This document shows positions 1 through 64,000 of a stretch of DNA of 64,000 nt, in pieces. Location: contig NZ_LT904908.1 in assembly GCF_900199705.1 (NCBI RefSeq), forward strand, positions 1,597,452-1,661,451, in the 5' to 3' direction. Positions within the stretch are counted from its first letter, which is position 1. The number at the start of each line of letters is the position of its first letter. The DNA comes from Collinsella provencensis. GTDB taxonomy: Bacteria; Actinomycetota; Coriobacteriia; Coriobacteriales; Coriobacteriaceae. Position numbers and translations under genes: made by a program. Under the pieces are notes generated by a model. It did no database searches. It saw only the letters and a program-made list of their open reading frames with translations, and was not told the DNA's origin.

Positions 1-84
1 TTTAGCAATGGCTCCCGCTTTGATGTGCAAGGGCCTTATGCTTGGGTGCAATTGCGCGACTCCTGCTGCGGATGTGCCGGCACG

Positions 85-294
85 CTACACAAGGAGTTCC
101 CAGACCTCTTTACCCAAGTTTCGGGCGAGTTTGTTCAGCGTGGTAAGCGTGGGGTTGGACCTGCCGTTTTCAATGAGGTCGAGTTCGACACGGCTGATGC
201 CCATCTGCAGCGAAAAATCGACCTTCGTGAGGCCTGCGCCGGTGCGAATAGCGCGGATGTTGTCGCCGAATATCTGGTGAATGTTCTTATCCAT
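85..294 (-). CDS. Small XRE-family helix-turn-helix regulator
   Basis: A 69-residue protein if translation starts at the ATG ending at 294; an in-frame ATG at 360 would give 91 residues. The sequence reads as a single Cro/C1-type HTH: a first helix around IFGDNIRAIRTGAGLT, then DFSLQMGISRVELDLIENG and a closing segment on ordering of genes by NPTLTTLNKLARNLG. There is no extra sensory or enzymatic domain, so it is likely a DNA-binding repressor working alone or with an unseen partner. It is transcribed away from the rpsL operon and its downstream neighbour lies outside the window. The family call is firm; the target and exact start are not known. Confidence 0.75.
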   Translation of the reverse strand: MDKNIHQIFGDNIRAIRTGAGLTKVDFSLQMGISRVELDLIENGRSNPTLTTLNKLARNLGKEVWELLV

Positions 295-525
295 GCCATT
301 GAGCTTGGCAAGTTTTTCACGGAGAACGAAACCATGATTTACGTTCCGGGTATTCGGCATACGGAAAACAAGATTTGCCGTATCTGCGTCGGGCTCTCAC
401 AGCGTATTGGGCTCTTGCGCATGCGCTGTAGTACCGCGCATGCGGCGGAATAGAAAAGTACAACCCAAATGTGGAGACTTTCCGCGTTCTTACAAAAAAC
501 AGGAAACGCCCGGGCGCGTGGTCTG

Positions 526-554
526 TTGACGCGCCTCCTACGCGCGCGTATCAT
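526..554 (+). promoter_or_regulatory. Promoter of the rpsL-rpsG-fusA-rpsJ operon
   Basis: A sigma-70-like promoter: -35 TTGACG at 526-531, a 17-bp spacer, and -10 TATCAT at 549-554, about 95 bp before the rpsL start codon. It is the only good promoter seen ahead of rpsL. Confidence 0.7.
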
Positions 555-649
555 AGCGAACCGCATGTTCTGCGGGAGGATGCTGACTCCCCTTAACAAG
601 CCGTTGCACTTTGAATTGGAAGCTGGATATTTACGAGAAGGAGTACGCT

Positions 650-1021
650 TTGCCTACTATCAACCAGCTGGTTCGCCAGGGCCGTCGTTCGACGCCCAAG
701 AAGTCCAAGAACGCCGCTCTTAAGCGCAACGCGCAGAAGCGCGGTGTGTGCACCCGTGTGTTCACCACCTCCCCCAAGAAGCCGAACTCCGCTCTTCGCA
801 AGGTCGCCCGTGTGCGCCTCGTGAATGGCATCGAGGTCACCGCCTACATCCCCGGTGAGGGCCACAACCTGCAGGAGCACTCGATCGTGCTCGTCCGCGG
901 CGGTCGTGTCCGCGACCTCCCTGGTGTGCGCTATCACATCATCCGTGGCTGCTACGACTGCGCCCCTGTTGCCAACCGCAAGCAGGCCCGTTCTCAGTAC
1001 GGCACCAAGCGCCCGAAGTAG
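650..1021 (+). CDS. rpsL: 30S ribosomal protein S12
   Basis: A 123-residue S12, the usual length when started at the TTG at 650, which sits 7 bp behind AGAAGGAG and gives the conserved N-terminus [11 protein letters not shown]. It shapes the decoding centre of the 30S subunit. The loop [16 protein letters not shown] keeps Lys43. The second decoding loop reads [14 protein letters not shown], with Arg (CGC at 911-913) at position 88 where E. coli and most bacteria have Lys. K88R is a classical streptomycin-resistance substitution. First gene of rpsL-rpsG-fusA-rpsJ. The C-terminal SQYGTKRPK is normal. Confidence 0.98.
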
Positions 1022-1064
1022 AACTGCGTAGACCCCGATCATTCTTAGTTAGAGGAGAAACACT

Positions 1065-1538
1065 ATGCCGCGTCGTGCAGCAAAAACTCATCGCCGCGAG
1101 GTTCAGCCTGATGCTGTTTACAACAATCGCCTCGTGACGCAGCTCATCAACAAGGTCTTGCTTGACGGCAAGAAGTCCACCGCCGAGCGCATCGTTTACA
1201 GCGCGTTCGAGATGGTTGCCGAGAAGACCGGCGAGGACGCCCTCGCTGTGTTCAAGAAGGCCATGGACAACATCAAGCCGACCCTCGAGGTCAAGCCCAA
1301 GCGCGTTGGTGGCGCCACCTACCAGGTTCCTATGGAGGTCAACGCCCGTCGTTCCACCCAGCTCGCTATTCGCTGGATGGTCAACTTCTCTCGCGCTCGT
1401 AAGGAGAAGACCATGGCCGAGCGCCTTGCCGCCGAGATCATGGACGCCTCCAACGGCGTCGGCGCTTCCGTGAAGAAGCGCGAGGACGTCTTCAAGATGG
1501 CCGAGGCCAACCGCGCGTTCTCTCACTATCGTTGGTAA
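1065..1538 (+). CDS. rpsG: 30S ribosomal protein S7
   Basis: A 157-residue S7, the primary 16S-binding protein that nucleates the 30S head and contacts the E site. It begins [16 protein letters not shown] behind AGAGGAG and holds the family segments [19 protein letters not shown] and [12 protein letters not shown]. It lies 43 bp after rpsL and 21 bp before fusA, as in the standard str operon. In E. coli S7 is the autogenous translational repressor of this operon; whether that holds here cannot be read from the sequence. Confidence 0.98.
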
Positions 1539-1559
1539 GTTACAGGAAGGAACTGACAC

Positions 1560-3665
1560 ATGGCTAAGCCCAAGTACAAGCTTTCCGAAACTCGCAACAT
1601 CGGCATCATGGCCCACATCGATGCCGGCAAGACCACCACGACCGAGCGCATCCTGTACTACACCGGTAAGACGCACAAGATCGGTGAGGTCCATGAGGGC
1701 GCTGCCACCATGGACTGGATGATTCAGGAGCAGGAGCGCGGCGTTACCATTCAGTCCGCCGCCACCACGTGCTTCTGGAAGAAGGATGACAAGACCTACC
1801 GCGTCCAGATCATCGACACTCCGGGCCACGTCGACTTCACCGCTGAGGTTGAGCGCTCCCTGCGCGTTCTCGACGGTGCCGTCGCCGTGTTCGACGCCGT
1901 TGCCGGCGTTCAGCCGCAGTCCGAGACCGTGTGGCGCCAGGCTCGCAACTTCAACGTCCCCCGCATCGCGTTCATCAACAAGTATGACCGCGTGGGCGCC
2001 GACTTCTTCCACGCTATCGACACCATGAAGGAGCGCCTCAACGCCAACGCTGTGGCCATCCAGGTCCCGATGGGCGCCGAAGACAACTTCTGGGGCGTTA
2101 TCGACCTCGTGACCATGACCGCTTGGGACTTCAAGGCCGACGACAAGGGCATGACCTATCCCGAGCCGATGGATGAGATCCCCGCCGAGTTCGCCGACAT
2201 CGTGGAGGAGAAGCGCGCCGAGCTGCTCGACGCCGCCGCCAACTACGACGACGACCTCATGATGATGGTTCTCGAGGACGAGGAGATCCCTGTGGACACG
2301 CTCAAGGCAGCTATCCGCAAGGGTACGCTCGCCAACGAGCTCAACCCGGTTCTCGTGGGCTCCGCCTACAAGAACAAGGGCGTGCAGGAGCTTCTCGACG
2401 CCGTTGTGGATTACCTCCCGAGCCCGCTTGATGTCCCGCCCGTGGAGGGCACCAACCCCAAGACCGGTGAGACCGAGACCCGTGAGGCCTCCGCTGACGC
2501 TCCGTTCGCGGCCCTCGCCTTCAAGATCGCTACCGACCCGTTCGTCGGCAAGCTCACCTTCTTCCGCGTGTACTCCGGTCACATCGACGCCGGCTCCTAC
2601 GTGTCCAACGCCACGAGCAACAGCCGTGAGCGCTTCGGCCGCATCCTCGAGATGAACGCCAACGACCGTATCGACGTCGACGGCGCCACCGCGGGTGACA
2701 TTCTTGCCGCCGTGGGTCTCAAGAGCACCACGACCGGCGACACCCTGTGCGAGGAGGGCAAGGAGATCGTCCTCGAGCAGATCGAGTTCGCCAAGCCCGT
2801 TATCGACATCGCCATCGAGCCCAAGACCAAGGCCGAGCAGGACAAGATGTCCATCGCGCTGACCAAGCTCGCCGAGGAGGACCCGACCTTCCAGGTGTCC
2901 ACCAACCACGAGACCGGCCAGACCATCATCGCCGGCATGGGCGAGCTGCACCTCGAGATCATCGTCGACCGTCTGCTCCGCGAGTTCAAGGTCGAGGCCA
3001 ACGTGGGTAAGCCCCAGGTCGCCTACCGCGAGGCTCCGGGCCATGACGTCGAGAAGGCCGAGGGCAAATTCGTTCGCCAGTCCGGTGGTCGCGGCCAGTA
3101 CGGTCACGCCGTTATCAAGCTGGAGAAGATGGAAGAGGGCTTTGGCTACGAGTTCGTCAACGCCATCGTCGGCGGCGTCGTGCCCAAGGAGTACATCCCG
3201 TCCATCGACAAGGGCATCCAGGAGGCGCTGAACACCGGCGTTATCTCCGGCTTCCCGGTCGTCGACGTGAAGGTCACCCTGTTCGACGGCTCCTACCACG
3301 AGGTCGACTCCTCCGAGGCCGCCTTCAAGATCGCCGGCTCCATGGCCATCAAGGACGCCCTGCGCAAGTCCGACCCCATCCTCCTCGAGCCCTACATGGC
3401 CGTTGAGGTTGAGACCCCCGAGCAGTACATGGGCGATGTCATGGGCAACCTGTCCGGTCGCCGTGGCAAGATCGAGGGCATGGACGACCGCGGTGGCAAC
3501 AAGGTCATCCGCGCCAAGGTGCCGCTGGGCGAAATGTTCGGCTACGCCACCGACCTTCGCTCCCAGACCCAGGGTCGCGCCTCTTACACCATGCAGTTCG
3601 ATTCCTACGAGCCGGCACCCAAGTCGCTCGTGGAAGAGGTCATGGCCAAGAACGGAACCAACTAA
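1560..3665 (+). CDS. fusA: Translation elongation factor G
   Basis: A 701-residue EF-G, the GTPase that drives translocation and, with RRF, ribosome recycling. The G1 motif [13 protein letters not shown] is near residue 20, the switch II element DTPGHVDF near 90 and the G4 element NKYD near 145. Domains II-V follow with ordinary length and no gaps. A Shine-Dalgarno sequence (AGGAAGG) precedes the ATG. Tuf does not follow it, as it would in the classic str operon: rpsJ comes next and tuf lies about 25 kb away. Confidence 0.98.
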
Positions 3666-3728
3666 GGTCCCTCGCCCGTAGTAGTATCGACGCGAGGGTG
3701 TCCTCGCCCATCCCCTTTGGAGGTAGAA

Positions 3729-4037
3729 GTGTCCAGCCAGAAGATCAGGATCCGTCTTAAGGGCTATGATCATGAGGTCGTGGATCAGTCTGCGAAGCTG
3801 ATCGTCGAGACCGCCCAGAAGACCGGTGCTCGTGTGTCCGGCCCCATTCCGCTGCCCACCGAGCGCAACCTGTACACGGTTATCCGCTCCCCGCACGTGA
3901 ACAAGGACTCCCGTGAGCAGTTCGAGATGCGCACCCACAAGCGCCTCATCGACATCCTTGAGCCCACGCCCGGCACCGTCGACTCGCTCATGCGTCTCGA
4001 CCTTCCCGCCGGTGTCGACATCGAGATCAAGCTCTAA
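3729..4037 (+). CDS. rpsJ: 30S ribosomal protein S10 (NusE)
   Basis: A 102-residue S10 from the GTG at 3729, 5 bp after GGAGG; the conserved start [14 protein letters not shown] fixes the choice over an upstream in-frame TTG. S10 is a 30S head protein and, as NusE, the ribosome-side partner of NusG in transcription-translation coupling. Conserved segments include [17 protein letters not shown] and the C-terminal [11 protein letters not shown]. It closes the fusA operon and is followed directly by a terminator, so it is cut off from rplC, normally the next gene, which lies 4.5 kb downstream. A small hairpin (CCCTCGC/GCGAGGG, 3668-3697) lies between fusA and rpsJ. Confidence 0.97.
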
Positions 4038-4060
4038 GCTGCTCGACTGACATCAACGTG

Positions 4061-4095
4061 AAAAGCCGCTGCCTTCGGGTGGCGGCTTTTTGTTT
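4061..4095 (+). terminator. Rho-independent terminator after rpsJ
   Basis: AAAAGCCGC and GGCGGCTTTT pair around a short TTCG-containing loop and are followed by a T-tract. A second weaker hairpin with five T's (CCGTC/GACGG, 4131-4152) follows. Confidence 0.85.
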
Positions 4096-4342
4096 ACGGA
4101 ACTATCGGCGATAAAAGGTATTCGGCTTCGCCGTCTTAAGGCGACGGTTTTTCATGCTCAACGCACAACGAGGTAGGGTTTTCACACTGTTTGGGCATTT
4201 TGGCAAGTAGAGACAAAAGCTGCAAGCAATTTACCTGTGGTTTTATATTTGGGAATCCGCGGTCTACTTGGACAAACCGGGTTTCTATGCGAAAATCCTG
4301 TCTCATTGCGCATTACAGTTTTCCCTACAAGATGGGTAGCTT

Positions 4343-4375
4343 AATTGCAAGCTGTGCGCTAAAGCGTGGTATACT
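4343..4375 (+). promoter_or_regulatory. Probable promoter of the alcohol dehydrogenase gene
   Basis: An extended -10 element, TGGTATACT (4367-4375), lies about 220 bp before the start codon. A TTGCAA at 4345-4350 is a loose -35 at 19-bp spacing. The resulting leader of roughly 210 nt contains a hairpin (ACGAAGCG/CGCTTCGT, about 4537-4557). The rest of the 4154-4593 gap shows no gene. Confidence 0.5.
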
Positions 4376-4593
4376 ACGCGTGTTTGTGGTTAATCGCTTG
4401 CATACATGAGCGCATATCTGGCATTGCGTTAAGGAGCCGCTGGTATATGCCACGTTTTACAAGCGATGCCCGGAACGGCGGAAGAACGTACCGCATTGAT
4501 TGTCCTGCGTTTGCCCGGCGTGCCCAATCGGTCCTAACGAAGCGGTGGTCGCTTCGTGCAAAGATGCAGGTAATCCTGCGAATGGAGGCAATT

Positions 4594-5808
4594 ATGGGAC
4601 GTTTTACCAACCCGCGTGACCTTTATTTCGGTGAGGGCGCTCGCCACGAGGTCAAGAACTTCGTGGGCAAGAAGGCCGTCATTGTGACCGGCGGCGGCTC
4701 CATGCGCCGTGGCGGTTTCCTTCAGGATGTCCAGGCCGACCTTGAGGCTGCCGGCATGGAAGTCAAGCTCATCGAGGGCGTCGAGTCCGACCCTTCTGTT
4801 GAGACCGTTATGAAGGGCGCTGCCGTCATGGCCGAGTTCGAGCCTGACTGGATCGTCGCCCTCGGTGGCGGCTCTCCGATCGACGCCGCTAAGGCCATGT
4901 GGATCAAGTATGAGTATCCTGAGACCACGTTCGAGGATATGTGCAAGGTCTTCGGCCTGCCCAAGCTGCGCACCAAAGCCCACTTCTGCGCCATTTCCTC
5001 TACCTCCGGCACCGCGACCGAGGTCACCGCGTTCTCCATCATTACCGACTACGCCCAGGGCATCAAGTTCCCGATTGCCGACTTCGAGATTACCCCGGAC
5101 GTCGCCATCGTCGACCCTGAGCTCACCTACACCATGCCTGCCAAGCTCTGCGCTCACACTGGTATGGACGCGCTGACCCATGCCATCGAGGCTTACGTCT
5201 CCACCGCTGCCTCTCCCTACACCGATGCCAACGCACTTTACGCCATGCGCGAGATCGTGACCTGGCTGCCCAAGTCCTATGACGGCGACAAAGAGGCCCG
5301 TCAGCACATGCATGACGCCCAGTGCATCGCCGGCATCGCGTTCTCCAGCGGCCTGCTCGGCATCGTCCACTCCATGGCCCACAAGACCGGCGCCGCCTTC
5401 TCTGGCGACCATATCATCCATGGTTGCGCCAACGCCATGTACCTCGGCAAGGTCATCCAGTTCAACGCCAAGGACGAGCGCGCCAAGGGTCGTTATGCCT
5501 ACATCGCCAAGGAGATCTTCCACCTCGACGGCGAGACCGACGAGGAGCTCGTCGAGGCTCTCGTTCAGATGATCCGCGACCTCAACGACCGCATCGACAT
5601 CCCGCAGGGTATCAAGAATTACGGTGCCAAGGGCGTCAAGGCCGACGAGTCCATCATCGACTACGAGGAGTTCGAGGCCAAGAAGCACGACGTTGCCGCC
5701 AACGCCATCCTCGACGCTTGCACTGGCTCCAACCCGCGTCAGCCGTCCCAGGAGGAGATGGAGCAGCTGCTCGAGTGCGTCTACAACGACACTCCGGTGA
5801 CGTTCTAA
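4594..5808 (+). CDS. Iron-containing (group III) alcohol dehydrogenase
   Basis: A 404-residue dehydrogenase started at the ATG at 4594 behind GGAGG; an in-frame extension upstream is leader. It should interconvert aldehydes and alcohols with NAD(P)H, probably a fermentation end step. The nucleotide-binding stretch VALGGGSPIDAAKAM lies near residue 90. The Fe-site ligands of the family are recognisable in TGMDALTHAIEAYVS, GIVHSMAHKTGAAF and DHIIHGCANAM. It closely resembles the NADPH-dependent butanol dehydrogenase subgroup. It forms a single-gene unit with its own promoter and terminator. The substrate cannot be told from sequence. Confidence 0.92.
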   Translation: MGRFTNPRDLYFGEGARHEVKNFVGKKAVIVTGGGSMRRGGFLQDVQADLEAAGMEVKLIEGVESDPSVETVMKGAAVMAEFEPDWIVALGGGSPIDAAKAMWIKYEYPETTFEDMCKVFGLPKLRTKAHFCAISSTSGTATEVTAFSIITDYAQGIKFPIADFEITPDVAIVDPELTYTMPAKLCAHTGMDALTHAIEAYVSTAASPYTDANALYAMREIVTWLPKSYDGDKEARQHMHDAQCIAGIAFSSGLLGIVHSMAHKTGAAFSGDHIIHGCANAMYLGKVIQFNAKDERAKGRYAYIAKEIFHLDGETDEELVEALVQMIRDLNDRIDIPQGIKNYGAKGVKADESIIDYEEFEAKKHDVAANAILDACTGSNPRQPSQEEMEQLLECVYNDTPVTF

Positions 5809-5839
5809 ATTCACTGAGCATCGCTTTCGTTGCTGATGT

Positions 5840-5878
5840 GCAGGGTCCGTGCAAGTATGGTGCGGACCCTGTTTTGTT
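5840..5878 (+). terminator. Terminator after the alcohol dehydrogenase
   Basis: GCAGGGTCCG and CGGACCCTG form a perfect stem followed by TTTTG. Confidence 0.9.
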
Positions 5879-5938
5879 GTGAAAGGCGTAACGGTGCTCT
5901 AGCATTCCGCCCGCGGTTCTGCTACGATAGCGAAGCTT

Positions 5939-6015
5939 CGGGTTGTGGCTCAGTTTGGTAGAGCACTGCGTTCGGGACGCAGGGGTCGCTGGTTCAAATC
6001 CAGTCAACCCGACCA
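5939..6015 (+). tRNA. tRNA-Pro (anticodon CGG)
   Basis: Acceptor CGGGTTG pairs with CAACCCG. The anticodon stem CTGCG/CGCAG encloses TTCGGGA, giving anticodon CGG. The T-arm contains GGTTCAAATCC and the CCA end is encoded. Confidence 0.97.
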
Positions 6016-6164
6016 TTGCGTAATAGGCGAGCTCGCGCTGTTCAGCGGGCTCGCTTTTCTCTTATGGCTTGTCTGCTTTACTGCGGTGTGGGTGAACGTC
6101 CCGTTTGCCGCGTGGTCACGGTCATATGGTTGCTCCAGTTGGAACGTTGGAAGGGAAGACCGAC

Positions 6165-7316
6165 GTGAACGAGTGGATTTATTCGCGTGCCCAAGGGGAT
6201 CGTTCGCGCGTGGGCGCGCTGACGGGCATGGTGTGCATCATGCTCAACATCATCTTGTGCGCCGCAAAGGGCGCGATCGGCCTGGTGTCGGGTTCGGTGT
6301 CCATCGTGGCCGATGCCTTGAACAACCTCACCGACGCGTCCTCCAACATCGTGAGCGTGCTCGGCTTCAAGCTGGCGAGCCGCCCGGCCGACCCCGAGCA
6401 TCCGTACGGACACGGGCGCTATGAGTACCTATCGGGCCTTGTGGTGGCGGTGATGGTGCTGCTCATTGGCATCGAGCTGTTGAGGTCATCGATTGAGAAG
6501 ATCATCGCCCCCACGCCGGTGGACTTTTCCCTGGCGCTCGTTGCGGTGCTCGTGATGTCGATCGCGGTGAAGCTCTGGATGGCGGCGTTCAACAGGGGGC
6601 TCGGCAATCGCATCGACTCCGAGACTCTGATCGCCACTGCGCAGGACTCCAAAAACGACGCGATTGCAACTGCTGCAGTTTTGCTTACGAGCATCATCGG
6701 CCAGTTCACGGGGGTCAACCTCGATGCCTGGGCGGGCCTTGCCGTGGGCGGTTACATCATCTACAGCGGCGTGGAGCTCATCAAAGACACGATTGACCCG
6801 CTGCTGGGTGAGGCGCCCGACCCCAAGCTCGTGGAGCACATTCGCTCTACGATCATGAGCTACGATGGCGTACTCGGTACGCATGACCTTATGGTGCACG
6901 ACTACGGTCCGGGCCGTCAGTTCGCCAGCGCGCACGTGGAGATGGCGGCCGAGGACGGCCCCTTGGTGAGCCACGATACCCTCGACAACATCGAGCAGGC
7001 ATTTAAGGACAACGAGGGCCTGATCGTCACGCTGCACTACGATCCCATCGTCACTAATGACCCCGAGGTCCTGGATATGCGCAATCGGATTAATGACATG
7101 GCGAAGAGTATCGACCCGCGTATGAGCATCCATGATTTGCGCTGCGTGCCAGGCCCCACCCACACGAACGTCATCTTCGACTGCCTGCGTCCGGCGGGAT
7201 GCGCGCTGTGCGCCGCCGAGATCAAGGAGCGCCTGTCGGAGCGTGTGATCGCCGTGTATCCCCAGGCCATCTGCAAGATCACGGTGGACGAGGATTACGT
7301 GAGCGCCGCGCAGTAG
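6165..7316 (+). CDS. Cation diffusion facilitator (CDF) divalent-metal exporter
   Basis: A 383-residue membrane transporter if started at the GTG at 6165, which has GGAAGGGAAG 6 bp upstream; an ATG at 6126 is an alternative with no good ribosome site. It should export Zn, Fe, Mn or Co in exchange for protons. About six helices are visible in the first 210 residues, including SVSIVADALNNLTDASSN with the A-site type Asp pair and HPYGHGRYEYLSGL (the HPYGH signature). In the second helical pair the corresponding acidic residues are in AQDSKNDAIATAAVL. The C-terminal half is the cytosolic ferredoxin-like CDF domain plus about 90 extra residues with two Cys (CALC). It sits just after tRNA-Pro and 29 bp before the phosphatase gene, so the two may be co-transcribed. 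Confidence 0.93.
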   Translation: MNEWIYSRAQGDRSRVGALTGMVCIMLNIILCAAKGAIGLVSGSVSIVADALNNLTDASSNIVSVLGFKLASRPADPEHPYGHGRYEYLSGLVVAVMVLLIGIELLRSSIEKIIAPTPVDFSLALVAVLVMSIAVKLWMAAFNRGLGNRIDSETLIATAQDSKNDAIATAAVLLTSIIGQFTGVNLDAWAGLAVGGYIIYSGVELIKDTIDPLLGEAPDPKLVEHIRSTIMSYDGVLGTHDLMVHDYGPGRQFASAHVEMAAEDGPLVSHDTLDNIEQAFKDNEGLIVTLHYDPIVTNDPEVLDMRNRINDMAKSIDPRMSIHDLRCVPGPTHTNVIFDCLRPAGCALCAAEIKERLSERVIAVYPQAICKITVDEDYVSAAQ

Positions 7317-7345
7317 GCGAGCGAGTTCGGGGAGGGCGAGCAAAG

Positions 7346-7957
7346 ATGTCAAAGCTGTATCTCATGAGACACGGGCAAACTGAGTACAACATGCAGTTGC
7401 GTGTACAAGGCCAATGCGACTCTCCGCTTACCGAACTTGGCGTAAAGCAGGCGCATGCGGCCGCCGCTTGGTTTACCGCACATGACGTGCATTTTGATCG
7501 GATGTGCGCCTCGCCGCTCGGTCGCACACGGGCAACCCTCGACACCATACGTGCGGACCTTACGGCCGCCGGCGATACAGCACTTCCGCCCATTGAATTC
7601 ATCCCCGGGCTCATTGAACGCAGCTACGGAGTATTCGAGTCCGGTCCTCGCGAGGATGTGCCCGCGGACCTGTGGGATCCCGGCGATGCCTTGGTCCCGT
7701 ATGGGGGAGAGGGCAACGCCTCGGTGCGGTCTCGCATGGTGGACACCCTGACGCGTATCATGCTTGCGCCTCACGCCGATAGCGTTCTCGCGGTGAGTCA
7801 TGGTTCGGCAACCTATCAGTTCAAGCAAGCGTGGGAACACTTGGCAACGTGTCCTCAGGACGTGCATTTGGGAAATTGTTGCATCCTGGTCTACGAGTTC
7901 GATCCCGCCACGCAGTCATTTATGTGCGAGCAGATCGTCAACCACAGCGTGGAATAG
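7346..7957 (+). CDS. Histidine phosphatase (phosphoglycerate mutase-like) family protein
   Basis: A 203-residue protein starting MSKLYLMRHGQTEYN behind GGGGAGGG. The RHG motif carries the phosphorylatable His near residue 9; a second catalytic His is in VSHGSATYQF and an acidic partner lies in LIERSYGVFE. This fits small cytosolic phosphatases or cofactor-dependent mutases. The true substrate is unknown; a metabolic or sugar phosphate is the usual guess. It ends an apparent operon with the CDF exporter. Confidence 0.88.
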   Translation: MSKLYLMRHGQTEYNMQLRVQGQCDSPLTELGVKQAHAAAAWFTAHDVHFDRMCASPLGRTRATLDTIRADLTAAGDTALPPIEFIPGLIERSYGVFESGPREDVPADLWDPGDALVPYGGEGNASVRSRMVDTLTRIMLAPHADSVLAVSHGSATYQFKQAWEHLATCPQDVHLGNCCILVYEFDPATQSFMCEQIVNHSVE

Positions 7958-7980
7958 GCGTTGAACGAATAAATAGGTTG

Positions 7981-8041
7981 GGGCAGACATAGCCCCTCAG
8001 CTCAGCTCTTCGAGAAATCGCCTGATGGGCTATGTCTGTCC
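7981..8041. repeat. Long hairpin downstream of the phosphatase gene
   Basis: GGGCAGACATAGCCC (7981-7995) is complementary to GGGCTATGTCTGTCC (8027-8041) with one mismatch, around a 31-nt loop. There is no T-tract, so it is not a standard terminator, and it lacks the conserved core of the nested-hairpin family. Confidence 0.75.
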
Positions 8042-8082
8042 ATTGGACCCCATTATTCGATCGAAACAATTCGTTCCCATTA

Positions 8083-8192
8083 CCTATGGCCTCTTGTTGT
8101 TGCCTATGGTTTTTGTCATTTGAAGGGCATCAAAATGCAGAATTCCATAGGCAATGGCCGACAAGCATAGGCAACAGCTGCTGACCATAGGC
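8083..8192. promoter_or_regulatory. Cluster of five CCATAGGC-type motifs
   Basis: The 8-mer occurs as GCCTATGG-type on one strand at 8083-8090 and 8102-8109 (19-bp step; the first reads CCTATGGC) and as CCATAGGC-type at 8145-8152, 8165-8172 (GCATAGGC) and 8185-8192, the last three exactly 20 bp apart. Helical phasing and inverted arrangement suggest a multi-site operator, or a foldable repeat array. No matching motif was noticed elsewhere in the window. Confidence 0.55.
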
Positions 8193-8210
8193 GATAGAAG
8201 GCACATCAAG

Positions 8211-8319
8211 CAGAACGGACATATAAGATCTGCCGCGAGTTCCGCACGAGCCGAAGGATTCAGTGAATCCTTCGTGCGAGCAGGACTGTTCGAGCGCCGG
8301 ACCTTATATGCCCGCTCTG
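8211..8319 (+). repeat. Nested-hairpin repeat, copy 1 (subtype A)
   Basis: The outer arms CAGAACGGACATATAAG and CTTATATGCCCGCTCTG pair at 15 of 17 positions. The core between them, CGAGTTCCGCACGAGCC, then inner stem GAAGGATTC/GAATCCTTC, then GCAGGACTGTTCGAGCGCC, is shared with copies at 16877-16995 and 21757-21859 (reverse). Confidence 0.85.
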
Positions 8320-8577
8320 TCCATCTCAATTTGCATATCTTCACCAGCAAAAACATTGCGAAGACAATATGGAGACGCGCGGCAACGTGTACAATAGTCA
8401 AGCTGTGCTTACTGGGAGGATTATGCCTGTAGCATCTACGTGCTCAAATGGGTTGCCGTGCCGTGATGCGAGGGAAAATGCAAGCAGCAAGCGCAGTAGT
8501 CCGTATGTGGTCCGCTGGGGGCACTCGCAAGGGGTGAGTGCAAAGTCCCAAGACCACCGAGAAGTTGGAGATCGTCA

Positions 8578-9198
8578 ATGATCAACATGATTCTCGGCCG
8601 CAAGATCGGTATGACCCAGGTTTGGGACGAGGACGACAACGTCGTGCCCGTCACGGTCATCCAGGCTGGCCCCTGCACCGTCTCGCAGGTTAAAACTGAG
8701 GCGACCGACGGCTATGACGCCGTCCAGATCGGCTTCGGCGACATCAAGGCCAAGCATGTGAACAAGCCCATGGCTGGTCACTTTGCCAAGGCTGGCGTCG
8801 AGCCCGTCCGTTACCTCCGTGAGGTTCGCGTCGAGAACGGCTCCGACCACAAGGTCGGCGATGTCGTGACCGTCGCAGATTTCGAGGGCGTTGCCAAGGT
8901 CGACGTCATCGGCACCTCCAAGGGTAAGGGCTTCCAGGGTCGCATCAAGCGCTGGAACCAGCGCCGCGGTCCTATGACCCACGGTTCCCACATCCAGCGT
9001 CACCCCGGCTCCATCGGCCAGTGCGCTTACCCGGCCCGCGTCCTCAAGGGCGTCAAGATGGCCGGTCACATGGGTAATGCTCGTGTGACGGTGAAGAACC
9101 TCTCTGTTGTCCGCATTGATGCTGAGCAGAACCTCATCCTTGTCAAGGGCGCTGTGCCCGGTGGCAAGAACGGTCTGGTCGCCATCCGCATGGCGTAA
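8578..9198 (+). CDS. rplC: 50S ribosomal protein L3
   Basis: A 206-residue L3, which helps initiate 50S assembly and reaches the peptidyl-transferase centre. It starts [18 protein letters not shown] behind GTTGGAG, and the signature [20 protein letters not shown] is present near residue 125. Here it opens the rplC-rplX gene string, because rpsJ, its usual upstream partner, lies with fusA. Its start codon overlaps the stop of a possible 52-codon leader ORF as ATGA. Downstream, rplD follows after 14 bp. Confidence 0.98.
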
Positions 9199-9212
9199 AG
9201 GAGGATCGTCGA

Positions 9213-9839
9213 ATGTCTATGTTTGAGGTGAAGAACGCCGAGGGCAAGAAGGTCGCTGAGACCGAGCTCGCCGAGGGCGTGTACGGCATCGAGCCGAACA
9301 TCCACGTCATGCACCACATCGTTACGTGCCAGCAGGCTTGCTGGCGTCAGGGTACCCAGTCCACCAAGGGCCGTTCTGAGGTCTCCGGTGGCGGCAAGAA
9401 GCCGTGGCGTCAGAAGGGCACCGGCCGTGCTCGCCAGGGTTCCATCCGCGCTTCCCAGTGGCGTGGCGGTGGTGTGATCTTCGGGCCCAAGCCCCGCACC
9501 TACGTCAAGCGCATGAACAACAAAGAGGTCAAGCTCGCTATGCGCTCCGCTCTGTCTGCGAAGGTTCGCGACAACGAGCTCGTGCTCGTGGACGACTACG
9601 GCTTTGAGAAGCCGTCCACCAAGGCCGCTGTTGCCATGCTCAAGGCTCTTGGCATCGAGGGCAAGCGTCTCACGATCATCGTTCGCGAGGACGACATCAA
9701 CGCTTACCTCTCCTTCCGCAACATTCCCAAGACGTGGATCATCACGCCGTCTGAGGCCAACACCTATGACCTCATCAACAACGGCGCTCTGCTGATGCCC
9801 GCCGACGTCGCTGCTCACTTCGGGGAGGTGCTCGCTTAA
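9213..9839 (+). CDS. rplD: 50S ribosomal protein L4
   Basis: A 208-residue L4 with its tunnel loop segment GGGKKPWRQKGTGRARQGS and the C-terminal globular domain. In E. coli, L4 represses its own S10 operon through the rpsJ leader. Here rpsJ is in another operon, so any such control would have to act on the leader before rplC. The stop TAA at 9837-9839 directly abuts the rplW ATG, implying translational coupling. Confidence 0.98.
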   Translation: MSMFEVKNAEGKKVAETELAEGVYGIEPNIHVMHHIVTCQQACWRQGTQSTKGRSEVSGGGKKPWRQKGTGRARQGSIRASQWRGGGVIFGPKPRTYVKRMNNKEVKLAMRSALSAKVRDNELVLVDDYGFEKPSTKAAVAMLKALGIEGKRLTIIVREDDINAYLSFRNIPKTWIITPSEANTYDLINNGALLMPADVAAHFGEVLA

Positions 9840-10121
9840 ATGACCGCTCACGAGATCATCATTCGCCCCATCGTGTCCGAGCGTTCCTACTCCGCTATGG
9901 AGGAGAACAAGTACACCTTTGAGGTGGCCAAGAACGCCAACAAGTACCAGATCAAGGACGCCGTCGAGGAGATTTTCGGCGTGAAGGTCGTTCGCGTGAA
10001 CACCCTCATCGTCAAGCCCAAGACCAAGCGTGTGCGCTATGTCGCTGGCAAGACGCGTTCCTGGAAGAAGGCCGTCGTCACCGTGGCCGAGGGCCAGTCC
10101 ATCGAGGTCTTTGGCGCCTAG
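9840..10121 (+). CDS. rplW: 50S ribosomal protein L23
   Basis: A 93-residue L23, part of the exit-tunnel rim where SRP and trigger factor dock. It begins MTAHEIIIRPIVSERSY with no gap after rplD and its ribosome site lies in the end of rplD (GGGGAGG). Length and the KRVRYVAGKTRSWKKA basic loop are normal. A 166-bp gap with a 10-bp stem hairpin (10144-10172) separates it from rplB. Confidence 0.97.
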   Translation: MTAHEIIIRPIVSERSYSAMEENKYTFEVAKNANKYQIKDAVEEIFGVKVVRVNTLIVKPKTKRVRYVAGKTRSWKKAVVTVAEGQSIEVFGA

Positions 10122-10287
10122 GTCTAACGACTGAGTTATTTGTCGCTTGCCTCTCAAATGGGGAGGCAAGCGCAAGTCACACCGTGCGTTAAAAGAAGAA
10201 ACGCCCGGTGCCGTGGTAATCCGGTGTCACCGTATCCGCACATCCCCGCTTGCGGTGGCCAACGGATCGATTTGAAGGGATAAGGTA

Positions 10288-11118
10288 ATGGCTGTAAAGC
10301 ACCTTAAGCCGACCAGCGCAGGCAGGCGCTGGCAGACGATCTCGGACTTCGCCGAGATCACCTGCACCACGCCCGAGAAGTCGCTTCTCGAGCCGCTGCC
10401 CGTCAAGGCTGGCCGCAACAATGCCGGTCGCATCACCATGCGCCACCAGGGTGGCCGCGTGAAGCGCCAGTATCGCGTCATCGATTTCAAGCGCAACAAG
10501 GACGGCGTGCCCGCCAAGGTTGCCACCATCGAGTACGATCCTAACCGTTCTGCTCGTATCGCCCTGCTCCACTATGTGGACGGCGAGAAGCGCTACATCC
10601 TCGCCCCCAAGGGCCTCAAGGTCGGCGACACCATCCTGTCCGGTGCCGGCGCCGACATCAAGCCGGGCAACGCCATGCCGCTGTCCGAGATCCCCGTGGG
10701 TACGCTCATCCACGCCATCGAGTTCATGCCCGGTAAGGGCGCCGCGATCGCTCGCTCCGCCGGTACCGCCTGCCAGCTCATGGGCAAGGAGGGCAAGTAT
10801 GCCATCCTGCGTATGCCCTCCTCCGAGATGCGCCGCGTGCTCGTCACCTGCCGCGCCACCGTCGGCGAGGTCGGCAACGCCGAGCACTCCAACATCGTCA
10901 TCGGCAAGGCCGGTCGTCATCGCAAGATGGGCGTCCGCCCGACGGTCCGTGGTACGGTCATGAACCCTGTCGACCACCCGCACGGCGGTGGCGAGGGTCG
11001 TTCCCACACCTCTGGTCGTCCGTCCGTCTCTCCTTGGGGCACCCCGTCTAAGGGCTATCGCACCCGCAACAAGAAGAAGACGTCCAACGACCTCATCATC
11101 CGTCGTCGTAAGAAGTAA
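10288..11118 (+). CDS. rplB: 50S ribosomal protein L2
   Basis: A 276-residue L2, needed for subunit joining and the peptidyl-transferase centre. It starts [17 protein letters not shown]. The catalytic-centre region is intact: [15 protein letters not shown] contains the conserved His229-type residue. The upstream 166-bp spacer holds a perfect GC-rich hairpin (10144-10172) without a T-tract, so it may be a processing or regulatory element rather than a terminator. The gene string continues with rpsS 26 bp later. Confidence 0.98.
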
Positions 11119-11144
11119 CCGATACCCGTTAGGAGAAAGCACTT

Positions 11145-11405
11145 ATGAGCAGAAGTCTCAAAAAGGGCCCGTTCGTAGAGGCGCGCCTCCTCTCGCGTAT
11201 CATCGCGATGAACGAGGCTGGCAAGAAGGACGTCGTGAAGACCTGGTCTCGCGCGTCCACCATCTTCCCCGAGATGGTCGGCCACACCATCGCCGTCCAC
11301 GACGGCCGCAAGCATGTTCCCGTGTACGTCACTGAGTCCATGGTCGGTCACAAGCTGGGTGAGTTCGCTCCCAGCCGTACGTTCCGTGGCCACAAGGCCA
11401 AATAG
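11145..11405 (+). CDS. rpsS: 30S ribosomal protein S19
   Basis: An 86-residue S19, a 30S head protein that contacts S13 and the A-site finger. It begins [16 protein letters not shown] behind AGGAGAAAG, and ends in the usual [16 protein letters not shown]. It is in the canonical order rplB-rpsS-rplV. Confidence 0.98.
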
Positions 11406-11418
11406 GGGGTTTAGGTAA

Positions 11419-11784
11419 ATGGCTACTACTTCCACCGAGACCCGCGAGGTCCGTGCCACGGCTAAGTACGTGCGCGTGTCCCCCGGCAAGGCTCGCCTCG
11501 TGATCGATCTGATCCGCGGCAAGAACGTTGCCCAGGCCTTCGATATCCTCCACTTCTGCACGCGCTCCGTCGCCGTGGACGTGGAGAAGGTCCTGCGCTC
11601 CGCTGTTGCCAATGCCGAGCACAACAATCAGATGCGCGCCGACGACCTGTTCGTCAAGGCCGCATATGTCGACGAGGGCCCCACGCTTAAGCGCATCCGT
11701 CCTCGCGCCAAGGGCTCCGCTTCCCGTATTCTGAAGCGCACGAGCCACATCACCGTCGTCGTCGCTCCCCGAAAGGAGGCATAA
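11419..11784 (+). CDS. rplV: 50S ribosomal protein L22
   Basis: A 121-residue L22 whose beta-hairpin lines the nascent-peptide tunnel. The start region [22 protein letters not shown] and the hairpin region [18 protein letters not shown] are standard, with no insertion or deletion of the kind linked to macrolide resistance. It is 13 bp after rpsS and 5 bp before rpsC. Confidence 0.98.
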
Positions 11785-11789
11785 GCGTC

Positions 11790-12500
11790 ATGGGTCAGAA
11801 AGTCTATCCCACTGGTTTCCGTCTTGGCATCACCGAGAACTGGCGCTCCCGCTGGTTCGCTGAGAAGGATTACGCCAAGACTCTCGGCAACGACCTCGAG
11901 ATCCGTAAGTTCCTCGAGAAGCGTCTCGCCCGTGCCGCCGTCTCCCGCGTGGAGATCGAGCGCGCCGGCGACAAGGTGAAGGTTATCATCCTCACCGCCC
12001 GCCCCGGCGTTGTCATCGGCAAGAAGGGCTCCGAGATCGACGGTCTGCGCACCGAGCTCGAGGCTGTCGCCGGTGTTTCCAAGGGCAACCTGTCCGTCGA
12101 CGTCATCGAGGTCAAGCGCCCCGAGCTCGACGCCGTTCTCGTTGCTCAGTCCATCGCTGAGCAGCTCGAGGGCCGCGTTGCCTTCCGTCGCGCCATGCGC
12201 AAGGCGGTTCAGTCCGCTCGCAAGGCCGGCGCCAAGGGCATCCGTATCCAGTGCTCCGGTCGTCTCGGCGGTGCCGAGATGGGCCGCCGCGAGTGGTACC
12301 GTGAGGGCCGCGTGCCGCTGCACACCCTCCGTGCCAAGATCGACTATGGTACCGCCACCGCCCACACCACCATGGGCTCCTGCGGTGTCAAGGTCTGGAT
12401 CTACCAGGGCGAGAAGCTCCCGGGCCAGCCTGTTCCCAACATGGCTCTCGAGGGTACCTCCCGTCCGCGTCGTCGCAATAACGAGAGGAGGGGTCAGTAG
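11790..12500 (+). CDS. rpsC: 30S ribosomal protein S3
   Basis: A 236-residue S3 at the mRNA entry channel, with an N-terminal KH domain ([18 protein letters not shown] near residue 75) and C-terminal S3 domain ([31 protein letters not shown]). Its TAG stop shares the last base with the GTG start of rplP, a one-base overlap pointing to coupled translation. Confidence 0.98.
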
Positions 12501-12925
12501 TGCTTGCTCCTAAGCGTATTCTCCACCGCAAGGTGCAGCGTGGCTCCATGAAGGGCCAGGCTAAGGGCAATACCGAGCTGCATTTCGGCGAGTATGGTAT
12601 CCAGGCGCTCGAGCGTCATTGGATCACCAACCGCCAGATCGAGGCCGCTCGTATCGCCATGACCCGCTACATGAAGCGTGGCGGTAAGGTCTACATCACC
12701 ATCTTCCCGGATAAGCCCATCACCAAGAAGCCGGCTGAGACCCGCATGGGTTCCGGTAAGGGCAACCCCGAGGAGTGGGTGGCCGTCGTCAAGCCGGGCC
12801 GCGTTATGTTCGAGATCGCCGGCGTGTCCGAGGAGATCGCTCGCGAGGCCCTGCGTCTTGCCCAGCACAAGCTGCCGATCAAGACCAAGATCATTACCCG
12901 CGCACAGAACGGGGAGGACAAGTAA
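12500..12925 (+). CDS. rplP: 50S ribosomal protein L16
   Basis: A 141-residue L16 started at GTG 12500, preceded by GAGAGGAGGGG inside rpsC. It begins with [14 protein letters not shown] after the initiator. It organises the A-site tRNA region of the 50S subunit. [22 protein letters not shown] is intact. The TAA stop overlaps the rpmC ATG by one base. Confidence 0.98.
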
Positions 12926-13140
12926 TGAAGCCCGCAGAGATCCGTGAGCTTTCCGACGAGGCCTTGGCTGAGAAGCTGAAAGAGGCCCGTGCCGAGCTCT
13001 TCAACCTTCGTTTCCAGATGGCCACCAGCCAGCTGGACAACACCGCTCGCGTGAAGACCGTGAAGAAGGACATCGCTCGCCTCCTTACGGAGCAGCGCGC
13101 TCGTCAGATTGCAGCGGAGAAGTCCGCTGTTACCGAGTAG
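12925..13140 (+). CDS. rpmC: 50S ribosomal protein L29
   Basis: A 71-residue L29 near the tunnel exit. The sequence [18 protein letters not shown] and [14 protein letters not shown] is typical. It starts at the A of the rplP stop codon, with GGGGAGG just upstream in rplP. The gene precedes rpsQ by 14 bp. Confidence 0.97.
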
Positions 13141-13154
13141 TTCAGGAGTAAAGA

Positions 13155-13421
13155 ATGGCTGAAGCAACTGAGCGCAACGCGCGCAAGGTCCGCCAGGGCG
13201 TCGTTACCTCCATCATGGGCAACAAGAGCATTGTTGTGACCGCGACGGAGCAGAAGCGCCATCCCAAGTACGGCAAGATGATGACCAGGACCAAGAAGTT
13301 CCACGTCCATGACGAGGAGTGCACCGCTGGTGTGGGCGATACCGTCCGCATCATGGAGACCCGTCCGCTGTCCGCTACCAAGCGCTGGCGTCTCGTCGAG
13401 ATCATCGAGCGTGCCAAGTAA
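13155..13421 (+). CDS. rpsQ: 30S ribosomal protein S17
   Basis: An 88-residue S17, a primary 16S-binding OB-fold protein. The [19 protein letters not shown] and [25 protein letters not shown] segments identify it. Start [11 protein letters not shown] lies behind CAGGAG. A 106-bp spacer with no obvious terminator follows before rplN. Confidence 0.97.
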
Positions 13422-13527
13422 GCTGTCGATGTAAGTTTCCCAGCGATGTGCGCCCGTCCGGCCACCACCGGTGTCCATTGAGGACGGTCGCACCTCTCGC
13501 TGGCCTAGGTTCGGAAAGGTTCCAACC

Positions 13528-13896
13528 ATGATTCAGATGCAAACCATGCTGAACGTTGCCGACAACTCCGGTGCGCGCAAGGTTCGTTGCATTAAGGTGC
13601 TGGGCGGCTCTAAGCGCCGCTATGCCGGCATCGGTGACGTCGTCATGGCCGCCGTTCAGGAGGCCACTCCGGGCGCTAACGTCAAGAAGAAGGATGTTGT
13701 TCGCTGCGTCATCGTGCGCACCGTCAAGGAGGTCCGCCGCAAGGACGGTTCCTACATCCGCTTTGACGACAACGCCGCCGTCGTCATCAACAAGGATGGT
13801 TCGCCTGTCGGCACCCGTATCTTCGGGCCTGTCGCTCGCGAGCTCCGCGACAAGAAGTACATGAAGATCGTCTCGCTCGCACCCGAGACCCTCTAA
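13528..13896 (+). CDS. rplN: 50S ribosomal protein L14
   Basis: A 122-residue L14, part of the intersubunit bridge with 16S helix 44 and the site of RsfS action. The ATG at 13528 gives the conserved start [18 protein letters not shown]; an in-frame upstream extension is not conserved in the family. GGAAAGG lies 8 bp upstream. Confidence 0.97.
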
Positions 13897-13914
13897 CGTA
13901 AGGGAGAGACCACT

Positions 13915-14238
13915 ATGTCTATGTCCATCAAGAAGGGCGACAAGGTCGAGGTGCTCTCCGGCAAGGATCGCGGCACGCAGGGCACCGTTCTGCGCGCGCT
14001 GCCTTCCGAGGGCAAGGTCGTTGTCGAGGGCGTGGCTGTTGCCAAGAAGGCCGTCAAGCCCAACCCCAATAACCAGCAGGGCGGCATCGTCTCTCAGGAG
14101 ATGCCGATCGACGTTTCGAACGTCATGCTCGTGTGCCCCGCTTGTGGCAAGCGCACCCGCGTTGGCCATGAGGCCGGCGAGCTCGACGGTCACAAGACCA
14201 AGCTGCGCGTCTGCAAGAAGTGCGGCCACAAGTTCTAA
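13915..14238 (+). CDS. rplX: 50S ribosomal protein L24
   Basis: A 107-residue L24, an early 50S assembly protein with a KOW motif at KKGDKVEVLSGKDRGTQGTV. The C-terminal part carries a CPAC...CKKC arrangement, a zinc-ribbon form found in many bacterial L24 proteins. It is the last ribosomal gene of this string: rplE, rpsN, rpsH and the rest of the spc operon that would normally follow are absent here. Confidence 0.97.
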   Translation: MSMSIKKGDKVEVLSGKDRGTQGTVLRALPSEGKVVVEGVAVAKKAVKPNPNNQQGGIVSQEMPIDVSNVMLVCPACGKRTRVGHEAGELDGHKTKLRVCKKCGHKF

Positions 14239-14482
14239 TCCGTACGGACAGAGCTTAAACCTTTGAGCCCTGGGTACGTCCATTGCATGTCCTCATCTGT
14301 CGTTTGAGATGGATGAGGAATTGTGCAGGGGTGTATCCGGGGCTTTTTGCATTCGTATGCTGGATGAGCCTTTAATGCAAGACGAGCTTTCGTTTCGCGC
14401 GTAAAATGATTGCGTTGTTCCGCGGGAAAAGCGTTCTTGCGTTGGCGAATTCGCTTGCGTGTTGCGTAATGAAGGGATTGCC

Positions 14483-15466
14483 ATGAAGCTGTTTGCCTAC
14501 ACCTTAAGGCCCTTTGATGAGCTTCCATTCCTTGAGGAGGTTTGTAACGAGCTCAATATCGAGTTCGATTGGACCTCAGATGCCCCTACGCTCGACAACG
14601 CAGACCTTGCCGCAGGTGCAGACGCGCTGAGCATCATCACGAACCCCATGACATCCGGGCTGCTCGATCGCTATCACGAGCTGGGGATCAAGGCTATCGG
14701 CACCCGTTCTATCGGATACGATCACATCGACCTGGCGCATGCGCAAAAGGTCGGGATTCGTATTGCCCATGCAGTGTACCCTCCCGAGGGCGTTGCCAAC
14801 TACACGATCATGCTGATGCTTATGGCGTTGCGGAACATGAAGCTCATCATGAACCACAACGAGGTGCAGGACTTCTCACTCGTGGGCAAACTCGGTCGCG
14901 ACATTTCTTCTTGCACGGTTGGTGTTGTGGGCACCGGTGCCATCGGCTCGTGTGTGATTCGCCATCTCACGGGGTTCGGTTGCCGTATTCTTGCGTACGA
15001 TCCCTTTGAGCGAGAAGACATTGCGCAGCTGGCAACCTACGTCGACCTCGATACGCTGCTGGCTGAATCCGATGTGGTGACGCTTCACGCTCCCGCCCTG
15101 CCCGTGAACCATCACATGATTGCAACTCCGCAGTTCGCTCGCATGAAGCAGGGTGCTGTGCTGGTCAACGCCGCACGTGGCTCTCTCGTTGATACCGAGG
15201 CCTTGTTGGATACCCTTGAGTCCGGTCATCTTGCCGGTGCAGCGCTCGATACCATCGAGAACGAGACCAACTTGTACTATCTCGATAAGAGCCGTGAGGT
15301 GCTTCCCAATCGAGATCGCGCAGCGCTTATGGCGCTTCCCAACGTGATCGTCTCGCCCCATATGGCGTTCTACACGAAGGAGGACGTGCGCGATATGGTA
15401 TTCAGCACGACGCAGGCGTTGTTGGCGTTCTGTAACGAGCAGGATTCTCCACTTGAGGTGCGATAA
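14483..15466 (+). CDS. D-isomer-specific 2-hydroxyacid dehydrogenase (D-lactate dehydrogenase-like)
   Basis: A 327-residue NAD-dependent dehydrogenase, started at ATG 14483 behind GAAGGGA. It likely reduces pyruvate or a related 2-oxoacid to the D-hydroxyacid. The Rossmann motif GVVGTGAIGSCVIRHL is near residue 150. Catalytic residues are visible as Arg in VNAARGSLVDTEALLD, Glu in LDTIENET and His in VIVSPHMAFYT. The overall layout resembles fermentative D-LDH/VanH proteins. It stands alone after rplX. The 243-bp gap before it has a weak hairpin (14291-14318) that may end the ribosomal transcript. Confidence 0.9.
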   Translation: MKLFAYTLRPFDELPFLEEVCNELNIEFDWTSDAPTLDNADLAAGADALSIITNPMTSGLLDRYHELGIKAIGTRSIGYDHIDLAHAQKVGIRIAHAVYPPEGVANYTIMLMLMALRNMKLIMNHNEVQDFSLVGKLGRDISSCTVGVVGTGAIGSCVIRHLTGFGCRILAYDPFEREDIAQLATYVDLDTLLAESDVVTLHAPALPVNHHMIATPQFARMKQGAVLVNAARGSLVDTEALLDTLESGHLAGAALDTIENETNLYYLDKSREVLPNRDRAALMALPNVIVSPHMAFYTKEDVRDMVFSTTQALLAFCNEQDSPLEVR

Positions 15467-15507
15467 GCCTTAAGCCGCGTGGGTGTCATTTCAATACGAC
15501 GTGAGAA

Positions 15508-15546
15508 GCGGGAGGGCTCTTTTGCACGGGCCTTCCCGTTTTGTTT
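15508..15546 (+). terminator. Terminator after the D-hydroxyacid dehydrogenase
   Basis: GCGGGAGGGC and GCCTTCCCG pair around an 8- to 10-nt loop and are followed by TTTTG. Confidence 0.8.
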
Positions 15547-15637
15547 GTAACAAATAGGCGATAAAGAAAACTTGGTATAGGCATTATGGGAAAATGAGCC
15601 ACACATATAGGCGCAAGACGCGTAGAAAGGACGACCT

Positions 15638-16711
15638 ATGGTCACTCCAGTTCCAGTTGATGCCGCCGCAGCAGCAAACGCCGCATTTGCAGCTGTTGCA
15701 GACAAGCCGTTCCCCGAGGACATTTTTACCGCTCCTGAACTTCGCTGGGCATCGATTGGCTGTGGCGTCATTGCCAAGCAGATGGCTCAGTCGCTTGCGC
15801 TTGCAGGTCGCACCGTGCAGGGTATCTACAATCGCACGCGTTCCAAGGCCGAGGCATTTGCCGAGCAATATGGCGTGGCAAAGGTGTACGACAGCGTGGA
15901 GGAGCTCTACGCCGACCCCGAGATCGACGCCATTTACATCTCCACGCCGCACAACACTCACATACAGTATCTGCGCGGAGCCCTTGCCGCTGGCAAGCAC
16001 GTTCTGTGCGAGAAGGCCATCACCCTCAACTCCGAAGAGCTTGACGAGGCACGTTCCCTTGCACGCGAGCACAACGTGGTGCTCATGGACGCAACGACCA
16101 TCTTCCACATGCCGCTGTATCGCGAGCTGCTGAGCCGCGCACAGGCGGGCGAGTTTGGCCGTCTGCACCTCGCTCAGGTCAACTTCGGCAGCTTCCGCGA
16201 TTACAACGATGTGAATGGTCGCTTCTGGAATCGCAGCCTCGCCGGTGGCGCCATGCTCGATATCGGTGTCTACGCGCTTTCCATCGCGCGTCTGTTCATG
16301 GAGAGCAAGCCGGACGAGATCGTGTCGCTTGCGAACATGTTCAAGACCGGCGTGGACGAGGAAAGCGGCTTTGTGACGCGCAATGCCGAAGGCCAGCTGG
16401 GCGTGTTCTCGCTTTCGTTCCACGCCAAGCAACCCAAGCGTGCCGATCTGTGCTTTGATGATTGCTATATCGAGGTCATGAGCTATCCGCGCGCCGATCA
16501 TGCCACGATTGTTTGGACCAACGACGGCCACATCGAAGAGGTCGCTCTGGGCGAAGAGGCATATGCCCTGTGCTACGAAATTGCGGACCTTGAGCAGGCG
16601 GTTGCAGGAGACGAGAGCAAGGCTCGCCTGCTCGACTATGCTGCCGACGTCATGGATGTGATGACCAAGCTGCGTCGCGACTGGGGCGTGGTGTACCCCG
16701 AGGAGGAGTAG
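15638..16711 (+). CDS. Gfo/Idh/MocA family NAD(P)-dependent oxidoreductase
   Basis: A 357-residue oxidoreductase with a 30-residue Ala-rich N-terminal extension before the Rossmann segment WASIGCGVIAKQMAQSL. The helix-strand run YISTPHNTHIQYLRGAL and GKHVLCEKAITLN matches the family, but the usual EKP is EKA here. The C-terminal sheet domain has GGAMLDIGVYALSIAR, with the catalytic Asp/His region reduced to DIGVY. It probably acts on a sugar or cyclitol. Translation starts at ATG 15638 behind AGAAAGGA. Confidence 0.88.
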   Translation: MVTPVPVDAAAAANAAFAAVADKPFPEDIFTAPELRWASIGCGVIAKQMAQSLALAGRTVQGIYNRTRSKAEAFAEQYGVAKVYDSVEELYADPEIDAIYISTPHNTHIQYLRGALAAGKHVLCEKAITLNSEELDEARSLAREHNVVLMDATTIFHMPLYRELLSRAQAGEFGRLHLAQVNFGSFRDYNDVNGRFWNRSLAGGAMLDIGVYALSIARLFMESKPDEIVSLANMFKTGVDEESGFVTRNAEGQLGVFSLSFHAKQPKRADLCFDDCYIEVMSYPRADHATIVWTNDGHIEEVALGEEAYALCYEIADLEQAVAGDESKARLLDYAADVMDVMTKLRRDWGVVYPEEE

Positions 16712-16724
16712 GTAGATTCAGGCT

Positions 16725-16833
16725 GACGTCCCGGCACATCATTCCATGCTCAAACAGTCCTGCGCAAGACGGAGGGTCCACCGGACCCTCCTTTGCGTGC
16801 GGAACTGCGCGTGGAACGATGTGCCGGGACGTC
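16725..16833 (-). repeat. Nested-hairpin repeat, copy 2 (subtype B, reverse orientation)
   Basis: The outer arms GACGTCCCGGCACATC and GATGTGCCGGGACGTC are perfectly complementary over 16 bp, and the stem continues with two transition mismatches. Inside is the conserved core in reverse complement, GCTCAAACAGTCCTGCGCAA, then inner stem GGAGGGTCC/GGACCCTCC and GCGTGCGGAACTGCGCG. The inner stem sequence differs from the other subtype-B copy at 21989. Confidence 0.88.
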
Positions 16834-16876
16834 GGTATGCAATTAGCAAAAAAGATATATGGGCCAAGTGACCGTT

Positions 16877-16995
16877 TTGAGCTGTGCAGCCGTATATCGT
16901 CCGCTGCGAGTTCCGCACGAGCCGAAGGATTCAGCGAATCCTTCGTGCGAGCAGGACTGTCCGAGCGCCGGATGATATGCGGCTGAACGGCTCAA
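16877..16995 (+). repeat. Nested-hairpin repeat, copy 3 (subtype A)
   Basis: The outer stem is about 26 bp: TTGAGCTGTGCAGCCG pairs with CGGCTGAACGGCTCAA at 14 of 16 positions, then TATATCGTCC with GGATGATATG through wobble pairs. The core matches copy 1 almost base for base. A partial right half (GGACTGCTCGAGC and following, 17000-17030) lies just downstream. Confidence 0.88.
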
Positions 16996-17051
16996 GCTGG
17001 GACTGCTCGAGCATGGGACGATATGTCCGGTACGGCATGAGTGCGTTATAT

Positions 17052-17133
17052 AAACCTGCGGAAATGCAATAATACATTGAAAATAAACCTGCGGAAATGC
17101 AATAATACGTTGAAAATAAACCTGCGGAAATGC
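17052..17133 (+). repeat. 33-bp tandem repeat, about 2.5 copies
   Basis: Units start at 17052, 17085 and 17118, each beginning AAACCTGCGGAAATGCA; the first two continue AATAATACATTGAAAAT (one mismatch). The unit is a multiple of three and stays open in the frame of the following ATPase. It lies 13 to 95 bp upstream of the ATPase start codon. Confidence 0.9.
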
Positions 17134-17145
17134 AGAGGGCAGCCT

Positions 17146-18483
17146 ATGGCAACGTTGTTCAAGCGCAAAATATACGATTCCATCCTTGAGTGGAAAGAAC
17201 GTTCAAAAGGGCGAACAGCGCTGCTTATCGAAGGTGCGCGTCGTGTTGGAAAATCGACTGTTGTTGAGGCTTTTGCAGAGCATGAGTATAAAACCCATAT
17301 CACACTGGATTTTTCCCGCGTATCACCGGAAATACGTGCTCTTTTTGACGACACCTCCGACTTGAATTACCTCTTTCTCCAGCTACAACTGCAATTTGGG
17401 GTTCAGTTGCACGAGAGGGAATCTCTCATTGTGTTCGACGAAGTTCAGCTTTGCCCTTCGGCTCGGCAGGCAATAAAGCACCTTGTTGCGGACGGTCGTT
17501 ATGATTACATCGAGACGGGCTCGCTTGTTTCGATTCGGCGGAACACGGCGAATATCCTTATCCCAAGTGAAGAAGAAAAGCTCCAGATGCGTCCCATGGA
17601 TTTTGAGGAATTCCGTTGGGCACAAGGGGATGAGGCGACATCCGAGCTTCTTCGCATGGCGTTTGATTGCCGTGCTCCTCTCGGCGAACAAATAAATAGA
17701 AAGCTCATGAGAACTTTCAGGTTGTATATGCTTGTCGGTGGCATGCCCCAAGCGGTTGAAGCGTATTTACAAACAAATAATCTGCAGGTTGTTGACGCGG
17801 TAAAACGAACAATTATTTCTCTATATGAAGAGGATTTTCATAAGATCAGCCCATCGGGTGCTCTCTCTATGATGTTCGATGCCATTCCGGCTCAGCTTGC
17901 AAAGAAAGCTTCTAGATATCAAGTTTCCAGTGTCATATCAGGGGCGCGTGCTGCAACCGTTCAAAATGAAATATCCGAACTTGTTGAATCGAAGACAGTT
18001 TTGATTGCTCATCATGTCGATGATCCAAATGTGGGAATGGCGGCAACGGTCGATCTCTCTAAATTTAAGCTGTATCTGGCTGATACGGGTTTGTTCGTTA
18101 CATTGGCATTCAAAGACAGGGCGTTTACTGATAATTTGATATATGAAAAATTGCTTGCAGATAAATTGCCTGTCAATTTGGGTTCGGTATACGAAAATGT
18201 GGTTGCTCAAGAGCTGGTTGCACATGGCGATAGACTCTTTTATCACACATGGCCCAAACCGGGAGCCAATCGAAATTACGAAATCGATTTCATTCTTACG
18301 CGCGGCAAAAAAGTGCATCCAATCGAGGTAAAGTCTTCCGCACATACCGCTCATGCCTCGCTCGATGCTTTCCAAGAAAAGTACTCTTCAAGAATCGGGG
18401 AGAGATATCTCGTTTATACACGTGACATCCGCCGCGAAGGCGGTCTTCTGTATTTACCGACATATCTTGCAGCATATCTTTGA
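17146..18483 (+). CDS. AAA ATPase with DUF4143 domain
   Basis: A 445-residue protein of the AAA_14/DUF4143 family, taken from ATG 17146; the frame stays open through the tandem repeats to 17041. Walker A is EGARRVGKST (residues 29-38), Walker B is in LIVFDEVQLCPSARQ, and the C-terminal DUF4143 part has FKLYLADTGLF and the nuclease-fold-like stretch YEIDFILTRGKKVHPIEVKSS. These proteins are common accessory genes in gut bacteria; their role is not established, although the C-terminal fold resembles restriction-type nucleases. The gene is clearly AT-richer than its neighbours and is flanked by repeats, which suggests transfer. Confidence 0.88.
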   Translation: MATLFKRKIYDSILEWKERSKGRTALLIEGARRVGKSTVVEAFAEHEYKTHITLDFSRVSPEIRALFDDTSDLNYLFLQLQLQFGVQLHERESLIVFDEVQLCPSARQAIKHLVADGRYDYIETGSLVSIRRNTANILIPSEEEKLQMRPMDFEEFRWAQGDEATSELLRMAFDCRAPLGEQINRKLMRTFRLYMLVGGMPQAVEAYLQTNNLQVVDAVKRTIISLYEEDFHKISPSGALSMMFDAIPAQLAKKASRYQVSSVISGARAATVQNEISELVESKTVLIAHHVDDPNVGMAATVDLSKFKLYLADTGLFVTLAFKDRAFTDNLIYEKLLADKLPVNLGSVYENVVAQELVAHGDRLFYHTWPKPGANRNYEIDFILTRGKKVHPIEVKSSAHTAHASLDAFQEKYSSRIGERYLVYTRDIRREGGLLYLPTYLAAYL

Positions 18484-21006
18484 TCATTCCACGCCTTGGA
18501 AAAGGCAACCGGAGGTAGAACCGGGCATGCGGCGATCGGGCGCGCGTCCGGCAAGTGCCGCGTCAAGGGCGCGACGGGCGCGGGTCACACGACGTGCAAG
18601 TTCCTCGGGCTCGAGCAGCGTACCGTCTACGAGGAAACGGGACACACCCGCACGGAGAAGCTGGGGAATCTGCGGTGTGGCGTCGATGGGTTTGTCCGCG
18701 TAGAGGCGGCTACGACCGTTGAGGCCCGTGCGAACGGGCAGCAAACGGCCGTCGATGTTTTTGAGCTTGAAGTCGCGTGTGCGTAGGCGACAGTTGGCGC
18801 AGTCGTGGATACAGGCACCGGCAACTTGAAGGATGCAATGTTCACTCGTCATGACGCGCGATGCGCCCAGCACCATGAGGCCGAGCGTGGCGCCGTTCGC
18901 ATGAGGTGCGATTTGCTCGATTTCGGCAAGCGTGAGCTCGGGAGAGAGCCATGCGCCCGTTGCGCCGCGTTCGGCAAGCGCGGTAAGGCACGCGACGTTG
19001 TGTACGGGAATGCAACTGCGAAGTTCTGCGTGCGCGTTGCGTTCCGCTGCCAGGGCGAGCTCCGAGATGGTGCCCACGGCGATGGGGGCGTCGCTTGCAG
19101 CCCAGGGGTCGAGACGATTGTGATCGATGGCGCGTGAGACCTCATCCAATACAGGGATGAGGTTCCGATCAGTCGCTTCGCTAGGGGAGATACCTGCGGC
19201 AATGAGGTCATCAACCATCATGTAAATGCGGGTGGCACCTGCTTGTCGCGCGGCACGCGCGGCATCAAGTGAGGGTGCGAGCGCGCAGATTTCGGGTGCT
19301 GTGCACTGGGCTTGCTTTGGAGTTTGGGATTGCGGCGACGACGCTGTTTGTGCGGTGATGATGCGGCCGGTGTCGAGCGAGGCTTCGCGCGCGGCCCACT
19401 CCGACAAAATGACGTGCTCAAGTGCCTCGCACGCAGCGGCGCGGACCTTATGCACGGCGGAGAATCCCATGCCGCACCCCTCGTCCAGCTGGACATCAAA
19501 CGAGGAGGCTTCAAAGGGGGAAGAGCCCATACGACCCACGTGCTCAATGAGGTCATCGCACGTTACGGCCTTACTGCGCGCAGGTTCCACCACAAAACCC
19601 TCGGCACGTGCCGTGAGCTCAGGTTGGTCATGGCAGGTGAGCACCACGGCAAACGGCTGGCCCAGGCGAGCTTCAACGCGTGCGTCAACCAAACGTTTCC
19701 GCGCGATGGGGCGCTTGAGCGCCGCGCTGGAAGCGTCGAGCGCCGCCTGACTGCGAATGAGGCGCACGCGAGATCCCGCAGGCATGGGGCGTGCGGTGCG
19801 GCATTCCACCACGGAACCTGCGCCTAAATCCTCCGGCGCAATGGTGGTAAGGAACTGGTCGAACTCGTCATCGTGGCGCAGCTCAAGCAGGTCACCTTTA
19901 CCCACAGGCTCGTCGAGGCGAATCTTGGTCCACGCGGCACGGCGGCGTTTGTCATCGGGTTTGAGTCCCTTAGTGTTGCCGAGCGGTCGGCTGCCCAACA
20001 CCTCGCCCACAATCTGACCGCGGTTGTTCGAGCGCTCGTAGCTCATCATTTCGTCGCCAGAGCGGCCTTCTTGGTATTCATAGGTGAAGTCGCGATTGAA
20101 ACACCGTTTGAGCTGGCGATAGCGTGCCTCAGCATCCTCAGGGGTGGTTGTGCGCTCGGCGAGCAGATCATCGAGCTGCGCGCGATAGGCGCTTACGATG
20201 GAGTGGACATAGTCGGGTGCTTTCATACGCCCCTCGAGCTTGAGGGCGTGCGCACCGGCGTCGAGCAGGCGATCGAGCATGTCGACGGTGCAGGTATCGC
20301 GTGGGCAGAGGGCGCGCTCGCGTCCCGCACTCGACCATGAGCGCCCCTTCTCGTCAATCAGCTCATAGGGCAGGCGACACGGCTGCGCGCACATGCCGCG
20401 GTTGGCGGAGCGGCCGTGCGAAGTGAAGCTCGACAGTAGGCAAATGCCCGAATAGCAAAAACAAATCGCCCCATGGGCGAACACCTCGAGTTCAATGCCC
20501 ACGTGGGAAATCTCAGCGATCTCGTCGATGGAAAGCTCGCGTGAGAGGGTGACGCGGTCCGCGCCGACGTTGCGGCACCACGCGGCTCCGCGGGCGTCGT
20601 GGATGTTCGCCTGTGTGGAGATGTGCGTTTCGATATGCGCCAGCAAGCGGCGAATCTCAAAGAAGAGGCCCCAGTCCTGGATGATGAAGGCGTCGGCGCC
20701 GAGGAGCCAACAACGTTCCACCAGTTCAAGCGCCTGCTGCATTTCGCTGTCTTTGATGATGACGTTAACGGTTACATACACGCGCGTGCCCGCGAGATGG
20801 GCGGCGCGACAGGCCTCTCCAAATGCCTCGTCGGTGAAATTCGCAGCCTTGCGACGCGCGTTAAAAGAGCCCATTCCGCAGTAGATGGCATCGGCGCCGG
20901 CGGCAAGCGCCGCATAGAACGGTTCGGGGCCTCCGGCGGGCGCAAGTAGTTCAGGGCGTGTGTGAGCGGCGTCGCGAAGTGATGTGACAGGGGAAGAAGA
21001 AGGCAT
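18484..21006 (-). CDS. U32 family peptidase / collagenase-like protein
   Basis: An 840-residue U32 protein, started at the ATG ending at 21006. The N-terminal TIM-barrel part runs from RPELLAPAGGPEPFYAALAAGADAIYCG; the U32 signature is ELEVFAHGAICFCYSGICL followed by CAQPCRLPYEL, whose Cys residues are the probable Fe-S ligands. The long C-terminal half contains another Cys cluster (CIHDCANCRLRTRDF near residue 745), as in full-length U32 proteins. Related proteins (RlhA, TrhP) hydroxylate rRNA or tRNA, so an RNA-modifying role is as plausible as proteolysis. It converges with the DUF4143 ATPase, the two stop codons touching. Confidence 0.9.
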   Translation of the reverse strand: MPSSSPVTSLRDAAHTRPELLAPAGGPEPFYAALAAGADAIYCGMGSFNARRKAANFTDEAFGEACRAAHLAGTRVYVTVNVIIKDSEMQQALELVERCWLLGADAFIIQDWGLFFEIRRLLAHIETHISTQANIHDARGAAWCRNVGADRVTLSRELSIDEIAEISHVGIELEVFAHGAICFCYSGICLLSSFTSHGRSANRGMCAQPCRLPYELIDEKGRSWSSAGRERALCPRDTCTVDMLDRLLDAGAHALKLEGRMKAPDYVHSIVSAYRAQLDDLLAERTTTPEDAEARYRQLKRCFNRDFTYEYQEGRSGDEMMSYERSNNRGQIVGEVLGSRPLGNTKGLKPDDKRRRAAWTKIRLDEPVGKGDLLELRHDDEFDQFLTTIAPEDLGAGSVVECRTARPMPAGSRVRLIRSQAALDASSAALKRPIARKRLVDARVEARLGQPFAVVLTCHDQPELTARAEGFVVEPARSKAVTCDDLIEHVGRMGSSPFEASSFDVQLDEGCGMGFSAVHKVRAAACEALEHVILSEWAAREASLDTGRIITAQTASSPQSQTPKQAQCTAPEICALAPSLDAARAARQAGATRIYMMVDDLIAAGISPSEATDRNLIPVLDEVSRAIDHNRLDPWAASDAPIAVGTISELALAAERNAHAELRSCIPVHNVACLTALAERGATGAWLSPELTLAEIEQIAPHANGATLGLMVLGASRVMTSEHCILQVAGACIHDCANCRLRTRDFKLKNIDGRLLPVRTGLNGRSRLYADKPIDATPQIPQLLRAGVSRFLVDGTLLEPEELARRVTRARRALDAALAGRAPDRRMPGSTSGCLFQGVE

Positions 21007-21240
21007 GGCAGACTCCTGGTAGATTTGATCGGCACAAGTATAAAGGGCGGATGGGCGGCATGTGGCATAAGCCGGTCAACGTGGGCGGATTACACAAGGT
21101 TGCGAGTTGGAGCGTGCCGCGGGGCGTACGCGAGCGCCACCACCTCGAGGGGTTTTACGGGGCATTTAGGTACCGTGCGTGCGGCGCGGCGCAGCGGGGT
21201 GATACCATGGCTGTGCAATATAAGAAGAAGGGACCTGACC

Positions 21241-21732
21241 ATGGCTTCGAGCTTGCGCATCGGACACGGATATGACGTGCACCGCCTGGTGCCGGGGCGC
21301 CGCTGCATCATCGGCGGTGTGGACATCCCGTACGAGAAGGGCCTGTTGGGCCACAGCGATGCCGATGTGCTCGCACATGCTCTAGCCGATGCCATTTTGG
21401 GCGCGTGTCGTGGGGGAGACATCGGGAAGCTGTTCCCCGATACCGACCCTGCGTATGAGGGCGCCGACTCACTTAAACTGCTTGCGGACACCATGGGGCA
21501 TGCGCGCGGTTTGGGCTACGAGTTTGTGGATGCGGACTGCACAATCGCATGTCAGGAGCCCAAGATCACCCCGCATCGCGATGCCATGCGCGCAAATCTT
21601 GCGCACGCCATCGGCTGTCCTGTTGAGAACGTTGGCGTCAAAGCCACCACGACCGAAAAGCTCGGGTGGGAAGGCGCGGGCGAGGGCATCGGCGCCTGGG
21701 CCGTCTGCCTGCTCGAACGATGTAGCAAATAA
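21241..21732 (+). CDS. ispF: 2-C-methyl-D-erythritol 2,4-cyclodiphosphate synthase
   Basis: A 163-residue IspF, which cyclises CDP-ME 2-phosphate to MEcPP in the non-mevalonate isoprenoid pathway. Metal ligands are visible in GYDVHRLVPG (Asp-X-His) and in LGHSDADVLAHALADAILGA. DIGKLFPDTDPAYEGADS and the C-terminal KATTTEKLGWEGAGEGI complete the active site. It starts at ATG 21241 behind AGAAGAAGGGA. The usual partner ispD is not in the window. cysS follows after a repeat-filled gap. Confidence 0.97.
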   Translation: MASSLRIGHGYDVHRLVPGRRCIIGGVDIPYEKGLLGHSDADVLAHALADAILGACRGGDIGKLFPDTDPAYEGADSLKLLADTMGHARGLGYEFVDADCTIACQEPKITPHRDAMRANLAHAIGCPVENVGVKATTTEKLGWEGAGEGIGAWAVCLLERCSK

Positions 21733-21756
21733 GCGCTGATGTTTGTGCTCCAGGAT

Positions 21757-21859
21757 GCTCAGAATGTTTCATCCGGCGCTCGGACAGTCCTGCTCGCACG
21801 AAGGATTCACCGAATCCTTCGGCTCGTGTGGAACTCGCGGTGGACGAAACATTTCGAGC
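21757..21859 (-). repeat. Nested-hairpin repeat, copy 4 (subtype A, reverse orientation)
   Basis: The outer arms GCTCAGAATGTTTCATCC and GGACGAAACATTTCGAGC pair at about 15 of 18 positions. The core is the reverse complement of copies 1 and 3: CGGCGCTCGGACAGTCCTGC, inner stem GAAGGATTC/GAATCCTTC, then GTGTGGAACTCGCGG. Confidence 0.88.
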
Positions 21860-21988
21860 GTCCGCCGAGTTACGACGAATGCGCGCGTGATTTTGAGCAA
21901 GCGGAGCTCTTCGCTCGACGAGACGGAAGTCCTCCTTCTTGTGATGCGTCTGGTCGAGTAGACTATTCAGCAAGAATGGACATCCCGT

Positions 21989-22094
21989 TGACTGGGATAT
22001 TTCGTTCGCGCGCAGTTTCCGCACGCAAAGAAGCGTCCTGTGGACGCTTCGTCTTGCGCAGGACTGTTTGAGCACGAATGAAATATCCCAGTCA
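21989..22094 (+). repeat. Nested-hairpin repeat, copy 5 (subtype B)
   Basis: The outer arms TGACTGGGATATTTC and GAAATATCCCAGTCA are perfectly complementary and the stem continues with transition mismatches. The core is GCGCAGTTTCCGCACGCAAAG, inner stem GAAGCGTCC/GGACGCTTC, then TTGCGCAGGACTGTTTGAGC. It ends 38 bp before the cysS start codon, so it would be in the cysS leader if transcribed with ispF. Confidence 0.88.
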
Positions 22095-22132
22095 ATCATG
22101 GAATACCTGCCGTGAGCTTTAAGGAGATACCT

Positions 22133-23599
22133 ATGAAGATTTACAACAGCGCCACGCATAAAAAAGAGGAGTTCCACCCCATTGAAGAGGGCAAGGTCCG
22201 CATGTACGTGTGCGGTCCCACCGTGTACGACAACATTCACATCGGCAATGCCCGCACGTTCATCAGCTTCGATGTGATCCGCCGTTGGCTCATCGCAAGC
22301 GGCTACGAGGTCACGTTCGCCCAGAACCTCACCGACGTTGACGACAAGATCATCAATCGCGCCAACGAGCAGGGCCGCACCGCCGAGGAAGTGGCTGTGG
22401 AGTTCTCCGACAAGTTCATCGGCGTGATGCGTGCCGCTAACGTGCTCGATCCCGACGTGCGTCCGCGCGCGACCAAGGAGATCGGCGCGATGATCGGCAT
22501 GATCAAGACGCTCATCAACGGCGAGCATGCCTATGCCGCCGATAACGGCGATGTGTACTTTGCCGTGCGCAGCGATCCGACCTACGGCGAGGTCTCGGGT
22601 CGCAACATCGATGACCTCATGGTGGGTGCGCGTATCGAGGAGAACGAGGATAAGCGCGACCCGCTCGACTTTGCTCTGTGGAAGGCCGCGAAGCCGGGTG
22701 AGCCCAGCTGGAAGAGTCCATGGGGCGAGGGCCGTCCGGGTTGGCACACCGAGTGCGCCGCGATGGTGCACCGCTATCTGGGTACGCCTATCGACATCCA
22801 CGGTGGTGGTTCCGATCTCGCGTTCCCGCACCACGAGAACGAGTGCGCTCAGGCAACCTGCGCATGGCACGAGGGCTTTGCCAATACGTGGATGCACACG
22901 GGTATGCTGCTGGTGGACGGCGAAAAGATGAGCAAGTCACTCGGTAACTTCTTTACGCTGGCTGAGGTGCTCGAGAAGCACTCCGCCGCCGCCTTACGCC
23001 TGCTCATGCTGCAGACCCATTATCGTTCGCCGCTCGATTTCTCCTGGGAGCGTCTTGAGGGCGCGGAAAACTCGCTGGCACGTATCGCCGGCACCGTGCG
23101 CAACCTCATGTGGGCCGCTGCCCATACCGAGGGCACGCCGGATGCGGCTCTTGCCGAGGGCCTGAATGCCTCCGTTGCGCGTGCGGCTGCTGAGTACACC
23201 GCGTGCATGGACGATGACTTCAATACCGCTGGCGCTATTGCTGCGTACTTTAACCTGGTAACCGAGGCCAACGTGTATCTCGAGAAGGCCGCCGGAGCCG
23301 TGGACGCCGATGCCACGAAGGCATGTGCCGACGCTATTGCCACGGCGCTCGACCAGCTGGGTGTCGAGCTACCGGTCATTGAGGAGCCGCTTCCCGAGGA
23401 GCTCGTGGGCGTTGCGGCCGAGCTCGTGGGCTTTGCGGGTTCGGACGTGGATGAGGCCGCCGAGGCGATTCTCGCCGCGCGCGCCGAGGCGCGTGCCGCC
23501 AAGGATTGGGGTACGGCAGACGCCATCCGCGATCGCCTGCGCGATCTGGGCCTCGCTATTGAGGACACCGCCGCGGGCTCCCGCATCAAGCAGGCGTAA
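22133..23599 (+). CDS. cysS: Cysteinyl-tRNA synthetase
   Basis: A 488-residue class I synthetase that charges tRNA-Cys. Start ATG 22133 follows AAGGAG at 6-bp spacing and gives MKIYNSATHKKEEF; an upstream GTG at 22112 lacks a site. The HIGH motif is HIGNAR near residue 37, the zinc ligands appear in YVCGPTVYD and GWHTECAAM, and the KMSKS motif is intact as KMSKSLGNF. Length and C-terminal DALR-like domain are normal. ispF-cysS-rlmB is a common order; here an oppositely oriented sulfatase gene is inserted between cysS and rlmB. Confidence 0.98.
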   Translation: MKIYNSATHKKEEFHPIEEGKVRMYVCGPTVYDNIHIGNARTFISFDVIRRWLIASGYEVTFAQNLTDVDDKIINRANEQGRTAEEVAVEFSDKFIGVMRAANVLDPDVRPRATKEIGAMIGMIKTLINGEHAYAADNGDVYFAVRSDPTYGEVSGRNIDDLMVGARIEENEDKRDPLDFALWKAAKPGEPSWKSPWGEGRPGWHTECAAMVHRYLGTPIDIHGGGSDLAFPHHENECAQATCAWHEGFANTWMHTGMLLVDGEKMSKSLGNFFTLAEVLEKHSAAALRLLMLQTHYRSPLDFSWERLEGAENSLARIAGTVRNLMWAAAHTEGTPDAALAEGLNASVARAAAEYTACMDDDFNTAGAIAAYFNLVTEANVYLEKAAGAVDADATKACADAIATALDQLGVELPVIEEPLPEELVGVAAELVGFAGSDVDEAAEAILAARAEARAAKDWGTADAIRDRLRDLGLAIEDTAAGSRIKQA

Positions 23600-23652
23600 G
23601 GGATCGCACACAGGATTTTTCTGATTCTGTAAGAGTTTGATATTTACATGCG

Positions 23653-23684
23653 AACAGGCGACCTATCTGGGCCGCCTGTTTTCG
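23653..23684. terminator. Terminator between cysS and the sulfatase gene
   Basis: ACAGGCG and CGCCTGT pair around an 11-nt loop, followed by TTTTC. The genes converge, and the stem could serve both directions. Confidence 0.7.
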
Positions 23685-23750
23685 TGTAGCGATATTTGGT
23701 TGTCACGTCGGCTCTCGGCGTTTCGCTTGAAAGCAGCGGAATGCCGCCCA

Positions 23751-25862
23751 TTATTCATTCGAGAACACGTGGCGGTAGTAATCTTCCTGAACAAGGTAGC
23801 GTGCCATGCTGTAGCGATTGCGAGCCAGGTCGGACACGGCGGCGACGTACGCGGCTTCATCCCCAAGCTCGACGCCTTTCGCTGGGGCGAACACGCCCGT
23901 GCTTGCTTCAAACGTTCCTGCAGAGGTAATCCAGCTCGATCCAAAACCCGTATCGGTGAACACGACGATATTCATCGCAGTGCTCACCTTGCCCGGTTCA
24001 AATTCAGTTGCCAATACATCGCGGCCCGAGAGCAGACGTGAATCGTACGTAAAACCAAACAAGTTGAGCAACGTGGGCACGATGTCGACGGAGCTGCACG
24101 GCGTGTCGACCTCGACAGGCTCATCCATCGACCCGCTCCAGATAATGAGCGTGTTGCGATAGCGCTCCGTGGGCATGGCGCCGTAATCCACGCCCGTGAA
24201 CTGGGCATAGTAGTCAACGTCGCTGTTTTCGGTCATGGCGTACGGGTAGTGGTCGGGAGATAGAACGATGACCGTGTCGTCGGCGATACCGGCGTCCTCC
24301 AGAGCGCCCATCAGGTACGTCAACGCGTTTTCAAGCTCGAGCTGGCAGGCGATGTACGCCATGATCGTTTCGGGTGCGTCGATGTCTTCGACGGCCGCCC
24401 GATTCTTGTCGGACATGTCGTTGACGCACCAGCCGTAATTGCAGTGTCCCGATACGCTCATGTAGTACGTGTGGAATGGCGTTCCATCCGCAACATATGC
24501 ATTGATTTGCTCGCCGATGGTCGCCTGCATCATTTCAAGGTCGGACGCCGGCCATTGTCCTGCGTTCTGCAGCTCTAATCCATTGCCATCACCAATGTAG
24601 TCATAGCCCAAGTTTGGATGGGTGAGATGGCGGTCGTAATAGGTGTATGAGTTGTTGTGGAACGCCTTGACCGTGTAGCCCCGACTGGCGAACAGGGTGC
24701 CAAGTCCGTAGGGCATGGCGTTTGAGGCGCTCGCCTTGAACGCGGTGCCGCCGTTGACCCATGTCGGGATGATGCCGGTCATGTTGGCAAATTCTCCGCC
24801 CGTGGTCGATTGCGTCCAGTCGGGTTGGTAGAAGTTGTCGAATACAAATCCGGTGTGCGTGAGCCGGTAGAGCGTCGGCGTGAGCTCAGGGTCGATGACC
24901 TTGTACGAGAATCCCTCGGCGGTGATGAAAATGAGGTTCTTGCTCTCGAAGAGACCTGTGTACTCATTTTTGCTCGTAGGCGTTTGTGCGGAGAAATACT
25001 GATCCAGGGCGCGGATCGTGTCGTTGGGAGCGTTGGTCGAAAGGGCCTCGAAATCGATGTCCGTGACATTTGGATTGTACGTCTGAGGCTTTTCGGGCTC
25101 TTGTTTCTTGAGGTCGCCTGTGTCGTTCACCGAAAGCGAGGGCATACCAAAGAGGGCATATTGAACCTCGAGGCGCAGCGAGTTCATGAGTCCAAAACGC
25201 GGAATAGCGCTATTTGCCGTGTATTCGGTTGTGTAGTACTGAAAGTCGCCGCCCACGTGGCACGAGGCAATGCTCGCAACATGGGATACCAGGCAGATTG
25301 CCAGTGTTAAAGCGATGGTTCGGGCAGAGGAGTCGTTGCCGGGAATAACCTGCGTGCGAAAAACGACGACAAGCAGGGTCGGTGCAAATGCAAGGGGAAG
25401 TACCCACCAGTTTCCAAGAACGGTGCCAGTCGCTTCACCTGCGAAATTACTCGCGATTTGGTTGCCCATGCTGAGCATGTAGGAAATCTGGTAATAGATT
25501 CCGAAAAAGCGGAACGTGCATATTTCGGCGATCGCACACACTGCAAAAAGGGCAAGTACCGCAGCGGCGACGATGCGTATGGTCTTCTTGCGGGGGACAA
25601 CAACGCCAAGCGCCCAGATGGTCGCGGCCGCCGCAAGGCTCGCAAGGGCGATGCGAATGAGCCCCATGCTGAAGAACTCAGCATTTCCGCTGGTTAGGCG
25701 CACGAGGACTTCGAGGAATAGGAACGCGGCCCAAAGTACCGCCAAAGAAGTGAGATACGGCAGGCACGACTTGAAGTTTACGCGCGGAGAAGCCCCGTCC
25801 GCCGCCGCGTTCGAATGCGGACTCGGCTGACAGGGCTTGGAAGTGGTACGCGGAGAGGTCAT
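23751..25862 (-). CDS. LtaS-like membrane sulfatase / phosphoglycerol transferase
   Basis: A 703-residue membrane enzyme. Five hydrophobic helices occupy about residues 30-220, followed by an extracellular alkaline-phosphatase-fold domain. Family landmarks are NLIFITAEGFSYKVID with the metal-binding Glu, WTQSTTGGEFANMTG with the candidate nucleophilic Thr, YMSVSGHCNYG with a His ligand and VIVLSPDHYPYAM with the Asp-His pair. These enzymes transfer phosphoglycerol or phosphoethanolamine to surface polymers such as lipoteichoic acid or glycans. The gene faces against cysS and rlmB, and its start overlaps nothing essential upstream. Donor and acceptor are unknown. Confidence 0.9.
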   Translation of the reverse strand: MTSPRTTSKPCQPSPHSNAAADGASPRVNFKSCLPYLTSLAVLWAAFLFLEVLVRLTSGNAEFFSMGLIRIALASLAAAATIWALGVVVPRKKTIRIVAAAVLALFAVCAIAEICTFRFFGIYYQISYMLSMGNQIASNFAGEATGTVLGNWWVLPLAFAPTLLVVVFRTQVIPGNDSSARTIALTLAICLVSHVASIASCHVGGDFQYYTTEYTANSAIPRFGLMNSLRLEVQYALFGMPSLSVNDTGDLKKQEPEKPQTYNPNVTDIDFEALSTNAPNDTIRALDQYFSAQTPTSKNEYTGLFESKNLIFITAEGFSYKVIDPELTPTLYRLTHTGFVFDNFYQPDWTQSTTGGEFANMTGIIPTWVNGGTAFKASASNAMPYGLGTLFASRGYTVKAFHNNSYTYYDRHLTHPNLGYDYIGDGNGLELQNAGQWPASDLEMMQATIGEQINAYVADGTPFHTYYMSVSGHCNYGWCVNDMSDKNRAAVEDIDAPETIMAYIACQLELENALTYLMGALEDAGIADDTVIVLSPDHYPYAMTENSDVDYYAQFTGVDYGAMPTERYRNTLIIWSGSMDEPVEVDTPCSSVDIVPTLLNLFGFTYDSRLLSGRDVLATEFEPGKVSTAMNIVVFTDTGFGSSWITSAGTFEASTGVFAPAKGVELGDEAAYVAAVSDLARNRYSMARYLVQEDYYRHVFSNE

Positions 25863-25985
25863 CTAACGGCTGCTTTCTCAAAATGGACTGTCCTCATTCT
25901 AATGGAGCACGCAGCGAGCCCGCACGCCATGGCGCGTTTTTACCCTATACTGCTCTACGAAAACGATTCTTTGAGGAGCTTAAAT

Positions 25986-26957
25986 ATGGCAGACAAACGC
26001 AAGAACGAGCGCACCCAGCGCGGGGATCGAAAGGCGCCCGCGTCTAAGCGTGGCGGTGACATGTCGAAAAAGAAGCAAGGCGGGCCACGTCAAAGTGTGA
26101 GGTCGCAGAAGGCGGGTGCGGGGGCCGACACATCGGCGCGTAAGGCCAAGGCGTCTCGCCCATATGCACAGGAGCAAGCTCCGCAGCGTCGTGATGTGCA
26201 CGCGGCGGCGGGCAACTACATCGAGGGACGACGCGCTGCCGCCGAGGCGCTGCGTACGGGCTTTCCCATCAAGTGCGCGCTCATCGCCAACGGCGTGGAA
26301 AACGAGCCCGCTATTCGCGACCTGCTTGCAGGCCTGGGCACCTCCGGCGTTCCCGTAAAGCAGGTTTCCCGCTCCCGTTTGGATGAGATTTCCAGTCATG
26401 GGGCCCATCAGGGTATCGTGCTCGAGGTCGGGGCGTTTCCGTATGCGGATCTTGCCGACATCATTGCGCGTACTGGCACGGGAGCCGCGCTCGTGGTCGT
26501 GCTCGACCACGTGACGGATGCGGGCAACTTCGGAGCTATCGTGCGTTCCGCCGAGGTCGTGGGCGCGGCGGGTGTCGTCATCCCCAACAAGCGTTCCGCC
26601 GAGGTCACGGTTGCCACCTACAAGACCTCTGCCGGCGCCGTCATGCACCTTCCCATCGCGCAGGTGCCTAACATCGCTCGCGCGATCGATGACCTCAAAG
26701 ATGCAGGTTTTTGGGTCGGCGGTGCCACGGAGCACGCCGAAGATATTTGCTGGGACGCCCCGTTCGAAGGTCGCGTGGCGCTTGTCATGGGTTCCGAGGG
26801 CGATGGCATTTCGCGCCTGGTGCTCGACAAGTGCGACTTCACGATCAAGCTGCCCCAGCTCGGACAGACCGAGAGTCTCAACGTCGCTCAAGCAGCGACC
26901 GCGCTGTGCTTTGAGTGGCTGCGTCGCAACCGCGATGCGCTCGTGGCGGGGGAGTAG
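25986..26957 (+). CDS. rlmB: 23S rRNA (guanosine-2'-O-)-methyltransferase, TrmH/SpoU family
   Basis: A 323-residue SPOUT methyltransferase started at ATG 25986. The first 75 residues are a Lys/Arg-rich, low-complexity tail typical of actinobacterial RlmB. Then comes a substrate-binding domain (EGRRAAAEALRTGF...) and the SPOUT knot: motif 1 LDHVTDAGNFGAIVRSAEVV, motif 2 VALVMGSEGDGIS and motif 3 LPQLGQTESLNVAQAATAL. It should methylate a 2'-OH in the 23S rRNA peptidyl-transferase loop. The stop lies 3 bp before the next gene, so the two are coupled. Confidence 0.93.
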   Translation: MADKRKNERTQRGDRKAPASKRGGDMSKKKQGGPRQSVRSQKAGAGADTSARKAKASRPYAQEQAPQRRDVHAAAGNYIEGRRAAAEALRTGFPIKCALIANGVENEPAIRDLLAGLGTSGVPVKQVSRSRLDEISSHGAHQGIVLEVGAFPYADLADIIARTGTGAALVVVLDHVTDAGNFGAIVRSAEVVGAAGVVIPNKRSAEVTVATYKTSAGAVMHLPIAQVPNIARAIDDLKDAGFWVGGATEHAEDICWDAPFEGRVALVMGSEGDGISRLVLDKCDFTIKLPQLGQTESLNVAQAATALCFEWLRRNRDALVAGE

Positions 26958-26960
26958 GGA

Positions 26961-27650
26961 ATGGCAAAGAAGAATCGTGCGAAGGCGAAGGCCCGGCGTT
27001 TTGGCGAAGGTTCGGCGAAAACGATTGTCGACGCAAGTACATACGGTGTGGGCAACGCGTTTTCCGGTTTGGCGCCGGCGGAGACGCCGCTGCCGCCCCG
27101 TGGATCCTTGTCGGGCAAAAAGGAGTTACTCGTGGTGGACGGCTACAACGTCATTCACGCCACACCCAAGTATGAGCAGCTCATCGAGGCCCGAGGTGAC
27201 CATCCGTTCTCAAATGACGTCTACGAGCGTGCGCGTACAGCGCTCATCGGCGACGTTGCGGCGTTTGCCGGCCGTCAGTACGAGGCGGTAATCGTGTTCG
27301 ATGCCGCGGGAAACGTGTCCCCCGATCGACCTAACCTGCCGCAAGGTGGCGTGCGCATCGAGTTTTCGCCTCGCGGCGTGACCGCCGACACGGTGATTCA
27401 AAACCTGTGCGTCGAGGCGCGTGAACAGGGACGTGCCTGCTCGGTGGTGACGAGTGACGCGATGATTCAGGCGACCGTGATGGGGAAGGGCGTGACGCGC
27501 GTTTCCGCACGCATGTTGGTGGAGGAAATCGCCGATATGCATCGCGATTTTGAACGCACACGTGATGAGAACGTTGACATCAAGCTCACGCTTGGCAGCC
27601 GCCTTAGCCCGGAATCGCTTGCCAAGCTGCAGTCTCTGCGTGGGAGGTAA
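26961..27650 (+). CDS. NYN-domain (YacP/Rae1-type) ribonuclease
   Basis: A 229-residue protein with a basic 60-residue N-terminus and a NYN/PIN-like nuclease fold: LLVVDGYNVIHATPKYE carries the first acidic residue, VIVFDAAGN a second, and ACSVVTSDAMIQATV the third. B. subtilis Rae1 (YacP), encoded in the same place next to the RlmB-type methylase, is a ribosome-associated endoribonuclease that cuts mRNA in the A site. The neighbourhood supports that role here. It starts 3 bp after rlmB. Confidence 0.85.
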   Translation: MAKKNRAKAKARRFGEGSAKTIVDASTYGVGNAFSGLAPAETPLPPRGSLSGKKELLVVDGYNVIHATPKYEQLIEARGDHPFSNDVYERARTALIGDVAAFAGRQYEAVIVFDAAGNVSPDRPNLPQGGVRIEFSPRGVTADTVIQNLCVEAREQGRACSVVTSDAMIQATVMGKGVTRVSARMLVEEIADMHRDFERTRDENVDIKLTLGSRLSPESLAKLQSLRGR

Positions 27651-27690
27651 GGAACTGCGGGGGATCGTGGGAGCTATGGGGGATTGCAGC

Positions 27691-27787
27691 CGTGACGCAT
27701 CAGAAAGCCTCTCCCTTCAGCTAATTTGCCCAGAAGGAGCACCCATCGTTGGTGGGCGTGACGCATTAGAAAGTCTCTTCCTTCAGC
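27691..27787 (+). repeat. 31-bp direct repeats, 66 bp apart
   Basis: CGTGACGCATCAGAAAGCCT at 27691 and CGTGACGCATTAGAAAGTCT at 27757 begin two 31-bp copies differing at three positions, all C/T. The second copy runs straight into the inverted repeat at 27788. Confidence 0.85.
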
Positions 27788-27855
27788 ACTTTGGGCTATT
27801 TTTGGGTATTTGGACTTCATTTTTGAGATTAAAATGCCGAAAAACAGCCCAAAGT
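27788..27855. repeat. AT-rich inverted repeat, GGGCTRTTTTT family, copy a
   Basis: ACTTTGGGCTATTTTTGGG pairs with CGAAAAACAGCCCAAAGT; the arms match at about 21 of 24 positions around a 20-nt loop. A second copy with a nearly identical left arm lies at 58663-58724. Confidence 0.8.
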
Positions 27856-27871
27856 TCCAAGAGGGGCGAGA

Positions 27872-28161
27872 CGCAACCGGGTTCGATTCCTGGCACGAAG
27901 CAGAAAAAGGCCCAATGCCGCAATGGCATCGGGCCCCCGAACTCATATGGAGCCAGCGACAGGAATCGCCGGGCGGCCTGAGGGCCGCCCTCTCACCGCT
28001 TCGGCGCTGTCGCGCCTCGCGCGCTCCGCTGGGAAACGGCTTCGCGTTCCCTCAGCTCCGCGCCCGCAACCGGGTTCGATTCCTGGCACGAAGCAGAAAA
28101 AGGCCCAATGCCGCAATGGCATCGGGCCCCCGAACTTATATGGAGCCAGCGACAGGAATCG
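27872..28161. repeat. 97-bp direct repeat covering the tRNA-Thr 3' end and terminator
   Basis: Copy 1 is 27872-27968 and copy 2 is 28065-28161, offset 193 bp, with a single mismatch (C/T at 27953 versus 28146 region). Each includes the last 21 nt of tRNA-Thr, the minus-strand terminator hairpin and a T-arm-like segment CGGGTTCGATTCCTGG on the plus strand. Only copy 2 continues into the full tRNA gene. Confidence 0.92.
28090..28133 (-). terminator. Terminator of tRNA-Thr(TGT)
   Basis: On the minus strand, GGCCCGATGCC and GGCATTGGGCC pair around ATTGC, followed by TTTTTC. An identical copy lies in the duplicated segment 193 bp away (27898-27940). Confidence 0.85.
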
Positions 28162-28215
28162 AACCCGCAACCCACTGATTACAAATCAGTTGCTCTACCG
28201 TTGAGCCACGCTGGC
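28141..28215 (-). tRNA. tRNA-Thr (anticodon TGT)
   Basis: Acceptor GCCAGCG pairs with CGCTGGC. The anticodon arm CTGAT/ATCAG encloses TTGTA, giving anticodon TGT. The T-arm is GCGGGTTCGATTCCTGT and CCA is encoded. A minus-strand promoter lies just upstream (28247-28275). Confidence 0.97.
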
Positions 28216-28246
28216 ACTTTGGGCGCTTGGCGCGCAAAGCTTCTCT

Positions 28247-28275
28247 AGGATAGCGGACGGTTGAGTCTGGGGCAA
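28247..28275 (-). promoter_or_regulatory. Promoter of tRNA-Thr(TGT)
   Basis: Minus strand: -35 TTGCCC, 17-bp spacer, -10 TATCCT, about 32 bp before the tRNA. Confidence 0.6.
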
Positions 28276-28656
28276 GCAGAGAACCCGGTTGCACAAACAG
28301 GCCTGTGCGGCCAAAACAGGCATGCGCGGCCAATCCCGCTCCCGCTTCGGTTCAAAAACAGTTGCGCGTGACAAATCCCGCTTCGACTCATAGATGAGAT
28401 GCGTGAGAACAAAGCAAAGGGAGCCATCTCGCGTTTGTCGAAAATGACTCAATAATCTCTTGAGGGACAAACGATTTCCGCGTTTTTAGAGTGCGTGCGA
28501 CACAGTCACGCTCCAAGTACTCCATCTGCATAAAGTACTTACTGGAGCTTTACAAAATGAACAAGAAAAAGGGCATATTCAAAGAGCAAGAAACAGATAA
28601 ATTGTGCGTTTTTCCTGCAAAGCGATACGCCCGGACGCGTGTATTTCAAAAGTTTG

Positions 28657-28686
28657 TTGACAGGGAATAGCGCAACGTTCTAATAT
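28657..28686 (+). promoter_or_regulatory. Promoter of the tRNA-Tyr/Thr/Met-tuf transcript
   Basis: Consensus -35 TTGACA (28657-28662), an 18-bp spacer and -10 TAATAT (28681-28686), about 60 bp before tRNA-Tyr. It is one of the two best promoter matches in the window. Confidence 0.75.
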
Positions 28687-28747
28687 TCATCTGCTTGCAA
28701 ACGAGGCATGCCTGTGTGGGTTGCATCGGGAGTGAGTTTGACAGACC

Positions 28748-28831
28748 GGGGATGTGGCACAGCGGCAACTGCGGCGGACTGTAAATCCGCTCCCTCTGGG
28801 TTCATAGGTTCGAGTCCTATCATCCCCACCA
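28748..28831 (+). tRNA. tRNA-Tyr (anticodon GTA)
   Basis: A class II tRNA with a long variable arm. Acceptor GGGGATG pairs with CATCCCC; anticodon arm GCGGA-CTGTAAA-TCCGC gives GTA; CCA is encoded. Confidence 0.96.
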
Positions 28832-28840
28832 GTCAGTCAG

Positions 28841-28916
28841 GCCTGTATAGCTCAGTCGGTAGAGCACTTCGTTGGTAACGAAGAGGTCACCAGTTCAAGT
28901 CTGGTTGCAGGCTCCA
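28841..28916 (+). tRNA. tRNA-Thr (anticodon GGT)
   Basis: Acceptor GCCTGTA pairs with TGCAGGC. The anticodon arm CTTCG-TTGGTAA-CGAAG gives GGT; CCA is encoded. It lies 9 bp after tRNA-Tyr. Confidence 0.96.
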
Positions 28917-28919
28917 TTT

Positions 28920-28996
28920 GGCGGCGTAGCTCAGTTGGTCAGAGCGCACGGTTCATACCCGTGTTGTCACTGGTTCGAATCCAGTCGCCGCTACCA
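28920..28996 (+). tRNA. tRNA-Met (anticodon CAT), probably elongator
   Basis: The anticodon loop holds CAT. Acceptor GGCGGCG pairs with CGCCGCT including a terminal G-T wobble; it lacks the unpaired 1-72 position of initiator tRNA. CCA is encoded. It lies 96 bp before tuf. Confidence 0.93.
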
Positions 28997-29091
28997 GTAA
29001 CTTATGGCGGCTTCCAAGGAAACGAGGAGGCCGCTTGGGTTAGATAGGGAATTTGCCCCAAAAGGGGGCGACCTTTCAGAAGGAGGGCTTC

Positions 29092-30282
29092 ATGGCCAAG
29101 GAAAAGTTTGAGCGCACTAAGCCGCATGTTAACATCGGCACCATCGGTCACGTTGACCACGGTAAGACGACCCTGACCGCCGCTATCACCAAGGTTCTCT
29201 CTGAGACCGATGGCTGCAAGGCCGACTTCACCGCCTTCGAGAACATCGACAAGGCTCCCGAGGAGCGCGAGCGTGGTATTACGATCTCCGTTGCCCACGT
29301 TGAGTACGAGACCGCTACTCGCCACTATGCTCACGTTGACTGCCCCGGCCACGCCGACTACGTCAAGAACATGATCTCCGGTGCTGCCCAGATGGACGGC
29401 GCTATCCTGGTTATCGCCGCTACCGACGGCCCGATGGCCCAGACTCGTGAGCACATCCTGCTCGCCCGTCAGGTCGGCGTTCCCTACATCGTCGTGTTCC
29501 TGAACAAGTGCGACATGGTCGACGACGAGGAGCTCATTGACCTCGTCGAGATGGAGACCCGTGACCTCCTCTCCGAGTACGAGTTCCCGGGAGACGACCT
29601 GCCCATCGTTCGCGGCTCCGCTCTTGGTGCCCTGAACGGCGAGGAGAAGTGGATGGACGCTGTCCGCGAGCTCATGGCTGCCGTCGACGACTACATCCCG
29701 ACCCCCGAGCGCGACAACGAGAAGCCGTTCCTGATGGCCGTTGAGGACGTCATGACCATTTCCGGTCGTGGTACCGTTGCTACCGGCCGTGTCGAGCGCG
29801 GTGAGCTCCGTCTCAACGAGCCCGTCGAGATCGTCGGCATCAAGGAGACCAAGAACACCGTTGCCACCGGCATCGAGATGTTCCGTAAGTCCATGGACTT
29901 CTGCGAGGCTGGCGACAACGTCGGCATCCTGCTCCGTGGTATCAAGCGCGAGGAGATCGAGCGCGGCCAGGTTCTGTGCAAGCCGGGTTCCGTTACCCCG
30001 CACACCAAGTTCACTGGCGAGATCTACGTCCTCACCAAGGACGAGGGTGGCCGTCACACCCCGTTCTTCGATGGCTATCGTCCGCAGTTCTACTTCCGTA
30101 CCACTGACGTGACCGGTACCGTCAAGCTCCCCGAGGGCACCGAGATGGCTATGCCTGGTGACCACATCACCATCACCGGCGAGCTCATTCACCCGATCGC
30201 CATGGAGGAGGGCCTGCGCTTCGCTATCCGCGAGGGTGGCCACACCGTGGGTTCCGGTATCGTCTCCACCATCATCGAGTAA
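29092..30282 (+). CDS. tuf: Translation elongation factor Tu
   Basis: A 396-residue EF-Tu that delivers aminoacyl-tRNA to the ribosome. Start ATG 29092 behind AGAAGGAGG gives [21 protein letters not shown]-motifs [24 protein letters not shown] and [10 protein letters not shown] are intact; domains II and III are of usual length. The order tRNA-Tyr, Thr, Met, tuf, rpmG, tRNA-Trp, secE, nusG is a classic bacterial cluster. It is separated from fusA by about 25 kb and is the only tuf in the window. Confidence 0.99.
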
Positions 30283-30315
30283 CTTTTCGTTCTCGCTGAT
30301 CTAGGCGTACTTGTA

Positions 30316-30350
30316 GGACCCGGCGCCTTATCTGGTGCCGGGTCCTTTTT
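30316..30350 (+). terminator. Terminator after tuf
   Basis: GGACCCGGCGCC and GGTGCCGGGTCC form a near-perfect 12-bp stem followed by TTTTT. Confidence 0.93.
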
Positions 30351-30465
30351 CACCCTGCTCGATGCTAGTTCTATCGCAGTTTGGGTTCGCAACGGCATTT
30401 CCGCATCTGCGTTGCAAAAAAATGTGTATCTCGTTTGCAGAACAGACACGGTGATACCGTTTGCA

Positions 30466-30494
30466 TTGACAGGTTTCACAGCTAGATGCTATTG
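30466..30494 (+). promoter_or_regulatory. Promoter of rpmG-tRNA-Trp
   Basis: -35 TTGACA (30466-30471), 17-bp spacer, -10 CTATTG (30489-30494), about 40 bp before rpmG. Confidence 0.6.
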
Positions 30495-30536
30495 TTAGCG
30501 ACCGTGCCCGTTGGGGCGGTATAGGAAGGTTAAGAC

Positions 30537-30686
30537 ATGCGCACTATGGTTACCCTGGCTTGCACCGAGTGCAAGCGTCGTAATTACACGACCACCAAGA
30601 ACAAGGCAAACATGCCCGACCGCATGGAGATCAAGAAGTATTGCCCCTGGTGCAAGAAGCACACGCTGCACAAGGAGACCCGCTAG
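30537..30686 (+). CDS. rpmG: 50S ribosomal protein L33
   Basis: A 49-residue zinc-type L33, [17 protein letters not shown] to the C-terminal HTLHKETR. Both zinc knuckles are present: CTEC (residues 9-12) and CPWC (36-39). This is the zinc-containing version, as opposed to the Cys-less form made under zinc limitation in some bacteria. GGAAGG lies 8 bp upstream of the ATG at 30537. It is followed by tRNA-Trp after 14 bp. The gene is shorter than many ORF cut-offs. Confidence 0.97.
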
Positions 30687-30700
30687 TCTCTTATGCATAC

Positions 30701-30776
<76 letters not shown>

Positions 30777-30785
30777 GTCTTTAAT

Positions 30786-30816
30786 CCGTAAGCCTCTTTT
30801 GAGGCTTACGGTTTTC
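30786..30816 (+). terminator. Terminator between tRNA-Trp and secE
   Basis: CCGTAAGCCTC and GAGGCTTACGG form a perfect 11-bp stem with a TTTT loop, followed by TTTTC. Some read-through to secE is likely, since no clear separate secE promoter is seen. Confidence 0.85.
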
Positions 30817-30851
30817 TAACGTATAAGCGCCTTTGCGCGGAGGTAAGTCAC

Positions 30852-31106
30852 ATGGCAAACAAGAAGAGCACCAAGACACCTGCTAAGGCCAAGAAGAACG
30901 AGAAGAAGGGCTTCTTCGGTTCGATCAAGGCTTATCTGGGTTCCGTGCGCTCCGAGATGAAGCGCGTTGTGTGGCCCACCAAGAAAGAACTCGTCAACTA
31001 CACGATCGCGGTGTGCGTCTCGCTCATCGTGGTTGGCGTTGTTATTGCTGTGCTCGATGCCGTTATCGGTGCCGGCCTTGTTGCCTTTGCTGGCCTGAGG
31101 GGGTAA
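30852..31106 (+). CDS. secE: Preprotein translocase subunit SecE
   Basis: An 84-residue SecE, the small clamp of the SecYEG channel. A Lys-rich 20-residue tail precedes the amphipathic helix AYLGSVRSEMKRVVWPTKKEL and a single membrane helix YTIAVCVSLIVVGVVIAVLDAVI. Behind GCGGAGGTAAG. It is directly followed by nusG (2-bp gap), the usual pair. Confidence 0.96.
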   Translation: MANKKSTKTPAKAKKNEKKGFFGSIKAYLGSVRSEMKRVVWPTKKELVNYTIAVCVSLIVVGVVIAVLDAVIGAGLVAFAGLRG

Positions 31107-31108
31107 AG

Positions 31109-31648
31109 ATGTCCAAGCGTTGGTACGTTGTTCACACTTACTCCGGATATGAGAACCGTGTTAAGTCCGATCTCGAGCACCGCATCGAGACCATGGGCAT
31201 GCAGGATCGCATCTTCGACATCCAGATTCCCACTGAGCACGTCACTGAGCTTAAAGAGGGTGGCAAGCGCGACGAGAAGGACGTCAAGATCTTCCCGGGT
31301 TATGTGCTTGTTCGCATGGAGATGGATGACGACGCTTGGACTTGCGTTCGCAATACCCCGGGCGTAACCGGCTTCCTCGGCGGCAGCGGCAAGCCCGCTC
31401 CGCTCTCTCGCGACGAGTACAACAAGATGATGCGCAAAGCCGACAAGGGCGAGGGCGCTCCCAAGCGTGCCGTCGTCGATGTTGAGGTTGGCAGCTCCGT
31501 GCGTGTCATTTCCGGTCCGCTGGCCGATTTCGACGGCAAGGTGTCCGAGGTTATGGCCGAGGCCGGCAAGGTCAAGGTCAACCTGCTCATCTTCGGTCGT
31601 GAGACGCCCGTCGAGCTTGGTTTCGACCAGATTGCGGTTATCGCATAA
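31109..31648 (+). CDS. nusG: Transcription antitermination factor NusG
   Basis: A 179-residue NusG that bridges RNA polymerase and the ribosome through S10. Start ATG 31109 behind GAGGGGG gives MSKRWYVVHTYSGYENRVK. The NGN domain includes FPGYVLVRMEMDDDAWTCVRNTPGVTGF and the C-terminal KOW domain VRVISGPLADFDGKVSEV. The linker GEGAPKRAVVDVEVG is slightly acidic. Ordinary length; no insert such as those in some actinobacterial NusG. Confidence 0.97.
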   Translation: MSKRWYVVHTYSGYENRVKSDLEHRIETMGMQDRIFDIQIPTEHVTELKEGGKRDEKDVKIFPGYVLVRMEMDDDAWTCVRNTPGVTGFLGGSGKPAPLSRDEYNKMMRKADKGEGAPKRAVVDVEVGSSVRVISGPLADFDGKVSEVMAEAGKVKVNLLIFGRETPVELGFDQIAVIA

Positions 31649-31775
31649 GGTCGTTTGTTTGTTTGTCCGCGCTTACGCGCTTCGGGACCGACTGCTCATC
31701 GGTTCCCGTGCTTCTAGCGTGTTGGTGCTGACGATATAGTAGATTTCAACGTGTAACGTTTAAGGAAGGTGTGAC

Positions 31776-32204
31776 ATGGCAGAGAAGAAGATCGCCACCG
31801 TCATCAAGCTTCAGATCCCGGCCGGCAAGGCCAACCCGGCTCCTCCCGTGGGCCCCGCCCTGGGTGCTGCTCAGGTCAACATCATGCAGTTCTGCCAGGC
31901 GTTCAACGCTGCCACGCAGGACAAGATGGGTGACATCATCCCGGTCGTCATTACCGTGTTCGAGGATCGTTCCTTCGACTTCGTGTGCAAGACCCCTCCC
32001 GCGGCTCACCTCATCAAGAAGGAGCTCGGCCTCAAGGGTGGCTCTGCTGTTCCCCAGCGCGACAAGGTCGGCCAGCTCACCGATGAGCAGCTCACCAAGA
32101 TCGCCGAGATCAAGATGCCCGACCTCAATGCCAACGACATTGACGCCGCCAAGAAGATCGTCGCCGGTACCGCTCGCTCCATGGGCGTGACCATCGCCGA
32201 GTAA
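31776..32204 (+). CDS. rplK: 50S ribosomal protein L11
   Basis: A 142-residue L11 of the GTPase-associated centre, needed for RelA sensing and the thiopeptide target site. The Pro-rich start [20 protein letters not shown] and the RNA-binding C-terminus [20 protein letters not shown] are intact. A spacer of 127 bp separates it from nusG. Confidence 0.98.
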
Positions 32205-32311
32205 CTCGGCTCGCTGGGTTTCCAGCTTGTATTTTGTAACTCGCACGCCATAAGGGCGTGTGAACGATGTGGGAGGGCCGCGTGCCCGTATGTACCACAG
32301 GAGGTAATGAC

Positions 32312-33022
32312 ATGGCTAACAAGCATGGCAAGAAGTTCCGCGCTGCTGCGGAGAAGGTCGAGTCGGGTAAGCTCTACACTCCGCTCGCGGCTGTGAAGGT
32401 CGTCAAGGAGGTCGCTTGCGCCAACTTCGACGAGACCGTTGAGGCTCACTTCCGTCTGGGCGTCGACACCCGTAAGGCCGACCAGAACATCCGCGGCTCC
32501 ATCTCCCTGCCCCACGGCACCGGTAAGACCGTCCGCGTTGCCGTCTTCGCTGAGGGCGCTCAGGCCGAGCAGGCCACCGCTGCTGGCGCTGACGTTGTCG
32601 GTTCCGACGAGCTCATTGCCCAGATCCAGAAGGGCGAGATCAACTTCGACGCCGCTATCGCTACGCCCATGATGATGGCCAAGGTTGGCCGCATCGGTAA
32701 GATCCTCGGCCCCCGTGGCCTCATGCCGAACCCCAAGCTCGGCACCGTGACCATGGACGTCGCCAAGATGGTCTCCGAGCTCAAGGCTGGCCGCGTTGAG
32801 TATCGTGCCGACCGTTACGGCATCTGCCACGTGCCGCTGGGCCGCGTTTCCTTCGACGACCAGAAGCTCGTCGAGAACTACGCTGCTCTCTACACCGAGA
32901 TCCTGCGCGTCAAGCCGGCTTCCGCTAAGGGCCGCTACGTGAAGAGCATCTCCATCTCCTCCACCATGGGCCCGGGCGTCAAGGTTGACTCCGCGGTTAC
33001 CCGCAACTTCATGGAGGAGTAG
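32312..33022 (+). CDS. rplA: 50S ribosomal protein L1
   Basis: A 236-residue L1 of the L1 stalk at the E site; in E. coli it also represses rplK-rplA translation. ATG 32312 behind AGGAGGT gives [15 protein letters not shown]. The signature [22 protein letters not shown] is intact. A strong terminator follows, so rplJ-rplL, which usually come next, are not joined to it and lie 22.6 kb away. Confidence 0.98.
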
Positions 33023-33055
33023 GCGGTTTCGCTGCATTCCTTTCCAAGGATTGAT

Positions 33056-33090
33056 AAACCCGGTTCGTTTACGCGAGCCGGGTTTTTGTT
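33056..33090 (+). terminator. Terminator after rplA
   Basis: AAACCCGG and CCGGGTTT pair around a GC-containing loop with further inner pairing, followed by a T-tract. The remaining 33091-33325 is leader for the next gene with no clear feature. Confidence 0.88.
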
Positions 33091-33325
33091 TCGAGGGGAG
33101 TGGGTGTCCACAGCTGCGCGCTTCTGCCTGATAAAGCGGGGTATCTGTGTTCGGTGTGTGGCATAAAACCAGCACGATTTGGCATGCGAGAGTTCGCGTA
33201 AACTATGCGAGGCGGTATTCGAGGCTCAGATGGAGCGTGCCGCAGAACGCGCCGGAAGGCGTTGGGAAGCCCTGTGCAATGTGGGGCGACAAAAGGTGCG
33301 AGAACGCACCTCAGGAGGCGTCAGA

Positions 33326-34243
33326 ATGGCGCAGAAGGAGGACGAGATGTCCGAGTACATGGAAAACGACAACGAAATGTTGGACGAGGTCGTGGAGGTC
33401 GAAGAGGACCTGGAGACCGCCGAGGTTGTTGAGACCGAGGAGCTTGAAGAGGACGTCGAGTCTGCTGACGTTGATGAGGATGCTGAGGGCGAGGAGGCTG
33501 ATGTCGAGGAGGAGACCGAGAGCCTCGATGATCAGCTGTTCGACAAGGTTCAGCGCGCTGCTCGCCTGCTGCGTAACCGTAAGTTCGCCATGGGCCGTGA
33601 GGCTGAGGAGGATCTTGCTCGCCTGAACGAGCTCAAGCGCGCTCTCAAGCTTCTTGAGCTTAAGCCGCAGATGGAGCAGAAGGAGATGTCCGACCTGCTG
33701 GGCATGCGTCTGCGCGAGCTCGACTCGATCCTGCGTGAAGCCGAGGAGGCCGGCGTTGTGACGCGCGTCAAGCCTGAGGACGAGGACATGCGCATCGTGC
33801 TCGTTCAGGCCAACGAGAACGCCGAGGAGCTTGCCAGCAACATGGGTTCTAAGCGTAAGAAGCTCGTGGCCCAGCTTTCCGAGGTTGACGCTGAGGACAT
33901 TGTCGCCCTCATGGATAAGATTATCGAGCCGTTGACCGCTATGGGTCTGGATAACGACGATCGCGGTGGCCGCGGCGGCGACCGTGGTCCTCGTAAGGAC
34001 TTTGGCGGTCGCGGTGGCGATCGTGGTGGCCGCGGTGGTTTTGACCGCGGTGGCCGCGGCGGTGATCGTGGCGATCGCGGCCCGCGCAAGGACTTTGGTG
34101 ACCGCGGTGGCCGTGGCGGTTTCGGTGATCGTGGTGGCCGTGGCGGCTTTGACCGCGGTGGCGATCGCGGCGGTCGTGGCGGGTTCGGTGATCGCGGCGG
34201 CCGTGGTGGCTATGGCGATCGTCGTGGCGGCTCCCGTTACTAA
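33326..34243 (+). CDS. Winged-helix protein with acidic N-terminus and RGG-repeat C-terminus
   Basis: A 305-residue protein of three parts: residues 1-68 are very acidic (Glu/Asp runs), 69-205 form a helical, MarR-like winged-helix region (FDKVQRAARLLRNRKF, EMSDLLGMRLRELDSILREA, EEAGVVTRVKPED), and about 210-305 consist of RGG/RG and DRGG repeats broken twice by GPRKDFG. RGG boxes are RNA-binding and condensate-forming segments, so an RNA- or nucleic-acid-associated role is likely. Two nearby starts, 33326 and 33347, each have a good site (AGGAGG and AAGGAGG). It sits after rplA with its own leader. Function unknown. Confidence 0.8.
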   Translation: MAQKEDEMSEYMENDNEMLDEVVEVEEDLETAEVVETEELEEDVESADVDEDAEGEEADVEEETESLDDQLFDKVQRAARLLRNRKFAMGREAEEDLARLNELKRALKLLELKPQMEQKEMSDLLGMRLRELDSILREAEEAGVVTRVKPEDEDMRIVLVQANENAEELASNMGSKRKKLVAQLSEVDAEDIVALMDKIIEPLTAMGLDNDDRGGRGGDRGPRKDFGGRGGDRGGRGGFDRGGRGGDRGDRGPRKDFGDRGGRGGFGDRGGRGGFDRGGDRGGRGGFGDRGGRGGYGDRRGGSRY

Positions 34244-34328
34244 TACGAACATTGGAGCATTTGAAGGTGCGGTAGGCCTTTCATATTTGAGCTGCGACAC
34301 CTTGTGCTTCTCTGAGATGTGATGACTC

Positions 34329-34362
34329 ACGCCCCTGGTTCATTTGAACTGGGGGCGTTTTT
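34329..34362 (+). terminator. Terminator after the RGG-repeat gene
   Basis: ACGCCCCTGGTTCA and TGAACTGGGGGCGT form a 14-bp stem with a 2-nt loop, followed by TTTTT. Confidence 0.9.
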
Positions 34363-34438
34363 GTATGGATTGGTGTCGTTGCGTAGTTCATTTTGTGTTG
34401 GTCATAAGGATTACGGTCACCCGGAGAGTCATTGTAAA

Positions 34439-34521
34439 TTGAACTCAATACTGTGCTAGACTACAAAAATGAACTTAAGGTTCAAAGCAATATCAGAGTT
34501 TGCAATTGAAATTGAACTTAG
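34439..34521 (+). promoter_or_regulatory. Promoter and operators of the HTH-aminotransferase gene
   Basis: -35 TTGAAC (34439-34444), 17-bp spacer, -10 TACAAA (34462-34467). The element TGAACTTAAGGTTCA (34470-34484) is a perfect TGAAC-N5-GTTCA inverted repeat across the expected transcription start. Related half-sites ATTGAACT occur at 34438 and 34511. The arrangement fits autorepression by the gene's own HTH domain (inference). Confidence 0.6.
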
Positions 34522-34532
34522 GAGATTGAGCA

Positions 34533-36149
34533 ATGCAACAGGTCTTTTCCAATCGCCTTAAACAGGCAATGGAACAAAAGGGCTTCAAGCAAGCCGATCT
34601 CATTCAAGAAGCCGGTTCCCGAGGAAAGAAGCTTGGAAAAAGCCAGGTCAGCCAGTATGTGAGCGGAAAGACCGTCCCTCGTCCGGCAGTTGCTGAATTG
34701 CTTGCCGACATCCTTGGGGTCGAGCTTCCGTGGCTCATGGGTGATGCATGGGTCGTTGAACATGGAGCATCGGGAGATGGCACCGGCATTGAGCAGGCAT
34801 GTGCTCAGGCGGGGGAGACGAGTTCAACCGCCACACACGCCGTCGAACGAGCCACGGCGCGGCCTGCCGCCGCTTCTCCTTTGTCCATCAGCAATACCCC
34901 CACCGAAAGGAACTCAAACATGACCACGCCCGTTCGCACATTTAAGAAGTCCTCTAAACTCGATAACGTTCTCTATGACGTTCGCGGCCCCGTACTCGAC
35001 GAGGCGAATCGCCTCGAGGCCGAAGGCGCTCATATCCTCAAGCTCAATATTGGTAACCCGGCGCCGTTCGGCTTCCGCACCCCCTTCGAGGTCATTCAGG
35101 ACATGCGCGATCAGCTGCCCGATTGTGAGGGATATTCCGACTCGCGCGGTCTGTTCTCGGCTCGCAAGGCAATCATGCAGTATTCGCAGATCAAGAACCT
35201 GCCCAATGTGAGCATGGACGGCATTTATACAGGCAATGGCGTGTCCGAGCTCATCAACCTCTGCATGCAGGCGCTTCTCGACAACGGCGATGAGATTCTG
35301 ATTCCCAGCCCGGACTATCCGCTCTGGACGGCGTGCGCGACGCTTTCGGGCGGTACGCCGGTGCATTATCGTTGCGATGAGCAGGCGGAATGGAACCCTG
35401 ATCTGGCGGATATCGAGGCCAAGATCACGCCTCGTACCAAGGCGATCGTCATCATCAACCCGAATAACCCCACGGGTGCGGTGTATGCGCGCGAGATTCT
35501 CGAGGGAATCGTTAAGATTGCCCGCAAGCATCAGCTGATGATTTTCTCTGACGAGATTTACGACCGCCTGTGCATGGACGATGCCGAGCACATCTCCATT
35601 GCGAGCCTCGCTCCTGACCTGTTCTGCGTGACGTTCTCTGGCTTGTCGAAGTCACATATGATTGCCGGCTATCGTATTGGCTGGATGGTCATTTCGGGCA
35701 ACAAGAAGCTCGGCGAAGACTTCATGTACGGCGTGAACATGCTATCCAACATGCGCCTGTGCTCCAACGTGCCAGCGCAGTCCATCGTACAAACGGCGTT
35801 GGGTGGACATCAGTCGGTCAAGGATTATGTGGTGCCAGGCGGTCGCGTGTACGAGCAGCGCAACTACGTGTACGAGGCGCTTAACGCCATCGACGGCATC
35901 ACGGCGGTTAAGCCCAAGGCGGCGTTCTACATCTTCCCCAAGATGGACATCAAGAAGTTCAATATTCACGATGATGAGCAATTTGCGCTCGATTTGCTGC
36001 ACCAGAAGGGCATTCTCATCACGCGCGGCGGTGGCTTTAATTGGCCTGAGCCCGACCACTTCCGTATCGTGTATCTGCCGCGCATGGAGGTCCTGCGCGA
36101 GTCGATGGAAGATCTTGCCGAGTTCTTTGCGACGTATCGCCAGGCATAG
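34533..36149 (+). CDS. XRE-type HTH fused to an AlaA-like aminotransferase
   Basis: A 538-residue fusion. Residues 1-70 form an XRE HTH (FSNRLKQAMEQKGFKQADLIQEAG, LGKSQVSQYVSGKTVPRPA). A 60-residue low-complexity linker leads to a complete class I aminotransferase closely resembling AlaA, the glutamate-pyruvate transaminase: LNIGNPAPFGF, YTGNGVSELI, IINPNNPTGAVY, FSDEIYDRL and the PLP-lysine motif GLSKSHMIAGYRIGWM. An internal ATG at 34920 behind AAAGGA could make the enzyme alone. MocR regulators fuse a GntR-type domain to an aminotransferase; here the HTH is a different fold. It likely links alanine or PLP status to transcription (inference). Confidence 0.88.
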   Translation: MQQVFSNRLKQAMEQKGFKQADLIQEAGSRGKKLGKSQVSQYVSGKTVPRPAVAELLADILGVELPWLMGDAWVVEHGASGDGTGIEQACAQAGETSSTATHAVERATARPAAASPLSISNTPTERNSNMTTPVRTFKKSSKLDNVLYDVRGPVLDEANRLEAEGAHILKLNIGNPAPFGFRTPFEVIQDMRDQLPDCEGYSDSRGLFSARKAIMQYSQIKNLPNVSMDGIYTGNGVSELINLCMQALLDNGDEILIPSPDYPLWTACATLSGGTPVHYRCDEQAEWNPDLADIEAKITPRTKAIVIINPNNPTGAVYAREILEGIVKIARKHQLMIFSDEIYDRLCMDDAEHISIASLAPDLFCVTFSGLSKSHMIAGYRIGWMVISGNKKLGEDFMYGVNMLSNMRLCSNVPAQSIVQTALGGHQSVKDYVVPGGRVYEQRNYVYEALNAIDGITAVKPKAAFYIFPKMDIKKFNIHDDEQFALDLLHQKGILITRGGGFNWPEPDHFRIVYLPRMEVLRESMEDLAEFFATYRQA

Positions 36150-36260
36150 CTTCTGGTGCCGATTGCGTTGGACTTGCGGCATGGAAGCGTGGCTGGCAAG
36201 CAAAATGCGTTTTGAGCGATAACGCGAGCGTCTGTGCAACTGGCTTGCACATTCAACTGA

Positions 36261-36297
36261 AAGGGCGGACTCGAATTTCTCGAGCCCGCCCTTTTTC
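36261..36297. terminator. Terminator between the aminotransferase and rubrerythrin genes
   Basis: AAGGGCGGACTCGA and TCTCGAGCCCGCCCTT pair, followed by TTTTTC. It lies between convergent genes. Confidence 0.85.
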
Positions 36298-36351
36298 ACA
36301 GGTTAATGCAGGTGCGCGGCGCGTTTTCGCGCTACGCGGCGTTTCTGCGGC

Positions 36352-36909
36352 TTAGCCGAAGTAGCGCTTCAGAAGACCGGCGAACGCCTTGCCGTGACGA
36401 GCCTCGTCGCGAGCCATCTCGTGCACGGTGTCGTGAATGGCGTCGAGACCGGCAGCCTTGGCGCGCTTGGCCAGATCGAACTTGCCAGCGGTGGCGCCGT
36501 TCTCGGCGTCAACACGCATCTCGAGGTTCTTCTTGGTGGAGTCGGTCACGACCTCACCCAGGAGCTCGGCGAACTTGGCGGCATGCTCGGCCTCCTCGTA
36601 AGCGGCCTTCTCCCAGTAGAGACCGATCTCAGGGTAACCCTCGCGATGGGCAACGCGAGCCATGGCCAGGTACATACCGACCTCGGAGCACTCGCCCTCG
36701 AAGTTGGAGCGGAGGTCGGCGATGATATCCTCGGAGACGCCCTCGTCGTGGCCGATGCCCACAACGTGCTCGGCAGCCCAGGTCATCTCGCCGGCCTGCT
36801 TGGTGAAGCGCTCACCGGCAACGCCGCACTGGGGGCACTTGAAATCGGCGGGCAGCTCCTCGCCATCGAACTCCTCAACATAACCGCAAACGGGGCAAAC
36901 GAACTTCAT
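36352..36909 (-). CDS. Reverse rubrerythrin (rubredoxin-diiron peroxidase)
   Basis: A 185-residue rubrerythrin with the domain order reversed: the rubredoxin part is N-terminal (CPVC near residue 5 and CPQC near 30) and the diiron four-helix bundle follows ([42 protein letters not shown]). Such proteins reduce hydrogen peroxide in anaerobes. A minus-strand -10 TATAAT lies at 36977-36982, with TTGTCG further upstream. It follows the nicotinamidase-like gene on the same strand after about 150 bp. Confidence 0.95.
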
Positions 36910-37058
36910 GTTGTTCTCCTTCGAACGTATGACACTTTACGCGTTCCTTGCTTTTGACTTGGAATCGCGCAGGATGATTATAGTATGTCAAAACCCCGAC
37001 AAAAATGATTCCAATCTGATAACATTTGTAGCTCGATTCTCAAATAGTTCACAACCTC

Positions 37059-37595
37059 TTAGGCGTCAAGCACGTTGACCTGGCAGCTGCGCATGGTTGC
37101 AAGCGCAGCTTCGTGAGCAGCGGGGGTAACGCCAGCGCAAAGCATGGGGTTGACGATGAGCGGGATCTCGGGGAGATGTGCCTTGATGGTGAGGGCGTTG
37201 CTCACCACGCAGATGTCGGTGCACAGGCCGCAGAGCTCAATGGAGTCGATAGGGTTGGCGTCGTTTTGCGCAACGAGCCGCTGGGCGAGTTCAAGGGAAC
37301 CAAACGTGGGCTTTTCAAAGACGGTGGCGTCGTGTTCAGCGCGAACATCTTCGAGCGCGGGAATGAGCTCCCAGCCCTGCGTGCCGCGGATGCAATGGGG
37401 AACGGGAAGGTTGCGACCTTCCTGCGTGGAGGCGTAGTCGTCGCCGTGCGTGTCTTTGGTGAACACGACGGTACCGTCAAACGAGCGTGCGTGCTCAACG
37501 ACAGCGCCTGCGATTGCCTGGGCTTCTGCCGTGCCGAGGGCGCCGTCGACGAAATCGTTTTGCATATCGACGACGATGAGGAAGTTGTTTGCCAT
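37059..37595 (-). CDS. Isochorismatase-family cysteine hydrolase, nicotinamidase-like
   Basis: A 178-residue hydrolase from the ATG ending at 37595, behind AAAGGA. The Asp of FLIVVDMQNDFVDGALGT, a Lys in EKPTFGSLELAQ and the nucleophile region ELCGLCTDICVVSNAL with Cys make the catalytic triad of nicotinamidases (PncA). TKDTHGDDYASTQEGRNLPVPHC carries the metal-binding Asp/His pattern. It probably deamidates nicotinamide for NAD salvage, although other amide substrates are possible. Two upstream in-frame ATGs lack a good site. Confidence 0.85.
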   Translation of the reverse strand: MANNFLIVVDMQNDFVDGALGTAEAQAIAGAVVEHARSFDGTVVFTKDTHGDDYASTQEGRNLPVPHCIRGTQGWELIPALEDVRAEHDATVFEKPTFGSLELAQRLVAQNDANPIDSIELCGLCTDICVVSNALTIKAHLPEIPLIVNPMLCAGVTPAAHEAALATMRSCQVNVLDA

Positions 37596-37846
37596 GGGTG
37601 AATCCTTTGCAGCGGTGGGGGACATGCAGGATTCATTGTAATTCGGCGGGGCGAGATCGGCCGTTCCATTGAGAAAGAAACAGACAAGGACATAAGCTGC
37701 TTTTGGATGGATGCGGCGTGTCACGACATGGTGCATCGCATCATGGGCGCGCGATGCGGTCTTCTTTTTTGTCCGAACGAATCAATAAACTCACGTGAAA
37801 AGAAGCACAACGCTTCGAGGTGAGATATGACCTGAAGGGAGTCATC

Positions 37847-38221
37847 ATGTTCGAGCCGTCACGCACGTTGTTTACCTGCCATATCGCCGGATTCCAATAC
37901 TACGACGGGGCGCTTGTCCTATCTGAGCTTAAGCCTGGGATGACGCTCGACTTGGTTCCAGTGCTGGACAATCCGCACGATCCTGAGGCGGTTGCCGTTA
38001 AATACAATGGAATCATGACGGGGTACATCCCCGCCCATCTTGTAGGACCGCTTTCCGCCATGTGCTACTTTGGGCATAGAGACGTGTTCGAGTGTCGCGT
38101 GCTTCAGGTGGCGCCAGAAAATGACCCTTGGGAACAGGTGCGTATCGGCGTCTTGGTGAGGGATTGCAGGACAGCCCAAACGTTCGGAACGGCCCATTGC
38201 AATCCGCAGGACATCATATAG
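37847..38221 (+). CDS. HIRAN-domain protein
   Basis: A 124-residue single-domain protein. The pattern FTCHIAGFQYYDGALVL, ELKPGMTLDLVPVLDNPHD, EAVAVKYNGIMTGYIP matches the HIRAN domain, which in eukaryotic HLTF binds DNA 3' ends at stalled forks. Bacterial stand-alone versions are of unknown function and may detect damaged DNA. Start ATG 37847 behind GAAGGGAG. It precedes the DUF2130 gene by 86 bp on the same strand, so the two may be linked. Confidence 0.75.
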   Translation: MFEPSRTLFTCHIAGFQYYDGALVLSELKPGMTLDLVPVLDNPHDPEAVAVKYNGIMTGYIPAHLVGPLSAMCYFGHRDVFECRVLQVAPENDPWEQVRIGVLVRDCRTAQTFGTAHCNPQDII

Positions 38222-38307
38222 TTTGCGCAAGATGTCCGCGCGAACGGATATAGTTGGGGAGAGCAAAAGGCTGCCGGGTGAATCGGCGACGAAGCGAGGG
38301 AGCGTGC

Positions 38308-39750
38308 ATGAACGAGATTAAGTGCCCCAAGTGTGGAACGGTTATTTCGGTCGATGAAAGCGACTACGAAAGCATCGTGCGCCAGGTGCGTGACGAGCAG
38401 TTCACGCACGAGCTGCATGAGCGCATGGAGGCGATGGAGCACGAGCGTGCACAGGCGGTCGAGTTGGCGCGCACCGAGGCACAGGCCGAACTTGATCGGC
38501 AACTTGCCGCTCAACAGCAGGCCCATCAACAGAGCGAGGCCAAACGCGATGCGCAGATTGTCGAGCTGCAGGCAAAGCTCGACGCTGCCGCTACGGAACG
38601 CGAGGCTGCGATGCGTGTTGCGGAATCCGCGGCACGCGAGGAGCTTTCGAAGGACATTTCCGAGCGCGATGCCGCGATCGCCGAGCTCAAGGCGAAGCTT
38701 GAGGCCGCAGGGAAGAGTCGTGATCTTGAGGTGGCGCAGGCTGTTACTGAGGAGCGCACGGCATTTAACGAGGAGCGCACGCAGCTTACACACGAGCTCG
38801 ATGCTGTCCAGTTTGCCCTTGCACGTGAGCGTGACGCGCGTTCAGCTGAACAGGAGGCGCGCGCGGTGGAGAAGCAGCAAATCGAGACTGCGCACGCGCT
38901 CGAGCTGGAACAGGCTCGCAAAAACTCGCAGGAACTCATCCGGTACAAAGACGAGGAAATCGAGCGCCTGCGTGACATGAAGGCGCGTCTGTCCACCAAG
39001 ATGGTGGGCGAGACCCTCGAGCAGCACTGCGAAACCCAGTTCAACCAGATTCGCATGGCGGCGTTTCCCAACGCATATTTCGAAAAAGACAATGATGTCG
39101 TGGACGGCACCAAGGGCGATTTCGTTTTTTGCGAGCGTGACGAGAACGGCAACGAGATTCTCTCCATTATGTTCGAGATGAAGAACGAAAACGATACGAC
39201 CGCCACCAAGCACAAGAACGAGGACTTCTTCAAGAAGCTTGACTCCGATCGCAAGAAGAAGCGCTGCGAATATGCCATTCTGGTCACGCTGCTCGAGCCG
39301 GAAAGCGAGCTGTACAACGCGGGTATTGTGGACGTGAGTTATCGCTACGAAAAGATGTACGTCATTCGCCCCCAGTTCTTCATTCCCATTATCACGCTGC
39401 TGCGCAATGCCGCTATGAATTCACTGGCATATAAGCAGGAGCTCGCCTTGGTGCGTCAGCAGAATGTCGACGTGACGAATTTCGAGGAGAAGCTGCTGGA
39501 CTTCCGGTCGGGTTTTGCGCGCAATTACGATTTGGCAAGCCGCAAGTTCCAAACGGCGGTTGAGGAAATCGACAAAACCATCGAGCATCTGCAAAAGGTG
39601 AAGAGCAATTTGCTTTCGAGTGGAAACAACCTGCGTTTGGCCAATGATAAGGCGCAGGACCTTACCATTCGCAAACTTACGCGCGGAAATCCCACCATGA
39701 AGGCCGCGTTTGATGAGGCGCGTAAGCAGCAGGAGTCGAGCGAGGAGTAA
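38308..39750 (+). CDS. DUF2130 coiled-coil protein
   Basis: A 480-residue protein with an N-terminal zinc-ribbon-like CPKCGTVI, a long coiled coil (residues about 20-235, rich in Ala, Glu and Gln) and the C-terminal DUF2130 domain ([54 protein letters not shown]). The last part has the look of a restriction-type nuclease fold with Asp and Glu-X-Lys (MFEMKNEN), so DNA binding or cleavage is plausible. Function is not established. Start ATG 38308 behind GCGAGGGAG. Confidence 0.85.
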
Positions 39751-40032
39751 ATGCGGAACTGCGTGCGGAGTTGCGAGGAAGGCTGCGGCTTTGAATGATT
39801 GGGACAATTGAGTAGAGCGCCTCACGCAAAGAGCCCGGGGGCGATGCGAACTCGAGCGTGAGAGATGCGGGCAATGGCGTGTGATGCGGGGATCGCGACG
39901 AGTGCGCGAGAAGATGCGACATGAAAAACTGGCATATAGATGACATGTGCAAATAAGCGTCGCAGTATCATTACCGCGTAGCTATCGGATACAATCAGAC
40001 CTGCATAAAACGTGTGTTTTCAAGGAGGCATC

Positions 40033-41016
40033 ATGGATTCCAACAAGCGTCCGGACGACATGGTTCGCATTACGACTCCCGAGCTGGCTCAGGCGTTCAT
40101 CGACGAGCAGGTTGCTGCCTGCCGCGAGCAGATCGGAGACAAGAAGGTGCTGCTGGCTCTTTCTGGCGGTGTGGACTCTTCGGTCGTTGCTGCACTGCTG
40201 ATCAAGGCTGTTGGTAAGCAGCTCATCTGCGTGCACGTGAACCACGGCCTCATGCGCAAGGGCGAGTCCGAGCAGGTCATCGACGTGTTCCAGAACCAGC
40301 TCGATGCCAATCTGGTGTATGTCGATGTCACCGATCGCTTCCTTGATTTGCTCGCCGGCGTTGAGGAGCCTGAGCGCAAGCGTAAGATTATCGGCGCCGA
40401 GTTCATTCGCGTGTTCGAGGAGGAAGCCCGCAAAGTGGGCGACGAAGTCAGCTTCCTCGCTCAGGGCACTATCTATCCTGACATTCTCGAGTCTGACGGC
40501 GTGAAGGCCCACCACAACGTGGGCGGTCTGCCCGACGACCTGCAGTTCGAGCTCTGCGAGCCCGTCAAGCTGCTCTTCAAGGACGAGGTGCGTGTGATTG
40601 GCCGCGAGCTCGGTTTGCCCGAGAACATGGTTGAGCGTCAGCCGTTCCCCGGTCCTGGCCTGGGTGTCCGTTGCCTTGGCGCCATCACTCGCGATCGTCT
40701 TGAGGTGCTGCGCGAGGCTGACGCTATCCTGCGCGAGGAGTTTGCCAACGCCGGTCTTCAGGGCAAGGTGTGGCAGTACTTTGTGAGCGTGCCCGATTTC
40801 CGCGTTACCGGCGTGCGCGAGGGCAAACGCCTGTATGGCTGGCCGGCGTTCATTCGCGCGGTCAACACCGTCGACGCCATGACTGCTGAGGTGCCTGAGC
40901 TCGATTGGGCGCTGCTCAAGAAGATCGGCGGTCGCATTTCCGCCGAGGTTCCGGGCATCTGCCGTGTGCTGTATGACCTTACGCCGAAGCCCTGCGGAAC
41001 GATTGAGTTCGAGTAA
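40033..41016 (+). CDS. guaA: GMP synthase ATP-pyrophosphatase subunit, without glutaminase domain
   Basis: A 327-residue protein covering only the ATPPase and dimerisation parts of GMP synthetase, which turns XMP into GMP. The PP-loop LALSGGVDSSVVAALL is near residue 40, followed by HVNHGLMRKGES, GTIYPDILES, FPGPGLGVRCLG and a C-terminal KPCGTIEFE. Bacterial GuaA is usually a fusion of about 510 residues with an N-terminal class I glutaminase; that part is missing here and no such gene lies in the neighbourhood. It must use a separate glutaminase subunit, as in archaea, or free ammonia. ATG 40033 follows AAGGAGG. A -10-like TACAAT lies at 39991-39996. Confidence 0.92.
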   Translation: MDSNKRPDDMVRITTPELAQAFIDEQVAACREQIGDKKVLLALSGGVDSSVVAALLIKAVGKQLICVHVNHGLMRKGESEQVIDVFQNQLDANLVYVDVTDRFLDLLAGVEEPERKRKIIGAEFIRVFEEEARKVGDEVSFLAQGTIYPDILESDGVKAHHNVGGLPDDLQFELCEPVKLLFKDEVRVIGRELGLPENMVERQPFPGPGLGVRCLGAITRDRLEVLREADAILREEFANAGLQGKVWQYFVSVPDFRVTGVREGKRLYGWPAFIRAVNTVDAMTAEVPELDWALLKKIGGRISAEVPGICRVLYDLTPKPCGTIEFE

Positions 41017-41293
41017 GAAATTTATAAGTTATGGGGGGAATAAACTGACGAAAAGAATAATTTACCCCGATAACTAAGGTATTTGCAATGCTGGCTTCAG
41101 TCGAGAGATTGGGGCCAGTATGCGTCTGCTCAAGCGTGAGGACTACCTCGAGAAGATTTGCGGTTTCTATCAACTTCATCATCACGCGCGATCGCACTGC
41201 GTTTGCGAGTCCATGGGTTAAAGCGTATTCTGCACGGGAGTTTTTGAAGCTATTCCCCGTGAATGAGTGATTATCCAGCTCGTATGACAGGGC
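41017..41293. other. Intergenic region after the GMP synthase gene
   Basis: Contains an AT-rich inverted repeat (GGGGAATAAA...TTTACCCC, about 41033-41074), a possible gene remnant (41120-41221) and the terminator beginning at 41294. No intact gene is visible. Confidence 0.5.
41120..41221 (+). pseudogene. Possible N-terminal remnant of a DUF4143-type ATPase
   Basis: A 33-codon frame begins MRLLKREDYLEKICGFYQ, which resembles the first residues of AAA_14/DUF4143 ATPases, where LKR..YL.KI.GF is followed by a Walker A. Here the frame decays into a His/Arg-rich stretch and stops before any P-loop. An intact family member lies at 17146-18483. The match is short, so this is tentative. Confidence 0.35.
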
Positions 41294-41337
41294 AAAACAA
41301 CGGGCGTCCGATCACAGTGGTCGGACGCCCGTTTTGT
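41294..41337. terminator. Bidirectional terminator between the GMP synthase and RpiR genes
   Basis: CGGGCGTCCGA and TCGGACGCCCG form an 11-bp perfect stem, with AAAACAA before and TTTTG after, so it can serve both converging transcripts. Confidence 0.88.
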
Positions 41338-41372
41338 ACGATGCAGATTTAATAAGATGAACCGGATCAATT

Positions 41373-42179
41373 TTATTTTGAGATCTTAACGCCCACCAGG
41401 GGAGGAAGCATGACGGGATCCTTCCCGATCCTTTGAGATACAGAAATCATCAACAGGCTGCAGAAAAACAGCATTGATGTCATCGGCTCCAAATAAATCG
41501 GATAACGCTCGGTTTGCCATGTTGGCAGCACGAAAGTTTCATCCACCAAAGACTTGAGGGGATGTGCTGACGTGTGCGTAATCATGATGGTACGTGGACG
41601 TTTTTTATGGGGGGTCTCTTGCAAGACGTTTAGCAACAGTCGTTGTGTGTCATTTTTTGTTGAAAAGATGATGAGCAAATCTTCAGCCGTGGCGGTGTGC
41701 ATTTGGACCATTTCACCGCCCGCTGGAATGTTGTAGCAGGGAACATTATATTTGAGAAGCTCTAGTGAGAGCATCTGTGCGGGAGGCGAGCTCAAACCGC
41801 CGCCTGTGGTGTAAACCATACGAGCGCCTAAGATTCGGTCGCAGAGCTCGGTAATTCGCTTTTTTGGAATTGCCTTTTCGGTTGCCTTGATCATTGAGCA
41901 CAGGTATATAGAAGGATCTCCGTCCGGATCTTGTGGAGTGCTGTTTTCCGCCTGTGCAATCGAAAGCAACAGCGAGGTTCTAAAATCTCCGAAGCTTTCA
42001 AAGCCTACTTTCTGACAAAAACGGCTTATCGCACTTTGAGACACCCCGACGTAGCTCGCGGCAAGTGTTGTGGTGCTTTGAATAAAATACTCGGGCTCTC
42101 TGAGTACCGCTTCGTAGATTCGCCGATCAGTTGGAGTAAAGCTCGAACTATATGAAGCGAGTTGTTCGATAACGTTCAT
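41373..42179 (-). CDS. RpiR/MurR-family transcriptional regulator with SIS domain
   Basis: A 268-residue regulator: an N-terminal HTH_6 domain (FTPTDRRIYEAVLREPEYFIQS, LAASYVGVSQSAISRFCQKVGF) and a C-terminal SIS sugar-phosphate-binding domain (RMVYTTGGGLSSPPAQMLSLELLKY; LLIIFSTKNDTQRLL). It is divergent from the PTS operon, and three related motifs lie between them, so it probably controls that operon in response to a sugar phosphate. The ATG ending at 42179 is behind AAGGACATCCT on the minus strand. Confidence 0.9.
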   Translation of the reverse strand: MNVIEQLASYSSSFTPTDRRIYEAVLREPEYFIQSTTTLAASYVGVSQSAISRFCQKVGFESFGDFRTSLLLSIAQAENSTPQDPDGDPSIYLCSMIKATEKAIPKKRITELCDRILGARMVYTTGGGLSSPPAQMLSLELLKYNVPCYNIPAGGEMVQMHTATAEDLLIIFSTKNDTQRLLLNVLQETPHKKRPRTIMITHTSAHPLKSLVDETFVLPTWQTERYPIYLEPMTSMLFFCSLLMISVSQRIGKDPVMLPPLVGVKISK

Positions 42180-42198
42180 AGGATGTCCTTGAGTGACT

Positions 42199-42377
42199 GA
42201 ATGGTCTATTCAACTTAAATAATACTAACTTGTGACTGCTTGTAAATGAAGGATTCTCCAAAACCGCAAATAGATTATTAAAATAGTCTGTTAACTGCAA
42301 AAACTTAAATTCCGATACAAGTCAACTATCAACATGAGAGAATGAATACACCATTTACCGTCTTAAATAGACCGTTC
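42199..42377. promoter_or_regulatory. Candidate RpiR operator sites between regulator and PTS operon
   Basis: The imperfect palindrome GAATGGTCTATTC (42199-42211, reverse complement GAATAGACCATTC), AATAGTCTGTTA (42282-42293) and AATAGACCGTTC (42366-42377) share the consensus AATAGACCRTTC. The first lies by the regulator start codon and the third about 80 bp before the PTS IIA gene. Confidence 0.5.
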
Positions 42378-42456
42378 AGCATATTCTATTCAAGCATTAT
42401 TGAATCATTCATTCACACTCTTTATCATTGAGGCGTCATCGAAGGAAGGGATCCCT

Positions 42457-42867
42457 GTGTTTGACATTCTGCTAGTTTCCCATGGGCCTGTGGCACAAGC
42501 CATGCTCGATGCGGCTGCCATGGTTTATGGGCCGAGTTCTGAGAGAGTGGCCGCCCTGTGCTTTGAGCCGGGCCAGAGCCAACAAGAGCTGCTCGAGTCC
42601 ATTACAGATGCCATTGATAACGCCAAGGACAATGGAGGGCTTTTGGTCATTTGCGACATATTGGGAGGAAGTCCCTTCCTGATGTCCGCCCAGGCGTATC
42701 AAAACATCGAGAACAGGGCTTCTTTGGAAGTGATTACCGGTATGAACTTGGCCATGATCATCGAGGCCATGGTTTGCAGGGAATCCGCTTCATTGCAGGA
42801 AGCCAAGGAAGCAATCGTTGCAAGCGGCATGCAATCAATTGTCGATTTTGCAGCTCAGATGAACTAA
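42457..42867 (+). CDS. PTS mannose-family IIA component
   Basis: A 136-residue EIIA of the mannose/sorbose class. It starts at the GTG at 42457, behind GAAGGAAGGGA, with the conserved FDILLVSHGPVAQAMLDAA; the His in SHG is the phosphorylation site. DILGGSPFLMSAQ is the family signature. It passes phosphate from HPr to the IIB protein encoded next (10 bp away). Confidence 0.93.
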   Translation: MFDILLVSHGPVAQAMLDAAAMVYGPSSERVAALCFEPGQSQQELLESITDAIDNAKDNGGLLVICDILGGSPFLMSAQAYQNIENRASLEVITGMNLAMIIEAMVCRESASLQEAKEAIVASGMQSIVDFAAQMN

Positions 42868-42877
42868 GGAGGTACCC

Positions 42878-43360
42878 ATGAACATTGTGGCAAGTCGTGT
42901 AGACGAGCGTTTGGTTCACGGTCAGATTATGACTTCGTGGTCAAAGTATTTGCAGCTCAAGCGCATTATCGTTGTTGACGATCAGTTGGCTGTCGATAGC
43001 TTTATGACCACAATCCTGACTATGGCAGCGCCGGCAGGCCTTGAAATCGAGATTCTTTCGGTTGCAGATGCCGCCGCCAAGGTTCAGCAGGACACTTCGC
43101 CTGTTGCCACGATGCTGCTTTTTAAGCGCATCGGACAGGCGAGAGCACTCATAGAGGCACTGAAAGACACCGCGACTCCTCTCATGGAGCTCAACATTGG
43201 CAATGTGGGGTCTGTTCCCGGGCGCACGCAAATCACGAAAAACGTGTTCCTGTCCCCTGAGGAAACGGCCGATATTACCGCCCTTGAAAACCTTGGTATC
43301 AACGTCTTTTTACAGATGCTTTACACCGATTCGGTGGTTTCAGCTCAGGACATTTTGTAA
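42878..43360 (+). CDS. PTS mannose/sorbose-family IIB component
   Basis: A 160-residue EIIB. The phosphorylation-site motif VDERLVHGQIMTSW holds the active His near residue 15. ATG 42878 follows AAGGAGG. The core KRIIVVDDQLAVDSF and the Rossmann-like remainder are typical. Second gene of the PTS operon, 15 bp before the membrane component. Confidence 0.94.
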   Translation: MNIVASRVDERLVHGQIMTSWSKYLQLKRIIVVDDQLAVDSFMTTILTMAAPAGLEIEILSVADAAAKVQQDTSPVATMLLFKRIGQARALIEALKDTATPLMELNIGNVGSVPGRTQITKNVFLSPEETADITALENLGINVFLQMLYTDSVVSAQDIL

Positions 43361-43375
43361 AACGGTAAAGGAGAG

Positions 43376-44995
43376 ATGATTTCGATGCTATTGCTACAGG
43401 CACTTCTCGTTGCGTTCTGCACGTGGTTTGCCGCTACGGCATGCCCCATGTGGCTTCGCTGGTCTGCATACTTTGGCGCACCGCTCGTTGCAGGCATGGT
43501 AAACGGCTTGCTTTTTGGCAACCTTGCTTATGGACTTGAAGTTGGTTCCACGGTCATGATGGCCTACATCGGCATGGTGGCCATCGGCGGTTCTCTTCCC
43601 AGCGACTACGCGCTTGCGGGTTATCTGGGCGTTGCCATGACCATGCTCGCCGGTGCAGATCCTTCTGTGGGTCTGACCGTTGCAGTGCCTCTGGGACTTC
43701 TGGGTCTTTTGAGCTTCAACGTCAAGATGTCTTTGAACTCCGTGTGGGTTCAGAAGGCCGACAAGTATGCCGAAGAGGGCAACACCAAGGGTGTCGTTGC
43801 CATGAATCTCTTTGCCTCCCAGATTTTCCCGTTCATCACCTACTTCATTCCTTCGTTCCTGTGCGTCTACTTTGGCGCTCCCATGCTCGAGGGAATCATG
43901 AACGCCATTCCCGCACAGGTCACCTCGATCCTGTCTTTGGCGGGTCACCTCATTCCTGCACTGGGTCTTGCCATGCTCATGAGCGCGCTCTTTAACCCTG
44001 CGTTGCTCCCGTTCTTCGCTATCGGCTTCGTTCTGTCCGCTTATCTTGGCCTCGGTACCATGCCCATCGCCATTCTCGGCGCCGTTGCGGGCATTCTGCA
44101 CTTGCTTTACACCCAGAACGGGTTGGACGGCATCATCAGCAGCCTTTCTTTCGAGAAGGACGAAGAGGCTGCAGATACTGAGAAGACGAAGCGCCTCAGC
44201 AAGAAGACCCTGCGTCGTTCTTGGTTCATTTGGCAGTCTTGGGGTCAGATTTGCTACAACTACGAGCGCATGATGGGTCTGGGTTTCTGCCATTGTATGG
44301 TCCCCGTACTGCAGGAGCTCTACCCCAACGATAAGGAAGCTCAGGCCGCTGGTCTCAAGCGTCATCTGTCTTACTTCAACACCGAGAACAACTGGGGCTC
44401 CATCATTCCCGGCATCATCGCCGCCATGGAAGAAGAGCGTGCTAACGGCGCAAACATCGACGACGATATGGTGAACAGCCTTAAGACCGCTCTCATGGGT
44501 CCCCTCGCCGGCATTGGCGACTCGGTTACCCAGAGTCTCGTGAAGGTGGTCCTGCTTTCGATCGCCATCGGCCTTGCTTCTCAGGGCTCTGTGCTTGGTC
44601 CCGTGCTTCTGATCGTTCTCTTTAGTGCGTATGCCCTGGGTGTCGGCTATTTCTGCTACAACGCAGGTTACAAGTTCGGCAAAAATGCTGTTACGAAGCT
44701 GCTGGCCGGTGGACTGGTGAAGCAGCTGACCGAGGGCCTGTCTGTTATGGGTCTGATGGTTCTTGGTTGCCTCGTTGCTACTGTTATTCCGCTGACCTGC
44801 CCCCTGTCTTTCGAGCTTGCTACGGGTGTTTTGGAAGTCCAGGCCGTGTTCGACACCATTCTGCCGAAGCTTCTGCCCTTGGTCGCCTTCCTCATCACCT
44901 ATCGCTTCATCAAGAAAGGTGCCAAGCCGACGACGGTTTTGGTTGGCATGTTCGTGGTGGCTGCCATCTTCGCCCTCACCGGCATCCTTGCCTAA
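43376..44995 (+). CDS. Fused PTS mannose-family IIC-IID membrane component
   Basis: A 539-residue protein joining two usually separate subunits. Residues 1-260 are IIC-like (GAPLVAGMVNGLLFGNLAYGLEVGS; multiple helices; FNPALLPFFAIGFVLSAYLG). After a charged linker at about 262-280 (KDEEAADTEKTKRLSKKTL) the IID part starts with LRRSWFIWQSWGQICYNYERMMGLGF and includes NTENNWGSIIPGIIAAMEEERANG and LMGPLAGIGDSVTQ. There is no stop or frameshift in between. It forms the sugar channel; the transported sugar is unknown. ATG 43376 is behind AAAGGAG. Confidence 0.93.
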   Translation: MISMLLLQALLVAFCTWFAATACPMWLRWSAYFGAPLVAGMVNGLLFGNLAYGLEVGSTVMMAYIGMVAIGGSLPSDYALAGYLGVAMTMLAGADPSVGLTVAVPLGLLGLLSFNVKMSLNSVWVQKADKYAEEGNTKGVVAMNLFASQIFPFITYFIPSFLCVYFGAPMLEGIMNAIPAQVTSILSLAGHLIPALGLAMLMSALFNPALLPFFAIGFVLSAYLGLGTMPIAILGAVAGILHLLYTQNGLDGIISSLSFEKDEEAADTEKTKRLSKKTLRRSWFIWQSWGQICYNYERMMGLGFCHCMVPVLQELYPNDKEAQAAGLKRHLSYFNTENNWGSIIPGIIAAMEEERANGANIDDDMVNSLKTALMGPLAGIGDSVTQSLVKVVLLSIAIGLASQGSVLGPVLLIVLFSAYALGVGYFCYNAGYKFGKNAVTKLLAGGLVKQLTEGLSVMGLMVLGCLVATVIPLTCPLSFELATGVLEVQAVFDTILPKLLPLVAFLITYRFIKKGAKPTTVLVGMFVVAAIFALTGILA

Positions 44996-45039
44996 TGATT
45001 CGCAATTCAACTTCCCTCGCACTTTGAAAGGAAAGATCC

Positions 45040-45855
45040 GTGGACAATCTAATGAATAAGCATTTTGAAACTTTTGGTGTTGCAAAGCCTGTTATTGGAT
45101 GTCTTCATATGCAGGCCTTGCCCGGCAGCCCTTATGCAGACGATGCCATGACCTTCAAGGAGCAAATCGATCGCCTTAAGCGCGATGCCGAGGCCCTTCA
45201 GGCTGCTGGTTTTGACGCGCTCGTCTTTGCCAATGAGGGCGACCGTCCGTATCTGACTCCGGTGGGCCCCGAGACCGTTGCCAGCTATGTCCGCATTGCT
45301 ACTGAGGTTGCGCAGGAGATTTCCGTTCCCTTTGGCTGCGGTGTGCTCATTGACCCCATCGCCACGCTGGCTGTGGCAAAGGCGATTGGCGCCAAGTTCG
45401 TGCGCACCTATGTAAGCGGTTCTTTTGAGGGGCTTTTTGGTTCCCAGAAGTTCAATCCGGGTGAGATTTTTAGGTATCAGCGCCATATTGGTGCAGATGA
45501 TGTGCGCGTGTATACCTACTTTGAGGCTCACGCCGGCACCTGCCTTGATTCCCGATCCAGTGAGGAAATGCTCGATGCCGGTGTGGCCAACCTGCCCATT
45601 GCCGGCGCACTGTTCGGTGGCGCCCATGCAGGTCTTCCGCCCGAGGCTTCGCACATCGCGAGCTTGAAGGAGGAGTTCCCCGAGGTGCCCATCATCATCG
45701 GTAGCGGCGCGTCTGTGAATAACATCAAGGAGCTGCTCACCTACGGTGATGGTGTCATCATCGGTACGAGCATCAAGTACGATGGCATCCTTTGGAACAA
45801 CATTGACCCCGAGAAAGCCCAGGCATTCATCAAGACTGCCAAGAATCTGGATTAG
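45040..45855 (+). CDS. BtpA/SgcQ family protein
   Basis: A 271-residue TIM-barrel-like protein of the BtpA family: PVIGCLHMQALPGSP at the start, FGCGVLIDPIATLAVAKAIGAKFVRTYVSG in the middle and GDGVIIGTSIKYDG near the end. SgcQ is encoded with PTS and sugar-isomerase genes in E. coli sgc, and here it follows a PTS operon, suggesting action on the imported sugar phosphate. Its reaction is unknown. Start is GTG 45040 after GGAAAG, or ATG 45052. Confidence 0.88.
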   Translation: MDNLMNKHFETFGVAKPVIGCLHMQALPGSPYADDAMTFKEQIDRLKRDAEALQAAGFDALVFANEGDRPYLTPVGPETVASYVRIATEVAQEISVPFGCGVLIDPIATLAVAKAIGAKFVRTYVSGSFEGLFGSQKFNPGEIFRYQRHIGADDVRVYTYFEAHAGTCLDSRSSEEMLDAGVANLPIAGALFGGAHAGLPPEASHIASLKEEFPEVPIIIGSGASVNNIKELLTYGDGVIIGTSIKYDGILWNNIDPEKAQAFIKTAKNLD

Positions 45856-45905
45856 GTTTAGCGGGCTTTTGGCTTCGCCTGTTTTCGCAGTATAGCTTCT
45901 GCCTT

Positions 45906-45939
45906 GCCCCTCAGAAGATAATTTGACCTTCTGAGGGGC
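45906..45939 (+). terminator. Hairpin after the PTS operon
   Basis: GCCCCTCAGAAG and CTTCTGAGGGGC form a perfect 12-bp stem with a 10-nt loop. The following TATTGCGTT has few T's, so it is a weak terminator or a processing hairpin. Confidence 0.6.
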
Positions 45940-46019
45940 TATTGCGTTAAATGAGAGGATTGCGGGTTTGACGGAATGTTGAAATACATTTGCTGACTGT
46001 AGCCATTCGTGCTTGATGC

Positions 46020-48020
46020 CTACTCCCGTGCAGCCTCTTCAGCATCGGAGAGACGCAAAGAGGTGTTGAGCCAGTCGCTGTCCGGGCGGCAGACCATGCG
46101 CGCGTTGTTGTATGCCATGCGCATCGTGAGGATCGTCTGGCCGATATACGCGCCCGAATCCGTGAGCTCCACCACGAGTGCGACGTCGGGCCTCTCGTCC
46201 TCCGTAAGATCGAGGGGAAGCAGCAGGCTCATCTGATCTTTGGTAGGGTAAAACGCGGGGACCGCCGTCTTGAAGTTCCACTCCACGCGCTTTTGGGCCA
46301 GTTCGATGGCGTCGTCCAGGCGGTTTATCAGACGGCGTTTGATCCTCGAGTCGTCCTCGATGATGTTTTCGAGCCGCTCGAACGCGCTGTTTCGCGCCCC
46401 GTTATCCTTTGCGGAGAACGCAGCCTCCAATGCAGCCAGCGCCTCGTCGGAACCGCGCAGTTCCTCTTCCAAAAAGTCGTGCGGGAGCCGGTTGATATTG
46501 TCGAGCAGAATATGATCGGCGTCGCGCTCGAGCGGGCGCTCGGTATCAAAGAGCAGGTCTTCTTTGCGCTTGAAATACGATGCGCGTTTGGGGAGCGGAT
46601 TAAATGTCGCCACAAGGCGCTTTCCCCACTGCCGCGATCCCGCCTTGCAAAATGCCTCGAGCTTCCAGGGAGAGCTGCCGTACGTTGAAGGCGAGAAGCA
46701 TGCATAGATGGGCTCGTAAGTCTTGTCTACCAGCCCGGTATTGAATGCAGCAATGCGTTGCGCCTTGTCTTCAAGAACTTTGCCCTCTGATTTTAGGCGG
46801 TAGAACGTGTACTTCAGGTAGCTGCTCAGAATCGCATAAGAATTGGACTCGCCGTCTTCGTTGAAGTCCCATTTTTCGTCCAGTGCAAGATCGGCGAGCT
46901 CTTTGAGCGTCTCGTCATATTTGCCCATATAAGCCCAACGGAACAGCTCGTTGCCCGCATTGGTTTTGGCTTTGGCGTGGTACCGAGGGCTGCTTCCGCT
47001 GTCAGTGGTGTCGCTGTTCGTGGCGGCATCGTTCGGGCTGTCTATTGTGCCGGGGAAGTAATATGTGTCAACGTAGCTCACGATCCAAGGTTTTGCCTTG
47101 GGGTCGGTGGACTGGTCGTTCTTCCTGAAAGAAACCTCGATGGCCCGTCCGTCTTTGCGAAGGAGGCTGATGGGGAAGATGAGCTTGCCCTCGTAGTATC
47201 TGACCGCGCTGACCTCTCGGGCGATCTTCCATTCACGCTGCAAAAAAATCGGCAGGTTGATCCTGCAATTTGCATATTTGAGAAGCTCTTCTGAGCTGCG
47301 TTGGTCAATGCCGACGTGCGCCGAGAATTGCTGGTCGAGAGGTGCTAACTCCAGTTGCACGTCCTCCGGAATCGTCCCGTTGCGATAGTCCTTCGTGTGC
47401 GCCATGGCCTCGATGCTGTCTTTGAGAACAGGGGGGAGCGGATCGAAGGGGCCGGATTTGGAAGCGGGGGCTTTTACCTGCGGGGTCTCCATCGTGGGCT
47501 CGGCGGCATTTGCAGCGGTGTCGTCGGAGCGGTTGGCTGGAGCGGCTGCGTCTGTTTCCCCGACGGAGGGGCCTTCCGGCGCGACATCGCTTGCGTTGGA
47601 TGGGGTGTTCGGCTCGACAGCGTCGCGCATGAGCTGCAAGGAACTGATCTTGGGGACGTATGAGAGGCACCAGGGGAACCTATCATCATCGGCGTTGCGT
47701 GTAATTGAGACTTCGACAGCACAACCATTTGCGCGCTGGACATGCGTGGGGAAACTGATGGTGTTGTCATCGAACATGCGCAGGGCGCCACATTCGAGCG
47801 CTTCTCGCCAATCTGCCTGGATTTGGCTTATATGCCCCGATTCCACGCCATACAATTGCGGGAGGTCTTCCTTGCGTTGCGGCGGGAGCCAAACGGCGTC
47901 GATGAAATTGACGGGCAGCTGCTCGAGGAGCTCTGGGGGAACAGGCGCGTCAAGGTACCATGGTTCTTGGGCGGCTTGATGGATAACGGCCTTTTCTTTT
48001 TCGGTCAATTGTCGAGCCAT
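46020..48020 (-). CDS. DUF3825-domain protein with duplicated N-terminal module
   Basis: A 666-residue cytosolic protein from the ATG ending at 48020, behind GAGGAGA. The N-terminal half holds two copies of one module: ISFPTHVQRANGCAVEVSI...PWCLSYV (about 95-130) and LIFPISLLRKDGRAIEVSF...PWIVSYV (about 285-325), separated by a Pro/Ala-rich linker. The C-terminal half is a DUF3825 domain (WAYMGKYDETLKELADLAL, FNTGLVDKTYEPIYACF, FNPLPKRASYFKR). DUF3825 proteins have no proven function; some are predicted nucleotide- or RNA-related. It stands alone on the minus strand. Confidence 0.82.
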   Translation of the reverse strand: MARQLTEKEKAVIHQAAQEPWYLDAPVPPELLEQLPVNFIDAVWLPPQRKEDLPQLYGVESGHISQIQADWREALECGALRMFDDNTISFPTHVQRANGCAVEVSITRNADDDRFPWCLSYVPKISSLQLMRDAVEPNTPSNASDVAPEGPSVGETDAAAPANRSDDTAANAAEPTMETPQVKAPASKSGPFDPLPPVLKDSIEAMAHTKDYRNGTIPEDVQLELAPLDQQFSAHVGIDQRSSEELLKYANCRINLPIFLQREWKIAREVSAVRYYEGKLIFPISLLRKDGRAIEVSFRKNDQSTDPKAKPWIVSYVDTYYFPGTIDSPNDAATNSDTTDSGSSPRYHAKAKTNAGNELFRWAYMGKYDETLKELADLALDEKWDFNEDGESNSYAILSSYLKYTFYRLKSEGKVLEDKAQRIAAFNTGLVDKTYEPIYACFSPSTYGSSPWKLEAFCKAGSRQWGKRLVATFNPLPKRASYFKRKEDLLFDTERPLERDADHILLDNINRLPHDFLEEELRGSDEALAALEAAFSAKDNGARNSAFERLENIIEDDSRIKRRLINRLDDAIELAQKRVEWNFKTAVPAFYPTKDQMSLLLPLDLTEDERPDVALVVELTDSGAYIGQTILTMRMAYNNARMVCRPDSDWLNTSLRLSDAEEAARE

Positions 48021-48278
48021 CGTCGTTCTCCTCAAAACGTTATGCGCTTGCATGTTCTTGTCTGCACATCATTGTACTTCTTTGGCCGATGCCGTCTTGT
48101 GGGGTTGGCGAACTGAAGGAGCGTTAATGCCTCAAGCGCGCCGGTTTCCTGACCCGCGACACCCGCGTGTCTTGTGGAGCTGGCGAGTTGAGGGATCGCT
48201 CATGGGCCCTGTTCGGCTGTTTGGGATGCCTTTGCTATGATGGCTGCAGGTTTTGCCGATAGAAAGGTTTGTTTTCCA

Positions 48279-49337
48279 GTGAATCGAACCGGGAAGCATT
48301 TCAATCGTTTACTGACGCTGTTGCTCGGCGCCGTTCTTGTGGCAACACCGTTGTCTGCCTGTTCGGATGAGACGAGCCGAGAGGCGCTGACCGCTGCGGG
48401 CGGTTCCTGTGCGCTCGACGCATCCGGCGACGGGTCGTCCACGTGCCTTCGCGATCAGGAAGACACGCGATCGCCTCTCGGATCCGGGTGTGAATCCACC
48501 ATCGACGTCGCGGCCATTCCCGCGTATGGCGGCAGCCCGTATACCGTTGTCGAGGACAATGTTCCCGGTTTTAGCGAAACGGATCTCAGCGCGCCCGAGG
48601 AGCAATACGCGCCGCTGGATTCCCTCGGCCGCTGCGGAACCGCTTTTGCCATCGTATCCCGAAGCACGATGCCCACCGAGGAGCGGGGGAGCATCGGCAT
48701 GATCAAGCCGACCGGTTGGCGCACCGTCCGCTACGACGATCTCATTGCCGATCGATATCTGTACAACCGCTGCCACCTCATCGGATATCAGCTCACCGCT
48801 GAGAATGCCAACGAAGAGAATCTCATTACAGGCACGCGCTATATGAACGTCGAGGGGATGCTGCCGTTCGAAAACGAGGTCGCGGACTATGTGGAGCGCA
48901 CCGGCAATCGTGTGCTCTATCGTGTGACGCCGGTGTTCGTGGATGATGAGCTGGTGGCGCGCGGCGTTCAGATGGAGGCGTGCTCCGTTGAAGACGATGG
49001 CGCGGGCGTTTGCTTCAACGTGTTCTGCTACAACGTTCAACCGGGTATCGGCATCGATTACGCCACGGGCGACAGCTGGCGTATGAGCGATGACGTACCT
49101 GCGTATACGCCCGAGGAGGGGGCTGCCCAGGCTGACGGAGCGGCAGGGCAAGCCGACGTTCCGCAGTCCGCTCCGGTTGAGGTGACGTACATTCTCAACG
49201 TCAACACGGGCAAGTTCCATCTACCTGGTTGCCGATCGGTCAAGCAGATGAAGGACAAGAACAAGCGCGAGGTTAGGTCTACACGGGAAGACATGATTGC
49301 CCAGGGTTACAGCCCCTGCGCCAACTGCAATCCGTAA
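48279..49337 (+). CDS. Secreted lipoprotein DNA/RNA non-specific endonuclease
   Basis: A 352-residue protein starting at GTG 48279 (AAAGG 11 bp upstream; an ATG at 48237 is possible). The N-terminus is a lipoprotein signal ending LLGAVLVATPLSAC. The beta-beta-alpha-metal nuclease core is DRYLYNRCHLIGYQL, with the catalytic His in NRCH where EndA has DRGH, followed by ENANEENLITGTRYMN. The last 45 residues, FHLPGCRSVKQM...GYSPCANCNP, look like an Ada-type Cys-rich metal-binding segment. It may scavenge extracellular DNA or act in competition. The combination with a C-terminal Cys domain is notable. Confidence 0.88.
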   Translation: MNRTGKHFNRLLTLLLGAVLVATPLSACSDETSREALTAAGGSCALDASGDGSSTCLRDQEDTRSPLGSGCESTIDVAAIPAYGGSPYTVVEDNVPGFSETDLSAPEEQYAPLDSLGRCGTAFAIVSRSTMPTEERGSIGMIKPTGWRTVRYDDLIADRYLYNRCHLIGYQLTAENANEENLITGTRYMNVEGMLPFENEVADYVERTGNRVLYRVTPVFVDDELVARGVQMEACSVEDDGAGVCFNVFCYNVQPGIGIDYATGDSWRMSDDVPAYTPEEGAAQADGAAGQADVPQSAPVEVTYILNVNTGKFHLPGCRSVKQMKDKNKREVRSTREDMIAQGYSPCANCNP

Positions 49338-49441
49338 ATGCGTGGTTGAGTGTTTGCCCCGGAAATTGAGCGCGGGCAGGGAGCTTCTTTTGGAGATTCA
49401 GGTGATAGCCCTGTCGCCTGCTCTATGCCTGAGTTCGCTGT

Positions 49442-49768
49442 CTACAGTCCCACTTCCCAGCGGCACGTTTTCATATCTACGTGAGTTTCGTCGAGGAACA
49501 CCACGCCTTCGGCCTCCAGCATGGAGCGTTGGACCTCCGGTCCGCCAAAGGCAAAGCCCTCGCAGATGCGCCCGTCGGCAAACACCACGCGATGACAGGG
49601 GATAATACCCGGGCGCGGATTGGAATGCAGGGCAAAGCCGACTTGGCGCGCGCAGCGCGGAGCGCCCATGAGGGTGGCGACCTGGCCGTAGCTCGCCACG
49701 CGGCCCTTAGGGATCTGCTCGACTATCTCGTATACGCGCTCGAAGAAATGCGTGTGGCTTATAGACAT
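49442..49768 (-). CDS. Methylated-DNA-protein cysteine methyltransferase (MGMT-type)
   Basis: A 108-residue single-domain protein: FFERVYEIVEQIPKGRVASYG, the HTH region and the active-site motif IIPCHRVVFADGRIC. The alkyl-accepting Cys is present, so this is not an alkyltransferase-like (ATL) protein, which carries Trp there. It lacks the N-terminal ribonuclease-like domain of Ogt. It probably repairs O6-alkylguanine. It lies convergent with the nuclease gene. Confidence 0.85.
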   Translation of the reverse strand: MSISHTHFFERVYEIVEQIPKGRVASYGQVATLMGAPRCARQVGFALHSNPRPGIIPCHRVVFADGRICEGFAFGGPEVQRSMLEAEGVVFLDETHVDMKTCRWEVGL

Positions 49769-49905
49769 GTTGGCCTTTCTCCTTCTGTCGAAACTATCCT
49801 GCCGAAAATGATACGGCTCATTAGCTGCGAGCTAATGTTTCGCAGCTCTTCCAAGGATACGATGTGCGTGCGCGCATTCGTAGAACCACAGAAAGAGGAG
49901 CTATC

Positions 49906-50334
49906 GTGGCAAAGGGAAAGAAAAGCGTTTGGAAGATCATCCTGATCGTCGTCGTTGTGATTGGCGTAATTGGCGCAGTCGGGTCGGGTGGCAAGAGCGA
50001 TTCGAAGGGCTCTGCCGATGCCCCGGCTCAGGAGCAGAAGCAGGAGCAGGAGGAGCCGGAGTCGGAGCCCTACGCCATCACGGACGAGACGCTTGATACG
50101 TCCAACCAGTTCAGCGCATATATCACCGGAACTTTGACAAACAATACCGACAGGGATCTGGACTACATTCAGGTTGAGTACGTCCTGTATGATGCCGATG
50201 GAGCTCAGATCGGCACTGCGCTCGCCAACACCAACAACCTCAAGGCGGGTGGAGCTTGGAAGTTTGAGGCGGCTGCATTTGAGGATGGGGCCGAGATCGC
50301 CTCTTTCGAGCTTGCTGATGTCACGGGCTTCTAA
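49906..50334 (+). CDS. FxLYD-domain membrane-anchored protein
   Basis: A 142-residue protein from GTG 49906 behind AAAGAGGAG. A short basic head (AKGKKSVWK) precedes one membrane helix IILIVVVVIGVIGAVGS. A Glu/Gln-rich linker leads to an FxLYD-like beta domain: AYITGTLTNNTDRDLDYIQVEYVLYD and GTALANTNNLKAGGAWKFEA. These extracytoplasmic domains are widespread in gut actinobacteria, with no known ligand. Confidence 0.8.
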   Translation: MAKGKKSVWKIILIVVVVIGVIGAVGSGGKSDSKGSADAPAQEQKQEQEEPESEPYAITDETLDTSNQFSAYITGTLTNNTDRDLDYIQVEYVLYDADGAQIGTALANTNNLKAGGAWKFEAAAFEDGAEIASFELADVTGF

Positions 50335-50416
50335 GCGCGATATTCTTGGAAGGCGGAAAAGCGCGATATCTAGTTTCGCGCTTCGTGCGTTCGCGTAACG
50401 CGGGAAAGGAGTCGAG

Positions 50417-50836
50417 GTGGCAGAGCGTTTAACAGAAGAGGTACTTCAGGAACTTCTTGAGAGCTCGAGTCTCGACTCCTTTGTTGATCAGGCTGAGTTC
50501 TCCTCGTGCACACTGGCGGAGTATCTGCAGCGGCTGCTTGAGAAAAAGCATCTCAAGCGCTCGCGCGTGGTGCGCATGGCGGATCTGAATGAGACGTTCG
50601 GCTACCAGATCTTTACTGGTACACGCAACCCTTCGCGCGATAAAGTTCTGCAAATCGCCTTCGCCATGGCCCTGACGTTGCGCGAGACGAACCGCGCGCT
50701 CGTTTCCGCCGGTGTGAGCACCCTCGATCCCAAATGCCGCCGCGATGCCATCGTCATCTTCTGCGTGGATCACGGCTGCTCGCTGCAAAAGGTCAACGAG
50801 GAGCTGTATCGCTTGGGTGAAGAGACTATTTGCTAG
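50417..50836 (+). CDS. HTH protein paired with a Ser/Thr kinase
   Basis: A 139-residue protein from GTG 50417 behind AAAGGAG. The middle contains an XRE-like helix-turn-helix: LAEYLQRLLEKKHLKRSRVV, LNETFGYQIFTGTRNPSRDKVLQIAFAM. The C-terminal third (RRDAIVIFCVDHGCSLQKVNEELYRLG) is a helical extension. It is followed 60 bp later by a kinase gene on the same strand, and this kind of HTH plus kinase pair suggests a signalling module with the HTH as phosphorylation target. That is an inference. Confidence 0.7.
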   Translation: MAERLTEEVLQELLESSSLDSFVDQAEFSSCTLAEYLQRLLEKKHLKRSRVVRMADLNETFGYQIFTGTRNPSRDKVLQIAFAMALTLRETNRALVSAGVSTLDPKCRRDAIVIFCVDHGCSLQKVNEELYRLGEETIC

Positions 50837-50896
50837 TGTGCGGCTTTGGTTTCCCGTTGTGTTTTAGATGTCCTGTTGGGATGCTAAGCTTTCGAT

Positions 50897-52258
50897 ATGG
50901 AAACGCTACAGGACATAAGACAAAAGTACCTGGAAACTCCCGATTCAATTTCTGATGATGGGGAGCATTCGAGTGAGGCTTTTGACGCCGCACTCGATTC
51001 GTTCTTAGACGTCGCGTCGCATGCGGATTCTTGGAACGTTGAACAGCTGCTCAAGCGCTCGGCGTATGAAACTACCGAAATCGTTGTTCCCTCGCCCGAG
51101 GGACACGGTACAGCGAGCGTACCTGCTCGCGCAATTCGCAAGCGCATTGATGGCACGCCAAATGCCGGAGCCGCATACGAGGCTTTGTGGCGCGTCCAGC
51201 AACGGGGTGTTCGCATTGAAGGAACGCCTCAGATTTTCGAATGCGTCCGCACGGGCAAAACGCTTCACGTTCTGATGGAGTACATCGAGGGGCCTTCGCT
51301 GGAGGAATACGTTGCGAGCGCTGGTCCGGGGGTCGATGCGCTGCGCAAAGTGGCGTTGAGCTTGTGCCGCACGGTGCATGACCTGCACACGCGTCTAGAA
51401 GCGCCACTCATTCATCGTGATTTGAAGCCTTCGAACATCATCATGAGTGAGCGCGGGCCTGTGGTGATCGACTATGGGATTTCGCGCGTGTGGCACCAAG
51501 ATGCCGAGTCGGATACCTCGTGTTTTGCAACGCGCTGTTACGCACCTCCCGAGCAATTCGGGTTTGGTCAGACAGACGAGCGAAGCGATGTATATGCGTT
51601 GGGAAAGATATTCTACTTTTGCCTGACGGGGGAGCATCCGCCTAATGTATGCACGGCAAAGGCGTGCAAAGAGGCTGGAATTGATGAGGGTTTTGCCGCC
51701 GTGATTGCAAAAACATGCTCTTTCAATCCAACTGATCGATATGCGAGTGCGCGAGCGTTGGCGCGTGCTGTCGAACAGTGTGTTGAGCGGCTTGATTCGC
51801 CCGACGGGAAGTTGTCTTACGAACGTGTGAGCTCTTTCAAGTATGAAAAACCTCGTAAGAGCAGGTTTCCTTACGGGCTCACGCGGCTTCGTGGGTTGCA
51901 CGATCATTTTGCAAAGTTTCTTGAGAGCAAGCTCTCAACGTATTTGGGCAAGCTGTGGAACGTCATCGTCCTTTTCGCTGCGGGATTTCTGTTGTCGGCA
52001 TGTGCATATTTGGTTGCCTGTCCCAACGAAAGAGACGCGGTGCTTCCCGTGTGGTTCCGGTTTTTGGAATACATAGTGATGCTCGGCGGCATCATCGTGA
52101 TGTTTATGTTGCTGCTGCTCGACAGGCGCCGAATCAGCGTGCGATTTCCGCTGCTTGTTCGTAGAAACATTCTGCTTGAGGCGGGAGTGGTTTTCATCGC
52201 GTCATTCTTCCTGATCATTTTTGTTTCGCTGTGCGGCTCGTTGTCAGGATTGCATTAG
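50897..52258 (+). CDS. Membrane-bound Ser/Thr protein kinase
   Basis: A 453-residue Hanks-type kinase. Catalytic loop HRDLKPSN (residues 173-180), metal motif DYG (192-194, instead of DFG), and an APPEQ activation-lobe motif (216-220) are present; a candidate ATP-anchoring Lys is in AIRKRI (about 82), but no canonical glycine-rich loop precedes it. Three hydrophobic helices follow at about 355-377, 388-410 and 425-447, so the kinase is cytosolic with a C-terminal membrane anchor and no PASTA repeats. Start ATG 50897 has a weak ribosome site. It probably acts with the upstream HTH protein. Confidence 0.87.
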   Translation: METLQDIRQKYLETPDSISDDGEHSSEAFDAALDSFLDVASHADSWNVEQLLKRSAYETTEIVVPSPEGHGTASVPARAIRKRIDGTPNAGAAYEALWRVQQRGVRIEGTPQIFECVRTGKTLHVLMEYIEGPSLEEYVASAGPGVDALRKVALSLCRTVHDLHTRLEAPLIHRDLKPSNIIMSERGPVVIDYGISRVWHQDAESDTSCFATRCYAPPEQFGFGQTDERSDVYALGKIFYFCLTGEHPPNVCTAKACKEAGIDEGFAAVIAKTCSFNPTDRYASARALARAVEQCVERLDSPDGKLSYERVSSFKYEKPRKSRFPYGLTRLRGLHDHFAKFLESKLSTYLGKLWNVIVLFAAGFLLSACAYLVACPNERDAVLPVWFRFLEYIVMLGGIIVMFMLLLLDRRRISVRFPLLVRRNILLEAGVVFIASFFLIIFVSLCGSLSGLH

Positions 52259-52398
52259 GTGCGAGGGCTTATCAGGTCAAGCGTTGTTACTGCCAAACCA
52301 GGGAATGTGAAAAGTTTCTGCTAGGTAACTTTATCCTTTGAGACCGTTGGGCCATGGGTAATATGGTGTGCGGAAAAACACTCGGAAAGGACCTGCGC

Positions 52399-54771
52399 AT
52401 GAGACTGGACACGCTAGAAATCGGCAAAGATGCCATTGTCGCCTGCGTTGATTCGGACGATCCAGCGCTTCATCAGCACATTCTTGACATGGGTCTTACG
52501 CCGGGAACTGAGGTCACCATGATGAAGCACGCGCCCATGGGCGATCCGCTTGAGATTCGCCTGCGCGATTACGAGCTCACGCTGCGCCGTGCCGATGCAG
52601 CGCGTATCGAGCTCATGGACATTCACGACGCGCATAACGTTTCGCGCGAAAACCCGGTTGCCACGCGCGGCATGGCACACCCTGCGCTGGGAGAAACTGA
52701 CGAGCCTGTTTTCAGACCGCGTGCCGCCGGGCATGTGCTCTCGCCCAATCAGCCCGTCACTTGCGCGCTCGTGGGCAATCAAAATTGCGGCAAGACTACG
52801 CTGTTCAACCAGCTCACGGGTTCGAACCAACATGTGGGTAACTTCCCGGGCGTCACGGTCGACCGCAAAGATGGCCAGCTCAAGGGGTTCCCTCAGGCGA
52901 CCGTGGTCGATTTGCCGGGCATCTACTCGCTTTCGCCTTACACAAGCGAAGAGGTCGTGAGCCGCCAATTCATCCTCGACGAACGCCCCAACGCTATTAT
53001 CAACATCGTCGACGCCACCAACATCGAGCGCAATCTTTATCTCACCATGCAGCTCATGGAACTCGACCGTCCCATGGTGCTCGCGCTCAACATGATGGAC
53101 GAGGTCACAGCTAATGGTGGAACCATTGACGTGAATCTGCTCGAGCGGAAGCTCGGTATCCCCGTGGTGCCGATTTCCGCTGTCAAAAACGAGGGAATCG
53201 CTGAGCTTGTGGAACATGTGCGCGAGGTTGCCTACCACGACTTGCGCCCCGGGCGCCTCGACTTTTGCTCAATGGATGGCGTTGATGGCGGCGCCCTGCA
53301 TCGTTGCATCCACGCGGTGATTCACCTGATCGAAGACCATGCCGAAAACGCGGGCATTCCCGTGCGCTTTGCCGCCACTAAACTGGTGGAGGGCGATGAG
53401 CTGGTGCGCAAGGCACTCAACCTCGATGCCAACGAGCTCGACGCACTTGAACACATCATTTCGCAGATGGAGGAGGAGTCGGGTAGCGACCGGCTTTCCG
53501 CCCTCGCCGACATGCGTTTTTCGTTCATTGGATCCGTGTGTCGCGCCTGCGTGGTCAAGCCGCATGAGAGTCGCGAGCACAAGCGCTCCGTTGCCATCGA
53601 CCGCATCCTCACGGGTCGCTACAGCGCGTTCCCCGCGTTCCTCGCCATCATGGCGCTCGTGTTTTGGGTGTCGTTCGGTTCGCTTGGCGCGTGGCTGCAA
53701 GGTCTCATGGAGGAGGGCGTGGCGTGGGCTACCGACGCCGTTGCGGTGGCGCTTGCGGGCGCGGGCGTGAATCCCGTGGTGCAGTCGCTCGTGGTTGACG
53801 GCATTTTTGCGGGTGTGGGCAGTATGCTCTCGTTTTTGCCGCTCATCGTGGTGCTGTTCCTGCTGCTTTCCATGCTCGAGGACTCGGGCTACATGGCGCG
53901 CGTCGCTTTCGTGATGGATAAGGTGCTGCGCCGGTTTGGACTTTCGGGCCGCAGTTTCGTGCCTATGCTGGTGGGATTTGGCTGCTCGGTGCCGGCCATC
54001 ATGGCCACGCGCACGCTGCCCTCGGAGCACGACCGCAAGATGACCGTGATGCTCACCCCGTTTATGAGCTGTTCAGCCAAGCTGCCGGTATATGGCCTGC
54101 TTGCAGCCGCGTTTTTTGCACGGAACAGCGTGCTGGTTATGGTTTCTCTCTACCTGTTAGGTGTGGCGGTTGCTGCCGTGGTTGCGCTAATTTTCAAGCA
54201 CACGGTGTTCAAAGGCGAACCCGTGCCGTTCATTATGGAGCTTCCCAATTACCGCCTACCGAGTGCGAAAACGACGGTGATGCTCGCGTGGGATAAGGCG
54301 AAGGACTTTATCCAGCGCGCGTTCACGATCATTTTCGTGGCGAGCATCGTGGTGTGGTTCCTGCAGACGTTTGACATGCGTTTGAATGTGGTGACCGATC
54401 AGTCACAGAGTTTGCTTGCAGGTTTGGGAGGGCTCATTGCCCCGGTGTTGGCGCCGCTCGGGTTCGGCGATTGGCGTGCTTCGACGGCGTTGGTCACGGG
54501 ACTGCTCGCCAAGGAGAGTGTCATTTCCACGCTTGCCGTGCTGCTGGGTTCCGCCTCAGCGGGTGCGCTTTCCGAGCTGTTCACTCCGCTTTCTGCCTAT
54601 GTGTTCCTGGTGTTTACGCTGCTGTATCCGCCCTGTGTGGCTGCCATCGGTGCTGTGAAAAACGAGCTTGGGCCCCGTTGGGCACTGGCGGTGTTCGTGC
54701 TGCAGTGTCTCGTTGCATGGGTCGTTGCCTTTGCCGTGCGTCTGATTGGCTTGGCGCTTGGACTGGTGTAA
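52399..54771 (+). CDS. feoB: FeoA-FeoB fused ferrous iron transporter
   Basis: A 790-residue fusion. Residues 1-75 are FeoA-like (MRLDTLEIGKDAIVACVDSD, DMGLTPGTEVTM) and a linker leads to FeoB. The G domain has GNQNCGKTTLFNQL (G1), DLPGIYSLSPYT (G3) and NMMDEV (G4). The membrane part carries Gate motifs VGFGCSVPAIMATRTL and TPFMSCSAKLPVYGLL with their Cys residues. It imports Fe(II) under anaerobic conditions. Start is ATG 52399 behind GGAAAGGA. Fused FeoAB is common in some anaerobes. No clear Fur/DtxR box was found in 52259-52398. Confidence 0.95.
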   Translation: MRLDTLEIGKDAIVACVDSDDPALHQHILDMGLTPGTEVTMMKHAPMGDPLEIRLRDYELTLRRADAARIELMDIHDAHNVSRENPVATRGMAHPALGETDEPVFRPRAAGHVLSPNQPVTCALVGNQNCGKTTLFNQLTGSNQHVGNFPGVTVDRKDGQLKGFPQATVVDLPGIYSLSPYTSEEVVSRQFILDERPNAIINIVDATNIERNLYLTMQLMELDRPMVLALNMMDEVTANGGTIDVNLLERKLGIPVVPISAVKNEGIAELVEHVREVAYHDLRPGRLDFCSMDGVDGGALHRCIHAVIHLIEDHAENAGIPVRFAATKLVEGDELVRKALNLDANELDALEHIISQMEEESGSDRLSALADMRFSFIGSVCRACVVKPHESREHKRSVAIDRILTGRYSAFPAFLAIMALVFWVSFGSLGAWLQGLMEEGVAWATDAVAVALAGAGVNPVVQSLVVDGIFAGVGSMLSFLPLIVVLFLLLSMLEDSGYMARVAFVMDKVLRRFGLSGRSFVPMLVGFGCSVPAIMATRTLPSEHDRKMTVMLTPFMSCSAKLPVYGLLAAAFFARNSVLVMVSLYLLGVAVAAVVALIFKHTVFKGEPVPFIMELPNYRLPSAKTTVMLAWDKAKDFIQRAFTIIFVASIVVWFLQTFDMRLNVVTDQSQSLLAGLGGLIAPVLAPLGFGDWRASTALVTGLLAKESVISTLAVLLGSASAGALSELFTPLSAYVFLVFTLLYPPCVAAIGAVKNELGPRWALAVFVLQCLVAWVVAFAVRLIGLALGLV

Positions 54772-55369
54772 GATGCGCAGGTCAGATGGGTTTTCCCTGC
54801 TTGTCCAGGGCTAATACGGAACGGGGTAGTTCTTCCTAATTTCGTGGCGAGTTGATAGTCGGAAACCCTGTCCATTGATACATTCACCGGTAATACCCTT
54901 CTCATTTCGAAGCGAGTTTGAACGGTGCTCGCCAATTCGTTTCGAAGTTCTGAAGGTAAGGCGGCAAGGTCAAAGTACACTTTAGCGAAATAAAGCAAAT
55001 ATCTGGGAAAATGGAAGCGGGGTTGCATCCAAAACGGGTGTCTACTCGGCGTGGTAAGTTTTACCTTCAGAATTTCGCAACGAGTTGGATGGATTTTGCT
55101 CGCCCTTTTCGAAAATGGGATGGTAAGTCGATGGCAGTAAAATGGACCATAGTTTGTCATTGCATTCAACTGGGCGAATGATAGTAAAACTTGTATTCGA
55201 AACGCGTGGTTGCTTGACGAGGCACGCCTCATCCTCTCAAGTTCAAAACGAGCGCGTTTTCCAATGCGGATTTCCGTATTATCGACAGGCAGCGGCAAAG
55301 AATTTCCCCGGCAATATATTCAAATATGGTCAACCGGTGGGGAAGTGGCAGGTAACTGTTGCAAAACCC
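54772..55369. other. Repeat-containing gap after feoB
   Basis: No convincing gene. A motif ATTTCG-NN-RCGAGTT occurs at 54839, 54904 and 55072; the second and third are followed by GCTCGCC and TTTCGAA. CGTTTCGAAGTTCTGAAGGTAA-type sequence at 54938 is inverted at 55061-55082 with two mismatches. No terminator for feoB is obvious. Confidence 0.6.
54839..55089 (+). repeat. Three dispersed copies of an ATTTCG..CGAGTT motif
   Basis: Copies at 54839-54855, 54904-54921 and 55072-55089 share ATTTCGNNRCGAGTT. Copies two and three extend similarity for about 50 nt (GCTCGCC, TTTCGAA, GGTAAG), indicating a duplicated element of which the first copy is partial. Confidence 0.6.
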
Positions 55370-55398
55370 TTGACGCATTTGCTCGCACCCGTCACAAT
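55370..55398 (+). promoter_or_regulatory. Promoter of rplJ-rplL
   Basis: -35 TTGACG (55370-55375), 17-bp spacer, -10 CACAAT (55393-55398), about 225 bp before rplJ. Confidence 0.65.
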
Positions 55399-55404
55399 AT
55401 CCCG

Positions 55405-55560
55405 TGCACACGCACGATTCGCTGCCAGAGACAGCCGGTACCTGCGTGCCCGCGCAAGCGAGCGCAACGGAGTAAAGGGTAAACCCGCCAGCCGAGGTGG
55501 TCGAGTAGATATGTCTTCTCGCCCCCGTCGCTCTATGCAGCGCGGGGGTTTTCTTTTTTA
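55405..55560 (+). ncRNA. Ribosomal protein L10 leader
   Basis: The leader contains AGAGACAGCCGGTACCTGCG and, 60 nt on, CCAGCCGAGGTGG, both landmarks of the L10 leader RNA that binds L10(L12)4 and represses rplJ. It ends in a terminator-like hairpin. Position and distance to rplJ are as expected. Confidence 0.72.
55522..55559 (+). terminator. Attenuator hairpin in the rplJ leader
   Basis: CCCCCG and CGGGGG pair around a 15-nt loop, followed by TTTTCTTTTTT. It lies 65 bp before rplJ and after the L10 leader, so conditional termination is likely. Confidence 0.75.
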
Positions 55561-55624
55561 GACACGCCCCCGTCCCTCTTAAGGCGGGTCGTGCCTGAGA
55601 AAGAACGAGAAGGAGGTGTACCAC

Positions 55625-56146
55625 ATGCCACAGCAGTACAAGATCGATGCAGTTGCCGAGATCGAGTCCAAGGTGCAGTCCAACGCGGGTATGTTCGTCG
55701 TGAACTACTCCGGTCTCACCGTTCTCCAGGCTCAGGAACTGCGTCACCAGCTTCGTGAGGCTGGCGCCGAGATGAAGGTTTACAAGAACAACCTCGTGCG
55801 TCTGGCCCTCAAGAACCAGGAGCAGCCGGAGATCGACGAGATTCTCGTCGGCCCCTGCGCTTATGTGTTCTACGAGACCGAGCCCGTTGAGGCCGCCAAG
55901 GCCCTCAAGACGTTCTCCGAGAAGTCCAAGGGCGTTCTCGAGATCATGGGCGGCATTTCCGACGGCGCTGCCGTTACCGCCGACGATGTCAAGGCTATCG
56001 CCGATCTTCCGACCAAGGACCAGCTCCTCGGCCAGATCGCCGGTCTCATTTCTGGTTTCGCTCGCGATATCGCCGTTTGCACCAATGGTGTTGCCAGCGG
56101 TCTCGCCCGTTCGATCCAGCAGGTTTCCGAGCAGAAGGCAGCCTAG
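55625..56146 (+). CDS. rplJ: 50S ribosomal protein L10
   Basis: A 173-residue L10, base of the L12 stalk. ATG 55625 follows AGAAGGAGGTG; MPQQYKIDAVAEIESKV and VYKNNLVRLALKN are typical. The C-terminal helix that holds L12 dimers (AGLISGFARDIAVCTNGVAS) is intact. Elsewhere rplJ usually follows rplA directly; here they are 22.6 kb apart. Confidence 0.97.
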   Translation: MPQQYKIDAVAEIESKVQSNAGMFVVNYSGLTVLQAQELRHQLREAGAEMKVYKNNLVRLALKNQEQPEIDEILVGPCAYVFYETEPVEAAKALKTFSEKSKGVLEIMGGISDGAAVTADDVKAIADLPTKDQLLGQIAGLISGFARDIAVCTNGVASGLARSIQQVSEQKAA

Positions 56147-56248
56147 CGGTTGCTTTTGCGCGCGGCACTCGTCGCGCATCCCGGCGCACATGCGCCAAAC
56201 GCTACACTGAACTCCCTGCATGCGCAGGGTAACTGAAAGGACTTAGAA

Positions 56249-56626
56249 ATGGCTAAGCTTACCACCGATGAGATCATCGAGGCTCTGAAGGAAATGACCC
56301 TGCTCGAGGCTTCCGAGCTCGTCAAGGCTATCGAGGACACCTTCGGCGTTTCCGCCGCTGCTCCTGCCGCCGTCGTGGCTGCTCCTGCTGCTGGCGCTGC
56401 CGAGGCTGAGGAGAAGACCGAGTTTGACGTCGTGCTCGAGGGCTTCGGCGACAACAAGATTCAGGTCATCAAGGTTGTCCGTGAGCTCACTTCCCTCGGC
56501 CTCAAGGAGGCCAAGGAGGTCGTCGAGTCCGCTCCTAAGGCCGTCATCGAGGGTGCCAAGAAGGAGGACGCCGAGGCTGCCAAGGAGAAGCTCGAGGCTG
56601 CCGGCGCTGCTGTCACCCTTAAGTAG
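56249..56626 (+). CDS. rplL: 50S ribosomal protein L7/L12
   Basis: A 125-residue L7/L12, the factor-binding stalk protein. The N-terminal dimerisation helix [21 protein letters not shown], the Ala-rich hinge at about 35-50 ([18 protein letters not shown]) and the C-terminal domain with [16 protein letters not shown] are complete. Behind GAAAGGA. A strong terminator follows. Confidence 0.98.
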
Positions 56627-56678
56627 TTTCCCGCAGGTGTATCACCTGCAAGCTGCTTGAGCATAGTCGCTCTTTTGA

Positions 56679-56712
56679 AGCGGGGTTCGCATAGCGCGAG
56701 CCCCGCTTTTTT
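56679..56712 (+). terminator. Terminator after rplL
   Basis: AGCGGGG and CCCCGCT pair around a 15-nt loop, then TTTTTT. Confidence 0.9.
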
Positions 56713-56838
56713 GACAATTTTGAACAATAGAATCGAGGTGAAAAGAAAACCTTGAAACAAAAGAGTGCGATATGTAATGTTAATTGAATAATAGAAACCG
56801 TTCGCCGATACTCGCCTCAAATAGTGTTGCGTAATTGC

Positions 56839-56848
56839 GGGGGGGGGG
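56839..56848 (+). repeat. Homopolymer of ten G upstream of a surface-protein gene
   Basis: Ten consecutive G's lie 46 bp before the ATG of the Ltp-domain gene. The reading frame of that gene is open back through the tract to a TTG at 56835. Such tracts are prone to slippage. Confidence 0.9.
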
Positions 56849-56894
56849 CAGTACTCTGGGCATTGTCAGTATCCCTTCAAAATTGGAGTGCAAC

Positions 56895-57929
56895 ATGGAT
56901 GAAGATGAGCGTGGATTGGAGCCGGGTGAAACGGGTCAGGTTCAATCGGAAAACAATGAGGCGGCCGGTTTAGAGAATTCTGATAATTTCGAGGCGCCTC
57001 CGGCAAAAGAACGGGATGAGATCAAATCTGAAATAGAAGGCTTGCAAGACGAACAGGAAGATGCCGCGTCCTCCTCGGTTGATGAAGAAGTGTCTTCAGC
57101 CTCAATTTCAGAAGGAAAAGGCGGAAAAGAATACATAAAGAAACAATCCAAGCCTGTTGATCTACGCAAGATAATGGGTGTAATCGGTGCGATTGTTTTC
57201 TTGATTGTCGTTGTCCAGCTGATTCCATGCCAGCATGAGTGGGTGCCGGCAACTTGCGAAAGCCCAAAAACATGTAAGAAATGCGAAGCGACGGAAGGCG
57301 AACCGCTTGGTCATGATTGGCAGAAAGCAACCTGTGAAGAGCCTAGAACTTGCAAGCGATGCGGAGAGCAGAAGGGCAAGTCGCTAGGGCATGTTTGTGG
57401 TGATTGGGCTGTTGAAAAAGAGGCAAGCTGCTCAGAGATGGGCATAGAAAAGGGAACGTGTCTTAGGTGTGGAAAAGAAGTAACACAGACGATCGAGAAG
57501 TTGCCTCACACTGAAGGGGAGTGGGTTATTACCAGACCCGTTTCGGTTGCTTCAGATGGGGCACTTACTCCTGGAACGAGAGAGATGTTCTGCGCGGTTT
57601 GCGGCGAGACGATTAGTTCTGAAACATACACGATTGAAATGACAACCTCTCAGAAAAATGCGTTCCGTACCGCCTTGAGCTATCTTGATCTCATGGCGTT
57701 CTCATATTCTGGTTTGATAGAGCAACTTGAGTTTGAAGGTTATACAACGGAAGATGCGACGTTTGCCGTTGATAATTGCGGCGCAGATTGGAATGAACAA
57801 GCTGCGGAAAAAGCCGCAGACTATTTGGACTTAATGGGTTTCTCGCGCTACGGATTGATAGATCAGCTCATGTTCGAAGGTTTTACGTATGAGCAGGCAG
57901 TATATGGTGCTGATGCCGTGGGACTTTAG
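56895..57929 (+). CDS. Membrane-anchored zinc-ribbon protein with Ltp-type C-terminal repeats
   Basis: A 344-residue protein from ATG 56895 behind TTGGAGTG. Residues 1-90 are acidic and disordered. One membrane helix lies at about 92-110 (IMGVIGAIVFLIVVVQLI). Next come repeats with paired cysteines (CESPKTCKKC, CEEPRTCKRC, then CGDW..C..C), likely metal-binding ribbons. The last 90 residues carry two copies of the host-cell-surface-exposed-lipoprotein (Ltp) repeat: YLDLMAFSYSGLIEQLEFEG and YLDLMGFSRYGLIDQLMFEG. Ltp-domain proteins include a phage-encoded superinfection-exclusion factor, so a cell-surface defence or adhesion role is possible. Start may be affected by the upstream G-tract. Confidence 0.8.
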   Translation: MDEDERGLEPGETGQVQSENNEAAGLENSDNFEAPPAKERDEIKSEIEGLQDEQEDAASSSVDEEVSSASISEGKGGKEYIKKQSKPVDLRKIMGVIGAIVFLIVVVQLIPCQHEWVPATCESPKTCKKCEATEGEPLGHDWQKATCEEPRTCKRCGEQKGKSLGHVCGDWAVEKEASCSEMGIEKGTCLRCGKEVTQTIEKLPHTEGEWVITRPVSVASDGALTPGTREMFCAVCGETISSETYTIEMTTSQKNAFRTALSYLDLMAFSYSGLIEQLEFEGYTTEDATFAVDNCGADWNEQAAEKAADYLDLMGFSRYGLIDQLMFEGFTYEQAVYGADAVGL

Positions 57930-57984
57930 CGCAAGTATAAGTTAGTTGCTTCATTGCAAGATTCATTTTCGGACCATGCGATGG

Positions 57985-58017
57985 AAACGGGGCAGAGCTT
58001 TGGACTCTGCCCCGTTT
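57985..58017 (+). terminator. Terminator after the Ltp-domain gene
   Basis: AAACGGGGCAGAG and CTCTGCCCCGTTT form a perfect 13-bp stem with a 7-nt loop. The T-run is short. Confidence 0.8.
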
Positions 58018-58021
58018 GGGC

Positions 58022-58556
58022 TTATAGGACAAAATGTGTGTCCGTTTCAGGACCGTCGACGCAGGTCGATAGCCCTTTTCGCACATTTTATATTCACCGG
58101 CGCAATTTAACCGCTCGGACGGAAAGCGCGTACGGGGCGGCGGTGCGGTGCGACCGAAAAAGCAATGGGGGTTACGCCCGGCACCTGATTCGGCGGCAAA
58201 GCGGCGCCATAGCACGGCACGTATTTGCGCGTATTCATCTCCGTTGCCGTTTTCCCAGTTGGTCGCCGCGTTATATTCACGTCCCGGAAGTGCCTCTGCA
58301 CGATACGGTAGGGTTTTTGCATCGCCTCGGCGAAATCCCGAGTAGACGGCCCGTTTCGGAAAACGTTGGCGCTTCTACCAGCGGTTTTATCGACGCGGCT
58401 TTCCAGCTATTCGGCAAAACCCGATCGGAATGCAAAAACCCTACCGTATCGTGCATGAGGTCGGACTTCGACGAGCTCTCCGCCGAATGACACGGGAAAA
58501 GGCAGACGACAGCCCGCGCCGCCAACCCTGATCCGGGCACACTTTTTGTCCGATAA
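58022..58556. repeat. 535-bp inverted composite repeat
   Basis: The ends TTATAGGACAAAATGTGTG and CACACTTTTTGTCCGATAA are inverted, 19 of 22 bp matching. Inside, 26-bp perfect inverted arms TGCACGATACGGTAGGGTTT (58297-58322) and its complement (58430-58455) enclose a 107-bp centre with weaker symmetry. The left half is about 170 bp longer than the right. Confidence 0.85.
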
Positions 58557-58662
58557 ACCCCGTTTGCTTGCACGGTGTTGCCCCGCTTTTTTGTATGGGT
58601 GGGTGCCGTGCACCGCGCATATGCGTTTCGTGTCCGGCATTCGTATTCTACGGAACGCAAGT

Positions 58663-58724
58663 TTGGGCTGTTTTTCGGCATTTGACCCCTGTTTCAAGCG
58701 CTCAAATACAGAAAAACAGCCCAA
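58663..58724. repeat. AT-rich inverted repeat, GGGCTRTTTTT family, copy b
   Basis: TTGGGCTGTTTTTCGGCATT pairs with a right arm ending GAAAAACAGCCCAA, about 20 of 23 positions. Its left arm matches the left arm of the copy at 27788 at about 20 of 23 positions. Confidence 0.8.
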
Positions 58725-59344
58725 GGTTAAGCTTCGCTGAAACGCTAGAATCCTTTTCGCCCATAAGACAAGTTTTTCTACTATTCGGGTTCGAAATGAC
58801 ATTTTTTGCCAGATTATGTTGTTTGAAGCCTGCTGAAAGAGGGCTCGTCAAGTATTTTCCTTTATCAGACCGTAATGCGTATTGAAGAAACCGCAGGTTA
58901 CGAGAGCGACACCTTAATCTTGTTGGTTCCGACGGATACTTTCGCACCGGAAGTCGCAATCGAAGACCTCACAATCTGGCATTTTTTGCCACAAAGAGGC
59001 CAATTTGCAAGAAAAATGGGCTGCGCATGCATCTTGGACAAATTAGTGAGTTTTGCGTCATTGTGCTCGATGCCGAACCGTCGCCAAATCTATACAGATG
59101 TATCTACAAGGAGGACGCGGGCAAGAGCGAGAGGAGACTACCGGGTTATACAACGAACTCATTTTGCAGAGTCGCGGTTTGCTGCAACTGCCTTTTCCTG
59201 GGACATATAAGTAAGAGGCTTTTCGAGAGTGTGCATCGGCATACACCCACGTGATACCGTGCCTGCTACAATGAACAATTGGCGTGTTGAATAACGCGCC
59301 GATGAAGATATTGAAGAGACATATGGGATATACAAGGAGCACGC

Positions 59345-60748
59345 ATGGATCGCACAAAGATTGCCCAGCTTTACGCCGATGCCGAGGCGCTCGGCGGTAC
59401 GACCGTCACCGTTGCCGGATGGGTCAAGTCCGTCCGCGACATGAAGAACTTCGGCTTCGTCACCTTGAACGACGGCAGCTGCTTCAAGGATCTGCAGGTC
59501 GTCATGAACCGTGACGCGCTCGAAAACTACGACGAGATCGCGCATCAGAACGTCTCCGCGTCCCTCATCTGTACGGGCGAGCTCAAGCTCACGCCCGACG
59601 CGCCGCAGCCCTTCGAGCTTTCCGCTACGCAGATCATGGTCGAGGGCACGTCCACGCCCGACTATCCGCTGCAGAAGAAGCGCACCACCGTCGAGTTCCT
59701 GCGCACCCAGCAGCATCTCCGCCCGCGCACCAACCTGTTCCGCGCCGTTTTCCGCATCCGCTCGGTCGCGGCCGGTGCCATCCACCGCTTCTTTCAGGAG
59801 CGCGGCTTCTTGTACGTGAACACGCCGATCATCACCGCGAGCGACTGCGAGGGCGCGGGTGAGATGTTCCGCGTCACCACTATCGACCCGGCAAACCCGC
59901 CGCTGGATGAGCAGGGCAACATCGACTGGAGCCAGGACTTCTTCGGCACGCCCGCCTCGCTCACGGTGTCCGGCCAGCTCAACGGCGAGAACTTCGCCTG
60001 CGCGTTCGGCGACATCTACACCTTCGGCCCCACCTTCCGCGCGGAGAACTCCAACACCACGCGCCACGCCGCTGAGTTCTGGATGGTCGAACCCGAGATT
60101 GCCTTCGCCGACCTCGAGGACGAGATGAACCTCTCAGAGGAGATGCTCAAGTACGTCATCCGCACCGTGATGGACGCCTGCCCCGACGAACTCGCCATGC
60201 TCAACAAGTTCGTGGACAAAGGCCTCGTCGAGCGTTTGACGCACGTGGCGAGCTCCGACTTCGCGCGCGTGACCTACACCGAGGCCGTCGAGATCCTCGC
60301 AGCGGCTGTCGCCTCCGGCCACAAGTTCGACTACCCTGTGAGCTGGGGTGTCGACCTGCAGACCGAGCACGAGCGCTTCCTAACCGAGGAGCACTTCAAG
60401 CGCCCGACGTTTGTGACCGATTACCCCGCCGAGATCAAGGCGTTCTACATGCGCATGAACGACGATGGCAAGACCGTCGCCGCGGCCGACTGTCTGGTTC
60501 CCGGCATCGGTGAGATTATCGGCGGCTCGCAGCGCGAGGAGCGTCTCGACGTGCTCGAGCGCCGCATCGCCGAGCTTGGTATGGATATCGACCAGTACAA
60601 GTATTACCTGGACCTGCGTCGCTTCGGCACCTGCAAGCACGCGGGCTTTGGTCTGGGCTTCGAGCGCCTCGTGATGTACCTCACGGGCGTGGGCAACATC
60701 CGCGATGCCATTCCGCACCCGCGCACCGTGGGTTCCTGCGAGTTCTAA
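59345..60748 (+). CDS. asnS: Asparaginyl-tRNA synthetase
   Basis: A 467-residue class IIb synthetase charging tRNA-Asn. An N-terminal OB-fold ([25 protein letters not shown]) is followed by the class II core: motif 2 [25 protein letters not shown] and motif 3 [18 protein letters not shown] 59345 follows AAGGAG. Length normal. It lies alone with a long repeat-filled upstream region, so its promoter lies somewhere in 59200-59344. Confidence 0.98.
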
Positions 60749-60894
60749 TTCCCGTGGGCTCCGTCTTTGCGACTTCTGACTTTGCGCGTTGACCCACTGC
60801 CTCGACCTGCGCTTATGCCGTTCACAGAAGGTGAACGGACGCTTGGGGCCGCATTTGGTTAACATTCCGTAACTCGAACGCTCGTTCAATAAAA

Positions 60895-60945
60895 CACCCT
60901 GTGCTGCTTTACCATGATGCATTACCGCGGCACAGGGCGTTTTTG
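60895..60945 (+). terminator. Terminator after asnS
   Basis: CACCCTGTGCTGC and GCGGCACAGGGCG pair around a 19-nt loop, followed by TTTTTG. Confidence 0.8.
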
Positions 60946-60999
60946 TTTGCGTATTGCCCGGCGCGCGGTTGGTTTTGACACAGAAAGGCAGGTTGCACC

Positions 61000-61986
61000 A
61001 TGAAGAAACAACTCAAAACCATGGGGGCGGCCCTGACAGCGGGCATGCTCGCGCTTGCACTCGCCGCGTGCGGCGGCAACGGCACGGATGCTCCGAAGGG
61101 GTCTGCTCAGACGGGCAGCGGCTCCTATAAGATCGGCGTTATCCAGCTCACCGAGCACCCGGCGCTCGATGCGGCCAACAAGGGCTTTGTCCAGGCGATT
61201 GAGGACTCCGGTCTCGACGTTGAGATCGATCAGCAGAACGCGCAGAACGATCAGTCCGCATGCCAGACGATCGCGTCCAAGTTCGTAGGCGACAACGATG
61301 ACCTCATCTTCGCCATCGCGACTCCCGCTGCCCAGGCTGCTGCCGGCACCACGACTGACATCCCCATCGTGGGTACCGCCATCACCGACTTTGCGGAGTC
61401 CGGTCTTGTGGCGAGCAACGACAAGCCCGGCAACAACGTGACGGGCACCTCCGACCTCACCCCGGTGGCGCAGCAGATTGAGATGCTGCACAAGGTTCTG
61501 CCCGATGCCAAGACGGTCGGCCTGCTGTACGCTTCCAACGAGTCTAACTCCGAAATCCAGATCAAGATGGCCGAGGAAGCCCTCGATGAGCTGGGAATCG
61601 CGCACGAGCGTTACACCGTTTCCAGCACGAACGAAATTCAGTCTGTCGTCGAGTCTGCCGTGGGCAAAGTCGACGCAATCTATTCGCCCACCGACAACAC
61701 CATCGCTCAGGGCGCCGCTCAGGTTGGTCAGATCTGCCTTGAGGCCAAGATCCCCTTCATCACGGGCGAGGAGAACATGTGCATGGCCGGCGGTCTGTTC
61801 ACCCTCTCCATCAACTACGAGGACCTGGGCTACCGCGCAGGCGAGATGGCTGTGAAGATTCTCAAGGGCGAGGCAACGCCTGCCGATATGGCAATTGAGC
61901 AGCTCCCTGCCGAGGACCTTGTCGTGGTGAAGAACGAAGAGGTTGCTGAGGCTTTGGGTATCGACCTTTCCGTGCTCGACGAGTAA
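61000..61986 (+). CDS. ABC transporter substrate-binding lipoprotein, TrpX-like
   Basis: A 328-residue lipoprotein: signal peptide ending LALALAAC (lipobox) and then a two-lobe periplasmic-binding fold of the ABC_sub_bind family: YKIGVIQLTEHPALDAANKG, FAIATPAAQAAAGTTTDIP, GLLYASNESNSEIQIKMAEE, and PFITGEENMCMAGGLFTLSINYEDLGY. Members serve tryptophan/tyrosine uptake (TrpXYZ) or other small molecules. First gene of a three-gene operon. ATG 61000 is behind AAAGGCAGG. Confidence 0.9.
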   Translation: MKKQLKTMGAALTAGMLALALAACGGNGTDAPKGSAQTGSGSYKIGVIQLTEHPALDAANKGFVQAIEDSGLDVEIDQQNAQNDQSACQTIASKFVGDNDDLIFAIATPAAQAAAGTTTDIPIVGTAITDFAESGLVASNDKPGNNVTGTSDLTPVAQQIEMLHKVLPDAKTVGLLYASNESNSEIQIKMAEEALDELGIAHERYTVSSTNEIQSVVESAVGKVDAIYSPTDNTIAQGAAQVGQICLEAKIPFITGEENMCMAGGLFTLSINYEDLGYRAGEMAVKILKGEATPADMAIEQLPAEDLVVVKNEEVAEALGIDLSVLDE

Positions 61987-62080
61987 GATAGGCGTTCGCA
62001 TATTTGGTTTTTGGCACCTCGGTAAGGCGCATGCGCTTGCCGAGGTGCTTTGCGCGCTCATGTTTTAGGAGGTAGATGGC

Positions 62081-63001
62081 ATGGATATCGCTTTTATGGG
62101 TGCCGTGTCCCAGGGTGTGCTCTGGGGCATTATGGTGCTCGGCGTGTTCGTCACCTACAAGTTGCTCGACATCGCCGACCTCACTGTGGACGGCAGCTTT
62201 GCCTTGGGTGGCTGCGTGTGTGCAGTTGCCATTTTGAGCGGCTGCGACCCCATTGTGGCGGTTCTTGCCGCAACGGCGGCGGGCGCTCTGGCGGGCGCAG
62301 TCACCGGCTTGCTGCATACGCTGTTTGAGATTCCCGCCATTCTCGCGGGCATCCTCACGCAGATTTCTCTGTGGTCCATCAACCTGCGCATCATGGGCAA
62401 GTCCAACACACCGCTGCTCACGAGTCCCACGGTGTTCTCGCGCGCATCCGAACTCACGGGCCTGCCGCAGAGCTCGATTGCCATTATCGTGGGCGTGGTC
62501 GTTGCGATTATCGTGGTCGTTGTGATGTACTGGTTCTTTGGTACCGAGATCGGCTCCGCCCTGCGTGCAACCGGCAGCAATGAGCACATGATTCGCGCGC
62601 TAGGTGTGTCCACGGCAAAAACCAAGGTCATCGCCCTTACGCTCTCGAATGCGCTGGTGGGCCTCTCGGGTGGCCTGATTTGCCAGAGCCAAAAGTACGC
62701 TGACATCGGCATGGGTACGGGCGCCATCGTCATCGGCCTTGCGGCCATCGTCATCGGCGAGGTGCTCGGTCGTCTGACGCCGGGCAAGCTCACGGGATTC
62801 AAGAGCCGCCTCATTTCCGCTGTGGTCGGCTCTGTGGTGTACTTCCTCATCCGCGCAATCGTGCTGCAGATGGGTATGGACGCCAACGACATGAAGCTGC
62901 TTTCGGCCATTATCGTGGCGATTGCCCTGTGTGTGCCCGTTGTGTGGGAGAAGTACCAGCAACGATCGAGTTACTCGAAGGGCGGTGAGGCGAATGCTTA
63001 A
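62081..63001 (+). CDS. ABC transporter permease, TrpY-like
   Basis: A 306-residue membrane permease of the BPD_transp_2 type (branched-chain amino acid/TrpXYZ class). About nine helices are visible, starting MDIAFMGAVSQGVLWGIMVLG. The segment GSALRATGSNEHMIRALGVST is the cytosolic loop contacting the ATPase. The last codons overlap the ATPase gene start by 8 bp, implying coupling. Confidence 0.9.
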   Translation: MDIAFMGAVSQGVLWGIMVLGVFVTYKLLDIADLTVDGSFALGGCVCAVAILSGCDPIVAVLAATAAGALAGAVTGLLHTLFEIPAILAGILTQISLWSINLRIMGKSNTPLLTSPTVFSRASELTGLPQSSIAIIVGVVVAIIVVVVMYWFFGTEIGSALRATGSNEHMIRALGVSTAKTKVIALTLSNALVGLSGGLICQSQKYADIGMGTGAIVIGLAAIVIGEVLGRLTPGKLTGFKSRLISAVVGSVVYFLIRAIVLQMGMDANDMKLLSAIIVAIALCVPVVWEKYQQRSSYSKGGEANA

Positions 63002-63788
63002 GCTCACGTGTGTTAAGAAGACCTTCAACAAAGGCACCGTAACCGAGAAGTGCGCGCTTACCGGCGTCGACCTCACGCTTGAGGATGGCGACTTCGTTAC
63101 CATCATCGGTGGTAACGGTGCAGGTAAATCCACATTGCTCAACATGATTGCGGGCGTATATCCGCTGGATTCCGGTACGGTGGAGCTCGATGGTCACGAC
63201 ATTTCGCGTCTGTCTGAGCCCAAACGTGCCATGTATCTTGGTCGCGTGTTCCAGGACCCCATGCGCGGTACTGCCGCTGATATGCAGATCGAGGAGAACC
63301 TTGCTCTCGCTCGTCGTCGTGGACAGCATCGCGGTCTTGCCTGGGGTATCACCAAGCAGGAACGCGAGGAGTATCCGGCGCTGCTCGCCAAGCTCGGCCT
63401 TGGCCTCGAGACGCGCATGTCCGCCAAGGTGGGCTTGCTGTCCGGTGGCCAGCGTCAGGCGCTCACGCTGCTTATGGCGACCCTTACCAATCCTAAGCTT
63501 TTGCTGCTTGACGAGCATACGGCGGCGCTTGACCCCAAAACGGCTGCCAAGGTGCTTGAACTCACCGAGCAGATCGTGGCGGAGCGCAACCTCACCACGC
63601 TCATGGTGACCCATAACATGAACGATGCCATTCGCCTGGGCAATCGTCTGATCATGATGCACGAGGGCAACATCATCTACGATGTGCGTGGCGAGGAGAA
63701 GAAGGCCCTTACCGTTCCCGACCTGCTTCAGAAGTTCGAGGAGGTCTCCGGCGGCGAGTTGGCAAACGACCGCATGCTGCTGAGCTAG
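62994..63788 (+). CDS. ABC transporter ATPase, TrpZ-like
   Basis: A 264-residue ATPase started at ATG 62994, overlapping the permease end. Walker A is GGNGAGKST (about residues 39-47), the signature is LSGGQRQAL, Walker B LLLLDEHTAALD and the H-loop His is in VTHNMND. It powers the operon's substrate-binding protein and permease. Third and last gene; terminator follows. Confidence 0.95.
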   Translation: MLKLTCVKKTFNKGTVTEKCALTGVDLTLEDGDFVTIIGGNGAGKSTLLNMIAGVYPLDSGTVELDGHDISRLSEPKRAMYLGRVFQDPMRGTAADMQIEENLALARRRGQHRGLAWGITKQEREEYPALLAKLGLGLETRMSAKVGLLSGGQRQALTLLMATLTNPKLLLLDEHTAALDPKTAAKVLELTEQIVAERNLTTLMVTHNMNDAIRLGNRLIMMHEGNIIYDVRGEEKKALTVPDLLQKFEEVSGGELANDRMLLS

Positions 63789-63822
63789 TTCGGCTGCCCT
63801 TCTGGCTGTATTGAAAACAACG

Positions 63823-63861
63823 AAACCCGCTGTGACCTGAAAGGTTGCGGCGGGTTTTCTT
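63823..63861 (+). terminator. Terminator after the ABC transporter operon
   Basis: AAACCCGC and GCGGGTTT pair with an extended inner stem (GACC/GGTT), followed by TTCTTT. Confidence 0.85.
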
Positions 63862-63934
63862 TATGAGATACGGCTGTCGTTCCTGGACAAAAGGTGGGTA
63901 GAATCTGCTTAGTATCGGATGAATGGAGCGTGAT

Positions 63935-64000
63935 ATGAAGCTCATTTTGAGGCCTAAGCCCACCAGTGTATACAGCGAAGTTGAGGTTGCGACGCCGGAA
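63935..64000 (+). CDS. Partial gene at the right edge
   Basis: A frame of 22 codons opens at ATG 63935 behind TGGAGCG and is still open at the end of the window. It reads MKLILRPKPTSVYSEVEVAT. Too short to assign; no family recognised. Confidence 0.45.
   Translation, partial: MKLILRPKPTSVYSEVEVATPE

Follow-up and report, generated by a model that had tools for sequence, protein, structure and literature searches.

A Cro/CI-type helix-turn-helix domain fused to an AlaA-type aminotransferase: a probable autoregulated enzyme with a phased half-site array at its own promoter

Metabolic enzyme and repressor are united in one polypeptide in trigger enzymes, or enzyme-repressors, such as PutA, BirA and NadR. 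In MocR proteins, an aminotransferase-like domain is coupled to one that binds DNA (PMC5320631). In the phage repressor TP901-1 CI, a dimer binds two half-sites (AGTTCA/TGAACT) with helix-turn-helix (HTH) domains carried on flexible linkers, and the OL operator reads AGTTCATGAAACGTGAACT (PMC4941734). We analysed a stretch of 64,000 nucleotides from Collinsella provencensis (hereafter the window, in whose numbering all positions are given) and found a gene that resembles each of these systems in part. Our search of open-access papers returned no description of an XRE/CI-AlaA regulator.

The gene lies on the forward strand of the window (34533..36149), in a genome of 1.74 Mb. It encodes 538 amino acids and is preceded by the Shine-Dalgarno sequence AGGAGA (34520..34525, +). 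The open reading frame list, Pfam and a structure-database match agree on its architecture. Pfam places HTH_3 at residues 9-68 (34557..34736, +; 34.2 bits, cut-off 23) and the class I/II aminotransferase domain Aminotran_1_2 at residues 167-516 (35031..36080, +; E 3e-54). This confirmed the original prediction that an HTH is joined to an aminotransferase. The AlphaFold model is confident for the HTH (pLDDT ~96) and has several weak stretches in the aminotransferase fold. The linker between the two, residues 73-130 (34749..34922, +), is predicted to be disordered (pLDDT < 50) and varies in sequence and length among relatives.

Among solved structures, repeat artefacts apart, the HTH is closest to the N-terminal domain of TP901-1 CI (3zhm, E 8e-8); BurrH, which supplied the top PDB matches, was rejected as such an artefact. 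The fusion HTH and TP901-1 CI have KSxxSQYV in common, and the probable recognition helix spans residues 36-44 (34638-34664, +). TGAACT occurs both in the half-site of the fusion gene, described below, and in that of the TP901-1 operator. HTH similarity and TGAACT half-sites together place the domain with the Cro/CI proteins of the TP901-1 CI type. The likeness extends to the flexible linker and to the presence of several operator sites. The fusion differs in being a cellular gene, in carrying an aminotransferase where CI has its C-terminal oligomerization domain, and in half-sites of varying orientation and spacing with 10.5-bp phasing. As in TP901-1 CI, additional residues precede the recognition helix in two Lachnospiraceae homologues (L187, L199), and two other fused proteins have diverged recognition helices (L121, KLAKGQLSDYV; L182, KLSKSQMSQYL). 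Since L182 has no consensus half-site upstream, HTH and operator may be changing together there. The three best 'phage' matches of the HTH were rejected as phage genes, being unverified faecal contigs. Two of these, MT839381.1 (L221) and MT839198.1 (L222), both labelled 'Bacteriophage sp.', contain the complete fusion gene and probably derive from bacteria.

The enzyme part is closest among solved structures to E. coli AlaA (4cvq, E 1e-169), with 59-60% identity across 400 columns. Residues N312, D340, Y343, K373, R381 and R511 are invariant in an alignment of 41 fused proteins, and we take them to be the catalytic residues typical of fold type I aminotransferases; K373, encoded at 35649-35651 (+), is the probable PLP lysine. 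With full-length similarity and the catalytic residues both present, we assign the enzyme part to the AlaA type. The best NCBIfam model is that for alanine aminotransferase, PRK08363, yet the match stays below the cut-off (338.6 of 534 bits). The aminotransferase part looks fully catalytic, and the conserved residue set bears out the earlier claim of a catalytically complete enzyme. E. coli AlaA shares the catalytic residues but lacks an HTH, whereas in the fusion regulation appears to be built into the enzyme.

The original prediction also drew a parallel with MocR regulators. Like MocR/GabR proteins, the fusion consists of a DNA-binding domain, a linker and a C-terminal fold type I aminotransferase domain, is associated with both direct and inverted repeats, and probably regulates itself. 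It is not a MocR because it lacks the N-terminal GntR-type winged HTH: Pfam found no GntR domain in the protein, and found HTH_3 and related Cro/CI-type HTH models instead. The fusion further differs in its AlaA-type domain with all catalytic residues, its conserved internal start and the lack of a visible separate target operon. The parallel thus stands for function and fails for the DNA-binding domain, whose nearest relative is TP901-1 CI, and for the aminotransferase, which looks fully catalytic.

Next to the promoter, the half-site scan found four sites. One lies at 34384..34394 (AAAATGAACTA, -), one at 34436..34446 (AAATTGAACTC, +), one at 34466..34476 (AAAATGAACTT, +) and one, an exact consensus AAATTGAACTT that adjoins the ribosome-binding site, at 34509..34519 (+). 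Their centres are 52, 30 and 43 bp apart and surround an extended -10-like element, TGCTAGACT (34454..34462, +), which was picked by eye; a strict sigma-70 scan found no promoter at the fusion gene. Just after this element comes the palindrome TGAACTTAAGGTTCA (34470-34484), the sole exact match to its pattern in the genome. The AAAATGAACTT site forms its left arm, and its right arm is a poor half-site with 4 of 11 mismatches. The upstream gene has a terminator-like hairpin (34329-34358) whose stem carries GGTTCATTTGAACT, with TGAAC-type half-sites; these are probably due to chance, though they lie beside the array.

We then compared the promoters of relatives, counting as a half-site any match to AAATTGAACTT in either orientation with at most two mismatches and an obligatory TGAAC. 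The invariance of TGAAC among the sites is therefore by construction, and the test lies in the counts against shuffled sequences and unfused genes. Across 94 distinct fused genes there was a mean of 3.6 half-sites per promoter, compared to 0.03 in dinucleotide shuffles, and only 1 of 25 unfused genes had a half-site, a single weak match. Within Lachnospiraceae, 17 of 21 fused genes had half-sites, as against 0 of 17 unfused ones, the fused set including three repeats (L185 = L057, L193 = L022, L208 = L186). Of the four fused exceptions, three carry sites at a greater distance upstream, and the other, L182, is the one with the altered HTH. Unfused genes nested among fused relatives lack arrays. 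The spacing of half-sites follows a 10.5-bp period in each of the four orientation classes: for 67 non-redundant promoters the weighted R was 0.436, compared to 0.10 +/- 0.03 for random placing (0/2000), and a spectrum covering 4 to 25 bp peaks at 10.5. In relatives, one site is often centred 16-18 bp downstream of the -10-like element and another 14-16 or 24-27 bp upstream, and the placing of the -10 element relative to the half-sites in the window is common among them. The palindrome was rejected as a conserved operator unit, as relatives keep the asymmetric half-site AAATTGAACTT and not the palindrome. As far as comparison tells, the operator consists of phased asymmetric half-sites arrayed in either orientation, and the palindrome is incidental. 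Of the predicted operator palindromes, then, TGAACTTAAGGTTCA and the further half-sites are real, while the conserved unit is the half-site.

To what extent might the protein act beyond its own gene? The genome holds four AATTGAACT sites, two of which lie at the fusion promoter. Another is a single site at 30709-30717 (-), upstream of a secE-like open reading frame, and a further single match of this type lies at G000:C3:546395. One genome of the same order, G164, has 20 scattered AATTGAACT sites against 1 for the control pattern, among the matches listed. Such sites speak for a wider regulon of which autoregulation is only one part, and in G164 this is possible, although no close cluster was found there among the matches listed. 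Close site pairs, in contrast, occur only at the fusion gene's own promoter, both in the C. provencensis genome and, among the matches listed, in 22 relatives, and a scan for the 11-mer with two mismatches returned numbers near chance (261 matches compared to 214 for a control pattern, among the matches listed). We therefore regard a wider regulon as unlikely, if the best of the alternatives. Lrp is a common separate regulator of alanine metabolism, as in E. coli. An AsnC/Lrp effector domain was not found in the genome, whereas 11 of 14 control genomes have one, so Lrp seems to be absent as a separate alanine regulator.

Taken together, we consider the gene product likely to be an alanine aminotransferase under its own control, made as a full-length repressor-enzyme and as an enzyme-only isoform. 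The arrays, their phasing and the confinement of clusters to the gene's own promoter lend strong comparative support to the predicted core idea of an enzyme that represses itself. We infer DNA binding, dimerization, repression rather than activation and the two products, as well as a response of binding to an effector (alanine, pyruvate, glutamate or the PLP/PMP state). The full-length protein would dimerize via its AlaA domain, in place of the oligomerization domain of phage CI, and each flexibly tethered HTH would recognise a single AAATTGAACTT half-site. With several half-sites lying along one face of the helix, to either side of the -10 element and into the ribosome-binding region, the protein would close its own promoter through oligomers or loops and so hold the enzyme at a set level. 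The same array could instead serve activation of the gene, or have another role than repression, and many arrays do hold sites well upstream of the -10 element. Sites typically lie 16-18 bp downstream of its start and at the ribosome-binding site, however, positions that normally block transcription, and the HTH has its closest solved relative in a phage repressor; we judge such a role improbable.

The second product would come from a start within the linker. A Shine-Dalgarno sequence, AAAGGAA (34906..34912, +), stands 7 nt upstream of an ATG at 34920, encoding Met130, from which an aminotransferase without HTH would be translated (34920..36149, +). In nearly every fused gene an ATG, rarely a GTG, with a Shine-Dalgarno sequence is found just before a conserved KKSSKLDNV, while the linker is otherwise variable; L020 and L124 are among the few fused genes that lack it. 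A Shine-Dalgarno duplex of -5 kcal/mol or better was present at 92% of internal starts compared to 18% of in-frame ATGs within the enzyme part, a comparison in which the internal start is the best of the nearby candidates at each locus, a choice that favours the signal somewhat. The sequence is mostly AGG AGC in the family of the window and GGA GG in Lachnospiraceae, where the signal is repeated. A control with synonymous codons gave a weaker result (mean -3.5 vs -7.5; p <= 0.05 in 50 of 92 loci).

Unfused homologues begin at this same place, with a Shine-Dalgarno sequence, and the internal start may thus be the ancestral one. This would also fit an unused relic of the unfused gene, an explanation to which we give about as little credence as to activation. 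Start and Shine-Dalgarno sequence persist through variable linkers in differing codon registers, the rare arginine codon AGG is enriched (47 of 54 arginine codons at the internal start compared to 155 of 2568, or 6%, elsewhere), and in the sublineage of the window both have moved together, four codons further upstream. Such retention speaks for use. Conservation within otherwise variable linkers strongly supports the internal start at 34920, proposed at the outset as a source of the enzyme alone. In the autoregulated enzyme that we favour, the cell would contain catalytic enzyme next to repressor-enzyme, and repression would be weakened by dimers that combine the two. That the aminotransferase part is only a ligand-binding domain, making the protein a regulator and not an enzyme, is suggested by the domain pairing of MocR (PMC5320631) and by the mix of direct and inverted repeats in many MocR operators and here, but is very improbable given the invariant catalytic residues, the close similarity to the enzyme AlaA, a conserved internal start that would yield enzyme without the DNA-binding part, and the lack of another target cluster in the gene's own genome or, among the matches listed, in 22 relatives.

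We also assessed how the fusion is distributed. In the genus Collinsella, 42 of 43 genomes have a match, and in all of them the open frame could accommodate the fusion. Loci from named C. vaginalis and C. tanakaei strains resemble those of the genomes listed under this genus. The enzyme is present in 124 of 246 genomes of the class. Within the same order, nearly all enzyme-bearing genomes have frames of fusion length (at least 485 aa); the other orders of the class contain few carriers of the enzyme, with frames shorter than the fusion, and elsewhere in Actinomycetota homologues align across the enzyme part only. Of 200 genomes of Lachnospiraceae, the family to which L057 belongs, 54 carry the enzyme, under half of them in fused form as judged by frame length. 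Among Coriobacteriales with the enzyme the fusion is the rule, and it is also common in Lachnospiraceae. In a tree built on the enzyme part the fused forms group together, with 10 changes compared to 40 in shuffles; the labels of L069 (masked) and L121 (fused, with a diverged HTH) are technical. A single gain, transfer between phyla and several losses fit this tree, a history with moderate support. No separate upstream HTH gene was seen at the unfused relatives examined. One genome, G561, has both a fused copy (L186/L208), with four half-sites, and an apparently unfused copy (L207).

The fusion would thus resemble PutA, BirA and NadR in being metabolic enzyme and, presumably, repressor in one polypeptide. 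It differs from them in enzyme class and HTH, in being apparently purely autogenous and in its probable second product without HTH. More tentatively, with chances a little short of even, the AlaA dimer makes alanine while its state with respect to substrate or cofactor determines how the HTHs are arranged on the phased array, and subunits from the internal start titrate repression. If this is true, one gene acts as sensor, enzyme, repressor and repressor-antagonist in a complete circuit, which is maintained throughout an order of Actinomycetota as well as in Lachnospiraceae. The natural pairs of fused and unfused genes, even within G561, make the mechanism directly testable. In conclusion, the fusion is a widespread candidate regulatory enzyme of gut bacteria with an explicit DNA site. 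It would extend PLP-dependent regulation past MocR to a protein that is apparently still catalytic, would show a phage-CI-type HTH serving metabolic control, and would provide an autoregulatory circuit contained in one gene, probably with a second isoform.
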